Source: Fibrobacter sp. (GTDB taxonomy: Bacteria > Fibrobacterota > Fibrobacteria > Fibrobacterales > Fibrobacteraceae). From it: 64,000 nt of DNA. Shown one piece after another: positions 1-64,000 of the stretch. The stretch covers positions 1-64,000 of the forward strand of contig JAKSIH010000001.1 of assembly GCA_024398935.1 (NCBI GenBank), read 5' to 3'. The notes beneath the pieces were generated by a model. The model was not told where the DNA came from. It ran no database searches and saw only the letters and a program-made list of their open reading frames with translations. Both the position numbers and the translations under genes were made by a program. Position 1 is the stretch's first letter; every line of letters starts with the position of its first letter.

Positions 1-66
1 CAACGATTTCTGGTCTATCCACTTTTACAACCTCCGGTTTGTAGGGCCATTTCCATGCGTAGTAGG
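1..66 (-). repeat. Duplicated fragment of the neighbouring Rpn gene, cut by the window edge
   Basis: Bases 1-66 repeat bases 268-333 with one mismatch seen (position 56 T, position 323 C). On the minus strand this segment encodes the Rpn stretch running from AYYAWKWPYK to the VDRPEIVA region. It lies just downstream of the Rpn stop codon. It is therefore either the remnant of a second rpn gene or a detached C-terminal segment that continues past the left edge of the window. Confidence 0.8.
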
Positions 67-82
67 ATATTCTGAAAGTCCC

Positions 83-1039
83 TTACAGAGCCAGGATATC
101 AACCTCTTCCAGGCCGGTAAACTCAACAATCTCGCTGATGGGCTTATTCTTTGCGAGCATCCTACGGGCCATTTCCTGCGCATGAAGCAGGGCGCCTTGT
201 TCTAACCCCTGCTTACGGCCAACGCCGATGAAATGTTCGGCGAAGGACTCGCCCTTCTTATTGACAGCAACGATTTCTGGTCTATCCACTTTTACAACCT
301 CCGGTTTGTAGGGCCATTTCCACGCGTAGTAGGCAAGGGTCTGACGGATAAATTCCTTGCCGGCATCCGTGTTCTGGGACTCCAGCAGGTGCAGCGCCGC
401 TTGCCGAAAAGTCACGGGAAATTCCGCCTCGCTGAAAATATACTTCATTGCGGTCAGCGCGACAAGAGTCTCGGGTGAGATGTTCCCGGAGTCGATCAGG
501 TTTATTCCGTGGCCAATATCTAGGAACTCCACCTTGAAGGGATAGCCAATGTCCTGGTAGTATTCAGGATAATTTTCATAGCGGGGCGAGGCAACCGGCT
601 TCCACTCTTCCTCCCCATTGTAGATGATGAACGCCACCACCGGATAGTCCTTGCCGCGCTCCTGAAAAAGATGGTGGTAGTACTCCGAAATCTGGTCGAA
701 TACCCCGGAATCCTTGTACGACTTGTGTTCTGCAATCAGTCCTACCAGCAAATCGGCTGTCTTCCCGTTTTTCAGGCGGGCCTCGAAAACAAGATCGGCG
801 GAGCCGAAATGCTTCGACATGGAGAAGTTTTCGGGAGCGCCCTTCAGCGAAGAAAGGTCCACCGTTTCCAGAAATGTCTTTAGAGATTCGTTCTTCTCTG
901 AAAAAATTGTCAGCAGTTCCGCTGTACGTTCTGGATTCGAAAACGCATAACGAAAATACCTGTCGTGATTGAATTCGCTTTCGGTACCGATTGACTCAAC
1001 AATCGCGTTGAACACCTGCACCAAATTTTCATTTTCCAT
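83..1039 (-). CDS. Rpn family recombination-promoting nuclease / PD-(D/E)XK nuclease
   Basis: This is a protein of about 318 residues of the Rpn (YhgA-like, transposase_31/PDDEXK) family. Members are PD-(D/E)XK DNA endonucleases linked to RecA-independent recombination and to phage defence. The nuclease core is visible as D82 (GSADLVFEAR) followed by E104-H105-K106 (LIAEHKSYKD). A family-typical tail follows, with FAEHFIGVGRKQGLEQG and a helical end. The ATG at 1039 is preferred over the in-frame TTG at 1060 because the conserved N-terminus starts with MENEN. A fragment of the same gene lies just downstream (1-66), so the locus has been duplicated. Databases often label such genes as transposases, but no DDE core is present. 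Confidence 0.85.
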   Translation of the reverse strand: MENENLVQVFNAIVESIGTESEFNHDRYFRYAFSNPERTAELLTIFSEKNESLKTFLETVDLSSLKGAPENFSMSKHFGSADLVFEARLKNGKTADLLVGLIAEHKSYKDSGVFDQISEYYHHLFQERGKDYPVVAFIIYNGEEEWKPVASPRYENYPEYYQDIGYPFKVEFLDIGHGINLIDSGNISPETLVALTAMKYIFSEAEFPVTFRQAALHLLESQNTDAGKEFIRQTLAYYAWKWPYKPEVVKVDRPEIVAVNKKGESFAEHFIGVGRKQGLEQGALLHAQEMARRMLAKNKPISEIVEFTGLEEVDILAL

Positions 1040-1226
1040 CGGACCATCCGAGGAACGCAATTAAGCCTGTCGGGCTATGTAAAAAAAGTCGGTATTTCCG
1101 ACGCGTGCAAATATACAAACTTCAAACAAAAAAAATCGAAATTTCAACCGTTTTTGAGAATTTTGCAAACAACTGTTGACACGAGTGTCGTGACCATGCG
1201 AATCGTGCCCTTTTGTGTATATCGAC

Positions 1227-1255
1227 TTGACACGGTCTGAAGAATTAGTTACATT
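1227..1255 (+). promoter_or_regulatory. Promoter of the UvrD/PcrA helicase gene, probably leaderless
   Basis: TTGACA (1227-1232), a 17-nt spacer and TACATT (1250-1255, continuing as TACATTTTG) are seen. The ATG at 1265 is 9 nt past the -10 element and no Shine-Dalgarno sequence precedes it. Transcription would then start at or next to the start codon. A GACAC-GA-GTGTC inverted repeat lies just upstream, at about 1177-1188. The rest of the 225-base gap (1040-1264) is AT-rich with no convincing gene. Confidence 0.55.
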
Positions 1256-1264
1256 TTGTGCAGT

Positions 1265-3580
1265 ATGGATTTGCTTTCTCAACTAGATGCGGAACAGCGC
1301 GATGCTGTGGAAAATACAGAGGGTTTCATTCGTGTGATTGCGGGGGCCGGCTCCGGCAAGACGCGCACTCTTACGCACCGCTATCTGTATCTGGCGAAGG
1401 AACTGGGGATTTCGCCCTCCAATATTCTGTGCGTTACCTTTACCAACAAGGCCGCGGGCGAAATGAAGAACCGTATCCGTTCCATGCTCAAGGGGGACGA
1501 TTCCGGCTACATTTCCACTTTCCACGGTTTTTGCGTCCAGTTCCTGCGGGAGGATATTCATGTTCTGAATTACCCCAAGGAATTCATGATCCTGGATGAG
1601 GAGGACCAGAAGGCCCTGCTGAAAAAATCCTACGGGGAGCTGGGCTTTCACCTGAACGACCTGAAGATCAGTAGCGTCATGGATTTTATAGGCGGTCGAA
1701 AGGCGAACGAGACGGATTACGTTTCCCTCTTTGCGGAAAAGAACGCCGAGGACTTGCTGGAACTTATCGATTCTGCACCCGACAAGTGGCATAAGGTCTA
1801 TTACCGCTATCTCTACGAGCAGCGCAAGAATTTCGCCCTGGATTTTGACGACCTTATACTGGTAACTCTTTATATACTAAAGCGCTTTCCTGAAAAGCTA
1901 GAAAAATGGTCCAAGCGCATGATGTATATCATGGTGGACGAATTCCAGGATATTGACGGTCAGCAATACCAGTTGGCAGAACTTTTGAGCAGCTACCACA
2001 AGAATCTGTTTGTGGTGGGGGATCCGGACCAGACCATCTATACCTGGCGCGGTGCCGACGTGAACCGTATTCTGGATTTTGACCGTCACCACGACGGCTG
2101 CAAGACTATTTTGCTGCAGAACAATTACCGCTCTACGCCCAGTATTTTGAAGGTGCCCGATTCGGTTATTCGGAACAATGAATTCCGTATCCAGAAGGTT
2201 TTGCGCCCCATGCGCGCAGGCGGCAAGACTCCCGTTTTCTACCACGCCAAGAATACTCGTAAAGAGGCTGAATGGATTGTGGAACGGATCCAGCAGGCTG
2301 TAGAAAATGGAGTGGACTATAAGGATATTGCGGTTCTGTACCGCATGCATTCCCAGTCCCGCTCTGTAGAAGAAGCTTTAATGTCCAAGGAAATCCCTTA
2401 CAAGGTTTATAGCGGTATCGGGTTTTACCAGCGCCAGGAAGTGAAGGATGTTCTTTGCTACCTGCGAATGCTTGTGTATGGAGATGACTTGAGCTTTATG
2501 CGTGTGGTCAATACGCCTAAGCGTATGTTTGGCCCCAAGAAGCAGGCTGTGTTGACGGCTTATGCGGAACGTCGCGGGCTCACTCTGTACGACGCTTTGC
2601 TGGAAATTTATGTGGCTGCGGAGGCGGAAAATGCCGCGGTAGAAAACGATGCGGTCAAGCCGGACCTGGATTGTGCCGCCTTTATGGCCCGCACCAAGGT
2701 AGGGGAGTTCATCAAGTTGATTGAAAGGTACCGCAGCGCCTATAAGGATATGGCTGTAAGCGATGTCTTGACCAAGATGCTTCGTGAGTCGGGCTACGAG
2801 GAAATGCTACGCCTGGATGGGGACGATGACCGTCTCAGCAACCTTGCTGAATTAAAGCAAGGCGTCATGGAGTTTGAAAAGAACTTCGAGGAAGACGCCA
2901 CTCTGGATGAATATCTCCAGAACATCGTGCTGTTCACTAATGCCGACGCCGATGGTTCCGCAGACGCAAATTCCGAAAATGGGGATGCTGCCCAAGACGC
3001 CGAAAAGTCCCGCAAGAACCGCGTCCAGCTTATGACCGTCCATAACGCCAAGGGCCTGGAATTCCCCTACGTGTTCGTGTGCGGCTTGAATGAGGGTTGT
3101 TTCCCGGTAAAGCGGGTAAAGAACAAGATCCAGCTGGAAGAGGAACGTAGGCTTGCTTACGTGGCCCTGACCCGTGCGGAAAATGTTCTCTGTATGAGTG
3201 ATTCTGAGGATAGCGCCGGTGGCGATGCCCAGTGCCGTTACCCGTCCCGTTTCCTGCTAGAGATGAACATGGATGACCTGGATGTGGTCCAGGGCTTTAG
3301 CGACGAATGGTACCAGGCTGCCAAACAGCATATTGCGGAGGTTGATCGCAATCGCGAACTTGGGGAAGGTCTTGACCTAGATGATTCTGGCGTGGATGGA
3401 GTTTCCGGCAAGAAGGCTCCTGTGGCGAAATTTGCGGAAGGTGACCGCGTGGTCCATAAAATAATGGGCGTCGGTACCGTAGTAGGCATCGACGCCGAGA
3501 ATTTCTATTACGAAATCAAGTTCGATAAGATCGCGACCCACAGGGCCATTCAGTTTGACTATCCTCTAGAGGCCGAATAG
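1265..3580 (+). CDS. pcrA: UvrD/PcrA-type superfamily 1A DNA helicase
   Basis: A 771-residue ATP-dependent 3'-5' DNA helicase expected to act in nucleotide excision repair, replication restart and removal of proteins from DNA. Walker A is GAGSGKT (27-33) and the Walker B region is VDEFQDID. Motif III is GDPDQTIYTWRGAD. The C-terminal motifs are LMTVHNAKGLEFPYVF and EERRLAYVALTRA. The final 50 residues carry the GDRVVHKIMGVGTV Tudor-like element found in PcrA/UvrD. A long acidic insert near residues 555-580 (rich in D, A, E and N) is poorly conserved. ATG 1265 is chosen over the TTG at 1256 because the protein then begins MDLLSQLDAEQ, as in the family. Its end overlaps pgpA tail to tail by 15 bp. 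Confidence 0.95.
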   Translation: MDLLSQLDAEQRDAVENTEGFIRVIAGAGSGKTRTLTHRYLYLAKELGISPSNILCVTFTNKAAGEMKNRIRSMLKGDDSGYISTFHGFCVQFLREDIHVLNYPKEFMILDEEDQKALLKKSYGELGFHLNDLKISSVMDFIGGRKANETDYVSLFAEKNAEDLLELIDSAPDKWHKVYYRYLYEQRKNFALDFDDLILVTLYILKRFPEKLEKWSKRMMYIMVDEFQDIDGQQYQLAELLSSYHKNLFVVGDPDQTIYTWRGADVNRILDFDRHHDGCKTILLQNNYRSTPSILKVPDSVIRNNEFRIQKVLRPMRAGGKTPVFYHAKNTRKEAEWIVERIQQAVENGVDYKDIAVLYRMHSQSRSVEEALMSKEIPYKVYSGIGFYQRQEVKDVLCYLRMLVYGDDLSFMRVVNTPKRMFGPKKQAVLTAYAERRGLTLYDALLEIYVAAEAENAAVENDAVKPDLDCAAFMARTKVGEFIKLIERYRSAYKDMAVSDVLTKMLRESGYEEMLRLDGDDDRLSNLAELKQGVMEFEKNFEEDATLDEYLQNIVLFTNADADGSADANSENGDAAQDAEKSRKNRVQLMTVHNAKGLEFPYVFVCGLNEGCFPVKRVKNKIQLEEERRLAYVALTRAENVLCMSDSEDSAGGDAQCRYPSRFLLEMNMDDLDVVQGFSDEWYQAAKQHIAEVDRNRELGEGLDLDDSGVDGVSGKKAPVAKFAEGDRVVHKIMGVGTVVGIDAENFYYEIKFDKIATHRAIQFDYPLEAE

Positions 3581-4147
3581 GGCTACGATTACGGCCATGA
3601 GAATGCCTGCGTAAACGCCTCCCAGCAGGTCATCTGCCATAACACCCCAGGCGCCGGGGAAGGCTTCGAACTTGTGGATACCCAGGGGCTTCAGAATATC
3701 GAAAAAGCGGAACAGGGCGAATGCGATTCCCAAAATCCAGGGGTGTGCCAGGATGCTTGCCGTGGAAACGAATGCGACGGACATGAAAATACCGCACACT
3801 TCGTCAATGACAATCCAGCCCGGATCTTCAGTTTGTGTATCCTTCATGGCTTTCTTCACGAAAGGGATGGCGGCAAAGAAGACAATGAGGGCGGCGGCAA
3901 AAAAGGCGATGTTCAAGCCTGCGCTGTATCCCGCGAAGGTCAAGTCCGGACATCCGATCTTTGCAAACAGTAGAGCCATGGGGTAGGCTACGATAGCGGC
4001 CGCCAAACTTCCCATGGTGCCGGGAGCCTTGGGACTCATTCCAGAACCGAAGAAAGTACAAATCTGTGCGGAAACAAAATCCGTACCGCGCCACTGGTGA
4101 GGCACTCGCTTCTTGCCGTATTTTTCTTTAAGCTCTTCCTTGTTCAT
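3566..4147 (-). CDS. pgpA: Phosphatidylglycerophosphatase A
   Basis: A 193-residue membrane enzyme that removes phosphate from phosphatidylglycerophosphate to give phosphatidylglycerol. Family motifs are GSGMSPKAPGTMGSL near the N-terminus, WIVIDEVCG in the middle, and FRFFDILKP with GAWGVMADDLLGG near the end. The acidic residues of the last two motifs are those expected at the metal site. Hydrophobic stretches fit four membrane segments. The start ATG 4147 lies 7 nt downstream of TATATTTG (minus strand, 4160-4153) and lacks a Shine-Dalgarno sequence, so the message is probably leaderless. The in-frame TTG at 4165 is unlikely because it lies upstream of that promoter motif. Confidence 0.92.
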   Translation of the reverse strand: MNKEELKEKYGKKRVPHQWRGTDFVSAQICTFFGSGMSPKAPGTMGSLAAAIVAYPMALLFAKIGCPDLTFAGYSAGLNIAFFAAALIVFFAAIPFVKKAMKDTQTEDPGWIVIDEVCGIFMSVAFVSTASILAHPWILGIAFALFRFFDILKPLGIHKFEAFPGAWGVMADDLLGGVYAGILMAVIVALFGL

Positions 4148-4264
4148 ACCGGCAAATATAGTCAAAATTCCATAAGGATAAAAATCAAAAAAAACAAAGA
4201 CTATTGCGAATACGAAAAGAGTGTATATTTATACCGTATTTAATAAGTTTGAAGAGGATGTTAA

Positions 4265-4471
4265 ATGAGATTTTTACTAGTGACCCTCATTTATGCAATT
4301 CTGTTTTTCTCGGATATTTCAATGAATTTTTTTGAGAAGATATTATTTGGTGGAATATATGTATTGTGTTTTCTGATGGAAATTTGGGGGATAATTATCA
4401 ACCGGAAAATGGGTATATTTAAAATGTCAAAAATCAACAAGTCCAGCTTGGATAATACAGAAGTGAGATGA
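4265..4471 (+). CDS. Small membrane protein, possible orphan immunity protein
   Basis: Sixty-eight residues: an N-terminal hydrophobic segment (about 3-17), a second one (about 26-46), then a basic polar tail (NRKMGIFKMSKINKSS). GAAGAGG precedes the ATG at good spacing. The gene is AT-rich, unlike the housekeeping genes around it. It opens the RHS island and is followed after 9 bp by another small membrane gene. Small two-helix membrane proteins beside RHS C-terminal fragments are usually immunity proteins to membrane-acting toxins. No toxin precedes this one, so it would be an orphan. No family was recognised; the function is inferred from position only. Confidence 0.5.
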   Translation: MRFLLVTLIYAILFFSDISMNFFEKILFGGIYVLCFLMEIWGIIINRKMGIFKMSKINKSSLDNTEVR

Positions 4472-4480
4472 CAGTCAAAA

Positions 4481-4678
4481 ATGCTCATTTTATTACTAAT
4501 TCTATCACTGTATTTTTTTATAGAAGCTCTAGTTAAAAAAGAAACAAGACTTTGGGGCAGTTCTATTGTTACAAAAAAAAATCATCCAAAAACATATAGA
4601 ATATATTTGTTTTTTTATTTTGTTCTTGTGTTGTTTTCTCTTTTTTGTTTAATCGGAACATATGTAAATCCGAACTAA
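4481..4678 (+). CDS. Small membrane protein, possible orphan immunity protein
   Basis: Sixty-five residues with two hydrophobic helices (about 2-15 and 42-61) joined by a polar, basic loop (KKETRLWGSSIVTKKNH). It follows the preceding small gene by 9 bp on the same strand and ends 6 bp before the first RHS fragment. AT content is high. The context makes it an immunity-like protein whose cognate toxin has been lost. An alternative is that this and the preceding gene are two halves of one unit displaced by the arriving RHS cassette. No family was recognised. Confidence 0.5.
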   Translation: MLILLLILSLYFFIEALVKKETRLWGSSIVTKKNHPKTYRIYLFFYFVLVLFSLFCLIGTYVNPN

Positions 4679-4684
4679 AAAACG

Positions 4685-5461
4685 GTGGAGTTCAGGATGG
4701 AAAGCAAATCAGGAAATGTACTTGAAAATACGCATGGTTGCAGTAGGGACAGCGTAAGGCTGCTGATGGCATACGACGGTTCCAGCAAGCGCGTGTCCAA
4801 GACCCGTGAGCGCAAGGAACGTGACGACGAGACCGAGCTGAACTACTTCGGCGCAAGATATCTCGACCCCATGCTCGGATTGTGGATTTCAGTTGATGCT
4901 GCTAGACAGTATGATAGTCCATATACATACGTTGGTAACAATCCGATTATTACAACTGACCCGGATGGAAATGTCGGCGTTGTCGGTGGAGTGTGTAGTG
5001 TTGCGTGGGGCGTTGCGCAAAATTATGCAGAAGCGAGTCTTTTTGGTCAAAAATTTAATTATACAGCTACCGATGCTATTATCGATTTTGCATTAGGCTT
5101 TTTTGGTGTGAGTATTGTTGAAAAAGGCGCGAAAATTGCAAAATCAGCTAAATACGCTAATACGATCAAAAAAACAAAGCCCATCACGTACAAAAAGAGT
5201 GGAGCTGTTGCAACTAAACATAAATGGGCGAATAGACTTGAAAATGCCGAGAAAGACATAAAGGATAATGCTTTTGGGATTGTTAAGGATGATGTTATAA
5301 ACATTCCTGGAAGGGTAGTGCATGAAGTGGGTAATCTTGTGGTAGACTTTGTGCAAAATGTTGCAACGGATAAAAATAGTTCTCAGGAATCAATGAGTAC
5401 TGGGGAAGGAATTGGTGCTCTGGCTCCTTCTGACAACACGGCAACCCAAGTAGATTATTAA
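4685..5461 (+). CDS. Orphan RHS core fragment with a variable C-terminal toxin-like domain (cassette a)
   Basis: Frame of 258 codons. Residues 1-100 match the end of an RHS repeat protein: VEFRMESKSGNVLEN, LLMAYDGSSKRVSKT, then the hallmark DDETELNYFGARYLDPMLG, WISVDAARQY and TDPDGN. The remaining 160 residues, after the usual PDG junction, are AT-rich and unrelated to the other cassettes. They contain one hydrophobic stretch (DFALGFFGVSIVE) and a lysine-rich region, and look like a polymorphic toxin tip. About 4000 bases of a normal rhs gene are missing. The core itself has an internal deletion: KTRERK joins directly to ERDDETEL, and the YLKNHLGS part seen in cassette b is absent. The GTG at 4685 or ATG at 4697 could serve as a start, but expression is uncertain. 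Confidence 0.75.
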   Translation: MEFRMESKSGNVLENTHGCSRDSVRLLMAYDGSSKRVSKTRERKERDDETELNYFGARYLDPMLGLWISVDAARQYDSPYTYVGNNPIITTDPDGNVGVVGGVCSVAWGVAQNYAEASLFGQKFNYTATDAIIDFALGFFGVSIVEKGAKIAKSAKYANTIKKTKPITYKKSGAVATKHKWANRLENAEKDIKDNAFGIVKDDVINIPGRVVHEVGNLVVDFVQNVATDKNSSQESMSTGEGIGALAPSDNTATQVDY

Positions 5462-5467
5462 TACAAG

Positions 5468-5821
5468 ATGTGGAAAATAATATTAAATCTTTCGTGCGTT
5501 CTTTTTGTTGGATTTGTGTATTTTGAATGTGAACATACAGGAAGGCTTTTCCAAGATTTCTTCGTTAATGCAGGACGGGGAAACGTGTGGGGGATACTTA
5601 TTTGGACTCCATTTGTGCTTCTTATTTATGGAATACTTATACTATATCTAAAAAGAAACGACAAGTATAGAAAAAGAAGTGGTAAAAACTTTGGAAAGGT
5701 TGAAGGGAATCCTGTTGTAATAGCAAAGACCAATAATTTGTCAAAAAACAAGAAAAAGAGAACTGAGTCCAAAGGCACTCGCAAAAGGAATCGGGAGAAA
5801 TCGAAGGACATAAAAAAATAA
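5468..5821 (+). CDS. Small membrane protein, probable immunity protein for RHS cassette a
   Basis: A 117-residue protein starting 6 bp after the toxin-like frame. It has two hydrophobic segments (about 3-18 and 43-63) and a very basic C-terminal tail (NKKKRTESKGTRKRNREKSK). Tight spacing behind an RHS C-terminal domain, small size and membrane character are the usual signs of an RHS immunity gene. A membrane immunity protein would suit a toxin that acts on or crosses the inner membrane. No named immunity family was recognised. Confidence 0.6.
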   Translation: MWKIILNLSCVLFVGFVYFECEHTGRLFQDFFVNAGRGNVWGILIWTPFVLLIYGILILYLKRNDKYRKRSGKNFGKVEGNPVVIAKTNNLSKNKKKRTESKGTRKRNREKSKDIKK

Positions 5822-5897
5822 TCACAAGTTGGAGCGACGCTTCGGTTTATCTAGAATGGTCAAAAGACCATAAAGCCTTGATTTTCTCGGGGTAATG

Positions 5898-5930
5898 TTG
5901 ACAGGAAATCATTCAGTAATGTATATTACC
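5898..5930 (+). promoter_or_regulatory. Promoter and overlapping operator-like palindrome of the toxin-antitoxin operon
   Basis: TTGACA (5898-5903), an 18-nt spacer and TATATT (5922-5927) form a strong promoter. The inverted repeat GTAAT-GTAT-ATTAC (5916-5929) covers the -10 element, where an antitoxin or toxin-antitoxin complex would typically repress. AAGGAG (5939-5944) precedes the antitoxin ATG. The same arrangement, with the same 18-nt spacer, recurs at 8060-8092. Confidence 0.65.
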
Positions 5931-5950
5931 CTGTAGAAAAGGAGCTTGAT

Positions 5951-6130
5951 ATGTCGAATGCGGAAGTTTTGCACCAACTATTTGCGCAATGTCAAAAGAT
6001 CAATTTTGACGAATCCTATGATATTATCGCTTCTGCCCAAAGTCAGGACGAGGCGGACTTCTTTCGCCTTGCAACGGATTTGATTCTCAAACAGAAGCAG
6101 AAGAAGGTCGTCGAAGAGAATCGGTTCTGA
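5951..6130 (+). CDS. Small antitoxin-like protein upstream of a zeta-type toxin
   Basis: Fifty-nine residues beginning MSNAEVLHQLFAQCQ and ending VVEENRF. They are polar and mostly helical (FDESYDIIASAQ, DEADFFRLATDLIL). It has a good Shine-Dalgarno sequence. Its TGA overlaps the toxin ATG (TGATG at 6128-6132), so the two are translationally coupled. Small acidic proteins of this kind commonly precede zeta-like kinases and are presumed to be their antitoxins, as epsilon is for zeta. The sequence is not the classical epsilon fold that I can recognise, so the role is inferred from position and size. A second copy lies at 8115-8288. Confidence 0.75.
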   Translation: MSNAEVLHQLFAQCQKINFDESYDIIASAQSQDEADFFRLATDLILKQKQKKVVEENRF

Positions 6131-6675
6131 TGAAACGATATATTCTTTTTGCTGGGTGCAATGGCGTCGGGAAGTCAACTCTCTATCAGACGAACGAGAT
6201 GTTCCGCGAGATGCCACGCGTCAACATGGACGAAATTGTTCGCGAGTTTGGCTCATGGAAAAATGAGGCCGACGCATTCAAGGCCGGCAAGATTGCAATT
6301 TGCAAGATCAGGGATTACTTTTCGCTTGGCCTTTCGTTTAATCAAGAGACGACGCTTTGCGGACAATCTGTGTGGAAAAATATCCGGCAGGCGCGACAAC
6401 TTGGCTACAGGATAGAAATGTACTATGTTGGGGTCCAATCTGTTGAAATTGCCAAGGAAAGAATACGAGGCCGTGTTTTAAAAGGTGGGCACGGTATCCC
6501 GGATGCCGATGTCGAACGTCGCTTTATCGAGTCTATTGAAAATCTTCAAAAAGCCATTCAGCTTTGTGACGTAGTTGAAGTATTTGACAATACGGAATCT
6601 TTTATTCGAGTTGCGCGCTTTGAATGTGGTCAATGTGTTTTGAGAACCGAAGGTGCGCCGGACTGGGTACCATAA
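6130..6675 (+). CDS. Zeta toxin family P-loop kinase
   Basis: A 181-residue protein with Walker A GCNGVGKST (9-17), the substrate-side motif NQETTLCG (about 72-79) and the family motif RVLKGGHGIPDADVERRF (about 117-134). Zeta toxins phosphorylate UDP-N-acetylglucosamine or related UDP sugars and so block peptidoglycan synthesis. The protein is shorter than streptococcal zeta (about 287 residues) but matches the compact Gram-negative type. It overlaps the antitoxin stop codon. Both catalytic motifs look intact, so the toxin is probably active. The next RHS fragment begins just after its stop. Confidence 0.85.
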   Translation: MKRYILFAGCNGVGKSTLYQTNEMFREMPRVNMDEIVREFGSWKNEADAFKAGKIAICKIRDYFSLGLSFNQETTLCGQSVWKNIRQARQLGYRIEMYYVGVQSVEIAKERIRGRVLKGGHGIPDADVERRFIESIENLQKAIQLCDVVEVFDNTESFIRVARFECGQCVLRTEGAPDWVP

Positions 6676-6692
6676 TTTCCGTTGAGGCTCGA

Positions 6693-7616
6693 ATGAACAA
6701 TGCGACTTGTGAAACATGCCTGCGCAAGCAGGGCACGACGTGTGTGGCCCTTGACGAGTTCTACCTCAAGAATCACCTCGGCAGCACGGTCGCTGTGATG
6801 GACAATGGGGCAGTAAGCACGCTTAAGTCCGCCTACGATTACCGTGCATTCGGCGAGCAGGTAGATTTGGAACAGAAAGGTGACAAGGTGACCGAGAACT
6901 TTACGGGCAAATGTTCGCAAGGCGAGTGCTGCGAAAATACACTTGTGTATTTTCATTGCCGAGCCGCTGGACATAGCGCTTTGCGCCAGGAGAAGGATGA
7001 CGAGACCGAGCTGAACTACTTCGGCGCAAGATATCTCGACCCCATGCTCGGATTGTGGGTGAGTGTGGATGCTGCAAGGCAGTATCAGAATCCGTACCTG
7101 TATGCTGGCAATAATCCTGTTATGCGTACTGATCCCGATGGAAATGCGGATGTTAACGCGATTATAAATGGCGCTCAAGAATATATGTACAACATGTTCA
7201 TGAGTTTGTTTGTAAAGCCTCAGTTGGAGAAAGCCTTTGAAACAAGTGTTGAAGTTGGCAAGGATGCTATGATTGTTTCTTCTGTGGCCTATGGCGGAAT
7301 GCTAGCTACTGGAGCGGTCGTTTTGGGTGGACCGATTGCCGTAGAGGCTGCGACAAATTATATAGCTATGAATGGACCAAGTTTATATCTTGCTGCCAAT
7401 TCTTTTGCACATAATCCTGCAAATTATTTGAAAGCCATCGAAATTGGTTTTTTGGGTTCTGTTTTTACAAAGGGAACTTCTTTAGAACAACCTTATAATG
7501 AGTTTGTTGATGGATTGTCAAATGCTTTGCCAGAAGAAATTGTTCCTGCCGGCCTTAGCAACGGACGTAATTTGGGTAATTTTGTTATGGATTTTTTACC
7601 AACTTATGAAGAATAG
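6693..7616 (+). CDS. Orphan RHS core fragment with a hydrophobic C-terminal toxin-like domain (cassette b)
   Basis: An open frame of 307 codons from ATG 6693; a further in-frame ATG at 6624 overlaps the zeta gene. RHS similarity starts at FYLKNHLGSTVAVMDNG, continues through YDYRAFGEQVDLEQ and ENFTGK, and after a 26-residue insertion resumes with DDETELNYFGARYLD, WVSVDAARQY and TDPDGN. The insertion (about 6911-6988) is an in-frame hairpin repeat also found elsewhere in the window. The last 145 or so residues are an unrelated variable domain, hydrophobic in the middle (SSVAYGGMLATGAVVLGG), which suggests a membrane-active toxin. The N-terminal bulk of an RHS protein is absent. Whether the fragment is expressed is unknown. 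Confidence 0.75.
   Translation: MNNATCETCLRKQGTTCVALDEFYLKNHLGSTVAVMDNGAVSTLKSAYDYRAFGEQVDLEQKGDKVTENFTGKCSQGECCENTLVYFHCRAAGHSALRQEKDDETELNYFGARYLDPMLGLWVSVDAARQYQNPYLYAGNNPVMRTDPDGNADVNAIINGAQEYMYNMFMSLFVKPQLEKAFETSVEVGKDAMIVSSVAYGGMLATGAVVLGGPIAVEAATNYIAMNGPSLYLAANSFAHNPANYLKAIEIGFLGSVFTKGTSLEQPYNEFVDGLSNALPEEIVPAGLSNGRNLGNFVMDFLPTYEE
6919..6990. repeat. Hairpin repeat (copy 1) inserted in frame in RHS cassette b
   Basis: It contains a perfect inverted repeat GAAAATACAC-TT-GTGTATTTTC (6933-6954), preceded by AAGGCGAGTGCTGC and followed by ATTGCCGAGCCG. The same frame sequences surround different complementary arms at 39491-39533, 56698-56745 and 56778-56821. After it comes AGCGCTTTGCGCCAGGA, partly shared with the end of the 56.8 kb copy. 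The insertion adds 78 bp (26 codons) without breaking the reading frame. Confidence 0.75.
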
Positions 7617-7628
7617 TTTATCCTAATT

Positions 7629-7919
7629 ATGCTTGATAAAATTCTATTTTTTATATTTTCATTTCTATTTATAATAAAATCGTTTTATAACGCTTATATA
7701 AATAGCTATCCAGGTTATTTCTTCCATCTATATGGAATAGAAGGTACTATTGCAAATACAATTGTTTTTGTAGTTTCTTCAACGATGCTGTATCATTTTT
7801 TTACAAAAAAAATTAAGTGGCTGAGATATAAAGATTGGGTGTGGTTCGGCTTAGTTATTGGGGTTATGGATCTTATTGTGCATTCCTTATTTTTATGTAT
7901 AAAAGCTATACCGATTTGA
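7629..7919 (+). CDS. Small membrane protein, probable immunity protein for RHS cassette b
   Basis: Ninety-six residues with three hydrophobic segments (about 4-22, 38-56 and 70-92). It starts 12 bp after the stop of the toxin-like frame. It is strongly AT-rich, like the other immunity-type genes of the island. Position and membrane character suggest it protects against the hydrophobic C-terminal domain of cassette b. No named family was recognised. Confidence 0.55.
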   Translation: MLDKILFFIFSFLFIIKSFYNAYINSYPGYFFHLYGIEGTIANTIVFVVSSTMLYHFFTKKIKWLRYKDWVWFGLVIGVMDLIVHSLFLCIKAIPI

Positions 7920-8059
7920 TTCTATTGCAATCCCCCCGATAAATAAAGGGATCCATAAGTAGAAACAAAAATTAAGGCCGCGCCTTCATCGGTGTGACCC
8001 TTCGATTTATCAGTAGCATCAAAAACCTCCTGCAAGCCCTTATTTTTCACAGAGCAACA
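7920..8059. other. Non-coding spacer with a decayed copy of the RHS 3' terminator
   Basis: No gene is seen. The segment 7974-7996 (GGCCGCGCCTTCATCGG and on) matches 10254-10275, the hairpin that ends the RHS island. Here the second arm is mutated and the T-run is lost. The following bases (about 7997-8059) loosely resemble 5840-5897, upstream of the first toxin-antitoxin promoter. The 3' end of an ancestral rhs gene and the upstream flank of the toxin-antitoxin operon were therefore probably duplicated together. Confidence 0.5.
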
Positions 8060-8092
8060 TTGACAAGAGAATCTTCAGTAACGTATATTACT
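8060..8092 (+). promoter_or_regulatory. Second copy of the toxin-antitoxin promoter and operator
   Basis: TTGACA (8060-8065), an 18-nt spacer and TATATT (8084-8089) are seen. The palindrome AGTAA-CGTATA-TTACT (8077-8092) overlaps the -10. AAGGAG lies about ten bases before the start codon at 8115. Spacer length, -10 sequence and operator position all match the copy at 5898-5930, so the two operons could be under shared repression. Confidence 0.65.
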
Positions 8093-8114
8093 CTATAGAA
8101 AAGGAGTCGAAAAA

Positions 8115-8288
8115 ATGTCTAATGCAGAAGCTTTGCACCAACTGTACGCACAATGTCAAAAAATTAATTTTGACGAATCCTATGACATTATCGCTTCTGC
8201 TCAAACTCCGGATGAAGCGGATTTCTTTCATCTTGCTACAGATTTAATTCTCAAACAGAAAAAAGTTATTGAAGAGAATCGATTCTAA
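8115..8288 (+). CDS. Second copy of the small antitoxin-like protein
   Basis: Fifty-seven residues, close to the 59-residue protein at 5951: both start MSNAE, share CQKINFDESYDIIASAQ and end EENRF. This copy lacks two residues of the lysine/glutamine run (LKQKKVIEEN). The stop TAA overlaps the next ATG (TAATG). It still has the promoter, operator-like palindrome and Shine-Dalgarno sequence, so it should be expressed. Its toxin partner, however, has been replaced by an unrelated domain. It could cross-neutralise the intact zeta toxin upstream. Confidence 0.75.
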   Translation: MSNAEALHQLYAQCQKINFDESYDIIASAQTPDEADFFHLATDLILKQKKVIEENRF

Positions 8289-8635
8289 TGAAGCGGTACA
8301 TTCTTTTTGCGGGATGCTTACCGGGGAAATCTGCTCCAGGCATAAAGGGTGCTTTGCGTGTAGGTTATTCTTCTGCTGACCCAAAAGAAGGTTTTTCTAA
8401 TTCGTTGGTCGGTGCTATGGAGGGTTCTCCCAGAAAAGGCCTTGTGGTTGGAGTGTCTGAATCTTGGGAAGTCTCTGCTGATGTCCCTACTCATTCTGTT
8501 GAATTTGGTATTGGAAATCAAAATAACGTTTCGATTCAGGAAGAAACCTCTTATACTGTTCCTTTAAGAGGTCTTTTAGATGCCGGCATGGATAGGGTTT
8601 TGAATAGTGAGTTTACCAATGATGACGCAGACTAA
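8288..8635 (+). CDS. Chimera: first ten codons of a zeta toxin fused to an RHS-type toxin tip (cassette c)
   Basis: A 115-residue protein. Residues 1-10 (MKRYILFAGC) are identical to the start of the intact zeta toxin at 6130. From residue 11 (LPGKSAPGIKGALRV) the sequence is unrelated to zeta: no GGHGIP motif, and the P-loop is broken. It instead resembles the polar, glycine/serine-rich end of a secreted toxin cassette. The frame is open across the junction, so the chimera inherits the toxin-antitoxin promoter and ribosome binding site. Its stop overlaps the next gene by 17 bp. It may be a working toxin under new control or a recombination by-product. The tip family was not recognised. Confidence 0.6.
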   Translation: MKRYILFAGCLPGKSAPGIKGALRVGYSSADPKEGFSNSLVGAMEGSPRKGLVVGVSESWEVSADVPTHSVEFGIGNQNNVSIQEETSYTVPLRGLLDAGMDRVLNSEFTNDDAD

Positions 8636-9047
8636 AAAGAAAATATACAAGGCGAAAGGTAAGTTTTCATTTTTTTTCTTTCTTTTGCCGGCAGTTTTTA
8701 TTATTTGCACCGACATACGTTGTTGCTACGCAATAATCGCATCTTTGCATAATGGTGTTCAAACGGATTGGTTCGTGTCTATAATAGAATTATCTGTCCT
8801 TCTTTCCTTTACAGGAGTAATTCTTTTTTGGCTTCTTAATATGAACCCAGTTAGGATTATTGAGTGTAATGATGTATTTGAATTCGTCTATCTTTGTAGA
8901 AATAAAGTTATAGTCAAAAAAATGAATGTCAATATTCTACAAAAGGATATAGATGATGATGGATGGTATGCTATTTTATTTTTGCAAGGAAGATTTACGT
9001 ATATTTCAGGTGTTGATTTCCCTAAGTTACGGCATTTAATAGAATAA
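8619..9047 (+). CDS. Membrane protein, probable immunity protein for the chimeric cassette c
   Basis: About 142 residues from ATG 8619 (8622 is an equal choice). It overlaps the end of the chimeric gene, so the pair is probably translationally coupled. There is a basic N-terminus, two hydrophobic segments (about 20-40 and 55-77) and then a soluble C-terminal half (residues about 79-142, including NKVIVKKMNVNILQKDIDDD and GWYAILFLQG). The overlapping layout and membrane anchor are typical of toxin-immunity pairs. No named family was recognised. Confidence 0.6.
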   Translation: MMTQTKKKIYKAKGKFSFFFFLLPAVFIICTDIRCCYAIIASLHNGVQTDWFVSIIELSVLLSFTGVILFWLLNMNPVRIIECNDVFEFVYLCRNKVIVKKMNVNILQKDIDDDGWYAILFLQGRFTYISGVDFPKLRHLIE

Positions 9048-9067
9048 TTTAATCTCTTTTGACTTGG

Positions 9068-9530
9068 TTTGTGAATGCCGAAGCAGACCCGAAGCCGTTC
9101 ATTCTGCGGGATTGCGTATGGGAAAATGCAAAACAGCGAATTCGGGACGAGGTATTCTAGCTAGCTTGATTTCCGGTATTTTGCAGATGATTGGAGAGGT
9201 ATGCCGGTGGAGTTCAGGATGGAAACGAGAGCAGGAAATGTACTTGAGAATACGCGTGGTTGTAGCAGGGACAGCGTAAGGCTGCTGATGGCATACGACG
9301 GTTCCGGCAGGCGCGTGTCCAAGACCCGCATGCGCAAGGAACGTGACGACGAGACCGCGCTGAACTACTTCGGCGCAAGATGTCTGGATACCATGCTGGG
9401 AATGTGGATTTCTGTGGATCCGGCCCGTCAGTTTAGCAGTCCGTATCTGTATGCGGGGAATGGCGTTAGTCCAATAGTAGTGGTAGACCCAGATGGGAAC
9501 GTTGCTGTTGAAGATATATCAATTGAGTAA
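9068..9530 (+). pseudogene. Decayed RHS fragment without a toxin domain (cassette d)
   Basis: Two RHS pieces in different frames. Bases 9068-9160 encode FVNAEADPKPFILRDCVWEN and then stop. From about 9187 the frame MPVEFRMETRAGNVLEN, LLMAYDGSGRRVSKT, DDETALNYFGARCLD, WISVDPARQF follows and stops soon after VDPDGN at 9530, so the variable domain has been lost. It has the same internal deletion as cassette a (KTRMRK joined directly to ERDDET). Point changes at normally conserved sites (GARCLDTMLG for GARYLDPMLG) also mark it as decaying. Confidence 0.8.
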
Positions 9531-9596
9531 TTCTGTTTTTTTAGGGTTGCTTGTAATTAGTAACATGATGACTTAATAACAGAATGGAGTGATGAA

Positions 9597-10088
9597 ATGC
9601 AGTCAGTAAAAGATGATCTTAAGGAATTTGAAAAAGATGTTCAAAAATTAACTCTTGATGAGTTAGATTTGTTTCGTCATAAATTAAAAAAATCGGATGA
9701 ACGCGTTGTGGTCATTGAAAAAAGAATTGATGATTTAATTTGTGAACAGTTTAAATCCGGAGAGCTAAATAAACGGTTGGAACAAAGATATAAATCCCAA
9801 AAGAGAATCACAACTCTTGCTGTGAAAATAGTCTGTGCTATACTTTTGATTATTGCCTTTTTTTCTTATTTGAAAGGGTGGAAACCATATGAATCATTTC
9901 GTGCTTTTTGTGTTGGTTGCGCTGCATTGGTATATGGTGTAGTTTCCATTGTTGAGAATCGTTTTAGTTTCCTTTTTGATCTCTATCACAGAAAAGCTTA
10001 TCCTACAAAATATTGGTTAAGTGTTTGCTCTTTGTTTATTTTAGGATTCTTTTGTATAGTTGTCTTGGGCCTGCATGGACCTAAGTGA
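9597..10088 (+). CDS. Coiled-coil membrane protein, probable orphan immunity protein
   Basis: A 163-residue protein. The first 75 residues are charged and helical (DLKEFEKDVQKLTLDELDLF, KKSDERVVVIEKRIDDL), a likely coiled coil. Three hydrophobic segments follow (about 76-91, 101-117 and 139-158). ATG 9597 follows GGAGTGATGAA. It sits where an immunity gene should be, after RHS fragment d, but that fragment has lost its toxin. Its stop overlaps the last RHS fragment. No family was recognised; the immunity role is inferred from location. Confidence 0.55.
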   Translation: MQSVKDDLKEFEKDVQKLTLDELDLFRHKLKKSDERVVVIEKRIDDLICEQFKSGELNKRLEQRYKSQKRITTLAVKIVCAILLIIAFFSYLKGWKPYESFRAFCVGCAALVYGVVSIVENRFSFLFDLYHRKAYPTKYWLSVCSLFILGFFCIVVLGLHGPK

Positions 10089-10288
10089 AATCAAAAAACA
10101 ACTTCGTGTACGATTTCGAGGGTAATCTCATCGAGGACCGCTCCAAATCCCTGAAAATTTCCTATGATTGGAGGGGAATGCCGGTGGAGTTCAGGATGGA
10201 AAGCAAATCAGGAAACGTACTTGAAAATACGCATGGTTGCAGTAAAAAACAAGGGCCGCGCCTTCATTGGTGCGGCTTTTTGTATTGA
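10085..10288 (+). pseudogene. Terminal RHS fragment (cassette e)
   Basis: It encodes NNFVYDFEGNLIEDRSKSLK, ISYDWRGMPVEFRMESK and GNVLENTHGCS. It then breaks into non-RHS sequence at about 10242, directly at the terminator region. The GTG at 10085 that opens the frame lies inside the end of the previous gene, so it is not a real gene start. The DNA of its RHS part is nearly identical to the start of cassette a, which points to recent duplication. Confidence 0.8.
10255..10281 (+). terminator. Terminator at the end of the RHS island
   Basis: The hairpin GCCGCGCC-TTCATT-GGTGCGGC is followed by TTTTT. On the minus strand the same hairpin is followed by a T-rich run, so it may also end hflX transcription. 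A decayed copy lies at 7974-7996. Confidence 0.75.
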
Positions 10289-10294
10289 TGGACT

Positions 10295-11689
10295 TTACAC
10301 TTCGTAGATCCCCGGTTCGCGGTAGTTTTCGTCGCGGTCCCTTTCCTTAGTCATTCCCGGCCTGACCGGGAATCTAGAATCGGAAACGCTTTCGGCGGGG
10401 TGGGCGGGCCAGGGCGATTCCACTTCTTCCTTGATCTGGGCGGCAGCGGCCTCGCGCTTCTTGTGCCAGGCGGCCAGCTGCTCCTTGAAGGCTTCGCGAA
10501 GGCGTTCCATGCCGATGTTTTCCTTGGCGCTGACCTGAATTGCCTCGGGGTAATTTTCAAGCAGTTCGTTACGGCGGGCTTCGTCGCAGGTTTCCACCTT
10601 GTTGAACACGCGGAGGCGGGGCGTCTCGGGGCTGATAATGCCCTGCAGCGTCTTGTGGGTTACTTCCAGATGTTCGCGGTAGTCTGGAGCGCTTCCGTCA
10701 ACCACCTCAAGGATGCAGTCGGCATGGGCGGCAACTCCCAGGGTGCTCTTGAAGGTTTCAATCAGGTTGTGGGGGAGCTTGCGGATAAATCCCACAGTGT
10801 CGGACAAAATAATGTTCTCGCCTTCCAGGAACAGTTTGCGCGTCGTACTGTCCAGCGTAGCGAAAAGCTTGTCTTCCACATAGACGTCGGCGCCGGTCAG
10901 GCGGTTGGTGAGGGTGGACTTGCCTGCATTGGTGTAGCCCACGATTCCCAGATGGAAAATGTCGTTGCGGTTCTCGGCCTGTTGCTCGCGGGCGTCCTCG
11001 ATCTTTTCAAGCTTTTTCTTCAGTTCCTGGATTCGCTTACGGATCATTCGACGGTCCGTTTCCAGCTGGGTTTCGCCAGGGCCCTTCGTTCCGATACCGC
11101 CGTTATGCTGGCGGCATAGGTGAGTCCATGCACCCGTCAGGCGGGGCATCATGTACTGCAGCTGGGCCACTTCCACCATGAGGCGGCTTTCGGCAGTGAC
11201 CGCATGCTTTGCAAAAATATCCAGGATAAGTCCGGTACGGTCCAGCACCTTGATTCCGGGGAGTCGGGCTTCCAGATTGCGCACCTGGGATCCGCTCAAG
11301 TCGTCGTCGAAGACCACCATCTTGGCGTCGTTTTCTTCTAGCGCCCGTTTGACTTCGTTTACCTTGCCTTCGCCGATGAGGGTGGCTGCGTTGAACTGCT
11401 GAACGCGCTGCAGGAAACTTTGCACCACTTCGGCGCCGGCGGTTTCTGCCAGGCGGCCAAGTTCCGCCAGCTGTTCTGTAGCGAGCCAGGGACGAATTTT
11501 TGGCGTGGCTATGCCTACCAGAATGCATCGTTCTTTCTGAACCTTGTTTTCTTTAAGGCCCCGTTCCCCGCGGGATTTCTTTTCGCGACGCTGGTTCTCG
11601 CTGGAAAATTCATCGGCGTGGTCACTGTCTAGCCCCCGGTTGAATTCTGGAGCGTTTCCTCGATTTCGCTGATTGTCTTGTCTGCGCAC
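10295..11689 (-). CDS. hflX: GTPase HflX
   Basis: A 464-residue ribosome-associated GTPase that splits stalled or heat-damaged 70S ribosomes. The N-terminal HflX domain (about 50-220) includes GEGKVNEVK and GPGETQLETDRRMI. The G domain starts with G1 GYTNAGKS (251-258), G3 DTVGFI (297-302) and G4 NKVE. The start is GTG at 11689 behind AGGAAAGAACA; no suitable ATG exists. The first 50 residues are charged and low-complexity. Near the C-terminus the stretch SDSRFPVRPGMTKE is encoded by a palindromic intergenic-type repeat (10350-10376) that has entered the gene in frame. The gene is divergent from the TPM protein gene. Confidence 0.95.
   Translation of the reverse strand: MRRQDNQRNRGNAPEFNRGLDSDHADEFSSENQRREKKSRGERGLKENKVQKERCILVGIATPKIRPWLATEQLAELGRLAETAGAEVVQSFLQRVQQFNAATLIGEGKVNEVKRALEENDAKMVVFDDDLSGSQVRNLEARLPGIKVLDRTGLILDIFAKHAVTAESRLMVEVAQLQYMMPRLTGAWTHLCRQHNGGIGTKGPGETQLETDRRMIRKRIQELKKKLEKIEDAREQQAENRNDIFHLGIVGYTNAGKSTLTNRLTGADVYVEDKLFATLDSTTRKLFLEGENIILSDTVGFIRKLPHNLIETFKSTLGVAAHADCILEVVDGSAPDYREHLEVTHKTLQGIISPETPRLRVFNKVETCDEARRNELLENYPEAIQVSAKENIGMERLREAFKEQLAAWHKKREAAAAQIKEEVESPWPAHPAESVSDSRFPVRPGMTKERDRDENYREPGIYEV
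10350..10376. repeat. GTCAT-type palindromic repeat inside the hflX 3' end
   Basis: GTCATTCCCGG, loop CCTGA, CCGGGAATC form an 8-bp perfect hairpin. Related elements begin with GTCATYCTG and end near GATCTAG or AATCCAG at 20761-20796, 23381-23423 (minus) and 26776-26807, all between genes. Here the element encodes part of the HflX tail. Confidence 0.65.
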
Positions 11690-11858
11690 TGTTCTTTCCT
11701 ATTCCTTTTTAACCTAATATAGAATCATCCCGCCAGCGAGAAAATGAATTCAGTGCCGAATTTCGGTAAAAATAATATTGACTCAAATGCTGGATTTAAT
11801 TTGTAATGTATATTTTGTCTGTAGTAGAATAGATGTATTCTTACAATGGAGAAAAATA

Positions 11859-12764
11859 ATGGCATTTCTAAAAGGGCATTTGCCTTGGACCAGGATTATC
11901 CTTTCCTTAATCGTATGGATGGCCGTTTTTGTGTATGCGGTCCCGGTGGAAAAACTTCCCCCGAGGCCTCTTGCCCAATTTATTACGGACGCAAACGGGG
12001 AGACTGTCGAAATTCCGAATTACATCCATGATGACGTTGGGATCATGACTCCCGAGGAACAAAGAAAGTTTAATTACCTTTCGGATTCCCTGTATGCGCT
12101 AACCAACGTTGCCATGGCTATAGCCATCGTGAAGGATATCGGCGATTACGATATCCGCGATTTCGGCCTGTCTGTCGCCCGTCAGTGGGGCGTTGGCGGG
12201 GAAACGAATGAAGGCGTCTTTACCCTGATCGTCATGGATAAACGGGAATTCACTACGGAAATTGGAATTGGCGCCGAAGGCTACCTTACGGACCTTAGAA
12301 TCAGTCAGTTCCAGAACGCGCATCTGGTTCCTCATTTTAAACAGGGAAATTATGGCGCAGGGCTTTTGGAGTATTCCTATACCATAGCACAGGCGGCAGC
12401 CAAGGAAAAGAACTTGACTCTCAATGTGGATTCCCTGGGCTACGCTTTTGAAACGAAGGCCGAGGAACCCCGGACAGAAAAAAATGAGGATAATCCGTGG
12501 TATTATGATTATCTTGGTTTTCTATTGACTATCGGTTTTTTCCTGCTGATCCTTTTAGCCGACTATCTCATCTATTACAAGGAAGAAGTTCTCGTTGCCA
12601 GACGCGAAAAAAGAGCAAAAAAAACTTTCTGGCAGTTCCTGGATAGCACTGCCTCAAGCTCCAGTGGTGGTGGCCGCAGTAGTGGCGGAAGCCGCAGTAG
12701 TGGATCCAGCAGGGGATTTGGTGGCGGCCGGTTTGGCGGTGGTGGTTCCCGCGGTGGCTGGTAG
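11859..12764 (+). CDS. TPM domain (YgcG/Psb32-type) membrane protein
   Basis: A 301-residue protein with a signal sequence or membrane anchor (IILSLIVWMAVFVYA). A TPM domain runs from about 50 to 205 (YIHDDVGIMTPEEQRKF, SVARQWGVGGETNEGVF, IVMDKREFTTEIGIGAEGYL). A second membrane segment lies at about 222-245, and the protein ends in a Gly/Ser/Arg-rich tail finishing GGSRGGW. This layout is that of YgcG-like proteins, which have been linked to envelope maintenance and photosystem repair; no firm enzymatic role is known. ATG 11859 follows a TGGAG ribosome site. A TATATTTTG promoter motif lies about 40 bases upstream. Confidence 0.85.
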   Translation: MAFLKGHLPWTRIILSLIVWMAVFVYAVPVEKLPPRPLAQFITDANGETVEIPNYIHDDVGIMTPEEQRKFNYLSDSLYALTNVAMAIAIVKDIGDYDIRDFGLSVARQWGVGGETNEGVFTLIVMDKREFTTEIGIGAEGYLTDLRISQFQNAHLVPHFKQGNYGAGLLEYSYTIAQAAAKEKNLTLNVDSLGYAFETKAEEPRTEKNEDNPWYYDYLGFLLTIGFFLLILLADYLIYYKEEVLVARREKRAKKTFWQFLDSTASSSSGGGRSSGGSRSSGSSRGFGGGRFGGGGSRGGW

Positions 12765-12797
12765 TGGAGTCTTCGTCTAAAATTTTAAATTTGGGCT

Positions 12798-13400
12798 ATG
12801 CGTAATTACCTTCTGACTTTAACGATGCTGGTTGTTCCGGTTATTGCCCTTGGGGCCCCAAAGGCAAAGAAGAATGAAATTAGAGATTCCCGCGACAGGC
12901 AGGTCTATAGGACTGTCGCTATTGGCGGGAAAACCTGGCTAGGGGACAATCTGAATTATGCCGGAGAAGGGAGCTTCTGCTACAAGGACGATGAGGATAA
13001 TTGCGCAGCCTATGGACGGCTTTATACCTGGAATGCCGCAAGAACGGCCTGCCCCGCAGGATTCCATTTGCCCACTCACGAGGACTTTGAATCCCTGTGG
13101 AATGCCGCGGGTGGTCAGTACGATGCCGGCTATTATGTAAAGACCGATTATGGCTGGTCTGGCGACGCCAACGGAAACGATACCCTGAAATTCAGCGCCA
13201 TGCCTGCAGGTAACCGCTTCGATGATGGCACCTATGGGAATTTGGGAAAGTTCACTTTCTTCTGGACCAGTGATGACAAGCTGGATGGCATTGGAGCGGG
13301 CAAGGCCCGTACCTGGTTTCTCTCCTCGAAATCGGTGGACTTTAGCTATACCAGCAAGGCCAAGGATTTTGGCTTTTCCGTTCGTTGCGTTAAGGATTGA
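12798..13400 (+). CDS. Secreted FISUMP domain protein
   Basis: A 200-residue protein with a signal peptide (MRNYLLTLTMLVVPVIALGA) and one FISUMP domain (TIGR02145), the paralogous domain amplified in Fibrobacter. Typical elements are RDSRDRQVYRTVAIGGKTWL, GDNLNY, RLYTWNAARTACPAGFHLP and the ending FSVRCVKD. The exact function is unknown; such domains are on secreted or surface proteins and are thought to aid substrate attachment. The ATG lies 5-7 nt after TAAATTTG (12786-12793) with no Shine-Dalgarno sequence, so it is probably leaderless. The next gene encodes another FISUMP protein 36 bp downstream. Confidence 0.9.
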   Translation: MRNYLLTLTMLVVPVIALGAPKAKKNEIRDSRDRQVYRTVAIGGKTWLGDNLNYAGEGSFCYKDDEDNCAAYGRLYTWNAARTACPAGFHLPTHEDFESLWNAAGGQYDAGYYVKTDYGWSGDANGNDTLKFSAMPAGNRFDDGTYGNLGKFTFFWTSDDKLDGIGAGKARTWFLSSKSVDFSYTSKAKDFGFSVRCVKD

Positions 13401-13436
13401 TTAAATCCGTTTCAAAATAACATTGGGTTTTAGCTT

Positions 13437-14519
13437 ATGAAAAACTTGAACTTGCTTTCTCTTCTTGTAACAGCTGTACTAGCCTGTTCCGTGTCCCACG
13501 CCGCGGATAAGATTCCCCTGTCCAAAGTGTCCAGTGTAGGTGGAAATATCAATTTGATAGGGCAGGGAAAAAATACATACGAAGCGATGAATGTCCTGGA
13601 TGGAAATCCGGGTACGGCCTGGGCTGTTTCCTATGAATACGGAAAGTGTGTGCTCCAGCTGAATCCCGCTGCTGCAGGAGCCGAGGTCACGGAAATCCTC
13701 ATGAACAATGGTTACGGGAAGGACAGAAACTCGTTTGCCAATAATAGCCGTGCCAAGGAAATTTCCGTTTATGTCAACGGGCTGGAACCGCAAAACTTGA
13801 TCCATAAGGTAACTCTCAAGGACCAGATGGAACCGCAGGTGGTTGCCATTCCCGCTACGAAAAACGTGGACGCACTCTTCATTAAAATCGAGTCCGTCTA
13901 TAAAGGCAAAAAGTGGAACGATCTCTGCATTTCTGAAATAAGCCTCCAGGGCGTAAATCATCAGGTGCCCGCTCCTGTTGCAGGGGAAGTCCTTAAGGAT
14001 TCCCGCGATGGGCAGTCCTATAGGACCGTAAGGATTGGCGACCAGGTCTGGATGGCACAGAACCTGAACTTTACCGTTGGTGTTAACTGGTGTTACGATG
14101 ACAAGGCTGAAAATTGCCAGAAGTACGGTCGTCTATACAACTGGAATACCGCCATGACGGCTTGTCCCGCAGGTTGGCACTTGCCCAGTCGGGCCGAGTC
14201 CGAAACTCTGGTGTCTTTTGCTGGAGGCTCGATGCTAGGTGGACGGAAACTGAAGTCCACCAGCGGCTGGTCCGGTAAATCCGACGGCATGGACCCATTT
14301 GGTTTCAATGCTATTCCCGCGGGCTTTCGTAAAACAAGTGAGCATATAGATGGCTTTGATTGGCTTGGATACGCCACATTCATCTGGACTACTGCAGAGT
14401 CGATGTTTGATAAGTCCGATGCCCTGGGGCTATTTATGTCGAGCGGTGGCGACCGTGTTGAATTGAGTGACGAGAATAAGGAAACCACGGGCGCTTCTGT
14501 TCGTTGCCTCAAGGATTAG
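13437..14519 (+). CDS. Secreted protein with a discoidin-like glycan-binding domain and a FISUMP domain
   Basis: A 360-residue protein. Signal peptide (about 1-22, ending VSHAAD). Residues about 23-180 form a galactose-binding/discoidin-like sheet domain of the NADase-type glycan-binding kind (EAMNVLDGNPGTAWAV, EILMNNGYGKD, CISEISLQG). A FISUMP domain fills the rest (LKDSRDGQSYRTVRIGDQVW, MAQNLNF, CPAGWHLPSRAE, ASVRCLKD). Combining a glycan-binding module with FISUMP suggests a surface or secreted protein that contacts plant polysaccharide. It follows the smaller FISUMP gene and is probably co-transcribed with it. The specific ligand is unknown. Confidence 0.85.
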   Translation: MKNLNLLSLLVTAVLACSVSHAADKIPLSKVSSVGGNINLIGQGKNTYEAMNVLDGNPGTAWAVSYEYGKCVLQLNPAAAGAEVTEILMNNGYGKDRNSFANNSRAKEISVYVNGLEPQNLIHKVTLKDQMEPQVVAIPATKNVDALFIKIESVYKGKKWNDLCISEISLQGVNHQVPAPVAGEVLKDSRDGQSYRTVRIGDQVWMAQNLNFTVGVNWCYDDKAENCQKYGRLYNWNTAMTACPAGWHLPSRAESETLVSFAGGSMLGGRKLKSTSGWSGKSDGMDPFGFNAIPAGFRKTSEHIDGFDWLGYATFIWTTAESMFDKSDALGLFMSSGGDRVELSDENKETTGASVRCLKD

Positions 14520-14551
14520 CTTCCTGAAAGCTTTTGCTATATTGCCTCCCG

Positions 14552-15619
14552 ATGAAATTCCGCCTGACTACAGAAACCAAGAATCGCTTGGCCCGTTTCC
14601 GCAAGAATAAGCGGGCCTTCTGGTCCTTTGTTGTTTTGCTGGTGGTGTATCTTCTGTCCCTTACCAGCCCCTGGACGGTAAACGACAAGCCGCTATACAT
14701 GAGCTTTAACGGGAAGAGCTATTTTCCCGCGTTTGCCCGCTATAGCGAAAAGGACTTCGGTGGTTCCTACGATACGGAACCGGACTATAAGCTCCTGATA
14801 GCCGAGGCGGAAGAATGCAAGGCGGATGGATTTACGGGCTCCAACTGCGATGACATATGGGCGATCATGCCGCCTATTCCCCACGACCCCCTCCATCATT
14901 ATCTGGATGGCGATGAAGCCCCGCCCTGTGCTCCGGACGGAACGCACTGGCTGGGGACCGATGCGGAAGGCCGCGATGTCCTTTCGCGTCTCATCCATGG
15001 CTTTAGGATTTGCATCAGCTTTAGCCTGGTTCTTACCCTGATCGGTACCATTATCGGCATTATCATTGGCGGCATTCAAGGGTATCTTGGCAAGTTCTGG
15101 GATACGGGAATGCAGCGTATCATTGAAATTTGGTCCTCCCTTCCCATGCTTTACGTGGTCATCCTCATCGGAAGCATCTACGGTCATAGCTTCTGGCTTC
15201 TGATAATCGTCATGGCTGCCTTCAACTGGATTTCACTCAGCTACTATATGCGTGCGGAATTCCTGAAACTCAGGAACATGACCTATGTGCAGTCTGCGAA
15301 GGTCCTGGGCATGGGCCATCGCCATATATTCTTCAAGGAGATTCTGCCTAACGCCATGACCCCCGTGGTGACCTTATTCCCCTTTACCCTGGTCGGCGGT
15401 ATTGGCAGCTTGACTTCCCTGGACTATCTGGGATTTGGTCTGCAGCCGCCCACTCCGAGCTGGGGTGAACTGATGAGCCAGGGCATGAAACATCTCTATG
15501 CTCCCTGGATTTCTGTCAGTACGGTAGCAGCGCTTTTCGTAACCCTGCTCTTGACTACCTTTGTTGGCGAAGGCGTCCGCGATGCCATGGATCCCAAGTC
15601 GGGAGACCGTTATGAGTAG
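14552..15619 (+). CDS. Peptide-type ABC transporter permease (OppC/YejE family)
   Basis: A 355-residue inner-membrane permease. One N-terminal helix (about 22-38) is followed by a 100-residue periplasmic region, then HWLGTDAEGRDVLSRLIHG, which is the family start of the transport domain, and five helices. The coupling region YVQSAKVLGMGHRHIFFKEI faces the ATPase. YejE and related C-type permeases carry such an N-terminal extension. ATG 14552 lies 8 nt after TATATTGC (14538-14545), so the transcript may be leaderless. The ATPase gene overlaps its stop codon. A partner B-type permease and binding protein are not in the window. Confidence 0.9.
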   Translation: MKFRLTTETKNRLARFRKNKRAFWSFVVLLVVYLLSLTSPWTVNDKPLYMSFNGKSYFPAFARYSEKDFGGSYDTEPDYKLLIAEAEECKADGFTGSNCDDIWAIMPPIPHDPLHHYLDGDEAPPCAPDGTHWLGTDAEGRDVLSRLIHGFRICISFSLVLTLIGTIIGIIIGGIQGYLGKFWDTGMQRIIEIWSSLPMLYVVILIGSIYGHSFWLLIIVMAAFNWISLSYYMRAEFLKLRNMTYVQSAKVLGMGHRHIFFKEILPNAMTPVVTLFPFTLVGGIGSLTSLDYLGFGLQPPTPSWGELMSQGMKHLYAPWISVSTVAALFVTLLLTTFVGEGVRDAMDPKSGDRYE

Positions 15620-16706
15620 AATGCCTTGCATTTATGATATGAATGTCGCTCCAGTCCTATCGGTGAGAAATCTTTCAGTGGCCTTCGGCTTTGCGAAGGG
15701 CCGGAAGGGTGCCCTCGTTCCAAGGGACGGCGTGCCGCCCCTCCAGGTGACGGACAAGGTCTCCTTCGAAATCCACTCCGGCGAGTTCTTTGCCCTGGTG
15801 GGGGAGTCCGGTTGCGGCAAGAGCGTGACCGCCATGAGCATCCTTCGCCTATTGCCCCAGCCAAGCGCCCAGATTGTAAACGGTGAAGTTCTTTTTTATG
15901 AAGCGCAGGAACACTCCGCAAGTAAAGAAATAGACCTTTCCAGGTTACCCTTGCCGGAACTCCAGAAATATCGCGGTTCCAGGATTGCGTGTATTTTCCA
16001 GGAGCCCATGCAGGCCCTGAATCCGGTAATTTCCATTAGGAAGCAACTGCTGGAAGTGTTCAGGTATTGCGCACCTGGCGGGAAAAATTTTGCACCTGCA
16101 GAAGCTCTCGGGCTTATAGAGGAACAGCTGAAGGATGCGGGCTTTACCGATACCGCGCGCGTTCTGGATTCCTATCCCCATGAGCTGTCCGGCGGAATGC
16201 TCCAGCGAGTCTGCATTGTCATGTCCCTGCTTTCTAGGCCCAGGCTGATTATCGCCGACGAACCGACTACCGCCCTGGATGTTACCGTACAGGCCCAGGT
16301 TCTGGCCGTGCTTAAGGAAATGGCCCGTAAGTCAGGAACAGCCGTGCTGCTCATTACCCACAATATGGGAATCGTGTCGCAGTACGCCGACCGGGTGGCC
16401 GTAATGTACGCCGGTCGCATTATCGAGACGGGGCCCGTCCGCGAAGTCATCAACGGACCGCTCCATCCCTATACCCAGGGTTTGCTGGCTGCCATTCCCG
16501 AAAGCCATAGTCAGATGAAGAACCTGAAGTCCATTCCCGGTTCCGTGCCGCACCCTAGGGATTTTGTATCCGGTTGCCGCTTTGCCGACCGCTGTGAAAA
16601 ATGCATGAACGGTTCCAGGGAACTGCAGGCAAAGTGCCGTGGCGAAGTTCCTCCGGCCTCTAAAACAAAAGAAACAGGCCATGAGGCCTGTTGCTTCGAT
16701 CTCTAG
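15612..16706 (+). CDS. Peptide-type ABC transporter ATP-binding protein (OppD/DppD family)
   Basis: A 364-residue ATPase. Walker A GESGCGKS, signature LSGGMLQR and Walker B LIIADEPTTALD are intact. The C-terminal oligopeptide-transporter extension has the PHPRDFVSGCRFADRCEKC region; its cysteines may bind an iron-sulfur cluster, as in DppD. The ATG overlaps the permease stop (ATGAGTAG), so the two are translationally coupled. The last codons contain the hairpin AACAGGCC-ATGA-GGCCTGTT, which on the other strand acts as terminator for cobB. With one permease and one ATPase the locus is only part of an importer. Confidence 0.92.
   Translation: MSRMPCIYDMNVAPVLSVRNLSVAFGFAKGRKGALVPRDGVPPLQVTDKVSFEIHSGEFFALVGESGCGKSVTAMSILRLLPQPSAQIVNGEVLFYEAQEHSASKEIDLSRLPLPELQKYRGSRIACIFQEPMQALNPVISIRKQLLEVFRYCAPGGKNFAPAEALGLIEEQLKDAGFTDTARVLDSYPHELSGGMLQRVCIVMSLLSRPRLIIADEPTTALDVTVQAQVLAVLKEMARKSGTAVLLITHNMGIVSQYADRVAVMYAGRIIETGPVREVINGPLHPYTQGLLAAIPESHSQMKNLKSIPGSVPHPRDFVSGCRFADRCEKCMNGSRELQAKCRGEVPPASKTKETGHEACCFDL
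16660..16692 (-). terminator. cobB terminator nested in the end of the convergent ABC gene
   Basis: On the minus strand AACAGGCC-TCAT-GGCCTGTT (16692-16673) is followed by TTTCTTTTGTTTT. cobB ends at 16725, only 33 bases before the hairpin. The same bases code for the C-terminus of the OppD-like protein. Confidence 0.65.
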
Positions 16707-16724
16707 AATCTTCAATTAGAAACT

Positions 16725-17414
16725 TTACTTGAATTTGTCGCACCATTCGGGAACGATGATGCTAGCCTTGCCCTCGATGCAGACATCGGTGTAGGGATCG
16801 CTTGCGGGCACTTCAAGATTTAGGCAGGTCACCTTTGCCCCGAAGGAGTGGGCGTAGCTCTTGAAACCCGCCGCAGGGTAGACGACACTGCTGGTCCCGA
16901 TGTATACGAATTCTTCGCATTCCCTCAGGGCGTCCTGGATTTCTTCCATGTACTGGGGCTGCTCCTCGAAGAACACGATGTCCGGACGGCTCATGGCGCC
17001 GCAGAAGGGGCAGCGGGTTTCCATGGTCTCCTCGCCGGTAAAGACAAAGCGGTGGTTCGGGTTCCTTTCGCAGGCAAGGCGCATGAGGGCACCGTGCATG
17101 TGAAGCACCTGACGGCTTCCCGCCCGTTCGTGAAGGTCGTCCACATTCTGGGTAACCAGGAGCATTTCGTTACCCAGTCTTTTTTCCAGCTGGGCGAGGG
17201 CTATGTGGGCGGCGTTGGGCTCATGGTCTTTCAGTCCAAGACGGAGAAAGTTGTAAAAATCCTTTACCCGCTTTTTATCGCGGCTATAACCGCGAGGAGT
17301 GCACACATCCTCGATGTTTTCGTGTTCCCACATTCCGTCGCTACCGCGGAAGGTTCTAAGTCCGGATTCTGCGCTAATGCCTGCGCCCGTCAGTACAACA
17401 AGTCTTTTTTTCAT
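16725..17414 (-). CDS. cobB: Sir2-family NAD-dependent protein deacylase CobB
   Basis: A 229-residue sirtuin that removes acyl groups from lysines using NAD. Seen: TGAGISAESGLRTFRG, TQNVDDLHERAG, catalytic His in HMHGAL, a zinc-site Cys pair in RCPFC, and GTSSVVYPAAGF. In E. coli CobB the acidic-acyl pocket uses Tyr92 and Arg95 (FYNARR); the same place here reads FYNFLR, so the Tyr is kept but the Arg position is Leu with an Arg one residue later. The ATG lies 11 bp after the M20 peptidase gene, with AAAGGAG in between, so the two form an operon. Confidence 0.92.
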   Translation of the reverse strand: MKKRLVVLTGAGISAESGLRTFRGSDGMWEHENIEDVCTPRGYSRDKKRVKDFYNFLRLGLKDHEPNAAHIALAQLEKRLGNEMLLVTQNVDDLHERAGSRQVLHMHGALMRLACERNPNHRFVFTGEETMETRCPFCGAMSRPDIVFFEEQPQYMEEIQDALRECEEFVYIGTSSVVYPAAGFKSYAHSFGAKVTCLNLEVPASDPYTDVCIEGKASIIVPEWCDKFK

Positions 17415-17425
17415 AGGCGCTCCTT

Positions 17426-18802
17426 TTAAAGGCTTGCAAAGAACAGTGCTTCTGCAAGGATTCCCTTTTCGAAGTCGGGGAGGTAAAGGCTTTCGTTTTC
17501 GCCGTGGGCGTTACATTCGGGGTCTTCCAGACCTGTAAGGAGAATGGGAATGTTCCCGAAGGTGTTGCGGAAGTATTCTGCACCGGGAATGCTTGCTCCG
17601 CAGCCGATGAACTTGGTGGGGCTTCCGTAGGCTGTTGCCATGGATTCGCTCATCTGCTTGAAGAAGGGGTGGGTGGTGTCCGTTACAAAAGGATTTGCCC
17701 CGTCTTCGGTTGCAATTTCGCAGGTCAGTCCGTAGGGCACCTGTTCCTTGATGAAGTTCACCAGAAGGTCGGTGCAGCGGTCTGCGTCCATGCCTGGCGC
17801 AAGACGGATGCCGATGCGGGCGTAGGCGCTGTCCTGTAGCACATTGCCTGCGTTTTTACGGTTGCCCACTTCCATAGCCGTAACGGTAATGGAGGGTTTT
17901 CTCCAGTTGGCCAGGAGGATTTCGTCTTCGGGGACCAGGAGTTTTGTTTTCGGCAGCACGCCACCATCATTACGGAAAATCGCTTCCGTCATGCCGAGAC
18001 TCTTATAGGATTCCAGTTCTGCATCGGTGGGGGGGACAAGTCCGTCCTCGAAATGGGGGATCAGGATGTTTCCATTTCCGTCGGTAAGGCTTGCGATGAT
18101 ACGGCAAAGAACCTGGGCCACGTCGGGAATGGGGCCGGACCAGGAACCGGAGTGAAGCGGAGCCTTGGTGGATTTCAGTTCCACGGATACGGCGCTCATG
18201 CCGCGGAGGGTCGTGGTAATGGAGGGCGTCCCCTTGGCGAAGTTTCCCAGGTCGGCAACGATAACGGCGTCGCACTTCAGAAGGTCGGCGTACTTGGCAA
18301 GAAGGTTCTTGAAACCGGCGCTACCAGATTCTTCTTCACCTTCGATAACGAATTTGAGGTTGGGGCCATTCTTGCCCTTGAGGGACCGGACCTGTTCCAG
18401 CGCTGCAAGGTGCGTTATGATGCCTGCCTTGTCGTCGGCGGTTCCGCGACCGAAAAGTCGTTCCCCATCCTTGCTCAGGGTTGCCTCGAAAGGTTTTGTG
18501 TTCCACAGGTGTTCACGCATGGGGGGCTGCACGTCGTGATGGGCGTACAGCAGCACGGTGGGCTTGCTCGGGTCCGTGAGGCTTTCACCGTAAACCGTGG
18601 GGCGGCCGCTTTCGGGAACCAGGAACTGGATGTTCTCAAGACCTGCCTCCTGGAACATTTTCTTGACTTCCTCGGCGGAATCCAGCACGAACTTCTGGTC
18701 AAAGTTGTCAAAACTGATGGAGGGAATGCGAACTAGGTCGGACAGGCGCTGGATATAGGTCGCCATGTTTTCGTGAATCGCTTTCTTAAGTTGTTGTTCC
18801 AT
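17426..18802 (-). CDS. M20 family metallopeptidase (dipeptidase)
   Basis: A 458-residue cytosolic zinc dipeptidase or carboxypeptidase-like enzyme. Metal ligands are visible in LLYAHHDVQP (His), GRGTADDKAG (Asp), IEGEEESGS (Glu pair, base and ligand), DLGNF (Asp) and NAHGENES (His near the end). The lid/dimerisation domain lies at about 190-350 (TTTLRGMSAVSVELKS). Length fits the M20 'dipeptidase' subfamily that acts on dipeptides or N-acylated peptides; the substrate is not predictable. The gene leads a two-gene operon with cobB and is divergent from the DHODH-family gene. Confidence 0.9.
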   Translation of the reverse strand: MEQQLKKAIHENMATYIQRLSDLVRIPSISFDNFDQKFVLDSAEEVKKMFQEAGLENIQFLVPESGRPTVYGESLTDPSKPTVLLYAHHDVQPPMREHLWNTKPFEATLSKDGERLFGRGTADDKAGIITHLAALEQVRSLKGKNGPNLKFVIEGEEESGSAGFKNLLAKYADLLKCDAVIVADLGNFAKGTPSITTTLRGMSAVSVELKSTKAPLHSGSWSGPIPDVAQVLCRIIASLTDGNGNILIPHFEDGLVPPTDAELESYKSLGMTEAIFRNDGGVLPKTKLLVPEDEILLANWRKPSITVTAMEVGNRKNAGNVLQDSAYARIGIRLAPGMDADRCTDLLVNFIKEQVPYGLTCEIATEDGANPFVTDTTHPFFKQMSESMATAYGSPTKFIGCGASIPGAEYFRNTFGNIPILLTGLEDPECNAHGENESLYLPDFEKGILAEALFFASL

Positions 18803-18959
18803 AAGGACTTCTTGATATTTTAGGTAATTTCTTTTTTTGAAAGAAAATAGTAAAGAACGAAGACTTTGTATTTGCCTTTGAGATATTTTCTATTTTTAAA
18901 AGGAGTGTTTAGCCCCAAAGGTGATGAAAGTCACTTTTCCTACGAAAGGGAACGAAAAA

Positions 18960-20147
18960 ATGGCATTTAATTGCGTCAATCACGAATACTACTTGCGTTT
19001 TAGCGATCGCGTTTTGGCTCTGATTCGAAAGATTTTCCATAACCATCCTGAATTCCGCCACGATTCCCTGAAACATGTGGCGAAGTTTGCTCCCTTCATT
19101 CCCTTTATGGGCGGCCGTCCCGACAAGTCGAAAACCCTGAAGCGGGTAATTTCTTTCCCGGACCACAGCAATTCCCTGTATCTGGGCTGCCCGATCATGC
19201 TTGCCGCCGGTGCGAACAAGACCGCCAAGCGCATTTGCGACTATGCCAACATGGGCTTCGGCGGAATTTCCGTAGGTACTGCGACCCGTAATGTCCGTGC
19301 AGGAAACACCCACCGTCCCCGCATCGGCTTCCTGGAAAATGACCGTGCTATCCATAACAGCATGGGCCTGAACAACGAGGGCGTGGAAGTCATTGCGAAG
19401 CGTGTGGACCAGCAACTGACGAAGGCCCACAAGGTGGGCATGTGCGTTGGCGTCTCCGTGGCGGAAACTCCGGGCCTTACCGATGAGAACGAAAAGCTGA
19501 AGGACGTGGTGGAAAGTTTCTCTATCGCCTATAAGGCGGGGGACTACATCGAAATTAACGTGAGCTGCCCCAATACCGGCGAGTCCCGCGTGGATATGGA
19601 TTTGACATTGACGGAGAAGATCTTCAGCGAAATCATGAAGTTCCGCAATGCCCAGGCTCTTCGCAAGGCGGTCTATGCGAAAATCAGCCCGGACCTTTCC
19701 GAACGTCACCTGGTAAACATCATGGACATGCTGGTCCGCTGCGGCGTGAACGGCGTGGTGGTGGGTAACACCTATCCGACGAAGAAGATTAGCGAACTTC
19801 CCGTACAGACCAAGTTCGAGGACCTGACTCCGCTCCGTGCTGATGGGGACTGTGGCGGCATGTCCGGGCGACCTCTCTACGAGAACATGATGTGGAACGT
19901 GAAGTACATCCGCGAGCATTATCCCGAGATGAGCGTTATCGCCTGCGGCGGCATCGACCATGGCTTCAAGATCTATGACCTGCTCAAGCTGGGCGTGGAT
20001 GCGGTGCAGTGCTATTCCGTGGTGGCATTCCGCTGGATGGCTGCACACGCCATGCGCAAGGAGCTGGAGGCCGCCCTTCTGGAAGAGGGCTACAAGACCC
20101 TGGCCGACTACGACGACCACAATCCCAAGGTAACGAAACTCCAGTAG
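18960..20147 (+). CDS. Dihydroorotate dehydrogenase family flavoprotein
   Basis: A 395-residue FMN TIM-barrel enzyme. Family elements: PIMLAAGANKTAKR, MGFGGISVGTAT, RIGFLENDRAIHNSMGLNNE, EINVSCPNTGE, VGNTYP, GGMSGRPLYENMM, VIACGGI and GVDAVQCYSVVAF. The overall order and the N-terminal extension resemble class 2 (quinone-linked) PyrD. The NVSCPNTG loop is closer to class 1 type sequence, where class 2 usually has SSPNT. It would oxidise dihydroorotate to orotate in pyrimidine synthesis, but a related dehydrogenase role cannot be excluded. ATG 18960 has GAAAGGGAA upstream; in-frame GTG 18921 and ATG 18924 are alternatives. Confidence 0.82.
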   Translation: MAFNCVNHEYYLRFSDRVLALIRKIFHNHPEFRHDSLKHVAKFAPFIPFMGGRPDKSKTLKRVISFPDHSNSLYLGCPIMLAAGANKTAKRICDYANMGFGGISVGTATRNVRAGNTHRPRIGFLENDRAIHNSMGLNNEGVEVIAKRVDQQLTKAHKVGMCVGVSVAETPGLTDENEKLKDVVESFSIAYKAGDYIEINVSCPNTGESRVDMDLTLTEKIFSEIMKFRNAQALRKAVYAKISPDLSERHLVNIMDMLVRCGVNGVVVGNTYPTKKISELPVQTKFEDLTPLRADGDCGGMSGRPLYENMMWNVKYIREHYPEMSVIACGGIDHGFKIYDLLKLGVDAVQCYSVVAFRWMAAHAMRKELEAALLEEGYKTLADYDDHNPKVTKLQ

Positions 20148-20170
20148 GAGTTTACCCTGGGGAGAGTTGG

Positions 20171-20728
20171 ATGAGATTTCTTGCCATAGTCCTTTTATTC
20201 TGCGCGTCGTCCTTCGGGGGATTCTTTCTGGATGAACCTAAGGTGGAGGCGGCTCGTTCTGCAGGTGAAATCCCTCCCTGGCGCATTGGCGGGGCCATCG
20301 ACCTGGGGGTGTATCTCAGTTCCCCCGACGTAGGGGTGGATGTCTCCGTAGAATATCGACTGCACAAGGCTCACTCCCTGGATGTTTTCGGGACCGCCCT
20401 TTTCGGCGGGGAAATGTTTGAGATTGGTTCCAGCTGGCGATTCTTCTTCGGGTCCCATCTGGAGGAGTCCGGCCACGACGACTTTTTGCGCCTGGCAGTT
20501 TCCGGAACCTACTTTGACGTTGATGACGAATCCTTCTTTCCGGTGCGGATTTCCGTTGGCTATGGCCGGGATTTCCTCTTCCTGAAGAATGCGGATTTTC
20601 TCTGCCGCCTGGAAGTGCGCGGTTCCTACCTCATTAACGAACCTTATTCCGAAAATTCCGGCGAGGGGCTTTTCCGGGAGACGACTCACTTCATTTTCAA
20701 CCTGAGCTTCGGCGTCTATCTTTTCTAG
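20171..20728 (+). CDS. Predicted outer-membrane beta-barrel protein
   Basis: A 185-residue protein with a signal peptide (MRFLAIVLLFCASSFGGFF). Alternating hydrophobic strands follow (GGAIDLGVYLSS, VDVSVEYRLH, LDVFGTALFGG, FEIGSSWRFFFGS, LRLAVSGTYFDV, VRISVGYGRDF). It ends in an aromatic C-terminal strand (FNLSFGVYLF), as expected for an eight-strand outer-membrane barrel. A GGGGAGAG site precedes ATG 20171. It starts 23 bp after the DHODH gene and may be read from the same mRNA. No family was recognised. Confidence 0.65.
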   Translation: MRFLAIVLLFCASSFGGFFLDEPKVEAARSAGEIPPWRIGGAIDLGVYLSSPDVGVDVSVEYRLHKAHSLDVFGTALFGGEMFEIGSSWRFFFGSHLEESGHDDFLRLAVSGTYFDVDDESFFPVRISVGYGRDFLFLKNADFLCRLEVRGSYLINEPYSENSGEGLFRETTHFIFNLSFGVYLF

Positions 20729-20759
20729 CTTTTGAAGGAGTCTGCGGAGGGCCCCCCGT

Positions 20760-20796
20760 GTGTCATCCTGAGGAGCGTAGCGACGAAGGATCTAGC
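20760..20796. repeat. GTCAT-type dispersed repeat
   Basis: The sequence starts GTGTCATCCTGAGGAGCG and ends AGGATCTAG; the pieces CATCCT and AGGATC are complementary ends. It lies between two genes and just before the promoter motif TAGATT (20804-20809). Related to 10350-10376, 23381-23423 and 26776-26807. Confidence 0.6.
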
Positions 20797-20816
20797 ATTT
20801 TTATAGATTGTACTTT

Positions 20817-21593
20817 ATGAAACGTCTTTTTGTTTTTCTGCTGCTCTTTGCCTGCTATGTATTCGCCACCCCGTGGCTTGGAGCCACCTTTAAGCGCGTC
20901 AATCACGACAATCACCTGGCTCTTCGGATTATCGGTGTCCATCCGGAATCGGGTTGTTTCACGGCCGGTATCCAGGCGGACGACCTGATTGTTGGAATCC
21001 AGGGGAAGGTGCTGACCGATATTTCCCAGGTCCAGGATGCGGTCTCCAAGGGGAAGGCGGGGCAGGAAATCTCCATTGAAATTGTTCGCAACGAAAACAA
21101 TGCCGAAAAGAAGAAGACCCTCAAGGTAAAATTGACGGATCGTCCCGACGACATCAGCAGCCTGACCGGTTCCGCCATCGGAAGTAAAATTGCCAAGTTC
21201 GGGGAAAACTTCTACCAGAACGGGGAGAAGCGACAGGCAAAGCCCAAGGCGACCCTTCTGGATTTCTGGGCCACATGGTGCGGCCCCTGCCGTAAGACAT
21301 TGCCAGTTCTTGCAAGTGTCTATAATAAGCATGCCAAGGACGGTCTAGAAGTCATAGGCATTTCCAACGAAGACCTGAAAACCCTGAACGGGTTCTACGA
21401 TCGGCAGCATAAGTCTCCCTACCCGCTGTACCGCGATGCCACCCAGGACTTGTGGCGTCGTTACGGCATTCGCGCCGTGCCCACCCTGATGCTTCTGGAC
21501 CAGAACGGCTACATAAAGCAGGTCTGGAGCGGCGCCCCCAGCGAATCCCTGGTGGAAAAGCTGGTGGTGGAAGTGCTTCAGGAGGCCCGTTAA
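20817..21593 (+). CDS. Secreted PDZ-thioredoxin fusion (TlpA-like) protein
   Basis: A 258-residue protein. A signal peptide (MKRLFVFLLLFACYVFA) is followed by a PDZ domain (about 20-110; ESGCFTAGIQADDLIVGIQG, SKGKAGQEISIEIVRNENN) and a TlpA/thioredoxin domain (about 140-258) with WATWCGPCRKT as the redox CXXC site and the cis-proline in RAVPTLMLLD. It is expected to reduce or oxidise disulfides in the periplasm. The PDZ part may bind client C-termini. ATG 20817 lies 7 nt after TAGATT, so the message may be leaderless. PDZ and thioredoxin in one chain is an uncommon pairing. Confidence 0.85.
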   Translation: MKRLFVFLLLFACYVFATPWLGATFKRVNHDNHLALRIIGVHPESGCFTAGIQADDLIVGIQGKVLTDISQVQDAVSKGKAGQEISIEIVRNENNAEKKKTLKVKLTDRPDDISSLTGSAIGSKIAKFGENFYQNGEKRQAKPKATLLDFWATWCGPCRKTLPVLASVYNKHAKDGLEVIGISNEDLKTLNGFYDRQHKSPYPLYRDATQDLWRRYGIRAVPTLMLLDQNGYIKQVWSGAPSESLVEKLVVEVLQEAR

Positions 21594-21650
21594 GGCCTTC
21601 GTAAAGATAAGTTAAAAGACACCTTGCCCATATAAATGTAAATTCAGGGC

Positions 21651-23336
21651 ATGAAACTGGATTTCCTGAAATTTGCCTGTGTCTCCATCCTGGTGACGGC
21701 CGTGTCTTCTACCTTTGCCGCAGCGGATGGCTATCTTGAGTATTTTGACTGTTGGCTTGAAAAGTCTTCTTCTATTGAACCTTCGGAACGGGCCCGCATA
21801 GGAGCCGGTGACAATGCCAATGTATGTGGCTGCTTTAAGGTCAGGGAAAAGGGTGGCTGGAAATGGCGTGGTGACGAACCCAAGCAGATTACCAAGGTCT
21901 GGAACATTCCGAAGCCCAAGGTGACTCCCTGCTCCGGTAATTCCTGCGACGACGCCGGTGCAATTCAGCAGTGCGTAGACTATATCCAGTCCAGTAATGT
22001 TAGCCTGGCCGACTTCAAGACGGGCCGCGCCCTGGATGGCGCCGTCGCCTTTACCTACGAAAACGATGGCTGGTCCAACACTCCCTTTGGCGACTATTAT
22101 GAACAGCGCAAGGACCGTGCCGATGCCATCGACTGCTTCTTTAACATCCACGGTCGTCCGGATGCCGATCCCGATGACAAGAATCATCCGGAAAATTTCA
22201 CCTTTTCCGGAATGCCTAAAAAGCTGGTTCCCAGTGCCGTGGGGCGCTTTACGGACTTTAGCGACGTGCGTTGCCTGGACAAGAATGAACTGACGGGATT
22301 TGCCTTTAACGGCTATAGGGAAAATCTCCGCCATGTGGATGAAAAAGGCTTGCTCCAGGGCGAAGAAATTGGTTACATGAACGATCCTACTTATCCGGTA
22401 AAGCAGGCGGACAAGTGGGGCAAGGTAGCGTGGACTGCAAATCACAAGAACGGCATGCGTGAGGGCGTTGCCACCTTCTATAAGTCCAGCGTCATGGATA
22501 ACAGCAACAAGACTTATTACTTCAAGCATCTGGAAGTTCCCTTCAAGCAGGGCTTCAGGGACGGAACTGTCCGCATGCTTGCCGAAAATGGTTTCGTCAT
22601 GGCGGAAATCCCCCAGAAGCGTAACGGCATCCATGGCCGTATGACGGTGAACAACCCCTTCAAGAAAAAGAAGGTGACCCTGACCTTTAATGCAAACCAG
22701 CTGGAAGGCTTTGTGGACTTTGGTGACTTTGGTGGCGTTTACCACCAGGGATTGCCCAACGGCCTTATCACTTTCTGGGCGGTAAAGGATACCTGCTACC
22801 AATGGATGCAGGGGGAATCTGTCTGCTATACGGAACGTCTGAGAAAAACCCAGTGGGGTACCTACAAGATGGGCAAGTTCAAGGGCGTCATGGAATGCTG
22901 GAATGGAATGAAGGGCGATGCCAAGCTGGTATGCCCGGAATTGCCGGCAGACTCCATCAAGTATACTCCCGCAGGTCGCGATTCCATTGCAAGGCTTGAC
23001 TCTCTGGCTGCCGCCGGCGATACGGCCGCCATCGCCCTCATTAGGGCTGGTAAGATCAAGGAGCAGAAGGAAAAGGTTGCCCTTGCTCGTGAAAAAGCCG
23101 CAAAGTCCCGCGAAGCTGCAAATCAGGCAGACCTCATAGCAAAGCAAGCCGAAGAGGAGGCCGCCCAGGCGGAAAAGGAACTTGCCTTGCTAGAAAATCC
23201 AGCTCCCGCAGAACCCGCTGCAGAAGAAGCTCAGGAAGAGGATGCTCCTTCCAAGGACAAGAAGGATAAGCACAAGGACAAGAAATCTTCCAAGGATAAG
23301 AAGGCGACGAAACCCACTAAAAACAAAAAGCGGTAA
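21651..23336 (+). CDS. Secreted MORN-like repeat protein with a charged coiled-coil tail
   Basis: A 561-residue protein. A signal peptide (about 1-24) precedes a Cys-rich N-terminal region (DCWLEK, VCGCFKVRE, TPCSGNSCDD, DCFFNIHG). Residues about 260-410 hold loose toxin-antitoxin YwqK/MORN-like units (NGMREGVATFYKS, QGFRDGTVRMLAENG, NGIHGRMTVNN, QGLPNGLITFWAV). From about 460 there is an alanine/glutamate/lysine coiled coil (REKAAKSREAANQADLIAK) ending in a lysine-rich tail. The start is 6 nt after TAAATT (21639-21644). Function is unknown; a surface or periplasmic structural role is plausible. Confidence 0.6.
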   Translation: MKLDFLKFACVSILVTAVSSTFAAADGYLEYFDCWLEKSSSIEPSERARIGAGDNANVCGCFKVREKGGWKWRGDEPKQITKVWNIPKPKVTPCSGNSCDDAGAIQQCVDYIQSSNVSLADFKTGRALDGAVAFTYENDGWSNTPFGDYYEQRKDRADAIDCFFNIHGRPDADPDDKNHPENFTFSGMPKKLVPSAVGRFTDFSDVRCLDKNELTGFAFNGYRENLRHVDEKGLLQGEEIGYMNDPTYPVKQADKWGKVAWTANHKNGMREGVATFYKSSVMDNSNKTYYFKHLEVPFKQGFRDGTVRMLAENGFVMAEIPQKRNGIHGRMTVNNPFKKKKVTLTFNANQLEGFVDFGDFGGVYHQGLPNGLITFWAVKDTCYQWMQGESVCYTERLRKTQWGTYKMGKFKGVMECWNGMKGDAKLVCPELPADSIKYTPAGRDSIARLDSLAAAGDTAAIALIRAGKIKEQKEKVALAREKAAKSREAANQADLIAKQAEEEAAQAEKELALLENPAPAEPAAEEAQEEDAPSKDKKDKHKDKKSSKDKKATKPTKNKKR

Positions 23337-23346
23337 AGAAACAGAA

Positions 23347-23373
23347 AAAGCAGGTTTACCACCTGCTTTTTTC
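23347..23373. terminator. Bidirectional terminator between the MORN-like gene and dnaA
   Basis: The hairpin AAGCAGGT-TTACC-ACCTGCTT is followed by TTTTT on the plus strand, and by TTTTT on the minus strand after the mirrored arm. Confidence 0.85.
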
Positions 23374-23380
23374 GTGTCTG

Positions 23381-23423
23381 CTGGATCCGTTCACCTCGCC
23401 TTCGGCTTCGTTCAGGATGACGC
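23381..23423 (-). repeat. GTCAT-type dispersed repeat, minus orientation
   Basis: Read on the minus strand it begins GCGTCATCCTGAACG and ends GAACGGATCCAG, with an inner hairpin GCCGAAGGCG. It belongs with the elements at 10350, 20760 and 26776. It lies between the terminator and the end of dnaA. Confidence 0.6.
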
Positions 23424-23467
23424 TCGGTTAGTCGTGACTTGCCTCCAAACCGAGAGTCGCGGCAAAG

Positions 23468-24793
23468 CTAATCGTGAATGGAGTTCTTCAGGCTTTCAAT
23501 TAGGCGGGCAAAGCTGGGGTCGCTTTCCATTTCCTTCTTGATGCTCTTGATGGCGTGAACCACGGTGGAGTGGTCCTTGCCGCCAAAGCGGGAACCGATG
23601 CTCTGAAGGCTGATGGGGGAGCATTCGCGCATGAGGTACATGGCGACCTGGCGGGCCTTGGAAATTTCCTTGGTGCCGCGGCCTGTTTCAATGAGCTTTG
23701 CTTCGGGAACTTCGTAATGCTTGGAAACGGCGTGGAGCACGGCGTCGAGACTTACACGGCGACGAAGGGTCGGGGCGATTTCTGCCACTACCTTCTGGGC
23801 GATGTTCATATCGATATCGTGATTCATCAGGCTGGACTGGAGGGTCAGCTTGATGATGGCGCTTTCCAGGCAGCGGACATTACTTGCGATGTTTTCTGCA
23901 AGGTAGTGGAGAATCTCGTCGCTGATTTCCAGGTGGCGTTCTTCGGCCTTCTTGTGGAGAATGGCTTCGCGGGTTTCTACGTCAGGGGGCTGAATGTCAA
24001 CTGTCAAACCCCATGCGAAACGGCTCACCAGACGGTCGGAGAGGTTCTTCACTTCGGCGGCGGGTGCGTCGGAAGTCAGCACGATCTGCTTGCCGGCCTG
24101 ATGGAGCGCATTAAAAATCAGGAAGAATTCGTTCTGGGTTTCGGATTTGCCGGTCCAGTTCTGAATGTCATCGATCAGCAGGATATCTACTTCGTTACGG
24201 TAGAAGTAGGACATTTCGGTGACCCGCTGTTCGCGGAGACACTTCATGTACTGCTGGGAAAAGTCTTCGGAAGTGAGATAGCACACGCGTTTGGTGGGAT
24301 CCTCTTCCAGGATGTAGTTGCCGATAGCCTGCAGCAGGTGGGTCTTGCCAAGGCCGGAGGAACCGTAGATGAACAGCGGGTTGTACTGGGTTCCGTCGGG
24401 ATTGCGGGCAACAGCGAGGGCTGCGTTGAAAGCCAGCTGGGCCTTGTCGCCGGGCACGAAGTTCTCGAAACGGAAACTGCCGGATAGGGGAACGCTGGGC
24501 TTGATAAAGTCGCGGAAGGTGTTCTGGCTGTTGGCGGTAACTTGGGGCACCACTTCCTGAGTCTGGAATTCAAACTCCATGGGGGTCTCGTCATGGGAGG
24601 TCTCTCGCCAGGCCAGACGGATCAGTTCCTTATAGGCGGTATAGACGGCTGCGTCGAGTCCGGAGGGAATGGAAATCGTTGCATGCCCCGGAGTCTGGCT
24701 AGTAAGCTTTGTCTGGGCGAAATAGGTCTTATAGACGGAGTCTGACAACATCCCGCGGAGGTAGTTCAAGCATCTTTCCCATTCGACTTGCAT
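23468..24793 (-). CDS. dnaA: Chromosomal replication initiator protein DnaA
   Basis: A 441-residue AAA+ initiator. Domain I (about 1-80) starts WERCLNYLRGMLSDSVYKTYF. The AAA+ domain has Walker A GSSGLGKTH, Walker B DILLIDDIQ and sensor-type LSDRLVSRFAWGL. Domain IV carries the DnaA-box binding signature with RECSPISLQSIGSRFGGKDHSTVVHA. GAGGAAAG precedes the ATG. It is not followed by dnaN or recF in this window. The 286-bp region upstream holds three copies of a variant DnaA box and an AT-rich tract, so dnaA is probably self-regulated and next to the origin. Confidence 0.97.
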   Translation of the reverse strand: MQVEWERCLNYLRGMLSDSVYKTYFAQTKLTSQTPGHATISIPSGLDAAVYTAYKELIRLAWRETSHDETPMEFEFQTQEVVPQVTANSQNTFRDFIKPSVPLSGSFRFENFVPGDKAQLAFNAALAVARNPDGTQYNPLFIYGSSGLGKTHLLQAIGNYILEEDPTKRVCYLTSEDFSQQYMKCLREQRVTEMSYFYRNEVDILLIDDIQNWTGKSETQNEFFLIFNALHQAGKQIVLTSDAPAAEVKNLSDRLVSRFAWGLTVDIQPPDVETREAILHKKAEERHLEISDEILHYLAENIASNVRCLESAIIKLTLQSSLMNHDIDMNIAQKVVAEIAPTLRRRVSLDAVLHAVSKHYEVPEAKLIETGRGTKEISKARQVAMYLMRECSPISLQSIGSRFGGKDHSTVVHAIKSIKKEMESDPSFARLIESLKNSIHD

Positions 24794-24845
24794 CTTCTTT
24801 CCTCTTATTATCTTCTTGAGCTCGGCATTCTATCCGGAAACAAAA

Positions 24846-24997
24846 TCTATCAACAATTAGGCTTCCAAATGTAGTAAAAATGGAGCGGATTGTTGATAGA
24901 TTCGTTATAAATCCTAAAAAAAATACTGAAAAAATTAAAAATTTGGAGGGTGTAGCTCGTTGATTGTCAAAGACTTATACAAGTCTATCAACAATTT
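24846..24997. other. Candidate replication origin / DnaA-box cluster upstream of dnaA
   Basis: Three copies of TCTATCAACAAT occur in the dnaA upstream gap: 24846-24857 (+), 24900-24889 (-) and 24984-24995 (+). The core CTATCAACA matches TTATCCACA at 7 of 9 positions. Between the second and third lies a very AT-rich run (24901-24950), a possible unwinding element. A perfect AGACTT-ATAC-AAGTCT palindrome (24971-24986) abuts the third box. It may be oriC or only a dnaA autoregulatory site. Confidence 0.5.
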
Positions 24998-25079
24998 CTT
25001 GGTGGCAGCCCCCTTTTGTTGTCATTTTGTGCTCTTATGAACAAGTAAAATTGGCGTTTTTTTCTAGATTTGCGGTATC

Positions 25080-25640
25080 ATGGATATTCTGTCTAGTTTG
25101 GATTATTGGTTTTGGACACCCGTTGTACTTTGGGCCCTGCTTTTTTTGTGGTTTTACAGAGTCTCCTATCCCCTCTATCTAAAAAAATTGGTGAAGGCCG
25201 GCAAGAAATGGGCATATGTACCTGCCGTGAAACCCGGTCATAAGTTACTGGACCTGTTCTTTACCCTGATTGCCTCCCTTTTTTCTGCAGCCCCCGCCAT
25301 CTGGGTCCTAAAAAACTGGACGGAACTTGACCCGCTTTACGGATTTGCCGTATCGCCCCTGTTTTTGATTCTTGGAGTAATTCTTTGCGGGATTGCAAAG
25401 AAGAAGGCGGCCAGGCTTTTTCAGGATGCCTATTTCCTGGAGTATCGACGCGTGCGTTACGAGTCCGAGATCAAGGGAAAATTCCAGAGCGAATCCGATG
25501 TCCATAACCGGACCATCTGGAGCTTTACCAAGAATTTGAAGAAGGCGGAGTCCCGAGGCCGCCTGTGGAAGTTGGTCAACGCCATGGCGAAAACCAAGAA
25601 GATTCCACCTGACGTCTATGCGGAGACCATGTATGTCTAA
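25080..25640 (+). CDS. Predicted inner-membrane protein of unknown function
   Basis: A 186-residue protein with three hydrophobic segments (about 10-30, 58-78 and 88-108) and a charged cytoplasmic C-terminal half (FQDAYFLEYRRVRYESEIKG, SFTKNLKKAESRGRLWKLVN). No family was recognised. ATG 25080 lies 7-9 nt after a perfect TAGATTTG (25065-25072) with no ribosome site, so it is probably leaderless. The next gene overlaps its stop by 8 bp, so the two are coupled and may act together in envelope lipid metabolism; that link is inferred from the overlap alone. Confidence 0.65.
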   Translation: MDILSSLDYWFWTPVVLWALLFLWFYRVSYPLYLKKLVKAGKKWAYVPAVKPGHKLLDLFFTLIASLFSAAPAIWVLKNWTELDPLYGFAVSPLFLILGVILCGIAKKKAARLFQDAYFLEYRRVRYESEIKGKFQSESDVHNRTIWSFTKNLKKAESRGRLWKLVNAMAKTKKIPPDVYAETMYV

Positions 25641-26763
25641 TATTTTGGATCAGGCTGGAATGGGCGAGGCAGTGCTTTCCGGAAAGGAGGCCTGGGCCTA
25701 TTCTGAAGATATCCTGCTGAAGGTTTCCAGAACTTTCGCCCTGAATATCAATGTGCTGAAGGGCAAACTCCATAAGAGTATCTTGCTTGCCTACCTGTAC
25801 CTGAGAATCGCAGATACGGTGGAGGACGATCCCGACATGAACGCTTCTGAAAAGGAAGTGTTGCTGGACAAGTTCGCTGAAATTTTCAGGACTGCGGAAC
25901 TGAAGGACGAGGCTGTGGAAGCTTTTGAGTCGGCCCTTCCGGAGCATTGGCGGACTCGTTCTGCGGAACCCTATTTTGATCTTTGCCTTCACACCCATGT
26001 GGTGGTCCCGCTGTTGAAGGAACTGCCGGAAGTGTATGCGGCTCCGGTCCGTGACGTGACCATTGAAATGTGCGGCGGTATGGCGAAGTTTGCCAAGCGT
26101 CAGGAGGCTGCCCTCAGTTCCGGATGGTTTACCCTGGAATCCGTAGGCGACCTGGACGAATACTGCTACTATGTGGCTGGCATCGTAGGAAAACTCTTGA
26201 CCCATCTGTTTGCCGCGGACACCTGCCTGATTGGGGAGGCCCGCAAGAAGGAAATGCAGAAGTTGGACGTAAGCTTCGGCCTTGCCCTGCAGGTGGCGAA
26301 CATCGTGAAGGACTGCCGCGAGGATTCTGAACGCAGGGTCTGCTTCGTGCCCGAGGAAATCTGCCGCAGGCACGGCTTTAACCATAGCTACGAAATGTTT
26401 GTCGATGAGGTGGCGGGAGAGGCCGTGCCCGAGGCTGCTGCAGCTTTCGAAAAACGTCGAGCGGCCGTCATGGGCGAACTGGTCCAGAAGGCTTGGAAAC
26501 ATCTGGACGACGCCATCGCCTATACCAAGCTCATTCCAAGTATCAAGATGCGCACCCGACTGTTCTGCCTGTGGCCGCTGTTCATGGCCGCCGAAAACAT
26601 GAAGCTCATCGGTGACGGTTCCGCAATCTTTGCAAGCGACAAGAAGGTGAAAATCTCCCGCGATACCGTAAAGCAAATCGTGAAGTCCACCATGAAGCAT
26701 TTCTATAGCGACAAGTGGATCGACCGGAAATTTACGGAAGTGAAAACATCCACGTCAATCTGA
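25633..26763 (+). CDS. Squalene/phytoene synthase-like head-to-head prenyl synthase
   Basis: A 376-residue protein from ATG 25633 (25618 is an alternative start). It has the two aspartate-rich motifs of trans-isoprenyl head-to-head synthases: DTVEDD at 61-66 and NIVKDCREDSERR at about 223-235. YCYYVAGIVGKLLTHLF is the helix that precedes the second motif. These enzymes condense two farnesyl or geranylgeranyl diphosphates to squalene or phytoene. The RRVCFVPEE continuation favours the squalene/dehydrosqualene type. A C-terminal hydrophobic stretch (FCLWPLFMAAENM) fits the fold. No hopanoid or carotenoid partner gene is in the window, so the end product is unknown. Confidence 0.82.
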   Translation: MSNILDQAGMGEAVLSGKEAWAYSEDILLKVSRTFALNINVLKGKLHKSILLAYLYLRIADTVEDDPDMNASEKEVLLDKFAEIFRTAELKDEAVEAFESALPEHWRTRSAEPYFDLCLHTHVVVPLLKELPEVYAAPVRDVTIEMCGGMAKFAKRQEAALSSGWFTLESVGDLDEYCYYVAGIVGKLLTHLFAADTCLIGEARKKEMQKLDVSFGLALQVANIVKDCREDSERRVCFVPEEICRRHGFNHSYEMFVDEVAGEAVPEAAAAFEKRRAAVMGELVQKAWKHLDDAIAYTKLIPSIKMRTRLFCLWPLFMAAENMKLIGDGSAIFASDKKVKISRDTVKQIVKSTMKHFYSDKWIDRKFTEVKTSTSI

Positions 26764-26775
26764 AAATCACCCCGC

Positions 26776-26807
26776 GTCATTCTGCCCCTGTAAGGGGAAG
26801 AATCCAG
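26776..26807. repeat. GTCAT-type dispersed repeat
   Basis: GTCATTCTGCCCC, TGTAA, GGGGAAGAATCCAG: a CCCC/GGGG hairpin with complementary ATTCT and AGAAT flanks. It lies between the prenyl synthase gene and lspA and may act as an attenuating hairpin. Confidence 0.55.
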
Positions 26808-26819
26808 TAAAGAGGTTTA

Positions 26820-27413
26820 GTGTTGAAATTCTATAATAAACTGCCTTTCCATATCGGTCTCATTCTTTTTAGCATTGTCGCTGACCAGCTTACCAAATTT
26901 TGGGCCGTAAGTCGCTTTACCAACGAAACCGGCGCTCCTACCCATGACTTCATCAAGGTCATCGGGGAACAGTGGATCCGCTTCCGTCTCGTCTTTAACG
27001 AGGGGGCAGCCTTCAGTATCCGTCCCCAGAACCTCATGCCCTTCCTTCCTTCCTGGGTTTTCTACCTGCTGATTTCCATTATTGCTGCGGGCGTTCTCTT
27101 CTGGTTCTACAGGTCCATTGATAAGCGGGATTATCTCAGCCGTCTAGGCGTTGTCATGATTATCGGTGGCGCCATCGGAAACTTCATCGACCGCATGCGT
27201 ATGCAAAAGGTGGTGGATTTCATTGACTGCGACCTGCCTGACTTTATCATGGAACGATTCCCGACCTTCAATGTGGCGGACTGCTTCGTTACTGTAGGCG
27301 TATCCCTCGTCGTTCTCTCGCCGCTACTGCTCCGCAAACTGCACAAGCAGATCAAGGAAGAGGAAAAGGCTGCTAAGGAAGCGAAGACTGGAACTGATTC
27401 CGCAAAACATTAA
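26820..27413 (+). CDS. lspA: Lipoprotein signal peptidase (signal peptidase II)
   Basis: A 197-residue inner-membrane aspartyl protease that removes signal peptides from diacylglyceryl prolipoproteins. Four hydrophobic segments are seen. Motifs: DQLTKFWAV, FNEGAAFSI, GGAIGNFIDRMR (catalytic Asp) and FPTFNVADCFVTVG (catalytic Asp). The start is GTG 26820 behind AAAGAGG. A lysine/glutamate-rich tail of about 20 residues makes it longer than the usual 160-170. A lipoprotein gene follows closely. Confidence 0.95.
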   Translation: MLKFYNKLPFHIGLILFSIVADQLTKFWAVSRFTNETGAPTHDFIKVIGEQWIRFRLVFNEGAAFSIRPQNLMPFLPSWVFYLLISIIAAGVLFWFYRSIDKRDYLSRLGVVMIIGGAIGNFIDRMRMQKVVDFIDCDLPDFIMERFPTFNVADCFVTVGVSLVVLSPLLLRKLHKQIKEEEKAAKEAKTGTDSAKH

Positions 27414-27446
27414 AGGATGCGCAAAGGGAAAAGCCGCTGGTACAGT

Positions 27447-28373
27447 ATGAAAACGATTCAGAAATTGTATTTCATCCTTGCACTGAGTGTGGTGCTGAAT
27501 GGCTGCGGTGGCGGCTATGCAGTTACCAGGTCTGTATCCGATTACCCGGCGAAGCCTGAATCTGCCCATATCGAGGTCTATGCCCAGAATGACAAGGTTC
27601 CGCGGAATGTTGAAATTATTGGGACCGTAGAATACGATGACACCGGGTTCAGTACCGTTTGTGGTTACTCGGACATGCTGCTGTCGTTTGCCAACGAGGC
27701 TCGAAAAATCGGGGGTGACGCAATCAAGCTGATTTCTGTGCAGGCTCCGGACTGGAACAGCAGTTGCTATAGGGGCGAGGCCCATGTGCTCAAGTATTTC
27801 AATGGAATAAAAAATCCTACAAGGAATGCGCTGGAGAACCCCGCAAGTAAACCGGAAGAACCTCCCGTAGAATCTGCAAAAACAGAGGAGGAGCAAACCG
27901 AGGTTAAGTCGGAAACGGCAATGGCAACAGTCCTGAAAAATCCCGTTTTTGTTGCTGTCCTGGAAACCGTTTCGAATGATGTTATCCAGCCTAACGAAAA
28001 TCAGTTCTTGACCAATGTCCTTCGGGAAGAGGCTGTCAAAACTCTGGATCCCAGCCTGAACTATACGATTATGACCCGCGAAAATATTTTGGCAATGCTT
28101 CCTCCGGATAAAACCGTGGAAGATTGTGAGGGCGCCTGCCTTGTGGAAACGGGTCGCAATATTGCCGCGAATTATATTGTGCAGGCGGTGGTGAACACAT
28201 TCGGATCAAGCTTGACAATTACGGTGGAACTTTACGACACGAAAAACGGTAAATTGATGTCCAGCTTTAATGCGAAAAAGTCGGACCTCGATTCTCTTGA
28301 AATTGAAATTCGGGAAAAGGCTCCTCAAATGTTTCAGCAGGTGCTGAAGATTGAATCCTCGCAGGAACAGTAA
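27447..28373 (+). CDS. Lipoprotein with a CsgG/LpoB-like C-terminal domain
   Basis: A 308-residue protein. Lipobox VVLNGC at the end of a signal peptide starting MKTIQKLYFILALSV. The middle part (about 40-115: PRNVEIIGTVEYDD, ANEARKIGGDAIKLI, CYRGEAHVLKYF) resembles small outer-membrane lipoproteins of the RcsF/DUF4156 type. After a linker rich in E, P and K, the C-terminal domain (about 150-300: FVAVLETVSNDVIQPNE, YTIMTRENILAMLPPD, ITVELYDTKNGKLMSSF) resembles the nucleotide-binding-like fold of CsgG/LpoB proteins. ATG 27447 is preferred over 27417 because it gives a compact signal peptide. Confidence 0.7.
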   Translation: MKTIQKLYFILALSVVLNGCGGGYAVTRSVSDYPAKPESAHIEVYAQNDKVPRNVEIIGTVEYDDTGFSTVCGYSDMLLSFANEARKIGGDAIKLISVQAPDWNSSCYRGEAHVLKYFNGIKNPTRNALENPASKPEEPPVESAKTEEEQTEVKSETAMATVLKNPVFVAVLETVSNDVIQPNENQFLTNVLREEAVKTLDPSLNYTIMTRENILAMLPPDKTVEDCEGACLVETGRNIAANYIVQAVVNTFGSSLTITVELYDTKNGKLMSSFNAKKSDLDSLEIEIREKAPQMFQQVLKIESSQEQ

Positions 28374-28392
28374 AAATGAGCAAGCTCATTTT
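28373..28392 (+). terminator. Weak hairpin terminator
   Basis: AAATGAG-CAAG-CTCATTT is a perfect stem, with three T at its end but no long T-run. It lies at the lipoprotein stop and before the rluD promoter motif TATCTTTTG (28411-28419). Confidence 0.4.
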
Positions 28393-28425
28393 CGCTGCTC
28401 TCGATTTTTCTATCTTTTGTTCCGT

Positions 28426-29709
28426 ATGAATTATCTTGTAGACGAAAAGAAAAATGGCGAACGCATCGATAAATTTTTGACCAGCGTTCTGGAGAATGTT
28501 TCCCGTACTGACGTGCAGAAGATGATCGCTGCCGGCGAAGTGAAGGTGGGTGGGGTTGCCACTCCCAAGAACTTCCGTGTGGAAACGGGAATGGTGGTGG
28601 TCTGTGGCGAAATTCCCGAAAAGGAAGCCTCTACCCTGGAGCCTCAGGACATCCCTCTGGATATCGTCTACGAAGATGACGACATTGTGGTGATTAACAA
28701 GCCCCGCAACTTGGTGGTTCATCCTGGCGCTGGCGTGAAGGACGGAACTCTGGCCAACGGCCTCCTGTATCATTTCAAGGAAAATCTTTCCACGATTAAC
28801 GGCGCGCTTCGTCCGGGTATTGTCCATCGTCTGGACAAGGATACCCCGGGGCTTATGGTTGTTGCAAAGAACGATAACGCCCACCGTCACCTGGCTCACC
28901 AGCTGGAAACCCGCACGTTGCACCGTACTTATAACGCTCTGGTGTGGGGTAGCCCTCGCGACCTGGAAGGTACCATTGACGCTCCCATCGGTCGTAATCC
29001 CCGCAATCGCCTGAAGATGGCTGTTGTAGATGGCGGCAAGGAAAGCCGCACTCATTTCGAGGCCAAGAAGTTCTTTGCTTTTGCAACACTTCTGGAACTG
29101 CAACTGGAATCGGGCCGTACTCACCAGATTCGCGTCCATAGCCGCTACATGGGCCACCCTGTCGTAGGCGACCCGCTGTACGATGGTCGAGATGGCTGCC
29201 TGAACCGCGTGCCGCCCCTGCTTCGCGAGGTTGCCGAAAAGGTTCTGGAAATTGCTCCGGCACAGCTGTTGCAGGCTGTGAAGATTGAACTGATTCATCC
29301 TACCACCGGTAAGAAGATGAAGTTCAAGGTTCCCCTGGAAAAGCCTTTCGATCAAGTCCTGAAGCTTCTGAAGAAGGAATGCCCCGCAGACGCTCCTGTA
29401 TTTGACGAGGATGAAGGCTTCCGCGACTTTGACCCGGAAATGCGTTTTGAAGGCGAGGACGATTACGTGGATGAATACGAAAGCGATGAAGTCCTTGCCA
29501 TCATGCCCGAAGAAGCCTGCCCCTACAAGGAACGCAAGACTCGTGCTGAACGCCTGGCAGAACGCAAGGAACGTGCCGCCGCCCGTAAGGCCAAGGCTGC
29601 CGAACGCAAGCTCATCAAGCAGATGAAGGCCGCCCGCAAGAGAGGCGTTGCTGCTGAAGACTTCGTGGAACCCGGTTACGAACCTACCATTGATCCGAAC
29701 CTTTTATAA
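28426..29709 (+). CDS. rluD: 23S rRNA pseudouridine synthase RluD family, with a long basic C-terminal extension
   Basis: A 427-residue protein. The S4 RNA-binding domain (about 1-65; ERIDKFLTSVLENVSRTDVQ) is followed by the RluA-family catalytic domain with Asp in GIVHRLDKDTPGLMVVAK, plus LESGRTHQIRVHSRYMGHPV. RluD makes pseudouridines in helix 69 of 23S rRNA. The enzyme is normally about 325 residues; here about 100 extra residues, first acidic (DEDEGFRDFDPEMRFEGEDD) and then Lys/Arg/Ala-rich (ERLAERKERAAARKAKAAER), are added. The ATG lies 7-9 nt after TATCTTTTG, without a ribosome site. Confidence 0.9.
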   Translation: MNYLVDEKKNGERIDKFLTSVLENVSRTDVQKMIAAGEVKVGGVATPKNFRVETGMVVVCGEIPEKEASTLEPQDIPLDIVYEDDDIVVINKPRNLVVHPGAGVKDGTLANGLLYHFKENLSTINGALRPGIVHRLDKDTPGLMVVAKNDNAHRHLAHQLETRTLHRTYNALVWGSPRDLEGTIDAPIGRNPRNRLKMAVVDGGKESRTHFEAKKFFAFATLLELQLESGRTHQIRVHSRYMGHPVVGDPLYDGRDGCLNRVPPLLREVAEKVLEIAPAQLLQAVKIELIHPTTGKKMKFKVPLEKPFDQVLKLLKKECPADAPVFDEDEGFRDFDPEMRFEGEDDYVDEYESDEVLAIMPEEACPYKERKTRAERLAERKERAAARKAKAAERKLIKQMKAARKRGVAAEDFVEPGYEPTIDPNLL

Positions 29710-30160
29710 TTGATGATTGAAGATGGATGATTGATAATTGATTGTCAAAAGGAAATTACTTATGAAATCGGATAATTTAATTCTTGATAAAAGTAAGACT
29801 TTTGCAATTTTAATCGTTCATCTGTATGTTTATCTTACAAAAGAAAAGCAAGAATATGTTTTGTCAAAACAGGTTCTGCGATCAGGAACGAGTATTGGGG
29901 CGAATGTCCGGGAAGCTGTTCAGGGACAAAGTAAAGCGGACTTTATATCTAAAATGTCAATCGCTTTAAAGGAAGCTTCAGAAACTGAATATTGGTTAGA
30001 GCTTCTAAAAGAAACTTCATTTGTTGATGAAGAAAGGTTTTATGAAGTGTATAAGGAAAATGAATCGTTGGTGAAAATACTTACGAAAATAATTAAAACA
30101 TCAAAAGATTCTCTTTCCCGAAAATAATCATCAATTTTCAATTGTCAATCATCAATTATT
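29704..30160. mobile_element. S23 gene bounded by AT-rich inverted repeats, element-like unit
   Basis: Left end (29705-29745) consists of TTGATGATTGA-type units, and the right end (30123-30160) holds the same units in reverse (ATCAATTTTCAATTGTCAATC). On the complementary strand the outer parts share ATAATTGATGATTGA. The unit lies exactly between the rluD stop and the next start codon. Similar AT-rich repeats without a gene occur at 34150-34305 and 39583-39673. No transposase is present. Confidence 0.5.
29762..30127 (+). CDS. Four-helix-bundle protein of the S23 / 23S rRNA intervening-sequence family
   Basis: A 121-residue protein of the TIGR02436/S23 family. Seen: SKTFAILIVHLYVYL, LSKQVLRSGTSIGANVREAV, QGQSKADFISKMSIALKEA and SETEYWLELLKET. 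The family was first found in 23S rRNA intervening sequences and is related to Avd proteins of diversity-generating retroelements. It forms small ring-like helical bundles, but the job of free-standing copies is unknown. AAAAGGAA precedes ATG 29762. It is lower in GC than its neighbours and sits between inverted repeats, which suggests arrival as a unit. Confidence 0.9.
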   Translation: MKSDNLILDKSKTFAILIVHLYVYLTKEKQEYVLSKQVLRSGTSIGANVREAVQGQSKADFISKMSIALKEASETEYWLELLKETSFVDEERFYEVYKENESLVKILTKIIKTSKDSLSRK

Positions 30161-31591
30161 ATGTCTTCTTACTTTTTTATTGGTGTTGCTGGTGTTGGCA
30201 TGAGTGCCATCGGTCAGTATCTTGCTGGCCGCGGTGTTGAAGTCCGCGGTTCTGATCGTCAGTTTGGTGAATATCTGGCAGGCAACTGCGAGAAGCCCCG
30301 GGTTATGGAGCAGCTGGAGGAGTGCGGTATCAAGTGCTTCGCCCAGGACGGCTCCGGCATTTCCGCCGACTTGTCTGCGGTGGTGGTGAGTACGGCTATC
30401 GAAGATTCCAATCCGGACTTGAAGCGAGCCAAGGAACTTGGAGTTCCTGTAATGCACCGCAGCGAAATGCTGGCCAAGATTTCCAAGGAAGCTAAGACCA
30501 TTGCGGTTAGCGGCACCAGTGGAAAATCTACTGTCACCGCTATGATTTACCACATTTTGCAGTACGCCGGATTGCAGCCCTCTGTAATGACTGGCGCTGG
30601 CCTTGTGAACCTGCAGAAGGAAGGTAAGATCGGTAACGCTGTCAGCGGCAAGGGCGAATGGCTTGTGGTTGAAGCCGACGAAAGCGATGGAACCTTGGTC
30701 CGCTACGAACCTGAAGTAGGCCTTATTCTCAACGTGGATAAGGACCACAAGGAAATGAGCGAACTGCAGGAAATTTTCGGCAAGTTCCGCGACAACATTT
30801 TGAATAACGGCAAGACTCTGATTGTGAATGACGCTCATCCGCTGGCAAAGCCTTTCAGCCAGGACCGTCACAATGACTTCGGTACTGAAAGTTACGTGGG
30901 CGTCCAGGGCATTGACTTCCGACCCGATGGCGCCTCCATTATTTTCCGCTGCCGTCACAACAATGAACTGGTGAAGTTTACGGTACCGCTGCCGGGCCGC
31001 CACAATATGGAAAATGCCCTGGCTGCAACCGCAGCCGCGCTCAAGGCCGGCGTAAGTCTTAGGACTTGCGCGGACGCCCTCAGCTCTTTCCCGGGAGTGT
31101 TCCGCCGTCATCAGATTCTTGGCACCTTCAATGGCGTGACTCTGGTGGATGACTTCGCCCATAATCCTGCAAAGATTTCTGCCAGCATCAAGAGCGCCCA
31201 GGGCTTTACCTCTGGCCGCGTACTTGCCTGGTTCCAGCCCCACGGATTTGGCCCCACGCGTTTCCTGCGCAACGACCTGGTGGAATTCATCAACAAGGCC
31301 CTGCGAAACCCTGGCGCAGAAATTGCCGCTGGTGCCAACGACCGTATGTACTTCAGCGAAATCTACTACGCTGGCGGTACCGTGACCCGCGATATCTCCG
31401 CAGGCGACCTGGCCGACGATCTCGTTGCCAAGGGCACCGACGCCATCTACATCGAAAAACGCGATGAGTGCGCCGCCGCCATGGTGGCCGACGCCAAGCC
31501 CGGCGATACAATCCTTTTGATGGGCGCCCGCGACCCGTCTCTGGAAAAGTTCGCCCAGAGCGTGCAGAAACTGCTGGAAAATAAGACTTAA
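30161..31591 (+). CDS. MurC/Mpl-like Mur ligase
   Basis: A 476-residue ATP-dependent amide ligase. The N-terminal Rossmann domain (FIGVAGVGMSAIGQYL, EVRGSDR) and the central ATPase domain (VSGTSGKSTVTAM, VVEADESDGTL, LNVDKDHKEM) follow MurC order. The C-terminal domain has LVDDFAHNPAKISASI and WFQPHGFGPTRFL. MurC adds L-alanine to UDP-N-acetylmuramate; Mpl recycles murein tripeptide. Classical MurC has GTHGKTT and DYAHHPTE; here these read GTSGKST and DFAHNPAKI, so this is a divergent paralogue and its substrate is open. Its start codon directly follows the S23 element repeat, so part of its promoter may have been replaced. Confidence 0.8.
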   Translation: MSSYFFIGVAGVGMSAIGQYLAGRGVEVRGSDRQFGEYLAGNCEKPRVMEQLEECGIKCFAQDGSGISADLSAVVVSTAIEDSNPDLKRAKELGVPVMHRSEMLAKISKEAKTIAVSGTSGKSTVTAMIYHILQYAGLQPSVMTGAGLVNLQKEGKIGNAVSGKGEWLVVEADESDGTLVRYEPEVGLILNVDKDHKEMSELQEIFGKFRDNILNNGKTLIVNDAHPLAKPFSQDRHNDFGTESYVGVQGIDFRPDGASIIFRCRHNNELVKFTVPLPGRHNMENALAATAAALKAGVSLRTCADALSSFPGVFRRHQILGTFNGVTLVDDFAHNPAKISASIKSAQGFTSGRVLAWFQPHGFGPTRFLRNDLVEFINKALRNPGAEIAAGANDRMYFSEIYYAGGTVTRDISAGDLADDLVAKGTDAIYIEKRDECAAAMVADAKPGDTILLMGARDPSLEKFAQSVQKLLENKT

Positions 31592-31636
31592 CGTTTAATA
31601 TTTTTTTCTGCTAGTCTATTTGACAATTCCTTTTTA

Positions 31637-31667
31637 ATCTCTGATAAAAGTATCAGAGATTTTTTTT
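31637..31667 (+). terminator. Strong terminator after the MurC-like gene
   Basis: The perfect 10-bp stem ATCTCTGATA-AAAG-TATCAGAGAT is followed by seven T. Confidence 0.9.
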
Positions 31668-31770
31668 ACAAACCATACTGCCGGAACCGATAATACTTTG
31701 TGGACGCAGTGTTTCTAAAAAATTGCATGTTAAAAAATCGCAAACAGTTGCTAGACATATAGAGGGGCAT

Positions 31771-33111
31771 ATGGCAAGAGTATCTTTTAAGTACAATGTT
31801 TTCAAAAGCCAGGGGTATAGAAATCGTGAACGAAATTGTTCCGCTCCTATACGCTTTATGGAATGTTCCGACGGAACGCCCTTTTCTGGGACGTTCGAAG
31901 AGTACATGAATGTGGTTGAGGCGAATCCGTCTCTTTTTTGTTTTCCGCCCTTGGTGTTTGAAACTACTGGGTTCTTTTTTAGCGGGAATCTTGAGAAGAC
32001 TTGTCGGGCACTTGCTACTCAAAAGTTCCACGGTCTGAATGAATTTCTGGAAGGGTCGCCTGTAACCTTGAAGAAGAATGTTTTTTCCATTCAGAGTTAC
32101 GCCAGTCTTTTTCCGGATAAGGCTTCGGCCCAACGCTGTATTGCCAGGATGTTCAAGCCTGAAAGTCCCTATTTCTATTTTGAGCCTCTTTTCGATGGAG
32201 TCTTTCGGCAGAATGTACGCATCCTGGAAGATTCAGTGAAGGTTATTAGCTTTTCCCGGGAAGAGCGCCCTGGCAATGATGTGGTTCATTTTCAGGTTCG
32301 TTTTGACATGGAAATGAAATTGGCAGAACAGGTTGAAAAGTTTGATGAATCTTCCTTGAAGGCTCCTGTATGCTGGGAAGATGCAAATTTCTACAGCTTG
32401 GCTAGATGCCTGAACGAACACCTGGACCAGTTCTATTTTGTAGATCACCTGAAGGCGGTCATGTTCAAGAACGAGACTGAAGAAGAGTCGGATTGGACGT
32501 TTTGCCTGGAATTTCGGCACCTTGTGGAGAAGTTCTCTATGTTAGACTATGTTAAACTTCTTCTCTCCTTGCACATGTCCGCAGAATGGCGTGATAAACT
32601 GGAGTTTTGGGTTAATCCGGAAAAATTTGATTTTTGCAGGACAAACTCTTTCTTTAGCCAGAACGGGATGGAATTCTATTCCTACGAGGTACCAAATCGA
32701 ACTTGTTCCAATGTCTTGACCTTTCTTGTCGGGTGGCGTCTAGACGAAATGCTCATGAAAAATCTGAAAAAGTTCTATGAACTTATCGAAAAGAAAACCG
32801 TGGAGATGGTCTATGCACGCATGCCCTATTCCATCCAGCTGGAGACATCTTCCTTCAATGCCCGTATTCGTGATGTTCGAACCATTCAGGCCATGGAATC
32901 CCATTGTCTTTATGTCTACAACGCAGTCAAGAATCTTCATGACTATTTTCAGCAGGAAATTTTGGATAAGGGCGAAACATTCTTTGACCATATTTCCCGT
33001 CTGGTTCTGGAACAAGTAAAATTGGATCCTGCAGACTTTGCAGAATCCAAGAATCCCATTGTGCAAAAGCTATCTGCCGTCTATATGAACGGGGGCTTTT
33101 TTGGGGAATAA
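31771..33111 (+). CDS. Protein of unknown function
   Basis: A 446-residue soluble protein with no signal peptide or membrane segment. It is rich in aromatic residues (SPYFYFEPLFDGVF, QNGMEFYSYEVPNR, FYFVDHLKAVMF). Cysteines are scattered with no metal motif. The last third is helical (LKKFYELIEKKTVEMVYARM, YVYNAVKNLHDYFQQEILD). ATG 31771 follows AGAGGGG; the TTG at 31723 is less likely. It is a stand-alone gene between a strong terminator and the convergent aguA. I recognise no family and assign no function. Confidence 0.7.
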   Translation: MARVSFKYNVFKSQGYRNRERNCSAPIRFMECSDGTPFSGTFEEYMNVVEANPSLFCFPPLVFETTGFFFSGNLEKTCRALATQKFHGLNEFLEGSPVTLKKNVFSIQSYASLFPDKASAQRCIARMFKPESPYFYFEPLFDGVFRQNVRILEDSVKVISFSREERPGNDVVHFQVRFDMEMKLAEQVEKFDESSLKAPVCWEDANFYSLARCLNEHLDQFYFVDHLKAVMFKNETEEESDWTFCLEFRHLVEKFSMLDYVKLLLSLHMSAEWRDKLEFWVNPEKFDFCRTNSFFSQNGMEFYSYEVPNRTCSNVLTFLVGWRLDEMLMKNLKKFYELIEKKTVEMVYARMPYSIQLETSSFNARIRDVRTIQAMESHCLYVYNAVKNLHDYFQQEILDKGETFFDHISRLVLEQVKLDPADFAESKNPIVQKLSAVYMNGGFFGE

Positions 33112-33125
33112 ATACTCAGTATCTT

Positions 33126-34148
33126 TTACTTGCTTTCGTGCTTACTCATGCAGTGCAGGCTGCCACCTTCCTCGATGACAGTGCGGCAGTCAATGCCGAT
33201 CACCTTCAGCTTGGGGAACACGCTTTCGAAATACTTCTGTGCGACAGCGTCCTTAGGGCTCTTGTACTTGGGGAAGATGAGGGCGCCGTTGGCATGGATG
33301 TAGTTCATATAGCTTGCAGGAAGAATCTGGCCGTCTTCAAGAACGCGCTGGGGCGGCATGGGGAGAGTGTCCACCTTGGCCTTCTTGCCGTAGTGAGCCT
33401 TCATGAATTCTTCAATCAGGTGTTTTGCTTCGGCGAGGATCGGGGTGTTGGGGCTCTTCTTGCTTTCTTCCCAGCACATGACCACGCGATCCTTGGCAAC
33501 AAAACGGGCTACGTTGTCGATGTGTCCGTCGGTGTGGTCGCCGTGGAGACCGTGGGGGAGGATCAAAAGGGACTTGAGGCCGAATGCGTTGCAAAGAGCC
33601 TTGATGACCTTGGTCAGGTCCTTTTCTGCATTGCGGTTCTTGCCGATGAGGCAGTCCAGAGTGGTGATGCCCAGACCGTCGCCGTTCACTTCGATGGCGC
33701 CACCTTCAAAGATGTAGGGAACGCTCTTGTCCATCTTGTAGCCGAAGGCTTCCGCGATGGTTTCGGGAATCTTGTCGTCGTGATTCCAGGGAGGGAACTT
33801 GGCGCCCCAGGCGTTGAACTGGGTCTGGGAAAGAACAGTCTTGTCGCCCTTCTTCATGAAGAACGGACCGTAGTCACGGATCCAGATGTCGTTGGTCTTG
33901 AGGAAGATGACGCTTACCGGGAAGGGGCGGTCGGCCAAGGCCAACTTTTCGTCAAAGGTCAAGAAATTCTTGGAAGGAACCAGCACGTTCACCGGCTGGA
34001 ATTCGCTGATGGTCTGGATCAGGTTGATATAGAACTTGCGGATGTTTACACCGCGTTCGCCGTACCAGTTCTTCTTGTTGTGAGGGAAGGCGAGCCAAGT
34101 TGCTGCCTGTTCTTCCCATTCTGCAGGATAACGAATAGATGTTGCCAT
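33126..34148 (-). CDS. aguA: Agmatine deiminase (peptidyl-arginine deiminase family)
   Basis: A 340-residue enzyme that converts agmatine to N-carbamoylputrescine and ammonia. Family motifs: PAEWEEQAATWLAFPHN, TNDIWIRDYGPFF, FEGGAIEVNG, GDHTDGHIDNVARFV and the catalytic Cys near the end in EEGGSLHCMSKHE. ATG 34148 is used; the TTG at 34160 is less likely. It lies downstream of aguB on the same strand but is separated from it by a 157-base repeat-filled gap, so it may have its own promoter. Together the two make putrescine from arginine-derived agmatine. Confidence 0.93.
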   Translation of the reverse strand: MATSIRYPAEWEEQAATWLAFPHNKKNWYGERGVNIRKFYINLIQTISEFQPVNVLVPSKNFLTFDEKLALADRPFPVSVIFLKTNDIWIRDYGPFFMKKGDKTVLSQTQFNAWGAKFPPWNHDDKIPETIAEAFGYKMDKSVPYIFEGGAIEVNGDGLGITTLDCLIGKNRNAEKDLTKVIKALCNAFGLKSLLILPHGLHGDHTDGHIDNVARFVAKDRVVMCWEESKKSPNTPILAEAKHLIEEFMKAHYGKKAKVDTLPMPPQRVLEDGQILPASYMNYIHANGALIFPKYKSPKDAVAQKYFESVFPKLKVIGIDCRTVIEEGGSLHCMSKHESK

Positions 34149-34305
34149 AGGTTTAATCAATTGATGATTGATGATTGACGATTGATGATTTAAATAATCG
34201 CGGAAAAGCCGTCGAGTTGATTAACGATTGAGAATTGATGATTGTTTAGCTGGGCGCCGAAGGCGCGTTTATTCTAATTATCCATTATCCATTCTCAATT
34301 ATCCA
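34149..34305. repeat. AT-rich direct and inverted repeats with a GC-rich hairpin core
   Basis: TTGATGATTGA-type units run from about 34157 to 34245. Then comes TTAGCTGGGCGCC-GAA-GGCGCG, then reversed units (ATTATCCATTATCCATT, TCTCAATTATCC) up to the aguB stop. The core resembles TTAGCTAGGCGGC-TTC-GCCGCG at 39615-39638. The repeat units resemble the ends of the S23 element at 29704-30160. No gene is seen in it. Confidence 0.6.
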
Positions 34306-35172
34306 TTAATCCTCGCACCAGATTTTCAAGATGTCTCCGTACAGGTCGACGCGGCGGTCACGGAAATGGGGCCACCAGCGGCGATTGAATTCCGTTTCGC
34401 CCAGGTCGATTTCCACGATGGATGCACCCAGGAAGTCTGCGTCGCATTTCTTGATGAGGTAGCCATCAGGTGCTGCCACAAAGCTTGTTCCCCAGAAGGT
34501 CAGTTCCCCTTCGGTGCCGATGCGGTTTGCCGAAAGCACGAAGGTACGGTTTGCGATGGCGTGGCCGCGCATGACGATAGTCCAGCTATCCTGCTGACGG
34601 GGGTAAAGTTCTGCAGGTTCGGATTTCATCCAGCCGATAGCGGTGGGGTAGATCAGCAAGTCTGCGCCCTTCAGGCTCATAATGCGGGCTGCTTCCGGGA
34701 ACCACTGGTCCCAGCAAATCAAGACGCCAATCTTACCTGCGGAGGTCTTGATGGGCTCAAAGCCGGTGTCGCCGGGAATAAAGTAGTACTTTTCGTAGAA
34801 GGCCGGATCGTCGGGAATGTGGCTCTTGCGATAAAGGCCGGCAATGCTTCCGTCACGTTCGAACACGAAGGCGGAGTTGTGATAGATTCCGCGGGCACGC
34901 TTCTCGAAGAAGGGGAAAACCACGACTGCGCCTAATTCGCGGGCAATGTCCTGCCATTCCTTCACGATCTCGTCGTCTTTTTCGATAGCCATATCGAAGA
35001 AGTCTGCGTTTTCTTCAAATGGGAAATAAGGTGTGTGGAACATTTCCGGGAGAACGAGAATGTCGATTCCCTGGCCTTTCAGCTTGAGGGCTTCGGCCTT
35101 GTACCATTCGTTGTTGGACTTGGTGTCGCCAGTCCACTTGCCTTGCAAAGTTGCGGTCTTGATTTTCTTCAT
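34306..35172 (-). CDS. aguB: N-carbamoylputrescine amidase (nitrilase superfamily)
   Basis: A 288-residue carbon-nitrogen hydrolase that splits N-carbamoylputrescine to putrescine, ammonia and CO2. The Glu-Lys-Cys triad is seen in VLPEMFHTPYFP (Glu), YRKSHIPDDPAFYEKYYF (Lys) and GVLICWDQWFPEAARI (Cys). The DQWFPEAAR and GWMKSEPAELYPRQQDSW stretches are typical of AguB. The start ATG 35172 lies 5-7 nt after TAAATTTG (minus strand, 35185-35178) with no Shine-Dalgarno sequence, so it is probably leaderless. aguA follows on the same strand. Confidence 0.94.
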   Translation of the reverse strand: MKKIKTATLQGKWTGDTKSNNEWYKAEALKLKGQGIDILVLPEMFHTPYFPFEENADFFDMAIEKDDEIVKEWQDIARELGAVVVFPFFEKRARGIYHNSAFVFERDGSIAGLYRKSHIPDDPAFYEKYYFIPGDTGFEPIKTSAGKIGVLICWDQWFPEAARIMSLKGADLLIYPTAIGWMKSEPAELYPRQQDSWTIVMRGHAIANRTFVLSANRIGTEGELTFWGTSFVAAPDGYLIKKCDADFLGASIVEIDLGETEFNRRWWPHFRDRRVDLYGDILKIWCED

Positions 35173-35190
35173 AATTGCAAATTTAGTTTT

Positions 35191-36354
35191 TTATTGAATC
35201 GTGTCTCGGATGGTTTCTGTTTCGGGAAGTCCTTCCTTGACTTCAAATGTCATGGAACCGATGACGGCGCCTTTACGGTAAGCGGTCTCTACTCGGTAAA
35301 CTCCGGGAGGAATATGCCGCTTGTTGGCATAGCTGCGATAACCTTCTTCGCGACCACCCTTCAGTTGCATGCCTTTGGTCGCTATAACCTCGGGTCTGCC
35401 GAATTTTCCCGTCTTGGGATCGGCGTAGTACCAGCGGTATTCAAGGGAAGCCTTCAAGTCGGCCGGCGCATAGACGGATGTTACAAAATAAACTTTTTCC
35501 GCGTTCTGCTTGTGTAGAGTCGTGGTTGTAAAGCCCAGTTGTTGGGGAATGGTGGGCTTGTCCAGTTCGCAGCTGTAGGTCTTCTTGTCGAAGTTGATGC
35601 AGGCCATTTGCTGTTTCATTACCAGAGGGACGGGAGGTACCAGGTTTGCTGCATAGGAAATAATCAGCAGGATGCAGATAATGCCTGGAGCAATCAGGAC
35701 TAGAGGTTTCCTGCGGGAAAGGAACCATACCAAAGTGCATACCGCAAAGGAACTTAGCGTGCTCAGGAAGAACCAGAAGAAACCAATGCGATGAACCAAG
35801 TGGGGAATAGCGAAGTTCATGAACATGGTGCCGAGAAGGCAGAACAGGGCGAGTGTGATGGCAAAACTTTCGTAGCGCTTCTGCAGGAATTCATTGCAGA
35901 CCAGGAGTACAGCGAGTAAAACGACGAGAATGAATGTCGTGAATGATCCGCTACTCTTGAAGTAACAAACCACAAGAGCGCTGAACATACTTCCGTAACA
36001 GAATTGGACTGCCCAGGTAAAGCGTTGCTTCCAGGTTTCGCTCCATTCCCTGTCGAGAAAATAATGATGTTTTTTCTTTTTTTTAACGGTGTCCTTTTCC
36101 CCGACTTCCGTATTTTGGGCGACTTCAGCTTCTAAAGTTTCCGGCTCCTTGGTAATGACATGGGCCGAAAGTAGTGTTAAGAGAATTAGGGCGCCCACAT
36201 AGTAAGCCAGTAAAAAAAGGAGGTCACTTCCTTCGATCATTTGACCTAAGGTAATGGAATCCCAGCCGAAACCACCCAGGAAGGCGATGGCGGGAATAAA
36301 TTTTTCAATTTTCTGGACGAGGGGCTTTTTGCGTAAATTGTCTACGAATTCCAT
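35191..36354 (-). CDS. DUF2914 domain membrane protein
   Basis: A 387-residue protein. The first two thirds hold about eight hydrophobic helices in pairs (FIPAIAFLGGFGWDSITLG, LFLLAYYVGALILLTLL, LVLIAPGIICILLIISYAAN), interrupted by an acidic/lysine-rich loop (about 70-95). The C-terminal domain (about 280-387) matches DUF2914: VYFVTSVYAPADLKASLEYR, EEGYRSYANKRHIPPGVYRV, GAVIGSMTFEV. Proteins with DUF2914 after a multi-helix region occur in several phyla; their function is unknown. ATG 36354 lies 7 nt after TATCTT (36367-36362). It is divergent from proS. Confidence 0.8.
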   Translation of the reverse strand: MEFVDNLRKKPLVQKIEKFIPAIAFLGGFGWDSITLGQMIEGSDLLFLLAYYVGALILLTLLSAHVITKEPETLEAEVAQNTEVGEKDTVKKKKKHHYFLDREWSETWKQRFTWAVQFCYGSMFSALVVCYFKSSGSFTTFILVVLLAVLLVCNEFLQKRYESFAITLALFCLLGTMFMNFAIPHLVHRIGFFWFFLSTLSSFAVCTLVWFLSRRKPLVLIAPGIICILLIISYAANLVPPVPLVMKQQMACINFDKKTYSCELDKPTIPQQLGFTTTTLHKQNAEKVYFVTSVYAPADLKASLEYRWYYADPKTGKFGRPEVIATKGMQLKGGREEGYRSYANKRHIPPGVYRVETAYRKGAVIGSMTFEVKEGLPETETIRDTIQ

Positions 36355-36433
36355 AGAGTACAAGATAAAAAAAATAATTTTTTCTACTTTTGCCCCGTAC
36401 GAAAAAGAATCCGAAAAGGAAAAAGGATTAACA

Positions 36434-38128
36434 ATGAAACTCTCTAAGTACTTCTATGTCACGCTCCGCGAAACGCCCAGCGATGCAACTATGCCCAGCC
36501 ACATCTTCTTGATGCGTGGCGGCTATATCAAGCCTGTTTCTACCGGTATCTACTCCATGATGCCTATCGGCTACCGCGTGATCCAGAAGATCGTGAATAT
36601 CGTCCGTGAAGAAATGAACAAGATCGGCGGTATCGAAGTGGACCTGCCTGTGGTTCAGACTGCTGACCTGTGGAGCGAATCCGGCCGTTACCAGGCTATC
36701 GGCGAAGAACTCCTCCGCTTCAAGGACCGTAATAACCACAACATGGTCCTCGCCATGACTCACGAAGAAGCCATGACCGATATGGCTCGCTACGTTTTGA
36801 ACAGCTATAAGCAGCTTCCGTTCATGCTGTACCAGTTCAAGACCAAGTACCGCGACGAAGCCCGTGCCCGCGGCGGTTTGATCCGCGTTCGCGAATTCCT
36901 CATGAAGGACGCCTACAGCTTCCACTCTTCTCAGGAAGACTTGGATAAGCACTATCAGGAAGAATACGATGCATACCTCCGTATCTATCGTCGCGTAGGC
37001 ATTGAACCGGTGGTGGTGCAGAGCGATACCGGCATTATGGGCGGTAAGATTGCTCACGAATTCATGCTGGATACTCCCAATGGTGAAGACTACCTGATCC
37101 TCTGTAAGAAGTGCGGCTACCAGGCTAACCGTGAAATCGCAAAGTTTACCCGCGAAACCTACAAGGGCGATGCAAACGCTATGCCCGAAAAGGTTGAAAC
37201 TCCTCACTGCCCGTCTATTGAAGAACTGAGCGCATTCCTGAAGATCGACCCCAAGTCCACCGCCAAGTGCGTGTTCTTCGACTTCGAAGGCAAGCTCATT
37301 ACCGTCATGGTTCCGGGCAACCTGGACGTTTCCGAAATTAAGCTCCACAACCTCTTGAAGGCCAAGGAACTTTATCCTGCAGACGACGCCCTCATCCGCC
37401 AGTGCGGCATGGTGCCGGGCTTTGCTAGCCCCATCGGCGCACACGACACCCGCATCATCGTTGACGAAGCTCTGGCTGACGCCTGCGACCTGGTGATGGG
37501 CGCCAACGAAGAAAACTACCACCTGATGCACTGCACCCCCAAGCGCGACTTCCCGGCATTCGAAGTGGCCGACATCGCCGAAGCTCAGGGCGGCTGCAAG
37601 TGCCCCAACTGCGGTGAAGACCTTTCTGAAACCCGCGGTATCGAACTGGGTAACATCTTCAAGCTGGGTACTAAGTTCTCTGAATCTATGGGTGCCAAGT
37701 ACCTCACTGCCGAAAAGACCACCGCTCCCGCCATCATGGGTTGCTACGGTATCGGTATCGGCCGCCTCATGGCTTCCGTTGTCGAAAACAGCCACGATGA
37801 CTTCGGCCCCATCTGGCCCAAGTCCATCGCTCCCTTCCAGGTGGAAATCGTTCCCATCGGCAAGGAACCGGAACTGGTGGAACTTGCAGAAAAGTTCGAG
37901 GCAGAACTTGAAGCTAACGGCATCGACGTTCTCGTTGACGACCGTGACGAACGTCCGGGCGTTAAGTTCAAGGATGCCGACCTGTGGGGCTCCCCAGTCC
38001 GTATCGCTATCGGCAAGAAGGGTCTTGCCAACGGCGAAGTGGAATGGAAGTTCCGCAACGAAAAGGAATTCACCATGGTCAAGGTCGAAGACGTTGTCGC
38101 CAAGGCCAAGGCATATTTCGCTGAGTAA
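36434..38128 (+). CDS. proS: Prolyl-tRNA synthetase (bacterial type)
   Basis: A 564-residue class II synthetase that charges tRNA-Pro. The N-terminal catalytic part has SHIFLMRGGYIKPVSTGIYS, GRYQAIGEELLRFKDR, LAMTHEEAMTDM (motif 2 region) and RDEARARGGLIRVREFLMKD. The YbaK-like editing insertion spans about 255-400 and the motif 3 region is IMGCYGIGIGRLM. The anticodon-binding domain follows (VEIVPIGKEPELVEL, VLVDDRDERPGVKFKDADL). The editing insertion marks the bacterial form. AAAAGGA precedes ATG 36434. The upstream TACTTTTGCC may be the promoter motif. Confidence 0.97.
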   Translation: MKLSKYFYVTLRETPSDATMPSHIFLMRGGYIKPVSTGIYSMMPIGYRVIQKIVNIVREEMNKIGGIEVDLPVVQTADLWSESGRYQAIGEELLRFKDRNNHNMVLAMTHEEAMTDMARYVLNSYKQLPFMLYQFKTKYRDEARARGGLIRVREFLMKDAYSFHSSQEDLDKHYQEEYDAYLRIYRRVGIEPVVVQSDTGIMGGKIAHEFMLDTPNGEDYLILCKKCGYQANREIAKFTRETYKGDANAMPEKVETPHCPSIEELSAFLKIDPKSTAKCVFFDFEGKLITVMVPGNLDVSEIKLHNLLKAKELYPADDALIRQCGMVPGFASPIGAHDTRIIVDEALADACDLVMGANEENYHLMHCTPKRDFPAFEVADIAEAQGGCKCPNCGEDLSETRGIELGNIFKLGTKFSESMGAKYLTAEKTTAPAIMGCYGIGIGRLMASVVENSHDDFGPIWPKSIAPFQVEIVPIGKEPELVELAEKFEAELEANGIDVLVDDRDERPGVKFKDADLWGSPVRIAIGKKGLANGEVEWKFRNEKEFTMVKVEDVVAKAKAYFAE

Positions 38129-38198
38129 TTCACCGAAAAATCTTTAAAAAACGACCTTAAAATACTATCTTTGGCTTTGTAAACTTCAAGGAGCTAAA

Positions 38199-39482
38199 AT
38201 GCTTAAATCTACTCTGCAGCAGACCGATAAGGCTATCTTCGACATCATCCAGGAAGAAGCCGAACGTCAGGAATATGGCATCGAACTGATCGCCTCCGAA
38301 AACTACACCTCCAAGGCCGTTATGGAAGCTATGGGCTCCGTGCTGACCAACAAGTACAGCGAAGGCTACGTTGGCAAGCGCTACTACGGTGGTAACGAAG
38401 TGATCGACAAGATGGAAGCTCTCGCCATCGAACGCTGCAAGCAGCTCTTTGGTTGCGAACACGCAAACATCCAGCCCCTTTCCGGTTCTCCGGCAAACGC
38501 CGCTGTCTACATGGGCGTCCTCAAGCCGGGTGACAAGGTCCTCGGTCTCAAACTGGACCACGGTGGACACCTTTCTCACGGCCATCCGGTGAACTTCTCC
38601 GGTATGCTTTACAACTTCGTTCAGTACGAAGTCGATAAGGAAACTGGCCGCATCGACATGGACAAGGTCCGTGAAATCGCCCTCAAGGAAAAGCCCCGCT
38701 TGATCCTCGCTGGCTTCTCCGCTTACAGCCGTAACCTGGACTGGAAGAAGTTCAAGGAAATCGCCGACGAAGTTGGCGCTCTCACCATGGCTGACATTTC
38801 TCACGTTGCTGGCCTCATCGCTGGTAAGGCAATCGAATCTCCGGTTCCTTACTTCGATATCGTCACCACCACCACTCATAAGACTCTCCGCGGTCCCCGT
38901 TCTGCAATCATCATGTGCAAGGACAAGATGATCAAGAAGATCGTCAAGGGCGAAGAAAAGGAAGTCTCCCTGCCCAAGGCAATCGACGCAGGTCTGTTCC
39001 CGGGTATGCAGGGTGGTCCCCATGACCACATCAACGCTGGTAAGGCAGTTGCATTCCTCGAAGCTCTCCAGCCGGAATTCCAGACCTATGCCCAGAACAT
39101 CATCAAGAACGCAAAGGCCATGGCCGACGAACTGATGAAGCTCGGTTACAAGATCATTTCCGACGGTACCGACAACCACCTCATGGTTGTGGACATGACT
39201 TCCAAGGGTATCGGTGGTAAGGATGCCGAAATCGCAATGGAAAAGGTTGGCATCTCCTGCAGCCGTTCTACCATTCCGTTCGACACTCGCAAGCCCATGG
39301 ATCCGTCCGGCGTACGTCTTGGCACCGCTGCCATCACTACCCGTGGCTTCGACGAAAATGATTCCCGCTTGGTTGCTCAGATCATCGACCGTTGCATCCA
39401 GAACAAGGACAGCGAAGAAGGCCTGAAGGCTATCCGTCAGGAAATCATCGACCTCTGCAAGAAGCACCCGCTGTACGCATAA
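38199..39482 (+). CDS. glyA: Serine hydroxymethyltransferase
   Basis: A 427-residue PLP enzyme that converts serine and tetrahydrofolate to glycine and methylenetetrahydrofolate. Seen: ELIASENYTSKAVMEAMGS, YPEGYVG-like SEGYVGKRYYGGNEVID, ANIQPLSGSPANAAVYMG, DISHVAGLIAG, and the PLP lysine in VTTTTHKTLRGPR. A promoter motif TATCTTTG (38166-38173) and ribosome site AAGGAG precede ATG 38199. This is one of the genes here with a true leader. Codon use is strongly biased, as for highly expressed genes. Confidence 0.97.
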   Translation: MLKSTLQQTDKAIFDIIQEEAERQEYGIELIASENYTSKAVMEAMGSVLTNKYSEGYVGKRYYGGNEVIDKMEALAIERCKQLFGCEHANIQPLSGSPANAAVYMGVLKPGDKVLGLKLDHGGHLSHGHPVNFSGMLYNFVQYEVDKETGRIDMDKVREIALKEKPRLILAGFSAYSRNLDWKKFKEIADEVGALTMADISHVAGLIAGKAIESPVPYFDIVTTTTHKTLRGPRSAIIMCKDKMIKKIVKGEEKEVSLPKAIDAGLFPGMQGGPHDHINAGKAVAFLEALQPEFQTYAQNIIKNAKAMADELMKLGYKIISDGTDNHLMVVDMTSKGIGGKDAEIAMEKVGISCSRSTIPFDTRKPMDPSGVRLGTAAITTRGFDENDSRLVAQIIDRCIQNKDSEEGLKAIRQEIIDLCKKHPLYA

Positions 39483-39490
39483 GTTGTTGC

Positions 39491-39533
39491 AAGGTGAGTG
39501 TCGCGCGAGCACTTGTGCTCGCATGACCGAACC
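39491..39533. repeat. Hairpin repeat (copy 2) after glyA
   Basis: AAGGTGAGTGTC, then GCGAGCAC-TT-GTGCTCGC (39505-39522), then ATGACCGAACCG. It has the same frame as copy 1 at 6919 but different arms that remain perfectly complementary. A second small hairpin GCACTC-GTA-GAGTGC (39544-39558) follows. Confidence 0.7.
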
Positions 39534-39582
39534 GCATACAACTGCACTCGTAGAGTGCTATTATGCACAGCAAAATTTTGCG

Positions 39583-39673
39583 TAATTATGAAGTATGAAT
39601 TATTAATTATGAGACTTAGCTAGGCGGCTTCGCCGCGATTATAAATCTCATACATCATAATTCATAATTAAAA
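39583..39673. repeat. AT-rich inverted repeat with a GC hairpin core
   Basis: The left arm (TTATGAAGTATGAATTATTA and on) and right arm (CTCATACATCATAATTCATA and on) are largely inverted copies. The centre TTAGCTAGGCGGC-TTC-GCCGCG is like that at 34246-34266. The whole could fold into a long cruciform or RNA hairpin. No gene is seen. Confidence 0.6.
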
Positions 39674-39674
39674 A

Positions 39675-39708
39675 AACGTTCGGCAGTAAAATTGCCGGAC
39701 GTTTTTTT
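39675..39708 (+). terminator. Terminator downstream of glyA
   Basis: AACGTTCGGCA, loop GTAAAAT, TGCCGGACGTT and then a T-run; one T-G pair in the stem. Confidence 0.85.
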
Positions 39709-39771
39709 GTCGGGCCTTTTCTGTTTTTTATTTATATTAAGAACATACGTTTTTAGGGGTAGGAGGTTCCC

Positions 39772-41958
39772 ATGAAGAAATTCTGTTTACTCGGTGCAAT
39801 GTCCATGCTGGCAATTCTGTCCGCATGCTCTGACGATTCTTCTTCAAAGAACAGCCCTGTGGGGCCTGATGATAATCCTTCTGGTATAGATGCGTTGTCC
39901 AGCGCTGATAACGGATTGGCTGAAAGTTCATCTTCGATCTCCACTGCCCCTGATACCGTGCGCTTTGATGCCTCTGGACTGACTGGCGAATTTACAGACT
40001 CCCGCGATGGTCATGTCTATAAGATTGTGAAAATTGGTAATCAAGTCTGGATGGCTGAAAATTTGACTTATGGTCATGATGATGTAGAATTAGCTGATTG
40101 TGGACAGTGGAGCGTGTATCCTTTAACCTGTGAACAGTATAATTCACAGATTCGTTTTGATTATTCCTGGGCCGAAATTGCAGATTCAGTGAATACCGGT
40201 TGTGGCGAAACCGATCGCGGCGTTACTGTTAACGGAATACATTTGTCTAGTTGCCCGTTGGCGATGCCTTCACAAAGCGTTTGTCCTAATGGTTGGCATG
40301 TTCCTTCTGTCAAAGAATTGCAGACCCTTGTGGATTATGTTGGTGGCTCTAAAGTCGCTGGTGATGCGTTAAAATCTGCATCTGGTTGGAGTGGTGTGGC
40401 CAATGGTACAGATAAATATGGCTTCAATGTTAAGCCCTCCTATAGACCTATTGGGGATGAAGAAACTTGCCTCTATTCTACGGAACAAAATGCTGATGGA
40501 TCCTTCAAGGTTTTGTGCGTGACCGGTCAAAACGGTTATGCGGAATTTGTGGATACCAGAAGACAACGGAATAAGAAGGTGGTTCGTTGTATCCAGGGTG
40601 AGGGAAGGCATGGCCTTGATTACAAAGTGAATGTTGCCGAGAATACTTATGCGGGAATCTTTGGATCCATGACAGATCCTCGCGATGGTCAGATTTACAA
40701 GACTGTTGAAATTGGCGAACAGACTTGGATGGCTGAAAATCTCAAATACAACAATAAAGAATTTTATGAATACGAAGAAGTGATGGATGCGGAAGTCACC
40801 CACTGCTATTTGGATAGCCTTATTTGGGGGTGGGATTATGGCATGTGGAGTCCCTGTCCTGTAAAACAGCCTGTTCAGGGGATATGCCCCGATGGTTGGC
40901 ATCTGCCTACCAAAGATGAATGGAATCAATTATCTGCCTATGTTAGCGGTATTGACTATTTAGATGATTTCATCGCCAGTGACATAGCGGGTTACATGCT
41001 CAAGTCAACTTCTGGTTGGCCCAATGAAAAAAATGGAATTGATGCTTTTGGCTTTGGTGCTAATCCATCCAATGATATATATGACGAACTCTATTTTTGG
41101 GCTGGAACCACTACTGGATGGGACACAGAGTACTTCGGCAATGATTTTTTCGTAATTCAAGGAAAAGAAGCTCGAGCAGAAGCCTTATCATTAGAGGTCC
41201 CATGGAATGTCGCTGTTCGTTGTATCAAGGGAACAGGGAGTCATGAGCCTATGTCTTGGCCCTCTTATGAGGACGATGAACCTGAATCCAGTTCCAGCTC
41301 TGTCGCAGCCTATTCTGGTTCCTATGGTGAATTGAAAGATGATCGTGATGGAAATGTCTACAGGACCGTTAAAATCGGGAAGCAGACTTGGATGGCTGAC
41401 AATTTAAAATTTGAAACAGCCGACGGAAAGAGTCTCTGCAATTGTGCTGATATGACATCCTGCGATAGCCGTGGTCGCCTTTATCCTTGGACGTCTGCCC
41501 AAACCGCTTGCCCCTCCGGATGGCATTTACCTTCCTTGGAAGAAATGGAAGAACTTGTATCAGTGGCAGAAAAGGTTAAATACGATTTAGGTGGAAATAT
41601 CGAAGTATCCAGTTTCCTGAAAGACACATCGGGTTGGGCGCATGTTCCAGGAAACAATTATCTTGGCTTTAGTGCGCTGCCGGCTGGATTTGGCTATTTA
41701 GATGTTGACGGAAATGCCTCTGAAGATTATTGCGGGGCAAACTTTAACTCTTCATTAAGTGAAGATCCAGAAAGTTTGGTTGATTATTGGACTTCTTCAG
41801 AGAATGCTGATGAAAAAACGCACGCTGCTCTCTTCCTTGATGAGGATAAATCTGAAAACTATGATCTTATCGCCTGGACTGATTTTACCGGTTTTGAAGG
41901 TGATGAGGCTGAATTTAACAGGCTTATGGCATTTGCAATCCGTTGCCTGAAGGACTAA
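39772..41958 (+). CDS. Lipoprotein with three FISUMP domains
   Basis: A 728-residue lipoprotein with lipobox LSAC in MKKFCLLGAMSMLAILSACS. A Ser-rich linker (about 20-62) precedes three FISUMP units, each starting with an R-D-G-x-x-Y box: DSRDGHVYKIVKIGNQVWM (about 76), DPRDGQIYKTVEIGEQTWM (about 302) and DDRDGNVYRTVKIGKQTWM (about 523). Each continues with CPxGWHxPS/TKxE and ends in a VRCI/LK box (VVRCIQG, AVRCIKG, AIRCLKD). The domains are separated by short Ser-rich linkers. Surface-exposed repetition of FISUMP suggests multivalent binding. Function is unknown beyond the Fibrobacter-specific family. A TATATTAAG motif lies about 35 bases upstream of the start, with AGGAGG near it. Confidence 0.9.
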   Translation: MKKFCLLGAMSMLAILSACSDDSSSKNSPVGPDDNPSGIDALSSADNGLAESSSSISTAPDTVRFDASGLTGEFTDSRDGHVYKIVKIGNQVWMAENLTYGHDDVELADCGQWSVYPLTCEQYNSQIRFDYSWAEIADSVNTGCGETDRGVTVNGIHLSSCPLAMPSQSVCPNGWHVPSVKELQTLVDYVGGSKVAGDALKSASGWSGVANGTDKYGFNVKPSYRPIGDEETCLYSTEQNADGSFKVLCVTGQNGYAEFVDTRRQRNKKVVRCIQGEGRHGLDYKVNVAENTYAGIFGSMTDPRDGQIYKTVEIGEQTWMAENLKYNNKEFYEYEEVMDAEVTHCYLDSLIWGWDYGMWSPCPVKQPVQGICPDGWHLPTKDEWNQLSAYVSGIDYLDDFIASDIAGYMLKSTSGWPNEKNGIDAFGFGANPSNDIYDELYFWAGTTTGWDTEYFGNDFFVIQGKEARAEALSLEVPWNVAVRCIKGTGSHEPMSWPSYEDDEPESSSSSVAAYSGSYGELKDDRDGNVYRTVKIGKQTWMADNLKFETADGKSLCNCADMTSCDSRGRLYPWTSAQTACPSGWHLPSLEEMEELVSVAEKVKYDLGGNIEVSSFLKDTSGWAHVPGNNYLGFSALPAGFGYLDVDGNASEDYCGANFNSSLSEDPESLVDYWTSSENADEKTHAALFLDEDKSENYDLIAWTDFTGFEGDEAEFNRLMAFAIRCLKD

Positions 41959-42049
41959 AAAACATTCAAATCACTCTTGTGTGGGTTGATCTGATTTCGT
42001 TATATTAACTGCGCTGAAATTCCTCAGCGCAATTTCTATATTCAGAATC

Positions 42050-42892
42050 ATGACAGCAATCAAGCTTGATAAAGTTTCCTTTCGCTATCCGGGCGTCAGC
42101 AAATGGGCGCTTTCCGAGGTGTCCCTAGAGATCCCTCAGGGAAGTTTCTATGCCTTGCTTGGCCCCAATGGTGCAGGAAAAACTACGTTACTTCGCTTGC
42201 TGTGTGGCCGTTTTTCCTGCTTTAGCGGAAAACTCGAAATTGCAGCTCCATATAAGGCTAAGAATGGATTCCTCAATCCTGAATGTTACGGTGTCCTGCT
42301 GGAAAACCCTGGCGTTTATCCGAAACTTTCTATTCAGGAGTATGTGGATTATTTCCTTGGTTTCTATGGCTTTGGTAGTTCTGCCTATAAAAAGAAATGC
42401 CATTCCAAGGAATGCATCGAAGCTCTTGCCAAGAAACTTGAGTTGCCAGACTTGTCCACGAAAATGTCCGCTCTTTCTCTTGGCAACCGCCAGAAAGTGC
42501 AGTTGCTTCGTACGCTTGCTCCATGTCCTAAGTTGTTGATTCTTGACGAACCGGTTGCAAATCTGGATCCCGTGTCCCGTGAAGCGGTCTGGCACCTGAT
42601 TTCCGAATGGCGTAAGCAGGACGGCGGCACTGCCATCGTCTGTTCTCATATCCTTGCGGAAATGGAAACGGAGGCAACGGATTACGCCATCATCGATGGT
42701 GGTTCTGTTCTTAAACAGGGACGCGTGTCCGAGCTCGCAGAAAACCAGAATTCACTCCAGCTAGAATTGCCCAAGAATTTAACTGCGGAACAGGTCTGCG
42801 CTGCTCTGGAAAAGGCTGGTCTTGCGGGCGTTCAGATTAAGCCGTCCAGGTCCAGCCTTTCCGAACTGTACCGCAATACGGTACAGGGATAA
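42050..42892 (+). CDS. ABC transporter ATP-binding protein (CcmA-type)
   Basis: A 280-residue ATPase. Walker A GPNGAGKT, Q-loop region LLENPGVYPKLS, signature SALSLGNRQK (LSxGxxQ, slightly degenerate), Walker B LLILDEPVANLDP and switch His in VCSHIL. The C-terminal 60 residues resemble those of drug or ABC-2 type exporters. ATG 42050 lies 7 nt after TATATT (42037-42042) and lacks a ribosome site, so it is probably leaderless. An inverted repeat GCGCTGA-AATTCC-TCAGCGC (42011-42030) sits just upstream. No permease gene is adjacent. Confidence 0.88.
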   Translation: MTAIKLDKVSFRYPGVSKWALSEVSLEIPQGSFYALLGPNGAGKTTLLRLLCGRFSCFSGKLEIAAPYKAKNGFLNPECYGVLLENPGVYPKLSIQEYVDYFLGFYGFGSSAYKKKCHSKECIEALAKKLELPDLSTKMSALSLGNRQKVQLLRTLAPCPKLLILDEPVANLDPVSREAVWHLISEWRKQDGGTAIVCSHILAEMETEATDYAIIDGGSVLKQGRVSELAENQNSLQLELPKNLTAEQVCAALEKAGLAGVQIKPSRSSLSELYRNTVQG

Positions 42893-42905
42893 ACAGGCGG
42901 ACAGT

Positions 42906-44783
42906 CTAGAAAGTCTGTGAAAGGTCGAAGGCGAATCTGCCCCAGTGGAAACTTTCTGGACTCCAGTCGGTCAAATTTTTCTTGAATGCATAGTCCAGGC
43001 GGAAGGTCAGGAACTGCCAATGGTAGCGTAAGCCTAGACCGAAACTTTCATCCCGTTCGCTTTTGTACTTGGGGTCTTCGTCGGTTACTGCCGCCCAGTC
43101 GTAGAACTGCACAATCTGCCATTGCCTCATGTTCTTCCATGGGAGAGTCCAGCGAACTTCTTCGTTAAAGCGAATATACTGGGGGGTAAGGCCGGTGTTG
43201 ATGATGGTCTCCCCTGGATTTTCGGGATCATCTTCCTCATAGCTTGCATAAATTCCGCGGAAACGGTAACCGCGCACGGATCGGGGACCGCCCTGGTAGA
43301 ACACGCGGGCGTCGTCTTCAATGGCCTTTGCGAAGAACTTGCCATAGCTTCCACTCAAGGCTCCGTTAAAGGTCCAGAATAGCGGAAAATAGAAGTTCGT
43401 TGTAATTTCTCCATAGGTATAGGGGTCGCCGATCATGGTAATGGAGCTGAAGTCTCCATTCAGGTTGGTTCCTGCGCCCATTGTGGGGGAGATGCGGACT
43501 CCTTTTGTCGGGTTGAAGTAGTCATTGGTATAGTCAAAGGTGAGTGCAATTTCCGCCTTCAGCTTGAACATTTTGTCTTCAATCTTGTTCACATATCGGG
43601 TATCCAGGGTTCCACGGAATCGGATGTGATCCGTAATGCCGAAGGTAAGGTCCCCACGATTAATCACTTCGTAGCGTTCCTCGACGCTATCCGGATATGC
43701 CGGCGGATTAATCTTTTCGTGATTCAGGGTGAGGCGGTCTTCAAGACGTATTGCCGTGGGAATGATGCTGAAGGAGGTTCCGAACAGGAGGGGATTTGCA
43801 TAACCGATGGACATTTCCTGCTTATGCTGGGCCACCTGGAAGTTTGCAGAAAATTCGTTGAATCTCCCGAAGAAGTTCTTGTGCCTTGCGTAGGCCTGTG
43901 CGCCGAAACCGTAAATTTCTTCGTAGAAAAATCCATAACGAGTATCGCCGGGGATTCGTTCCACGACTTTTACATGAACGTCCGAAAGACCGTCCTCTCG
44001 CAGGGAGTCTGTCATGCGGATCTGGGTAAAGAGCTGGGTGGAGTAAAGTTTTGACTTGAAGGAATTGTACTGGTCACCGTCAATGATTTCGCCCTTCTCG
44101 ATTCTCCAGAGGGAGGATAGCCATGCCGTATCGGTAAGGCCTGCCTCGGGATTCTTTTCTTTCCGGCTGGAAATTCTGCGGGTGTCGCTGACAACATTTC
44201 CCATCATCACCTTGGTACCCGGATTCACGTTGATTTCGACGGAAATTTTCTTTGCGGTGGTATCCACGAGTTCAATCGATGAAACATATGTATGGAGATA
44301 GCCTTCCTTACGATAGGCGTTCAGGATGGTCTGTAAATCTTCGGAAATTTCCTCATGGTTGTAGTAACGGTCCTGTGCAGTATAGAGAGAGGCTGTATCG
44401 ATCTGGATTCTCTTGTCTTCTGTGACATTCAACTTGATTCCGCCGAACTTGTAGCGCTCTCCATCGCGAATGCTGATGTAGTATCCGCGCTTCACGACTC
44501 CAGTCCTTACGAATTCACGACGAATATCCAGGGATATTTCATGACTGTAGTAACCCTTGGTGTAGTAAAGAGCCTTTACGTTTTCCAGGGAATATCGCAT
44601 GATGAAGTCCTGCTTGATACTGTCCATTTGCCCGAAAGCTTCTGGCATTTCAAGTTGCTCTTCAATCTGGAAATTGGAAAATACCTTATTTCCGGAAATG
44701 TTGATATACCACGGATTCTTGTCTTCTTCCGCAGACATTGCAAATGTCATGGCAAACAGGATCAAAAGGATAATCTTTTTCAT
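42906..44783 (-). CDS. tamA: Omp85-family outer-membrane protein, TamA-like
   Basis: A 625-residue protein. After a signal peptide (MKKIILLILFAMTFAMSAEE), about three POTRA domains (25-270; VKALYYTKGYYSHEISLDIR, LNAYRKEGYLHTYVSSIEL, RIPGDTRYGF) lead into a 16-strand-type barrel (about 280-625). The family features GGPRSVRGYRFRGI (the strap/RGY motif) and a C-terminal strand ending FAFDLSQTF are seen. It overlaps the end of the TamB-like gene by 4 bp (ATGA), so the two are co-translated. Together they form the TAM complex that links inner and outer membranes, in protein insertion or phospholipid transport. Confidence 0.88.
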   Translation of the reverse strand: MKKIILLILFAMTFAMSAEEDKNPWYINISGNKVFSNFQIEEQLEMPEAFGQMDSIKQDFIMRYSLENVKALYYTKGYYSHEISLDIRREFVRTGVVKRGYYISIRDGERYKFGGIKLNVTEDKRIQIDTASLYTAQDRYYNHEEISEDLQTILNAYRKEGYLHTYVSSIELVDTTAKKISVEINVNPGTKVMMGNVVSDTRRISSRKEKNPEAGLTDTAWLSSLWRIEKGEIIDGDQYNSFKSKLYSTQLFTQIRMTDSLREDGLSDVHVKVVERIPGDTRYGFFYEEIYGFGAQAYARHKNFFGRFNEFSANFQVAQHKQEMSIGYANPLLFGTSFSIIPTAIRLEDRLTLNHEKINPPAYPDSVEERYEVINRGDLTFGITDHIRFRGTLDTRYVNKIEDKMFKLKAEIALTFDYTNDYFNPTKGVRISPTMGAGTNLNGDFSSITMIGDPYTYGEITTNFYFPLFWTFNGALSGSYGKFFAKAIEDDARVFYQGGPRSVRGYRFRGIYASYEEDDPENPGETIINTGLTPQYIRFNEEVRWTLPWKNMRQWQIVQFYDWAAVTDEDPKYKSERDESFGLGLRYHWQFLTFRLDYAFKKNLTDWSPESFHWGRFAFDLSQTF

Positions 44784-47700
44784 TTTTGCTCCTGTTCTTC
44801 GGGTTTAAAGTCAATATCTTCGCAGTAACCTAGACCTAATAGGCATGGGTTCCAGAACCGGTAATTATAGTTAATGCCGATATTCTTTTCCACACGGTTT
44901 TCGTTTCCGCCTGCACCTGTATTGGTCAGGTACTGCTTGGAAATAAGCAATGCGTTCAGGGACAGGCTAGGACTCATGTGATTCTTGTGGGAATATTCCT
45001 CTTCCTGGAAAACGGGCAAGGTGTAGTTGATGCCGAATTGCAGCGCCTGGTCATAGGTCGGGTTGTCACTCTGGTCTTGGGTATAGCCGAAGACGAGGCT
45101 CAGGTTCTTGATCCAACGATCCATGGAAACAGGCACCTTGACATAGCTGGAGTCCTTATCGCCGGTGGAGGTGTTGTCGAAGAGCATCACCTTCATGTCG
45201 ATATCGCCAATATAGTCTCCGCCCAGGGTCTTGTTTGCCGTTGCAGAAATCACTTTACCGATAGCCTTGCCGGCGAGCTTGTTCCAGTCCGTGCTTTCGT
45301 CGCCGCCACCATCCGCAATGCAACCGAGGAATACGTTGTAGTAAATCGCAGCAGACGAAGCTTCCGTTCCGCAGTTGGAAGAGGGGATGGGCTGGGGGTT
45401 GGTAATCGTTCCCTGGATGTCCAGGTTGATGGGACAGGTCTCAGCATCCTTATCGTTTGTCTCGGAACAGTAATGAAGTTCCTGGCTACTGGTTACGTCA
45501 ATAATGCCCTGCTGCCAGGGGGCGTCGTTCCAAGTAATCTGGAAGGAATTCAAACCGAATTCGTAAAGGTCTCGAACTCCGATAAAGCCGCTGTTGGTGT
45601 TGGTGATGTCGCCGCGGAGCAGGGGTCTCGTGGTATTTCCCAGAACCCAGATGTCAAAGCTGAAGGGGAAGGTTACAAAAGGTGTGACCACCATGACGGA
45701 ATCGTCCTGGGAATCGCTGACATGGAGGGCCAGATTGATGGGGCTTGCCGTGGATATCTTTTCTTCTTGGGCGCCCTTCTTGCGAAGCTTTGTGGTAAAG
45801 TTGTTGAACATCCCGATGTAGCGTTCGATAGCGGATGGTGTAACTTCGATATCGATAGACTTGTGGTATACCAGCTTGTCGATGGTGACATTACCGCCTA
45901 GGGTGTTGTTCTTGATCTGTCCTTCCTCGCTTCGCGGAATGTTAAAGAAGATGTTTGCTCGTGCAAGGGCGGATGCCTCGCCGTACATATCGTGATTGAA
46001 ACTATAGGTGATGTTGGGCAGTTCTGCCGTAACTAGCATGCCTCGTTCCGTTTCCTTCAGGCTGCCGCTAATGGATTCAAGATGGATGGAATGCTCGTCC
46101 TTGACCAAGGTAAAACTTTCCGAAGAGATGTTGACGGCTTCCAGCTTCATGCTGTCCAGGGAGAATGCGGCTGTTGCGACAATGGATTCGTCGAACTCGT
46201 TCTTCGTAGACGCCTCGTCGATTTTCAGAAGTCCGTTTTCCAGTCGGCCACGAACAAAAATGGGAATTTCAAGATCCATCTTCGGTGGCTGGAAGATGGT
46301 GGAATCGCTTCGGATATCGGCTGTAATTCCCTTTAGCCCTTGCCTTGCGTTTGCGGAAATGTCCAGATGGAGATCGGTCTTTGTGATTTCGCTTAGGGAA
46401 CCTGGAATATACCAGGAACCGTTTACATCTAATGTTCCGTCAAAGACCAGGTCCTTGTTCAGGAAGCCTTCGATCCATGCGGAACCTCCATTGTCGCTTC
46501 CGTGGGTAATACTGATGTGTCGGGTTTCGCTAAAGAGATTGTCCAGAATAATCTGGGTGTTTCCGCCCCAGCCTCCGGAACCGATATCCACGTTGGCGTT
46601 GATTTCCACCTTTTCGTTCTGGGCAAACAGGTTCAGTTTCTTTACCTTGATCGCCGATGAGTCAATCTTGGACAGCTGTATGTTGGAAAAGTCCATGTTT
46701 CCGGAAAGCCCCTGTCCTTCCTGATAGGAGATATTTCCGTTCAGCATGCCCGAGGACAGAGTCGAGTCGTTAAAGGATTCCAGCAACAGGGGAATACTGA
46801 AGTCCCTTGCAGAAAGATTTGCATGCATCATCTGGATGGGGAGGTTTCCCGTAGGAGCGAAGTCCGGGTTGGAATCATTGGGCAAGATGAATCCTGCGGA
46901 AACTTGCACTGCATTTTTGTTGTGGATCGCTTCCGCCTGGTCAATAAAGATCGTGTCTCCGACCTGCCTTGCAAGGATGTTCGATTCCAGGGCGAAGGCG
47001 TCCAGCTTGCCTTGCACGTTCAGTTGCGCATAGGCGGTCTTTGTTGCAAAATTCTGTTTCCACTTGCCGGTGATGACACCGTCAATTTTTTCGCCCAGCT
47101 TGATGTCTGCAAAGGGAACCGTACGTATGGCGGCCTTGTTGGCAGTTGCCTCGATGGTCATGGAATCGCCGAATGCGATATAGACGGATGCGTCACCTCC
47201 GTGATCCTGCTTTACATTCCAGTTGGTATGGGGGGAGGCCGTCCCCCACATGACTTCGCCATCAAAGTCGAAGTGCTCGTCGGGAGTGAATATCTGACCC
47301 TTGTGGAATACGATGCCGTCGGACGGCTTGAGGTCCAAGCCTACCTGTATGGAATCCGCCTTCATGTGAAACGCATAAGGTACCGAATTGAACTTAGCCT
47401 GAGCGTGGAGTATCTCACCGTCAAAGAAACCGTTGACCTTGGTATCCTTTTCCAGAATGACATTCCCGCCAACCCAGTCCAGCGCCCAAGGTTCGTATGG
47501 AGTCAGGTCCCCGGTGAAGGAGGCGATGACTCCGTCCTCGATATCCACTGTTCCGTTGATGATGGATCCCTGTCTTGTCTCTATGGAAACTTCAATGGTA
47601 TTTCCGTTCTTTTCCGCAGAGCGAATCTCCATGTCCAGTGGCATCATCTGCGGGCCGAACTGGGCGCTCATGTTGCTGATTCGGCCACTTAATGCGCCGT

Positions 47701-48658
47701 TCATTTTTGTATCGAAGGCTCCCTTCAGGTAAATGTCTCCACCTTCGTTGTTGCGTAGCCGGGTTTCAAACCTGATAGAATCCGAACTGCCATTTATGTC
47801 AATATCTGCGTTCGTCGCAAGCAGGGGCCAGAACTCTCCAAAGCGGGTCTTGATGTTCGCCTTGTATTTTGCCTGAAGCGTATTGATGTCCATGTCCGCT
47901 TCGGCGGTTACTTCGAGAGCCCCTATGGCGGGAACAGCCTTGGGCAATTCTACCGGTATCCAGGATTTTGGATCTCGAACGACCACATGGGTGGAGGTCT
48001 TTATCTGGGTGAGATTTTCCCTAGGTGCATTGAGCTTCAGGGAGACATGGTCTTCGGCTGTGGAGATATCTACGTTCGCTTTAAGCCGGGGACTTCCAAA
48101 ATCGGCAGTCACTTCAATGGCAGCCGTATTTTCTACGAAATCACCGCGAATGTTATTTGCCTTCACCTCTACGGCGGTCTCGCTTGTGTTCTTTACCGAG
48201 AGATTGGCCAGACTCCACTTCTTTCCGTCGGATAGGGATACATTTGCTTTTTCGACTTTTACGCAGACGGGAATAGGAATCCTTAGACTGTCCGGAATGG
48301 AAAGTTCCAGTTTTTCCTTTTCCTTCTTCTCGGATGGCTTCACCTGGATCTTGGCATCGATCGATCCTACATCCAGGGTGACCTTCTTGTCCTTGCCGAG
48401 AACCGTACCATCCAGTTTCAGTCTCTCAACCTTGACGGAGGTTCCATCCATCGTTACCGTAAGGGTGTCAAAGGAGTGGGTGAGAAGTCCGTCCATGCGG
48501 TAGCCCTTTGGGCTAAAGGTTATCCCAGCGATGGTGTGGTCCGTAGATAAAAAACGGATTAGTAGGGCACGAGCAAACCAGACGCCAAGGGTCAAGGCGC
48601 CTACAACAATCGTAGCGACGATTGCCGTTCCTGCAAAAGATGAATACTTCGTACGCAA
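44780..48658 (-). CDS. tamB: TamB-like translocation/assembly module protein
   Basis: A 1292-residue protein. One N-terminal membrane anchor (about 10-32) is followed by a long AsmA/TamB beta-rich periplasmic region (FSPKGYRMDGLLTHSFDTLT near the start). The C-terminal DUF490/TamB domain lies at about 950-1292 (FPFSFDIWVLGNTTRPLLRG, ITNTNSGFIGVRDLYEFGLN, WNDAPWQQGIIDVTSSQEL). The likely start is TTG at 48658, since the first ATG would remove the membrane anchor. The gene precedes tamA with overlap. The protein is expected to bridge the periplasm as a lipid-conducting groove, as TamB-family proteins do. Confidence 0.87.
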   Translation of the reverse strand: MRTKYSSFAGTAIVATIVVGALTLGVWFARALLIRFLSTDHTIAGITFSPKGYRMDGLLTHSFDTLTVTMDGTSVKVERLKLDGTVLGKDKKVTLDVGSIDAKIQVKPSEKKEKEKLELSIPDSLRIPIPVCVKVEKANVSLSDGKKWSLANLSVKNTSETAVEVKANNIRGDFVENTAAIEVTADFGSPRLKANVDISTAEDHVSLKLNAPRENLTQIKTSTHVVVRDPKSWIPVELPKAVPAIGALEVTAEADMDINTLQAKYKANIKTRFGEFWPLLATNADIDINGSSDSIRFETRLRNNEGGDIYLKGAFDTKMNGALSGRISNMSAQFGPQMMPLDMEIRSAEKNGNTIEVSIETRQGSIINGTVDIEDGVIASFTGDLTPYEPWALDWVGGNVILEKDTKVNGFFDGEILHAQAKFNSVPYAFHMKADSIQVGLDLKPSDGIVFHKGQIFTPDEHFDFDGEVMWGTASPHTNWNVKQDHGGDASVYIAFGDSMTIEATANKAAIRTVPFADIKLGEKIDGVITGKWKQNFATKTAYAQLNVQGKLDAFALESNILARQVGDTIFIDQAEAIHNKNAVQVSAGFILPNDSNPDFAPTGNLPIQMMHANLSARDFSIPLLLESFNDSTLSSGMLNGNISYQEGQGLSGNMDFSNIQLSKIDSSAIKVKKLNLFAQNEKVEINANVDIGSGGWGGNTQIILDNLFSETRHISITHGSDNGGSAWIEGFLNKDLVFDGTLDVNGSWYIPGSLSEITKTDLHLDISANARQGLKGITADIRSDSTIFQPPKMDLEIPIFVRGRLENGLLKIDEASTKNEFDESIVATAAFSLDSMKLEAVNISSESFTLVKDEHSIHLESISGSLKETERGMLVTAELPNITYSFNHDMYGEASALARANIFFNIPRSEEGQIKNNTLGGNVTIDKLVYHKSIDIEVTPSAIERYIGMFNNFTTKLRKKGAQEEKISTASPINLALHVSDSQDDSVMVVTPFVTFPFSFDIWVLGNTTRPLLRGDITNTNSGFIGVRDLYEFGLNSFQITWNDAPWQQGIIDVTSSQELHYCSETNDKDAETCPINLDIQGTITNPQPIPSSNCGTEASSAAIYYNVFLGCIADGGGDESTDWNKLAGKAIGKVISATANKTLGGDYIGDIDMKVMLFDNTSTGDKDSSYVKVPVSMDRWIKNLSLVFGYTQDQSDNPTYDQALQFGINYTLPVFQEEEYSHKNHMSPSLSLNALLISKQYLTNTGAGGNENRVEKNIGINYNYRFWNPCLLGLGYCEDIDFKPEEQEQK

Positions 48659-48923
48659 AATCGCGACAAATAATAAAAAATTTGGCTAACTCGTTGTTTG
48701 TCAATAAGTTAGTTTAACCGCTCCAAAGCCATCTGAAGCATGAGAGAAAATATTTTTTTTGTATACGGAAATTTACGTTTTGCGCTTTATCGTTAGATAT
48801 GGGTTCTCGTCCCTTCAAATGTGCTATTTGTCAAGAATACCAACAAAAAAAATGTAAATAGGAATTAACGATGTTGTTTTTTTATATATTTCTTACAAAT
48901 CATTTCGGTTAGGAGAATAACCT
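48659..48923. promoter_or_regulatory. Divergent promoter region between tamB and a barrel gene
   Basis: An AT-rich gap of 265 bases. It contains the inverted repeat CTAACT (48686-48691) / AGTTAG (48707-48712). TATATATTTC lies about 35 bases before ATG 48924, and TAGGAGAATAACC is a ribosome site. No gene is seen in it. Confidence 0.4.
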
Positions 48924-49916
48924 ATGAAAAAGATTCTTTTTGCAATGCTCGCCCTGGCAGTGTCCCTGTTTGCTGCCGAAAAGGTTTACCTGGCTCCCAT
49001 CAGTCTGGTGGGTATGCACGGTGATTACGGTATCGTTTCTTCAAAGCTCATGAAGGCGTACATCGAAGATGATGGCCGCTATGTCCTGGTGGTTGGTTCC
49101 GCCCAGGATAGCGTCAATGTGGACAACCAGTCCGGAGTCCGGGATAAGGCTGTAAGCCTTGGCTGCTCCAAGTATATCCTGGCTGAATTTACCCGCCTGG
49201 GCGAAAATGTCCTCATGTCCTTCAAGCTGTACAACACCGATTCCGAAGCGCCCGTCTGGGACGACCGCCTGAAGGCTGCCAATCCCGACGACTTCGATCC
49301 CATTATCCAGCGCGTGGCCCGCAATATCGGTACTAAGCGTAAGGCTACTACCGACGATGATATCTATTCCGTGACTCAGAAGGAAACTGAAGAACCTACC
49401 CGCAAGGGTGTGTCATCCTACTTGGGTGTTTCCTTGGGCGGTCTCTTTGCCATGCAGCCCGATGTAGATGCCCTGGCCGGTGTTTCCGTCTTCCTGCATT
49501 ATGATTTCGGTTACCTGCTGGCAGGTATTGATGCTGGCTTCTATGGTATCGACAACCAGCTTGAGATGGGTAATATCAACCTCTCCGTCTATTATCCGTT
49601 TGGAACCCGCGCCCTTACGCCCTATGTGGGCGGCGGTATCGGTATCGGCTACACGACTTTCGATTCCGAAATCGAATATGGCTATGACTGCTATGAAGAC
49701 GATCGTGGCGGCCTGAGCGGTTTTTTGGGTGGCGGTCTGTTGATTAACCGAAACAGCAAGCTCCTGCTGAATCTGAATGTCCGCTACGTGCTGAACTTCT
49801 ACAAGACGAAGAACTGGGAAGTCCGTAAGAATGACATGGGTGGGGTAAACATTGTCCAGAAGTCCCATGCCATCAACGGCCTCATGATCAACTTCGGTAT
49901 TGCCCGTGGATTCTAG
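48924..49916 (+). CDS. Outer-membrane beta-barrel protein with an N-terminal FlgO/CsgG-like domain
   Basis: A 330-residue protein. Signal peptide MKKILFAMLALAVSLFAAE. Residues about 19-135 (VYLAPISLVGMHGDYGIVSS, LGCSKYILAEFTRLGENVLM, FDPIIQRVARNIG) resemble the nucleotide-binding-like fold of FlgO/CsgG-type envelope proteins. Residues about 165-330 are barrel-like with glycine/aromatic strands (YLGVSLGGLFAMQ, YLLAGIDAGFYGI, PYVGGGIGIGYTTF, GLMINFGIARGF). The end of the gene overlaps the start of a lipoprotein gene. Function is unknown. Confidence 0.7.
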   Translation: MKKILFAMLALAVSLFAAEKVYLAPISLVGMHGDYGIVSSKLMKAYIEDDGRYVLVVGSAQDSVNVDNQSGVRDKAVSLGCSKYILAEFTRLGENVLMSFKLYNTDSEAPVWDDRLKAANPDDFDPIIQRVARNIGTKRKATTDDDIYSVTQKETEEPTRKGVSSYLGVSLGGLFAMQPDVDALAGVSVFLHYDFGYLLAGIDAGFYGIDNQLEMGNINLSVYYPFGTRALTPYVGGGIGIGYTTFDSEIEYGYDCYEDDRGGLSGFLGGGLLINRNSKLLLNLNVRYVLNFYKTKNWEVRKNDMGGVNIVQKSHAINGLMINFGIARGF

Positions 49917-50388
49917 AAAGTTGAACCGCACCTTAGGGCGGATCTTCTTGGTGCTTCTTCTGGTCTTGCCCCTTACGGGTTGCTTCTTCGGACGCTCTAA
50001 GATCGTGGTGTCCGATGGAGGCAACTACGATGTCTATGCAAACGACGAATATATCTGTTCGACCAGAAACGATGACTGTTCCCTGCCGCAACGCGGGGGG
50101 ACCGCCCCAGTGCATCTTCAGGCGGTCAAGGATGGTGTAGTTGCCGGCGAAACTGATGCAAGCAGGTCCATTACGGCAGCCTCCATCCTGTGGGCTCCCT
50201 TTACCTACTACACCTCTTTGTTTATCTACAAGGCCTATCCCGACGAGATCTACATCTATGTGGATGACAGGGAACAGTTCAGGGATCGTTTCGAGAATCG
50301 CTATGGTGGAAGCGATACCATGCAGAAGCAGGAGGACGCTTCATCGAGGTCTGATGGTGGCAGCGTGTGGGAGAAACCCCTTCTGTAA
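49906..50388 (+). CDS. Small lipoprotein of unknown function
   Basis: About 160 residues. The signal peptide LGRIFLVLLLVLPLTGC ends in a lipobox (LTGC). Then come GNYDVYANDEYICS and DDCSLPQRGG, and a hydrophobic stretch ASILWAPFTYYTSLFIY that could be membrane-associated. The start is GTG 49906, which lies inside the last codons of the barrel gene (stop 49914-49916); TTG 49900 or 49921 are alternatives. The overlap suggests joint expression with the barrel. No family was recognised. Confidence 0.7.
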   Translation: MDSRKLNRTLGRIFLVLLLVLPLTGCFFGRSKIVVSDGGNYDVYANDEYICSTRNDDCSLPQRGGTAPVHLQAVKDGVVAGETDASRSITAASILWAPFTYYTSLFIYKAYPDEIYIYVDDREQFRDRFENRYGGSDTMQKQEDASSRSDGGSVWEKPLL

Positions 50389-50398
50389 CATTGAATCG

Positions 50399-50421
50399 GC
50401 GAGCCATGAGGCTCGCTTTTT
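50399..50421 (+). terminator. Terminator after the small lipoprotein gene
   Basis: GCGAGCC-ATGA-GGCTCGC is followed by TTTTT. Confidence 0.88.
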
Positions 50422-50461
50422 CTATATTCTCCGCTGTCTCTATGAACATAAAGAGGATACA

Positions 50462-52540
50462 ATGAATGTTCGCCTGTTGGCTTTAGCCGCTAGTGTTTTC
50501 TGTGTAGTTTCGTTGACCGGTTGTAACGGGGTGGGTCCCAGGGAATCGCTGCTTGCAAAGATAAACGATGAGTCTATTTACGAAGAAGACTTGGCCTATC
50601 TACTGAAGGATGCCCGCGAAAGGCACGATACGACTTCCCTTGACCAACTTCTGTATCAGCGTCTATATGCCAGTTCCGCTCTTATGTCCAGGGCAATTGC
50701 CCAGTATCCGGATCTGGAATCGGATTGGAAGGAAGCCAGCCAGGGCTATGAAATCCGGTGGCTCACGCTTCTGTACCAGAATTCATTCCTGAACGAATGC
50801 ATGGGGGTTTCCGATGCAGTCCTTCGTCAGTATTACAGGGATAATTCCTTCAACTTCAAGGTGGATTCCCTGATCGGCTTTGATGGAATCCGTAAGGAAG
50901 TGGCGGGGGAGTATTACATTTCGACTCACAGGGAGGACTACGAGGGCTTCCTGAAGAAGGAATTTTCCAAACGGCAGCAGGATCAGGTTAGCAGTAAAGA
51001 TTCTGCAGCGGCAAAGTCCTGGTACCTGCGTTCCCGTCGGGAGGAACTGGTGAAGTCCTACACCGACAGTATCCTCGAGAAAAGGAATTTCCGGATCGAG
51101 CCTCTTCCATCTATTGATCCGAAGAAGTATTACGAGAAGCATAAGGCCGAGTACATGACCGTTCCCGGCTATGAACTGTACAAGGTGCAAGGGGATTCCC
51201 TGGCACTGTCGACGCAGTTTGCGTCCGGTGTCGATGAATCTAAAATCAAGCAGGATGCGAACTATATCGGCGTTGTGAAGGTGGGATACCCCTTGCCTTA
51301 TGGTATCGGGATGCTTCCGCAGTTGGATTCGCTCCTGGCAGACAAGAGTGCCGGATTTTTGACTCCGGTAATTCGCGGCGCAAACGGCAATTTCTATCGG
51401 TTCTATCTTGCGTCAGTAGTGCCTTCCAGACTGAAACCCTTTGAACGGGTGGGAACGGGGATTGCAAAGGCTATAGAGAATGGCGATCTTCTGGATGTGG
51501 ATAGTGCCACCGTGCTGATTACCCATAACGGCTCTCCGGTTTTCACGGAGCGGGATCTCCTGAATTTTAATGACCAGTTTGTGAAGCGCCGCATGACAAG
51601 GCGTTCCCATGAATGGCTTACCAAGATGCTTGCAGAACATCTTGCGTTTGCGGATGCCGCCCGCGAGGCAAAGCTGGACCGGGATTGGGAATATCGTGCC
51701 CTGGTGCGTTGCGCACGCCTTGAATTTATAGTGGAACGTTATCTGGACCGACTGACCAGCAATATTTCCGACGAGCAGGCGAAGGCCTGGTATGACCGTG
51801 TCCTTGCCAAGGATAATCCCACGACGACCTTCGAGGAGGTCAAGGACATGGCAAAGTCTATGGCGGCCTTCCCGGAAAAACTGATGAAGCGAGACTACTT
51901 CATGGGGTACAACGTGATGTACAAGGGACGTAGTTTTGAACAATGTCTTCCGGATCTCTATCGTAACCGCAAGTTTGAGTACCGGGATAAGTTGAAGAAT
52001 CGTCTGCAGGCTGAGGCCTATAGTGCGGCCTCGATCCATCTTTACAAGACGTCCATTCCGGAATACAGGTCCTACGACTACATTGCGCGCCAACTGCCTT
52101 ATGCGGATTCCCTCTACAAGGCGGGTAATTTTGATGACGCCTATCTGGAATACCGAACCCTGATGTTTGCCTACGCCGATGTGGATTCCATTTTCAGTAG
52201 GGTTACCTATGCTATGGCGGAAACTCGTAACGAGGCCAATCAGTACATGGATGCCGAGTGCCAGTACTACGCTTTCTATAGGCTTTTCCCGCAGGATCCC
52301 AATGCAGAAAAGGCTATGTTCAGCAGGGCATTTATCCTGAACGAAAATCTCCACAAGGATAAACTTGCACAGGAAGTTCTGGAAGAATTCCTCAAGACCT
52401 ATCCCAATAGTGAATTCAGGGAGTCTGCACAGTGGCTTCTGGACAATATCAAGAGCAACGGCAAGCTTCAGGAAGAACTGAATCGGAAAATTGCAAACGA
52501 GGATGTTTCTGCGGCTGCGACTAAGGCGGAAAAACCTTAA
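50462..52540 (+). CDS. Lipoprotein with a SurA/PpiC-like N-terminus and C-terminal TPR-like repeats
   Basis: A 692-residue lipoprotein (lipobox LTGC). The start of the mature part (LLAKINDESIYEEDLAYLL) and the long helical region resemble the chaperone domain of SurA-type peptidyl-prolyl isomerases. A parvulin-like middle is weak: YYEKHKAEYMTVPGYELYKV and PLPYGIGMLPQLDSLLADKS hint at it. The last 120 residues are tetratricopeptide-like (AYLEYRTLMFAYADVD, AECQYYAFYRLFPQDP, AQEVLEEFLKTYPNSEFRES), as in BamD/YbgF-type lipoproteins. It may help outer-membrane protein folding. The call is moderate because no clear catalytic parvulin motif is visible. Confidence 0.65.
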   Translation: MNVRLLALAASVFCVVSLTGCNGVGPRESLLAKINDESIYEEDLAYLLKDARERHDTTSLDQLLYQRLYASSALMSRAIAQYPDLESDWKEASQGYEIRWLTLLYQNSFLNECMGVSDAVLRQYYRDNSFNFKVDSLIGFDGIRKEVAGEYYISTHREDYEGFLKKEFSKRQQDQVSSKDSAAAKSWYLRSRREELVKSYTDSILEKRNFRIEPLPSIDPKKYYEKHKAEYMTVPGYELYKVQGDSLALSTQFASGVDESKIKQDANYIGVVKVGYPLPYGIGMLPQLDSLLADKSAGFLTPVIRGANGNFYRFYLASVVPSRLKPFERVGTGIAKAIENGDLLDVDSATVLITHNGSPVFTERDLLNFNDQFVKRRMTRRSHEWLTKMLAEHLAFADAAREAKLDRDWEYRALVRCARLEFIVERYLDRLTSNISDEQAKAWYDRVLAKDNPTTTFEEVKDMAKSMAAFPEKLMKRDYFMGYNVMYKGRSFEQCLPDLYRNRKFEYRDKLKNRLQAEAYSAASIHLYKTSIPEYRSYDYIARQLPYADSLYKAGNFDDAYLEYRTLMFAYADVDSIFSRVTYAMAETRNEANQYMDAECQYYAFYRLFPQDPNAEKAMFSRAFILNENLHKDKLAQEVLEEFLKTYPNSEFRESAQWLLDNIKSNGKLQEELNRKIANEDVSAAATKAEKP

Positions 52541-52626
52541 AAAAGCCCGTTCCTTTGGGACTGTCTCAACAAGATTTTCCCATTTTAACCTATATTTAAC
52601 GCACTCAAATCAAAAGGTGGTATACC

Positions 52627-53079
52627 ATGGAAATGACATTCGCTATGATCAAGCCCAACGCCGTAAAGTCCGGCCTGGTTGGTCAAATTATCGCACGTTA
52701 CGAAGCTGCCGGCCTCTCCGTCTGCGCAATCAAGATGCACCAGATGTCCAAGAAGGATGCTCGTGGTTTCTATGCAGAACATGTGAAGAAGCCCTTCTTC
52801 CCGGAACTGGAAGCCTACATGACCAAGGGCCCGTCCGTGATGCTTGCTCTGGGTGGCGAAAATGCTATTGCCAAGGTCCGCGCTATTAACGGTGCCACCA
52901 ATCCTGCTAAGGCAGAACCCGGTACCCTCCGCTACGACTTTGCTCCTTCCATGACCGAAAATGTCGTTCATAGTTCTGATAGCCCCAAGAGCGCAAAGCG
53001 CGAACTGGACTTCTGGTTCACCAAGAAGGAACGCTACGCCTACGAAGCTGCAAGCAAGAAGGCTTGCTGCATCCTCTAA
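52627..53079 (+). CDS. ndk: Nucleoside diphosphate kinase
   Basis: A 150-residue enzyme that balances nucleoside triphosphates by transfer through a phosphohistidine. Seen: FAMIKPNAVKSGLVGQII near the N-terminus, the catalytic His in ENVVHSSDSPKSAKREL and ATNPAKAEPGTLRYDFA. AAAAGGTGG precedes ATG 52627; a TATATTTAA motif lies about 40 bases upstream. It ends with a CysCys-containing tail (SKKACCIL). It stands just before the fumarate reductase operon, in the same direction. Confidence 0.96.
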   Translation: MEMTFAMIKPNAVKSGLVGQIIARYEAAGLSVCAIKMHQMSKKDARGFYAEHVKKPFFPELEAYMTKGPSVMLALGGENAIAKVRAINGATNPAKAEPGTLRYDFAPSMTENVVHSSDSPKSAKRELDFWFTKKERYAYEAASKKACCIL

Positions 53080-53145
53080 TGGTGGTTTGAACTAAAAAGT
53101 TTCAAAACAAAATAAAAGAGACCCCTCTCAAGGAGACACAAAACA

Positions 53146-53982
53146 ATGCAATGGATCATTAAGTACCTTACTTCCTCCATTGGTAAGAAACAGCTCATGG
53201 GTGCATCAGGTGCATTCCTCGCTCTGTTCATTCTCGTCCACATGTGCGGCAACCTCCAGTTGCTGACCTTCAACCAGGCTGAAGCTCAGGCATCCTACAA
53301 TGCCTACACCGAATTCCTGACCAGCTTCAACCCGCTCCACTTCCCGTTCAAGTTGATTTACCTCATGGAACTGGGCATGGTGGCTGCTTTCGCAATCCAC
53401 ATCGGCCTTGGCATCAAGCTGAAGCTTGAAAACAAGAAGGCTCGCGGCGCTGTGGGTTACGAAGTGAACGCTCGCAAGGGTAACAAGTCCTTCGCTACCT
53501 TCACTATGATCTGGACCGGCCTCATCATTCTCGGCTTCGGCATCCAGCATCTTGCCAACCTCAAGTTCGGCGATCATTACCTGTACATGAACGAAGCTGG
53601 CGAAATTGTTCGCGACATGTGGCTCACCACTATCGATATGTTTGCTAACCCGGTCTGGACCGTGTTCTACCTGGTTGCCATGCTCGTTATCGGCATTCAC
53701 CTGTTCCACGCCATCTCTTCTGCATTCCAGACTATGGGTCTTGCTCACCAGAAGTGGACTCCGGTTGTCGAAGTTATCGGCATGGTATATAGCATCGTGA
53801 TTGCTCTTGGCTTTGCTATCGAAGCTGGTTTCTCCTGCTACATTGCTAAGCAGCCGGAAACCGAAGCTCTCCGCGCCAAGTCTCATGAACTCCAGCAGCA
53901 GCTGGAACAGAAGAAGGCTGCTTCCGAAGCTAAGACCTCTTTCGTTGTTCCGTCTGTAGGCGTCATTTCCACCAACGTTTAA
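53146..53982 (+). CDS. frdC: Succinate dehydrogenase/fumarate reductase cytochrome b558 subunit
   Basis: A 278-residue membrane anchor of the Bacillus/Wolinella type (TIGR02046-like). Five hydrophobic segments carry haem-ligand histidines: LFILVHMCGNLQ, FAIHIGLGIKL, FGIQHLANLKF and GIHLFHAISS. It would bind two haems and quinone. The last 45 residues are an extra charged tail (SHELQQQLEQKKAASEAK). AAGGAG precedes the ATG. It is first in the operon with the flavoprotein and iron-sulfur subunits. In Fibrobacter, which makes succinate as a main fermentation product, the complex is expected to run as fumarate reductase. Confidence 0.93.
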   Translation: MQWIIKYLTSSIGKKQLMGASGAFLALFILVHMCGNLQLLTFNQAEAQASYNAYTEFLTSFNPLHFPFKLIYLMELGMVAAFAIHIGLGIKLKLENKKARGAVGYEVNARKGNKSFATFTMIWTGLIILGFGIQHLANLKFGDHYLYMNEAGEIVRDMWLTTIDMFANPVWTVFYLVAMLVIGIHLFHAISSAFQTMGLAHQKWTPVVEVIGMVYSIVIALGFAIEAGFSCYIAKQPETEALRAKSHELQQQLEQKKAASEAKTSFVVPSVGVISTNV

Positions 53983-53997
53983 TGGAGACCGTAAATA

Positions 53998-55911
53998 ATG
54001 ATTCTCGATTCTAAAATTCCTGGTGGTTCCATTTCTGAAAAGTGGACCAAGCATAAGTTTGAACTTAAGCTGGTGAACCCCGCTAACAAGCGTAAGTTTA
54101 CCGTTCTCGTGGTAGGTACCGGTCTTGCTGGTGCATCCGCTGCAGCTTCCCTTGCAGAACTTGGCTACAACGTCAAGTCCTTCTGCATTCAGGACTCTCC
54201 CCGTCGTGCTCACTCCATTGCTGCCCAGGGTGGTATCAATGCTGCTAAGAGCTATAAGAACGATGGTGACTCTGTCTATCGTCTTTTCTACGATACCGTT
54301 AAGGGCGGTGACTTCCGCGCTCGCGAAGCCAACGTTCATCGTCTCGCCGAAAACTCCAACCTGATCATCGACCAGTGCGTCGCTCAGGGTGTTCCCTTCG
54401 GCCGTGAATACGGTGGCCTCCTGGACAACCGTTCCTTCGGTGGTACCCAGGTTTCTCGTACCTTCTACGCTCGCGGTCAGACCGGTCAGCAGCTCCTCCT
54501 CGGTGCATACCAGGCTCTCATGCGCCAGGTTGCAGCAGGCAAGGTTGAACTGCTTCCTCGTCGCGAAATGATGGACCTCGTCGTTGTCGATGGCAAGGCT
54601 CGCGGTATCATCGTTCGTAACCTCGTGACTGGCGAACTCGAAAGCCACGTTGGCGACGCAGTCTGCCTTTGCACCGGTGGTTACGGTAACGTCTACTACC
54701 TGTCCACTAACGCTCAGGGTTCTAACGTCACTGCAGCATTCCGCGCTTACAAGAAGGGCGCTGCATTTGCTAACCCCTGCTACACTCAGATTCACCCGAC
54801 TTGCTTGCCCCGTCATGGAGACCTGCAGTCCAAGCTGACTCTGATGTCTGAATCTCTCCGTAACGATGGCCGTATCTGGGTTCCCCGTAAGGCTGGCGAT
54901 ACCCGTTCTCCGGATCAGATCCCCGAAGAAGATCGTTACTACTACTTGGAAGAAAAGTACCCCAGCTTCGGTAACCTCGTTCCTCGTGACGTGGCTTCCC
55001 GTAACGCTAAGCAGGTTTGCGACGCTGGTCTCGGCGTTGGCAACACCAAGCTGGCTGTGTACCTGGACTTCGCAGATGCTATCAAGCGCATGGGCGTTGC
55101 TGGCGTTTCTGCTAAGTATGGTAACCTCTTCCAGATGTACGAAAAGATCGTTGACGAAGACCCGTACAAGGTTCCGATGCGCATCTTCCCGGCAATCCAC
55201 TACACCATGGGTGGTCTGTGGGTTGACTACGATTTGATGTCCACCATCCCGGGCTGCTTCGTTCTCGGTGAAGCAAACTTCTCTGACCACGGTGCTAACC
55301 GTCTCGGTGCTTCTGCTTTGATGCAGGGCCTTTCCGATGGTTACTTCGTGATTCCGTTCACCATCGGTGGCTACTTCGCAGGCACCAAGCTGGAAAAGGT
55401 TTCCGAATCTGATCCTGCTTTCGAAGACTGCAAGAAGCAGACCGCAGAAAAGATCCAGAAGCTCCTCTCCATCAAGGGTCACCGCACTGTTAACGATATC
55501 CATCGTCAGCTCGGTAACATCATGTGGGAATACGTTGGCATGGCCCGTAACAAGGCTGGCCTCGAAAAGGCTCTCCAGGAAATCCCCGCACTCCGCGAAG
55601 AATTCTACGAAAACGTCAACGTCGTCGGTTCCGAAGGTTCCTTCAACCAGAACCTGGAACGTGCCGGCCGTCTGGCTGACTTCCTCGAATTCGCAGAAGT
55701 CCTCACCCTCGACGCCCTCCACCGTGAAGAATCTTGCGGCGGTCACTTCCGTGAAGAAAGCCAGACCGAAGAAGGCGAAGCAAAGCGTGATGACGAAAAC
55801 TTCTGCTACGTCGGTGCTTGGGAATACAAGGGCGATGGCGAAAAGCCGGAACTCCACAAGGAACCTCTTACATTTGATAACGTCCACCTCGTTACTAGGA
55901 GCTACAAATAA
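53998..55911 (+). CDS. frdA: Fumarate reductase/succinate dehydrogenase flavoprotein subunit
   Basis: A 637-residue FAD protein of the Bacillus-type SdhA/FrdA family. The Rossmann motif is [20 protein letters not shown]. The covalent-FAD histidine region is [20 protein letters not shown]. The substrate loop is [12 protein letters not shown], and [12 protein letters not shown] with [10 protein letters not shown] and GANRLGASA complete the FAD domain. It catalyses fumarate/succinate interconversion on the cytoplasmic side. Codon bias is strong, so high expression is likely. The stop codon overlaps the start of the iron-sulfur subunit (TAATG). Confidence 0.96.
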
Positions 55912-56693
55912 TGAGCAACGGTCTTATGAATTTGACTTTGAAGATTTGGCGTCAGAAGGACTCCAAGACCAAGGGACAGTTCGAAACTGTCAAGATCAGC
56001 GGCATTTCTCCGGACATGTCCTTCCTGGAAATGTTGGATGTCGTAAACGAAGAACAGATGAAGCAGGGCAAGGAAGGCTTTGCATTCGACCACGACTGCC
56101 GCGAAGGCATTTGCGGTATGTGCTCTCTGGTCATCAACGGTATGCCCCATGGTCCCGACCACGGCATCACCACTTGCCAGCTGCACATGCGTAAGTTCAA
56201 GGATGGCGATACCATCGTGATCGAACCGTGGCGCGCTGCCGCATTCCCGGTTATCCGTGACTGCGCTGTGGACCGTTCCGCATTCGACCGCATCATCGCT
56301 GCTGGCGGCTACGTTTCCGTCAACACCGGTGCCGCTCCCGAAGCTTCCGTGATCCCCGTTCCCAAGGCTGATGCAGACCGCGCATTCGACGCTGCTGCTT
56401 GCGTTGGTTGCGGTGCTTGCGTTGCTGCTTGTAAGAACGCCTCTGCAATGCTCTTCGTTTCTGCTAAGGTTTCTCACCTCAGCTTCTTGCCCCAGGGCAA
56501 GGTCGAAGCCAAGAAGCGCGTGCTCGCTATGGTGGCACAGATGGACAAGGAAGGCTTTGGTAACTGCACCAACCTTTACGAATGCCAGGCTGCTTGCCCG
56601 AAGGGTATCACCGTGGACTACATCGCCAAGATGAACCGCGAATACCTCATGGCAACCGCTACCTACGCTGAAAAGGTGTACGGCAAGGACTAA
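55911..56693 (+). CDS. frdB: Fumarate reductase/succinate dehydrogenase iron-sulfur subunit
   Basis: A 260-residue electron-transfer subunit. The 2Fe-2S domain has [15 protein letters not shown]. The second domain holds [17 protein letters not shown] and [15 protein letters not shown], giving the cysteines for the 4Fe-4S and 3Fe-4S centres. It passes electrons from the haem b subunit to FAD. It is translationally coupled to frdA. After its stop a series of hairpin repeats and then a terminator follow, which may stabilise the mRNA end. Confidence 0.96.
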
Positions 56694-57062
56694 CAATGAG
56701 GCGAATCCAGCACGAAAATGCTTGCATTTTCGTATTGGTGAGCCGAGTGGTGAGAGACTCCGAAGGAGTCTCCTAATGAGGCGAGTGCAGCGACCATGCT
56801 TGCATGGTCATTGCCGAGCCGATTAAATCCGCGCTTGAACCGCTTGCGGTGAAAGCGCCAGGACTAAGAGGTTGAGGTATGAGGTCGGTCGCTTCGCTCC
56901 CTTTGAGGTGTGGGGCTTCAGGCCTTTGAGCTTGTCAAGAACTCCGTTCGGATAGACTCCGGGCGGAGTTTTTTTTACAAAAAATAAAGCCGCAGTGCCA
57001 ATGATTTTTCAAAAAAATGCTAAATTTTATCCATATTGTAAGTTTTAAAAAAGGATTACCTT
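56694..57062. repeat. Hairpin repeats (copies 3 and 4) and spacer after frdB
   Basis: Copy 3 (56698-56745): GAGGCGAATCCAGCA, arms CGAAAATGC-TT-GCATTTTCG (56713-56732), then TTGGTGAGCCG. Copy 4 (56778-56821): GAGGCGAGTGCAGC, arms GACCATGC-TT-GCATGGTC (56792-56809), then ATTGCCGAGCCG. Between them lies GAGACTCC-GAA-GGAGTCTC (56754-56772). Beyond copy 4 a nested hairpin GCGCTT...AAAGCGC is seen. The gap holds no gene; the rest is a terminator (56940-56976) and an AT-rich promoter region. Confidence 0.7.
56940..56976 (+). terminator. Terminator of the fumarate reductase operon
   Basis: AACTCCG (56940-56946) pairs with CGGAGTT (56964-56970), followed by a T-run; the loop holds a small extra hairpin. 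Confidence 0.7.
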
Positions 57063-57980
57063 ATGAAGAAATCTTTCCTGTCTGCAGCAGCTCTTGTACT
57101 GACCATGGGTCTTAGTGCATACGCCCAGGACGACTACGAAGACTATGCCTACGACGAAGGTGTTGCCGAAAGCGCACCGGAAGGCTATAGCGAAGTTTCC
57201 GATGACGCTGAACTGGAAGCTGACGCCAGCACTGCCCGCAGCCGCATCGACGAAGAGAAGTCCGCAAGGGCTGAAGCTGCCGCCGCATCCGCTTCCGAAT
57301 CTAGCTCCGACTTTAAGCCGCTCCAGTACGGTGTTCACTTGGGTGTTGGCGTGAGCGGTACCTACGGTAGTGAAGAAGTCCCTGTTTTCAATGGTTTTGT
57401 CATTGACCGTTATGGTGATCCGTTTGCTGGTTTCATTGGCGTGAACCTGGATCTTGGTGGTGTTGTTTCTTACCGCATCAACAAGATGTTCGGTGTCAAT
57501 GCGGAACTGAATTTCCACTTCGTGGATTACTTCAAGGAATCCGAAGTTTGGGGCATCGAGGTTTGGGATAGCTACTATGGTACCTATGTTACTGAACCTG
57601 TTGATGAAAACATGATCACGGTTGGTATTTCCATTCCCGTAATGGCTCGCCTTTACCCGACCAGCGGCTCCTACGCCGAACTGGGTGCCCAGCTGAACTT
57701 GAACCTCATGGGCAAGTTCTCCCTGGACAATACCGATTACGACTACAACGAAGACATGGGTGACTGGAAGGTTGAAACTGTGGGCTTCGGAGTTGTCGTT
57801 GGTGGCGGTGTTATTGTTACGGCCGGTACTACCCGTATGGAACTGGGTGCACGCGTGGTTGTTGACCTGACCCGCATCGAAGCCGATGAACCTGTGTTTG
57901 ATGCAAACAACGAATCCTGGCGTCCCCCTGTAGAGGCAAAGGGCTGGCATGTTCAGTTCGTTTGCAATTTCATTCTTTAG
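57063..57980 (+). CDS. Outer-membrane beta-barrel protein (paralogue 1)
   Basis: A 305-residue protein. Signal peptide MKKSFLSAAALVLTMGLSAYA; an acidic, alanine-rich linker (about 22-82) rich in D, E and S; then a barrel (about 85-305) with strands such as YGVHLGVGVSGTYGS, GFIGVNLDLGGVVSYRI, PVMARLYPTSGSYAELGAQ and GWHVQFVCNFIL. It shares YFKESEVWGIEVWD, EPVDENM and YDYNEDMGDWKVET-type segments with the next gene, so the two are tandem duplicates. AAAAAAGGA precedes the ATG. Function is unknown; such barrels are typical of Fibrobacter. Confidence 0.8.
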   Translation: MKKSFLSAAALVLTMGLSAYAQDDYEDYAYDEGVAESAPEGYSEVSDDAELEADASTARSRIDEEKSARAEAAAASASESSSDFKPLQYGVHLGVGVSGTYGSEEVPVFNGFVIDRYGDPFAGFIGVNLDLGGVVSYRINKMFGVNAELNFHFVDYFKESEVWGIEVWDSYYGTYVTEPVDENMITVGISIPVMARLYPTSGSYAELGAQLNLNLMGKFSLDNTDYDYNEDMGDWKVETVGFGVVVGGGVIVTAGTTRMELGARVVVDLTRIEADEPVFDANNESWRPPVEAKGWHVQFVCNFIL

Positions 57981-58001
57981 TTCAAGAATTCAGGAATGTT
58001 A

Positions 58002-58029
58002 AAGGAGCGTCCTTCGGGGCGCCCTTTTT
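58002..58029 (+). terminator. Terminator between the two paralogous barrel genes
   Basis: AAGG[A]GCGTCC-TTCG-GGGCGCCCTT and then TTT, with one bulged A; TTCG is a stable tetraloop. Confidence 0.75.
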
Positions 58030-58141
58030 CGTAAGGATGAAATTTTTTGCTTGAGAATTTTATACAAAGATATTATTTTTGTAACAAATTAGTCGTAAAG
58101 GGAACTCCTTCTGGAAGCGCTCCCTACGCAAAGGAGAAAGC

Positions 58142-58900
58142 ATGAAAAAATTTGCACTTGCTGCATTGGCTGCACTCGCTATGGGTACTTCCGTATCCGC
58201 ACAGAGCATCGAGGATTTTTACGCCCAGCCAGTCCGTATCGGTGTTCACTCGGCAATCGGTGTCAGCGGTACCTACGGTAACGAAAAGGCTTTGGGTAAC
58301 TACAGGGAAGGCTCCGGCTATAAGGAAGACTATAGGGATCCCTTTGAAGGCTATTTTGGTCTAAACGCTTCTTTTGGTGGCATTGCCCTGGTACGAATCA
58401 ACAACCTGATTACCTTTGCTCCGGGTGCGAATCTCTTTATCAAGGATTATTTCAAGGAATCAGAGGTCTGGGGGATTGAAGTCTGGGACGACTACTACAA
58501 TACCTATACGACGGAACCGGTAGACGAAAACATGATGATCATCGGTCTTTCCGTACCTCTCATGGTTCGCGTAAATGTTGCCCCCCAGCTTTATGTGGAA
58601 GCGGGTGCCCAGCTGAACCTGAACCTGATGGGGTCTTTTACCCTGGATAATTCCGAATACGATTACAGCGAAGATTTGGGCGACTGGAAGGTTGAAACCT
58701 TCGGTCTTGCCGTTAATGCCGGCGCTGGCATAACGATTCCTTACAATGGACATTTTATGGAATTTGGCCTCAGGTTCTCCTTGGACTTGACCCGCATGGA
58801 AGCCGATGAACTGATCCTGAACCCGGCGAATGAATCTTATCGCTATCCGGTCGAAACCAAGGGCTGGCACATACAGTTTGTCTATAACTTCTTTATGTAA
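58142..58900 (+). CDS. Outer-membrane beta-barrel protein (paralogue 2)
   Basis: A 252-residue paralogue of the preceding protein. It has a signal peptide (MKKFALAALAALAMGTSVSA) but lacks the acidic linker. Conserved blocks: VRIGVHSAIGVSGTYGNE, DYFKESEVWGIEVWDDYYN, TEPVDENMMIIGLSVPLMVR, AGAQLNLNLMGSFTLDNSEY and TKGWHIQFVYNFFM. Each gene has its own terminator and ribosome site (AAAGGAGAAAGC here), so the two can be regulated separately. Function is unknown. Confidence 0.8.
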   Translation: MKKFALAALAALAMGTSVSAQSIEDFYAQPVRIGVHSAIGVSGTYGNEKALGNYREGSGYKEDYRDPFEGYFGLNASFGGIALVRINNLITFAPGANLFIKDYFKESEVWGIEVWDDYYNTYTTEPVDENMMIIGLSVPLMVRVNVAPQLYVEAGAQLNLNLMGSFTLDNSEYDYSEDLGDWKVETFGLAVNAGAGITIPYNGHFMEFGLRFSLDLTRMEADELILNPANESYRYPVETKGWHIQFVYNFFM

Positions 58901-58948
58901 CGAAGTTGGTTTGACTGGCTCCTGATTTTGGGACCGGGACCTTTTTTT

Positions 58949-58979
58949 GAACGACCCTCCGGGGCCGTTCTTTTTTTTT
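58949..58979 (+). terminator. Terminator after the second barrel gene
   Basis: GAACG-ACCCTCCGGGGC-CGTTC is followed by nine T. Confidence 0.85.
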
Positions 58980-59006
58980 CAGCGTTGTATTCATGCGCTG
59001 GTAAAC

Positions 59007-59036
59007 AAAAAAAATTCCCCGAAAAATTTCGGGGAA
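59007..59036 (-). terminator. Terminator of the polysaccharide-binding lipoprotein gene
   Basis: On the minus strand TTCCCCGAAA-TT-TTTCGGGGAA is followed by eight T. It lies 24 bases after the stop. Confidence 0.85.
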
Positions 59037-59059
59037 CAGGGGATGGGAGGATTTAGATT

Positions 59060-61099
59060 CTAGTTGTAGTAGACGGTGCTTCCGTTGGGGAAGGTGACGT
59101 TCTTGCTGTAGCTGTTGATGTTGCTTACCGTAGAAACCTGGCTGGTGCCCTGGATGTAGCTTCCGGAAGTGGTGGGCTTGAAGGCGATGTTTGAATTACC
59201 GTAGTAGCCGCTTGTGTTGAAGCTGACATTGTAGCTGGTGCCTGCTTCGGACCTGCTCTTGCTGAAGCCAAGGAGCGTCTTGGTGGTGAGCGTTGCCGTG
59301 CCGTCGGAATCGAAGGAGCCGCCCATGCCGCCGCTGATCTGGCATTCTACCACAACCACGCCACCGCTGATGGTAAGGTCGCCGTTGGAGTCGATGCCGT
59401 CGGTATCGCCGGAGCCAGTCTTCACGTAATGTACGCCGCCGGTTACCGTAAGGTGGCCGCTGGAACTTCCCATGCCTCCGCCGAATCCACCACCGAATCC
59501 GCCGGGACGGCCGCCCCAGTTATTGCCGCCAGTCTGGGTGTTGTTTCCGGAGCCGTCGTTTCCGCCAGCTGCGTTCCAACCATCGTCGGTTGCGTAGACA
59601 TCGGTAATGCCGCCGCTGATAGTGATGTACCAGGCTTCAAGGCCTTCGTAGGAGTCCTTCACGTAGACAGTGCCGTCGTTAATGCGGAGGGTTGAATCCG
59701 CATGGACGCCGTCGTTACCCTTGGCGGTAATCGTCGTAAAACCGCCGTTGAAGTCGATGTTCAAGTTGCTGTGGACGCCGTCGTCCCCGGAAGTCACCGT
59801 GTTCTCGCCACCGTTGATGTAGACGCGGTTCTCGGAAACGATGCCTTTACCTGTGGAATTCACCTTGATGGAAGGGACGCTTACGCTGTCGGAAATCATC
59901 ACATAGTTGAAAGCCTGGATGCCGTCGTCGCCAGCCTTGGTGATGTTGATGGTACCCCCCTTGATGCTTACGATGCCCTTGCCTTCGGTAATGGTGGTGT
60001 CGCTACCGTTTACGGTGCATTCGTCGCTCTTGATGCCGTCGCCGGAAGTGGCCGTAATGGTGATGTTTCCCTTTTCGATGTCAACGAGGCCCTTGCCCTT
60101 GATGCCGTTGTTCTTGGCGGTGACATTGATGGTTGTCTCGCCGCGGAAACGGAGATCGTTGGAACTCTGGATTCCGTTATTGTAGTTGCCGGTCACTTTC
60201 AATGTGCCGGTTCCCTTGAAGGTCATGTCGTCCTTGGAGTAGATGGCGGCGTTTGTGGTGTCTGTCTTGGTGACGCCGCTGCTGTTGACGTAGGTGTGAG
60301 CCTTGGCGCGGGTGCTTCCGTCGCTTAGGGTATTGACGGTCTCGCTTTTTGCAACCACGAAGGTCTTGCTTGCCATCTGCACATAGATGGGGGCGTCAGC
60401 GGTGTTTTCCAGGGTGAGGCCGCGGAGGTTCAGGTATACACCGGAATCCGCCTTGGGAGAATAGACGCGGATCTGTGCGTCCGTACCGCTGTAGCTTCCG
60501 CTGAAGTCGTATTCGCCGGCGCAGGTAATCAGGACTTCGCCGCCGTTAATGGTGACACAGCCATTGTCGTTGGTAAGGGTGGCGCCAGAAGCTGCATAGG
60601 TGATAGCGGGGGAGTTGCCGTTGGATGCACTCTCGTAGCTGCTGCTGGAAACGGCTGGAGTTTCCTGGCTGGAGCTAGATACTGGCTGGGGCAATCCGGC
60701 AGAACTGCTGGATGATTCGCCTATGGTAGGTTCTCCAACGGTAGGAATCGAGCTACTGGAAATGGGTTGGGGAAGTTCAACGGGAGCGCTTGTGGAATCG
60801 GATTCGCTTGCCCCGTCCTGTACTGCTTCCGGGAAGCCGTAGGAACCGTCACTGTTTATCCAGAACGCAATGTTGCCTGCATTATCCATGCAGATGGCTT
60901 CGCCTTTTGTTCCGGGGATGGCGTTGTAGCCTTCGTAAGTACAGGCGTTTGTGTTAGAGTCTTCCTGTGGGAGAACTGCCGGATTTGAGGGAGTTGTAGG
61001 GGAGACGCTGTCATCGGAGCAGCCCGTCATGAGCCCAAACGGTAAAGTTGCAAATGCCGTTACGGCAATGCTTTTCCTAAGAATTAAATTATTGTACAT
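59060..61099 (-). CDS. Carbohydrate-binding lipoprotein of the Cthe_2159 (DUF4353) beta-helix type
   Basis: A 679-residue lipoprotein (lipobox MTGC in FGLMTGCSDDS). A Ser-rich linker (about 60-165) with repeated SSSS clusters resembles linkers of Fibrobacter cell-wall enzymes. From about 175 the chain is a right-handed parallel beta-helix with G-D-G-I/V-x turns: GDGIKSDECTVNGSDT, GDDGIQAFNYVMI, GDDGVHSNLNIDFNG and GNDGVHADSTLRIND. A glycine/asparagine-rich loop (about 520-550) interrupts it. Cthe_2159 from Clostridium thermocellum binds cellulose and pectin with calcium; a similar plant-polysaccharide binding role is inferred here. AAAGGA precedes the ATG. Confidence 0.85.
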   Translation of the reverse strand: MYNNLILRKSIAVTAFATLPFGLMTGCSDDSVSPTTPSNPAVLPQEDSNTNACTYEGYNAIPGTKGEAICMDNAGNIAFWINSDGSYGFPEAVQDGASESDSTSAPVELPQPISSSSIPTVGEPTIGESSSSSAGLPQPVSSSSQETPAVSSSSYESASNGNSPAITYAASGATLTNDNGCVTINGGEVLITCAGEYDFSGSYSGTDAQIRVYSPKADSGVYLNLRGLTLENTADAPIYVQMASKTFVVAKSETVNTLSDGSTRAKAHTYVNSSGVTKTDTTNAAIYSKDDMTFKGTGTLKVTGNYNNGIQSSNDLRFRGETTINVTAKNNGIKGKGLVDIEKGNITITATSGDGIKSDECTVNGSDTTITEGKGIVSIKGGTINITKAGDDGIQAFNYVMISDSVSVPSIKVNSTGKGIVSENRVYINGGENTVTSGDDGVHSNLNIDFNGGFTTITAKGNDGVHADSTLRINDGTVYVKDSYEGLEAWYITISGGITDVYATDDGWNAAGGNDGSGNNTQTGGNNWGGRPGGFGGGFGGGMGSSSGHLTVTGGVHYVKTGSGDTDGIDSNGDLTISGGVVVVECQISGGMGGSFDSDGTATLTTKTLLGFSKSRSEAGTSYNVSFNTSGYYGNSNIAFKPTTSGSYIQGTSQVSTVSNINSYSKNVTFPNGSTVYYN

Positions 61100-61202
61100 G
61101 GTGGGTCCTTTTTTTAAACACTTCCTGAGAAAAAAATACCTAAGATTTTCAAAGCGCTAAACCGAAAATTTGGACTTTTTAAAGAAACCCTTTTTTTTAA
61201 GC

Positions 61203-61264
61203 GGAACCTTTTGTATCGTTTGGGATGAAAGGTCTCAAAACGGAATGGAACCTTTTGTCTCGTT
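61203..61264. repeat. Pair of direct repeats in the promoter region of the Wzi-like gene
   Basis: GGAACCTTTTGTATCGTT (61203-61220) recurs as GGAACCTTTTGTCTCGTT (61247-61264), 17 of 18 identical, 44 bases apart. A TAAATTTG promoter motif follows at 61286-61293. The pair may be binding sites for a regulator of either divergent gene. Confidence 0.45.
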
Positions 61265-61323
61265 GAAATCAATGACGAAAAAAACTAAATTTGGGAGGAC
61301 GATTCTTGTAAAATCAAAACATT

Positions 61324-62877
61324 ATGAAAAAAGTTTTTTTTAAGCCTGCAGGATGGCTTGCCCTTTTTTGTGCAGTTTTCCTTTGCTCCTCGGCCTTTGC
61401 CGCCTCTCCTGTTCACGGACCTGAAAATGTCCTGAACCTTCGCCTTCTGGAAACTTCGCCCATGCTGTTCGAAATGCATCGGGCCACCATTTCTGACAAG
61501 CCCCAGTCTTTTGCCTATCCCCGTCGGGATACGACTTTCCGTGAGGCAATGAAGAAAGATCTGGCTACCTCCCTGCTTGCCTATGACAATGTTCATGGAG
61601 GGACGGTCTTTGGTAAGGGTGGGTATGACACCCTTTCTCAGAAGGTGCCCCGCATCGCCCTGGCCCTTTCTCTGGTCGGAGGCATGGACTATCGCGGTGG
61701 CGAGGCTCTTGGTGATACCATCTGGCCGGGCGTAGATGGAGGTATCTATCTTCGGGGCTATGCGGATTCCCTGGATTTCGTACTGGATGCTCGCATTTAT
61801 GACGAAGGGCATTCTGCTGACCGTCCCCAGTCCTTTGATGGTGAATTTCTTGAAATTCAGGAAAAGGAAAACAATGCCGGGATGGAGTATACCAGCTTTG
61901 CCCGCTATCGTACGCACTTCGCCTTAAACTACAGCTGGCTTCGCCTTGACCTGGGACGTGACGTGATGCACTGGGGACCGGGCTATTACAACAACCTGAC
62001 CCTGAACCAGTTTGCGTTGCCGTACAACATGCTTACTCTGGATATGCAGTTTGGCCCTCTTCGCGTGGTTTCCTTCTATGCGGACCTGCGAATTTACAAT
62101 AGCATGAGCATGAAGAATAAGGATGAAACTCGTAACTTGTTCGGACATCGCTATGAACTGGCTGTGGGTAATGCCACATTTGGTATTAGCGAACTGCAGA
62201 TGCTCTACGACAACCTTAAACCCTGGCTCTTTGTGCCTACGGCGCCTCTCTTCATGGAAAAGGGAAACTATTCTGAAAGCAGTAATAATGGAGCCTTGGC
62301 TTTTGACTTTAACTATCGTCTTTTTAACACGGTGCGCCTTTATACGGAATTCTTCCTGGATGACATGGAGAGCCCTGTAAGTCTCGTAAAGAATGATAAC
62401 ATCGAGGCCAAGTGGGCCTGGATGGCGGGTATCCATGCCGCTCATGATTTTGATATAAAGGGGCATTATGTTGAAGCGGGTACCATTGCTGAATATGCCC
62501 GCATAGAACCTTATGTCTATAGTCACTTTGTAAAGAATACCGCGCAGCTTGCTCACCTGGGGCGCCCCATCGGGAGTCAGCGTGGGCCAAATAGCCAGAC
62601 CATCGACTGGACCCTCTATGCCCGTATGGATTCCCACATCTTTGCGTCCATTCGCAATACCTGGGCCTGGAAGGGCACGGACTACGGTAGCGCCGTCAAT
62701 GATACGACCCCCAGCCGTAACCACATGAAGATCCATAAGGATTTTCTGAAGGGAGCCAAGATGCAGTATTCCCTGACTCCGGCCCTTAGCTACGAAGGAC
62801 AGTTCGTCAGCTTCATGGGGGAGATGACCTTCATCGACGATCGCAAAGTTTATCTGCGAGCTGGATTCAAGTTCTAA
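61324..62877 (+). CDS. Outer-membrane protein of the capsule-assembly Wzi-like family
   Basis: A 517-residue protein with a signal peptide (about 1-27, ending SSAFAAS). A barrel of many strands follows; typical parts are LNYSWLRLDLGRDVMHWGPG, YNNLTLNQFALPYNMLTLDM and KVYLRAGFKF at the end. The WGPG element after a DLGRD strand is a common mark of Wzi-type barrels, which hold surface polysaccharide. No capsule genes are near. The promoter motif TAAATTTG lies about 30 nt before the ATG. The family call is moderate. Confidence 0.65.
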   Translation: MKKVFFKPAGWLALFCAVFLCSSAFAASPVHGPENVLNLRLLETSPMLFEMHRATISDKPQSFAYPRRDTTFREAMKKDLATSLLAYDNVHGGTVFGKGGYDTLSQKVPRIALALSLVGGMDYRGGEALGDTIWPGVDGGIYLRGYADSLDFVLDARIYDEGHSADRPQSFDGEFLEIQEKENNAGMEYTSFARYRTHFALNYSWLRLDLGRDVMHWGPGYYNNLTLNQFALPYNMLTLDMQFGPLRVVSFYADLRIYNSMSMKNKDETRNLFGHRYELAVGNATFGISELQMLYDNLKPWLFVPTAPLFMEKGNYSESSNNGALAFDFNYRLFNTVRLYTEFFLDDMESPVSLVKNDNIEAKWAWMAGIHAAHDFDIKGHYVEAGTIAEYARIEPYVYSHFVKNTAQLAHLGRPIGSQRGPNSQTIDWTLYARMDSHIFASIRNTWAWKGTDYGSAVNDTTPSRNHMKIHKDFLKGAKMQYSLTPALSYEGQFVSFMGEMTFIDDRKVYLRAGFKF

Positions 62878-62934
62878 AAATTTGAATTGACCTAGAAATC
62901 CATTTCAAACCCTTAATGACTTTTGAGTCTTGAT

Positions 62935-64000
62935 ATGTTTAAGCCTGAACTTCTTGCCCCGGCAGGGGATTTGACCCGAATGAAATACGCCTTCGCCTAC
63001 GGTGCCGACGCCGTGTACGCAGGGCAGCCCACCTTCTCGCTTCGCTCCCGCGAGAACGGCTTCAAGAACCTGGACGACCTTGCTGAAGGCATCGCCTACG
63101 CCCATGCCCGCGGGAAGAAGTTCTACCTGACAAGCAATATCATTCCCCGTAACGTGAAGGTGGAATCCTTCCAGAAGGCGCTTCTTGCGGCTATTGACCT
63201 GGGACCGGATGCCTTGATTGTTGCCGACCCTGGCTTTGTGGGCTGGATTCGCGAGGTCCGGCCTAATGCGGAAGTCCATCTGTCCGTGCAGGCCAACTGC
63301 ACGAACTATCTTACGGCCAAGTTCTGGCAGGGACTCGGCGTCAAGCGAGTGATTCTCAGCCGCGAACTGCGCCTTGCGGAAATTCTCGAGATGAAGGAAC
63401 GGCTTCCTGGGCTTGAACTGGAGGTCTTTGTCCATGGGGCGGTCTGCATGTCCATGTCGGGACGCTGCATGCTGTCCAACTGGGTGGTTCACCGTGATGC
63501 GAACCTGGGGGCCTGCGACAATTCCTGCCGAATGCCCTATCGGCTTTACGCAAACGAGGGGCCTCAGTGCGATGATTACAGGGAACACGAGGGAAATTTC
63601 CTGTTGCAGAGGACTGACCGTCCGGAACTGGACCCCATTGCCCTGGACGAGGATACTTGGGGGACTTACTTCATGAGCAGCAGGGACCTTTGCGCTATCG
63701 AGGTGGTTCCGGAACTTATTAAGGGCGGTCTGGAATCTTTCAAGATCGAGGGTCGAACCAAGTCTGTTTATTATCTGAGTCAGGTGGTTCGTGCTTACCG
63801 TATGGCTATCGATTCCTGCTTTGAACAGATCGAGGCGGGGAAGGATCCTGCAATTTCGGAGGAGAGCCGCCGTGCCGTTACCTATCTTGATGGCCGAGGC
63901 TTCATGCCCGGATTCCTGAAGGGACCTCTTCCCCAGAATTACGAATCTACCCATATGGCCGCTCCCGGAGGCTGTGTGGCCGCACAGATTCTGGATTATG
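62935..64000 (+). CDS. trhP: U32 peptidase-family protein TrhP (tRNA 5-hydroxyuridine synthesis), truncated by the window end
   Basis: An open frame from ATG 62935 to the window end, at least 355 residues. It starts MFKPELLAPAGDLTRMKYAF, AYGADAVYAGQPTFSLRSRE and continues ALIVADPGFVGWIREVRPN and LSVQANCTNYLTAKFWQ. The U32 signature is present as EVFVHGAVCMSMSGRCMLSN, followed by GACDNSCRMPYRLY, which supplies further conserved cysteines. These match E. coli YegQ (TrhP), which makes 5-hydroxyuridine at tRNA position 34 using prephenate. The TrhP call is chosen over protease or RlhA (YdcP) by the MFKPELL start and overall order. The C-terminus is not in the window. Confidence 0.88.
   Translation, partial: MFKPELLAPAGDLTRMKYAFAYGADAVYAGQPTFSLRSRENGFKNLDDLAEGIAYAHARGKKFYLTSNIIPRNVKVESFQKALLAAIDLGPDALIVADPGFVGWIREVRPNAEVHLSVQANCTNYLTAKFWQGLGVKRVILSRELRLAEILEMKERLPGLELEVFVHGAVCMSMSGRCMLSNWVVHRDANLGACDNSCRMPYRLYANEGPQCDDYREHEGNFLLQRTDRPELDPIALDEDTWGTYFMSSRDLCAIEVVPELIKGGLESFKIEGRTKSVYYLSQVVRAYRMAIDSCFEQIEAGKDPAISEESRRAVTYLDGRGFMPGFLKGPLPQNYESTHMAAPGGCVAAQILDY

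Follow-up and report, generated by a model that had tools for sequence, protein, structure and literature searches.

A small dispersed Fibrobacter repeat conserved as a fold, and its in-frame insertion into an orphan RHS fragment

The 26 extra codons that interrupt an RHS reading frame in the 64,000-nucleotide stretch of Fibrobacter DNA analysed here (the window) are best explained, with a probability that we put at about 0.78, as one copy of a small, non-autonomous dispersed element of about 75 to 80 nt that is restricted to the gut-bacterial genus Fibrobacter, present in high copy number, and conserved as a fold.

The interrupted frame (positions 6624..7616, + strand) is a 5′-truncated orphan RHS tip, referred to as cassette b, with a match to TIGR03696 (Rhs_assc_core, E 1.8e-14). 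As an earlier note made from the sequence had stated, the 26 codons, CSQGECCENTLVYFHCRAAGHSALRQ (78 nt, 6912..6989, + strand), lie in frame in the RHS core motif, with ENFTGK on one side and EKDDETELNYF on the other, and this was evident both from the translation and from comparison with six uninterrupted homologues. The insert cuts the Rhs_assc_core domain match, of which the alignment starts at residue 122, just past the insert, and covers profile positions 22-75 of 76. Because cassette b is an orphan tip lacking its 5′ part, the retention of the frame is weak evidence that a working protein tolerates the insert. Directly 5′ of the tip (5951-6675) are a small ORF and then a Zeta_toxin-like P-loop gene (PF06414, 23.5 bits, barely above the cut-off), and a comparable ORF pair, of which the second ORF is broken, begins near position 8115.

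A covariance model built from 18 copies of the repeat (R1) matches the insert at 6908-6977 with 69 bits. On the + strand, the predicted fold begins with the 5′ strand of an outer, copy-specific stem, P1 (ATGTTC, 6911..6916; supported by covariation of P1 across copies), followed by the 5′ half of the conserved core, GGCGAGTGCTGC (6921..6932), with a tandem G-A at 6924-6925 and a bulged T at 6927 that were identified from column conservation in alignment A3 (described below). The apical hairpin P2 has a 5′ arm, GAAAATACAC (6933..6942), and a 3′ arm, GTGTATTTTC (6945..6954), and is followed by the 3′ half of the core, ATTGCCGAGCC (6955..6965), where the consensus and column conservation place a second tandem G-A at 6961-6962. 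The 3′ strand of P1 (GGACAT, 6969..6974) is assigned by the fold and by P1 complementarity, and the hairpin P3 (GCGC-TTT-GCGC, 6976..6986) lies 3′ of P1. P2 is the perfect 22-base hairpin that had been reported earlier, with 10-nt arms and a 2-nt loop. The unit is more than this one palindrome: it is a larger fold of about 75-80 nt, in which three stems accompany a conserved core of non-Watson-Crick pairs.

Six Fibrobacter RHS homologues (L010:505, L012:1179, L214, L223, L229 and L215) read VTENFTGKE(K/L/H)DDE without interruption, and some of them sit on the same contigs as filled copies. The same point is filled in three homologues, with 26 extra codons in the window and 25 in each of L010:7052 and L012:3357, all multiples of three. 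Judged from these filled and empty sites (three versus six homologues), the 26 codons are an insertion. The window's cassettes a and d, which had been proposed as the empty copies, are indeed without the 26 codons, but ENFTGK is missing from them too; they read RVSKTR(E/M)RKERDDET, which is a different join, and are uninformative as empty sites.

The window and L010 copies both carry GGCGAGTGCTGCGAA...TTCATTGCCGAGCCG, and probably derive from one insertion event. Between these two alleles, P2 differs in length (22 versus 18 nt) and 1 nt is missing near the 3′ strand of P1, for a net difference of 3, such that the two alleles agree in frame at the exit but not in the central part of the peptide (HCRAAG versus IAEPMG). 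P1, P2 and P3 are paired in both alleles despite the sequence differences. Compensating indels have scrambled the peptides, and it is thus the fold and divisibility by three that are maintained, not the peptide; in this pair of alleles, selection or mutation acts on fold and frame and discards the peptide.

Across the family, the fold is composed, from the outside in, of P1 (3-8 bp that vary from copy to copy), a linker mostly ending in AA, GGY/RCC, a tandem GA/GA, and one pair; further inward are a single bulged base on the 5′ side, a short stem that ends with a near-invariant G.U, a near-invariant C.A mismatch, and P2 (7-10 bp or more, likewise copy-specific, with a loop that is often CTTG). 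A P3-type hairpin follows P1 in most copies. The consensus core is GGY-GA-n-bulge-nnnG-C / A-U-nnn-n-GA-RCC. The GA is present in 71 of 73 copies (column conservation in A3), and by column counts the stems vary, whereas GA/GA, G.U and C.A hardly change. In alignment A2, a MAFFT alignment of 18 copies that is independent of structure fitting, 94% of the core plus P2 helix was paired, and 12 of its 15 pairs had changed on both sides; whole-structure covariation was 0.425, compared to 0.166 (sd 0.021) after shuffling and no more than 0.182 after sliding. The corresponding value was 0.702 versus 0.209 for 72 distinct copies of the window's own genome in alignment A3, which was fitted to the model. 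An alignment-free measure gave a mean P1 complementarity of 5.25 nt versus 3.34, with a maximum of 3.65 in 300 shuffles. At a valS site filled in both the window's genome and genome G011 (L257, L242), P1 and P3 are kept and the P2 arms are unrelated, and the orthologous intergenic copies L055 and L057 keep P2 pairing through double changes. Taken together, these results show that the repeat is conserved as a fold and not as a fixed sequence, with strong covariation in all stems. The dozens of copies with rewritten stems in each genome amount to a natural library on how a structure is recognised or maintained.

The window's genome (G000) comprises 2.9 Mb in 76 contigs, and metagenome assemblies supply much of the data. 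The search of the genome and its relatives that the earlier note had suggested was carried out: this genome has six occurrences of the flank pattern GCGAGTGC..TTGCCGAGC, which encloses unrelated arms, and a stricter pattern, used to scan the genomes of 84,980 species, was found almost only in Fibrobacter, on 15 contigs, namely 11 labelled Fibrobacter, L012, and 3 in other phyla. The L012 contig (JAKSME010000123.1) is labelled Bacteroidales, holds a Fibrobacter-type RHS gene together with the repeat, and is probably mis-binned. The matches in Acidobacteria, Bradyrhizobium and an alphaproteobacterium were rejected as chance matches without paired arms. With R1, about 64 copies were found in the window's genome at E<0.01 and 9-103 copies in each of 18 other members of the genus, and no copy was above background in 12 genomes outside Fibrobacter (best E 0.05). 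The repeat is confined to the genus Fibrobacter. It had no match among 2.9 million viral contigs, and phage carriage was rejected; there was no relevant match among 4227 Rfam covariance models at gathering or permissive thresholds, and we found no description of the repeat in Fibrobacter in the open-access literature. It is a previously uncatalogued repeat and a new variant among small dispersed palindromic repeats.

Three further copies are present in the window, where repeats at 39.5 and 56.7 kb had been noticed earlier: one at 39479..39545 (+ strand, 60.7 bits with R1), in which the GGC/GCC core has covarying counterparts, GGT/ACC and GTC/GAC; one at 56686..56756 (+ strand, 55.6 bits), which like the former lies at the stop codon of the upstream gene; and one at 56766..56832 (+ strand, 64.4 bits), in tandem with the preceding copy. 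The sharing of flanks with the 56.7-kb gap was also confirmed, as they are exact there with 0 expected in 100 shuffles.

Several other elements were seen near repeat copies. At about 1165-1205 of the window there is a possible degenerate half copy, GTTGACACGAGTGTCGTGACCATGCGAATCGTG, that closely resembles the start of the L102 copy on contig C10 of the same genome. Just 3′ of the copy at 39.5 kb (39587-39668) is a long imperfect inverted repeat, ATTATGAAGTATGAATTATTAATTATGAGA ... TCTCATACATCATAATTCATAATTAA, which is an independent repeat type. Directly beside repeat copies on contig C56 of the window's genome, TGTTTCACGTGAAACA, which we take to be the textbook parS sequence of ParB, occurs exactly at L099:1436-1451 and L100:1597-1612. 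A reverse transcriptase gene at L003:857-1543(-) on contig C67 of that genome (PF00078, E 1e-9) adjoins a repeat copy, and its motifs resemble those of the reverse transcriptases of diversity-generating retroelements.

Recent insertions were dated by means of near-identical intact copies of thrS, carB, ileS and valS. Genome G009 has an intact thrS on contig C11 and comparable truncated thrS pieces on contig C27 (L212). These pieces contain net inserts of 79 and 80 nt beside stretches that are 98-100% identical to the intact gene, a further insert of 81 nt whose right flank has diverged more, and, at a different site that is also filled in L132 and L008, an insert of 76 nt. In the window's genome, the intact carB (C9), ileS (C3) and valS (C16) each lie within about 5 kb of a repeat-bearing piece, with net inserts of 131, 67 and 92 nt (carB), 79 nt (ileS) and 72 nt (valS) and flanks mostly 98-99.5% identical to the intact copies on the same contigs. 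Overall, the dated inserts range from 67 to 131 nt net and are often out of frame. The overlaps between flanks were 0, 1, 2, 3, 4, 6, 9 and 11 nt. With ends this fuzzy, and without a target duplication of constant size, the exact limits of the repeat unit are uncertain. The earlier proposal that an intergenic repeat entered a gene with the frame kept, as with Rickettsia palindromic elements, thus stands for the RHS gene, but it does not extend to insertion in general, given net lengths of 67, 76, 79, 80, 92 and 131 nt in truncated gene duplicates. Such duplicated pieces provide near-isogenic filled and empty sites and so open the insertion mechanism to direct study.

The truncated, near-identical duplicates of the essential genes carB, ileS and valS (L209, L210, L211) are 2.6-5 kb from the intact genes with cargo between, such as a PIN-domain gene (PF01850) after carB, and in G009 several thrS pieces share one contig (L212) with the intact gene on another. 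Duplicated essential-gene pieces with cargo look like the products of integration via homologous gene pieces. A second structured element found only in Fibrobacter, of about 130 nt (CGTTAGGGATAGTGACCCCTTGGGG...AATATAGCCCGACC...GGGAACGCCC) and unrelated to the 75-80-nt repeat, lies directly 5′ of the 5′-truncated gene copy at thrS, carB and valS, and in several cases directly after a cargo gene. It was found at L008:3758-3891(-), L036:720-843, L063:1609-1744(-), L132:2639-2772(-), L242:1391-1523(-) and 13 more places (alignment A6), at 0-5 copies per genome, and shows double changes in 22 of 39 predicted pairs. It had no Rfam match and was absent from 2.9 million viral contigs.

Placement relative to genes was evaluated with a simple codon-usage gene caller, which is crude and overlooks several of the truncated-gene cases; by this measure, most copies in the window's genome lie between genes. 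Of the copies no more than 12 nt from where the upstream gene ends, 17 were on the same strand as that gene and 4 on the opposite strand (binomial p 0.007, Fisher p 0.058). In the same genome, 26 linkers end in TAA, TGA or TAG, with TAA ranking second among the linker triplets. These numbers weakly suggest that the repeat may serve as a hairpin at mRNA 3′ ends.

It is possible, although we favour it less, that the repeat is a regulatory or stabilising mRNA structure selected at gene 3′ ends and that the genic copies are accidents of recombination. The conserved fold with its heavy covariation, the clustering of same-strand copies at stop codons, the stop triplets of the 26 linkers, and the double changes that keep L055 and L057 paired would all be expected of such a structure. 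Against it, many copies are distant from gene ends, antisense, or within pseudogene pieces, both a U-tract and a fixed partner gene are absent, and the clean insertions at new sites indicate spread irrespective of regulation. Removal of the repeat by RNA splicing, or its skipping by the ribosome in the manner of byp elements, would allow free interruption of genes and would fit the out-of-frame, stop-containing copies that break thrS, carB, ileS and valS sequences. However, every such interruption is in a truncated duplicate, and an intact gene survives in the same genome (thrS in G009, carB, ileS and valS in G000); we found no essential gene lacking an intact copy that bears an out-of-frame repeat. 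Because frame-breaking copies occur only where an intact gene remains, splicing or bypass is unneeded, and since each of the three RHS alleles carries an insert divisible by three, we regard it as very improbable. We give even less credence to the 26 codons being an ancestral RHS segment lost elsewhere: although three contigs are filled at this site, such a segment, which the earlier note expected in all homologous RHS cores if ancestral, is missing from the six Fibrobacter homologues with the canonical motif, and it belongs to a dispersed intergenic family.

A further alternative is a REP or BIME element that depends on a RAYT (Y1 HUH) transposase for its movement, of the kind found in enterobacteria and Pseudomonas. 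The repeats are likewise short, palindromic, extragenic, numerous, often in tandem and near gene 3′ ends, and Y1_Tnp genes are present in the carriers G001, G004, G005 and G009. This explanation nevertheless seems distinctly unlikely, as Y1_Tnp is absent from the near-complete carriers G003, G006, G008, G010 and G011 (with 30, 103, 22, 13 and 32 copies, respectively) and from the window's own genome, and the Fibrobacter stem sequences vary freely, whereas REPs conserve the stem and a GTAG/CGTC tag (PMC3733652). No mobilising enzyme was found for the repeat, whose mobility, presumably non-autonomous, is deduced from the insertions.

A more speculative idea, which we consider doubtful, is that the fold itself is what moves, not a sequence, and that each insertion copies the target to make an outer stem of its own, via template switching or an RNA- or ssDNA-templated mechanism. 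On this idea, the 5′ strand of P1 (A) and a direct repeat beyond P3 (A″) would match the site, with the strand A′ between them as the complement. A–A′ complementarity was 5.25 versus 3.34 and the A–A″ direct match 5.61 versus 4.33, both outside all 300 shuffles, so that the pattern is statistically real, albeit partly confounded by tandem copies, which inflate the signal. A/A″ repeats of 9-14 nt occur at sites such as L039, L049 and L058, and the pattern is missing at several dated insertions (thrS site 1). If the idea is correct, the element would rebuild a closed stem wherever it inserts; we know of no target-copying insertion of this kind, by template switching or from an RNA or ssDNA template, described for bacteria.

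Returning to the small non-autonomous element as the preferred reading, what is conserved is a nucleic-acid fold, with a copy-specific P1 closing on a core that bears a copy-specific P2, and with P3 usually next, and it spreads by insertion, as the filled and empty sites show. In this genome, as placed by the gene caller, copies persist mainly in three settings: just past stop codons, in gaps between genes, and within duplicated gene pieces that are decaying. In the RHS orphan tip, one insertion by chance added a multiple of three, so that a ribosome could read through 25-26 extra residues. Later changes in stem sequence and length were kept only where both fold and overall frame held, as comparison of the two alleles shows. 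Any benefit or effect might be that of a hairpin at an mRNA 3′ end.

Among known systems, the hairpins that arise by template switching (PMC8794818) resemble the orthologous copies with wholly different P2 arms in that both stem arms are rewritten at once, and template switching is a plausible route by which both arms of P1 and P2 are rewritten together. It is a mutation process, however, and leaves unexplained how a conserved core comes to be dispersed among new sites. A MITE was rejected because constant terminal inverted repeats and a constant-size target duplication are both absent, and an integron attC site was rejected because the consensus is GGYGA/GARCC and the AAC/GTT boxes of the R box core sites (RYYYAAC / GTTRRRY) are absent. 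Cyanobacterial small dispersed repeats and the double-hairpin elements of organelles are very small hairpins that insert cleanly and keep their pairing by compensatory change; they differ in sequence and host from the Fibrobacter repeat, of which the signature is the GA/GA, G.U and C.A core that spans the genus.

The RPEs (Rickettsia palindromic elements), which measure 105-146 bp, carry terminal inverted repeats and contribute an open reading frame by in-frame fusion, are comparable as short, genus-specific palindromic repeats that are both intergenic and in frame within genes, with implied read-through (PMC2229807). Like them, the Fibrobacter repeat is found both between genes and inside ORFs, and the earlier likening to them holds as regards in-frame entry into a gene. 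It does not hold further: the Fibrobacter repeat is confined to its own genus, is about 60-80 nt with a P1 that differs in nearly every copy instead of a conserved 105-146 bp with a terminal inverted repeat, has stems that all vary from copy to copy, and does not conserve the peptide. Three RHS alleles are in frame (that of the window being an orphan tip), and the copies in truncated thrS, carB and ileS pieces are mostly out of frame. With REP/BIME elements and REPINs with RAYT, it shares high-copy extragenic hairpins that are often in tandem and at gene 3′ ends, but it lacks a conserved stem or a GTAG-type tag, and several carriers lack a Y1 transposase. By analogy, then, the Fibrobacter repeat works like RPEs or REPs and is a member of neither: whereas known bacterial palindromic repeats conserve sequence, it conserves only a fold and a small non-Watson-Crick core.
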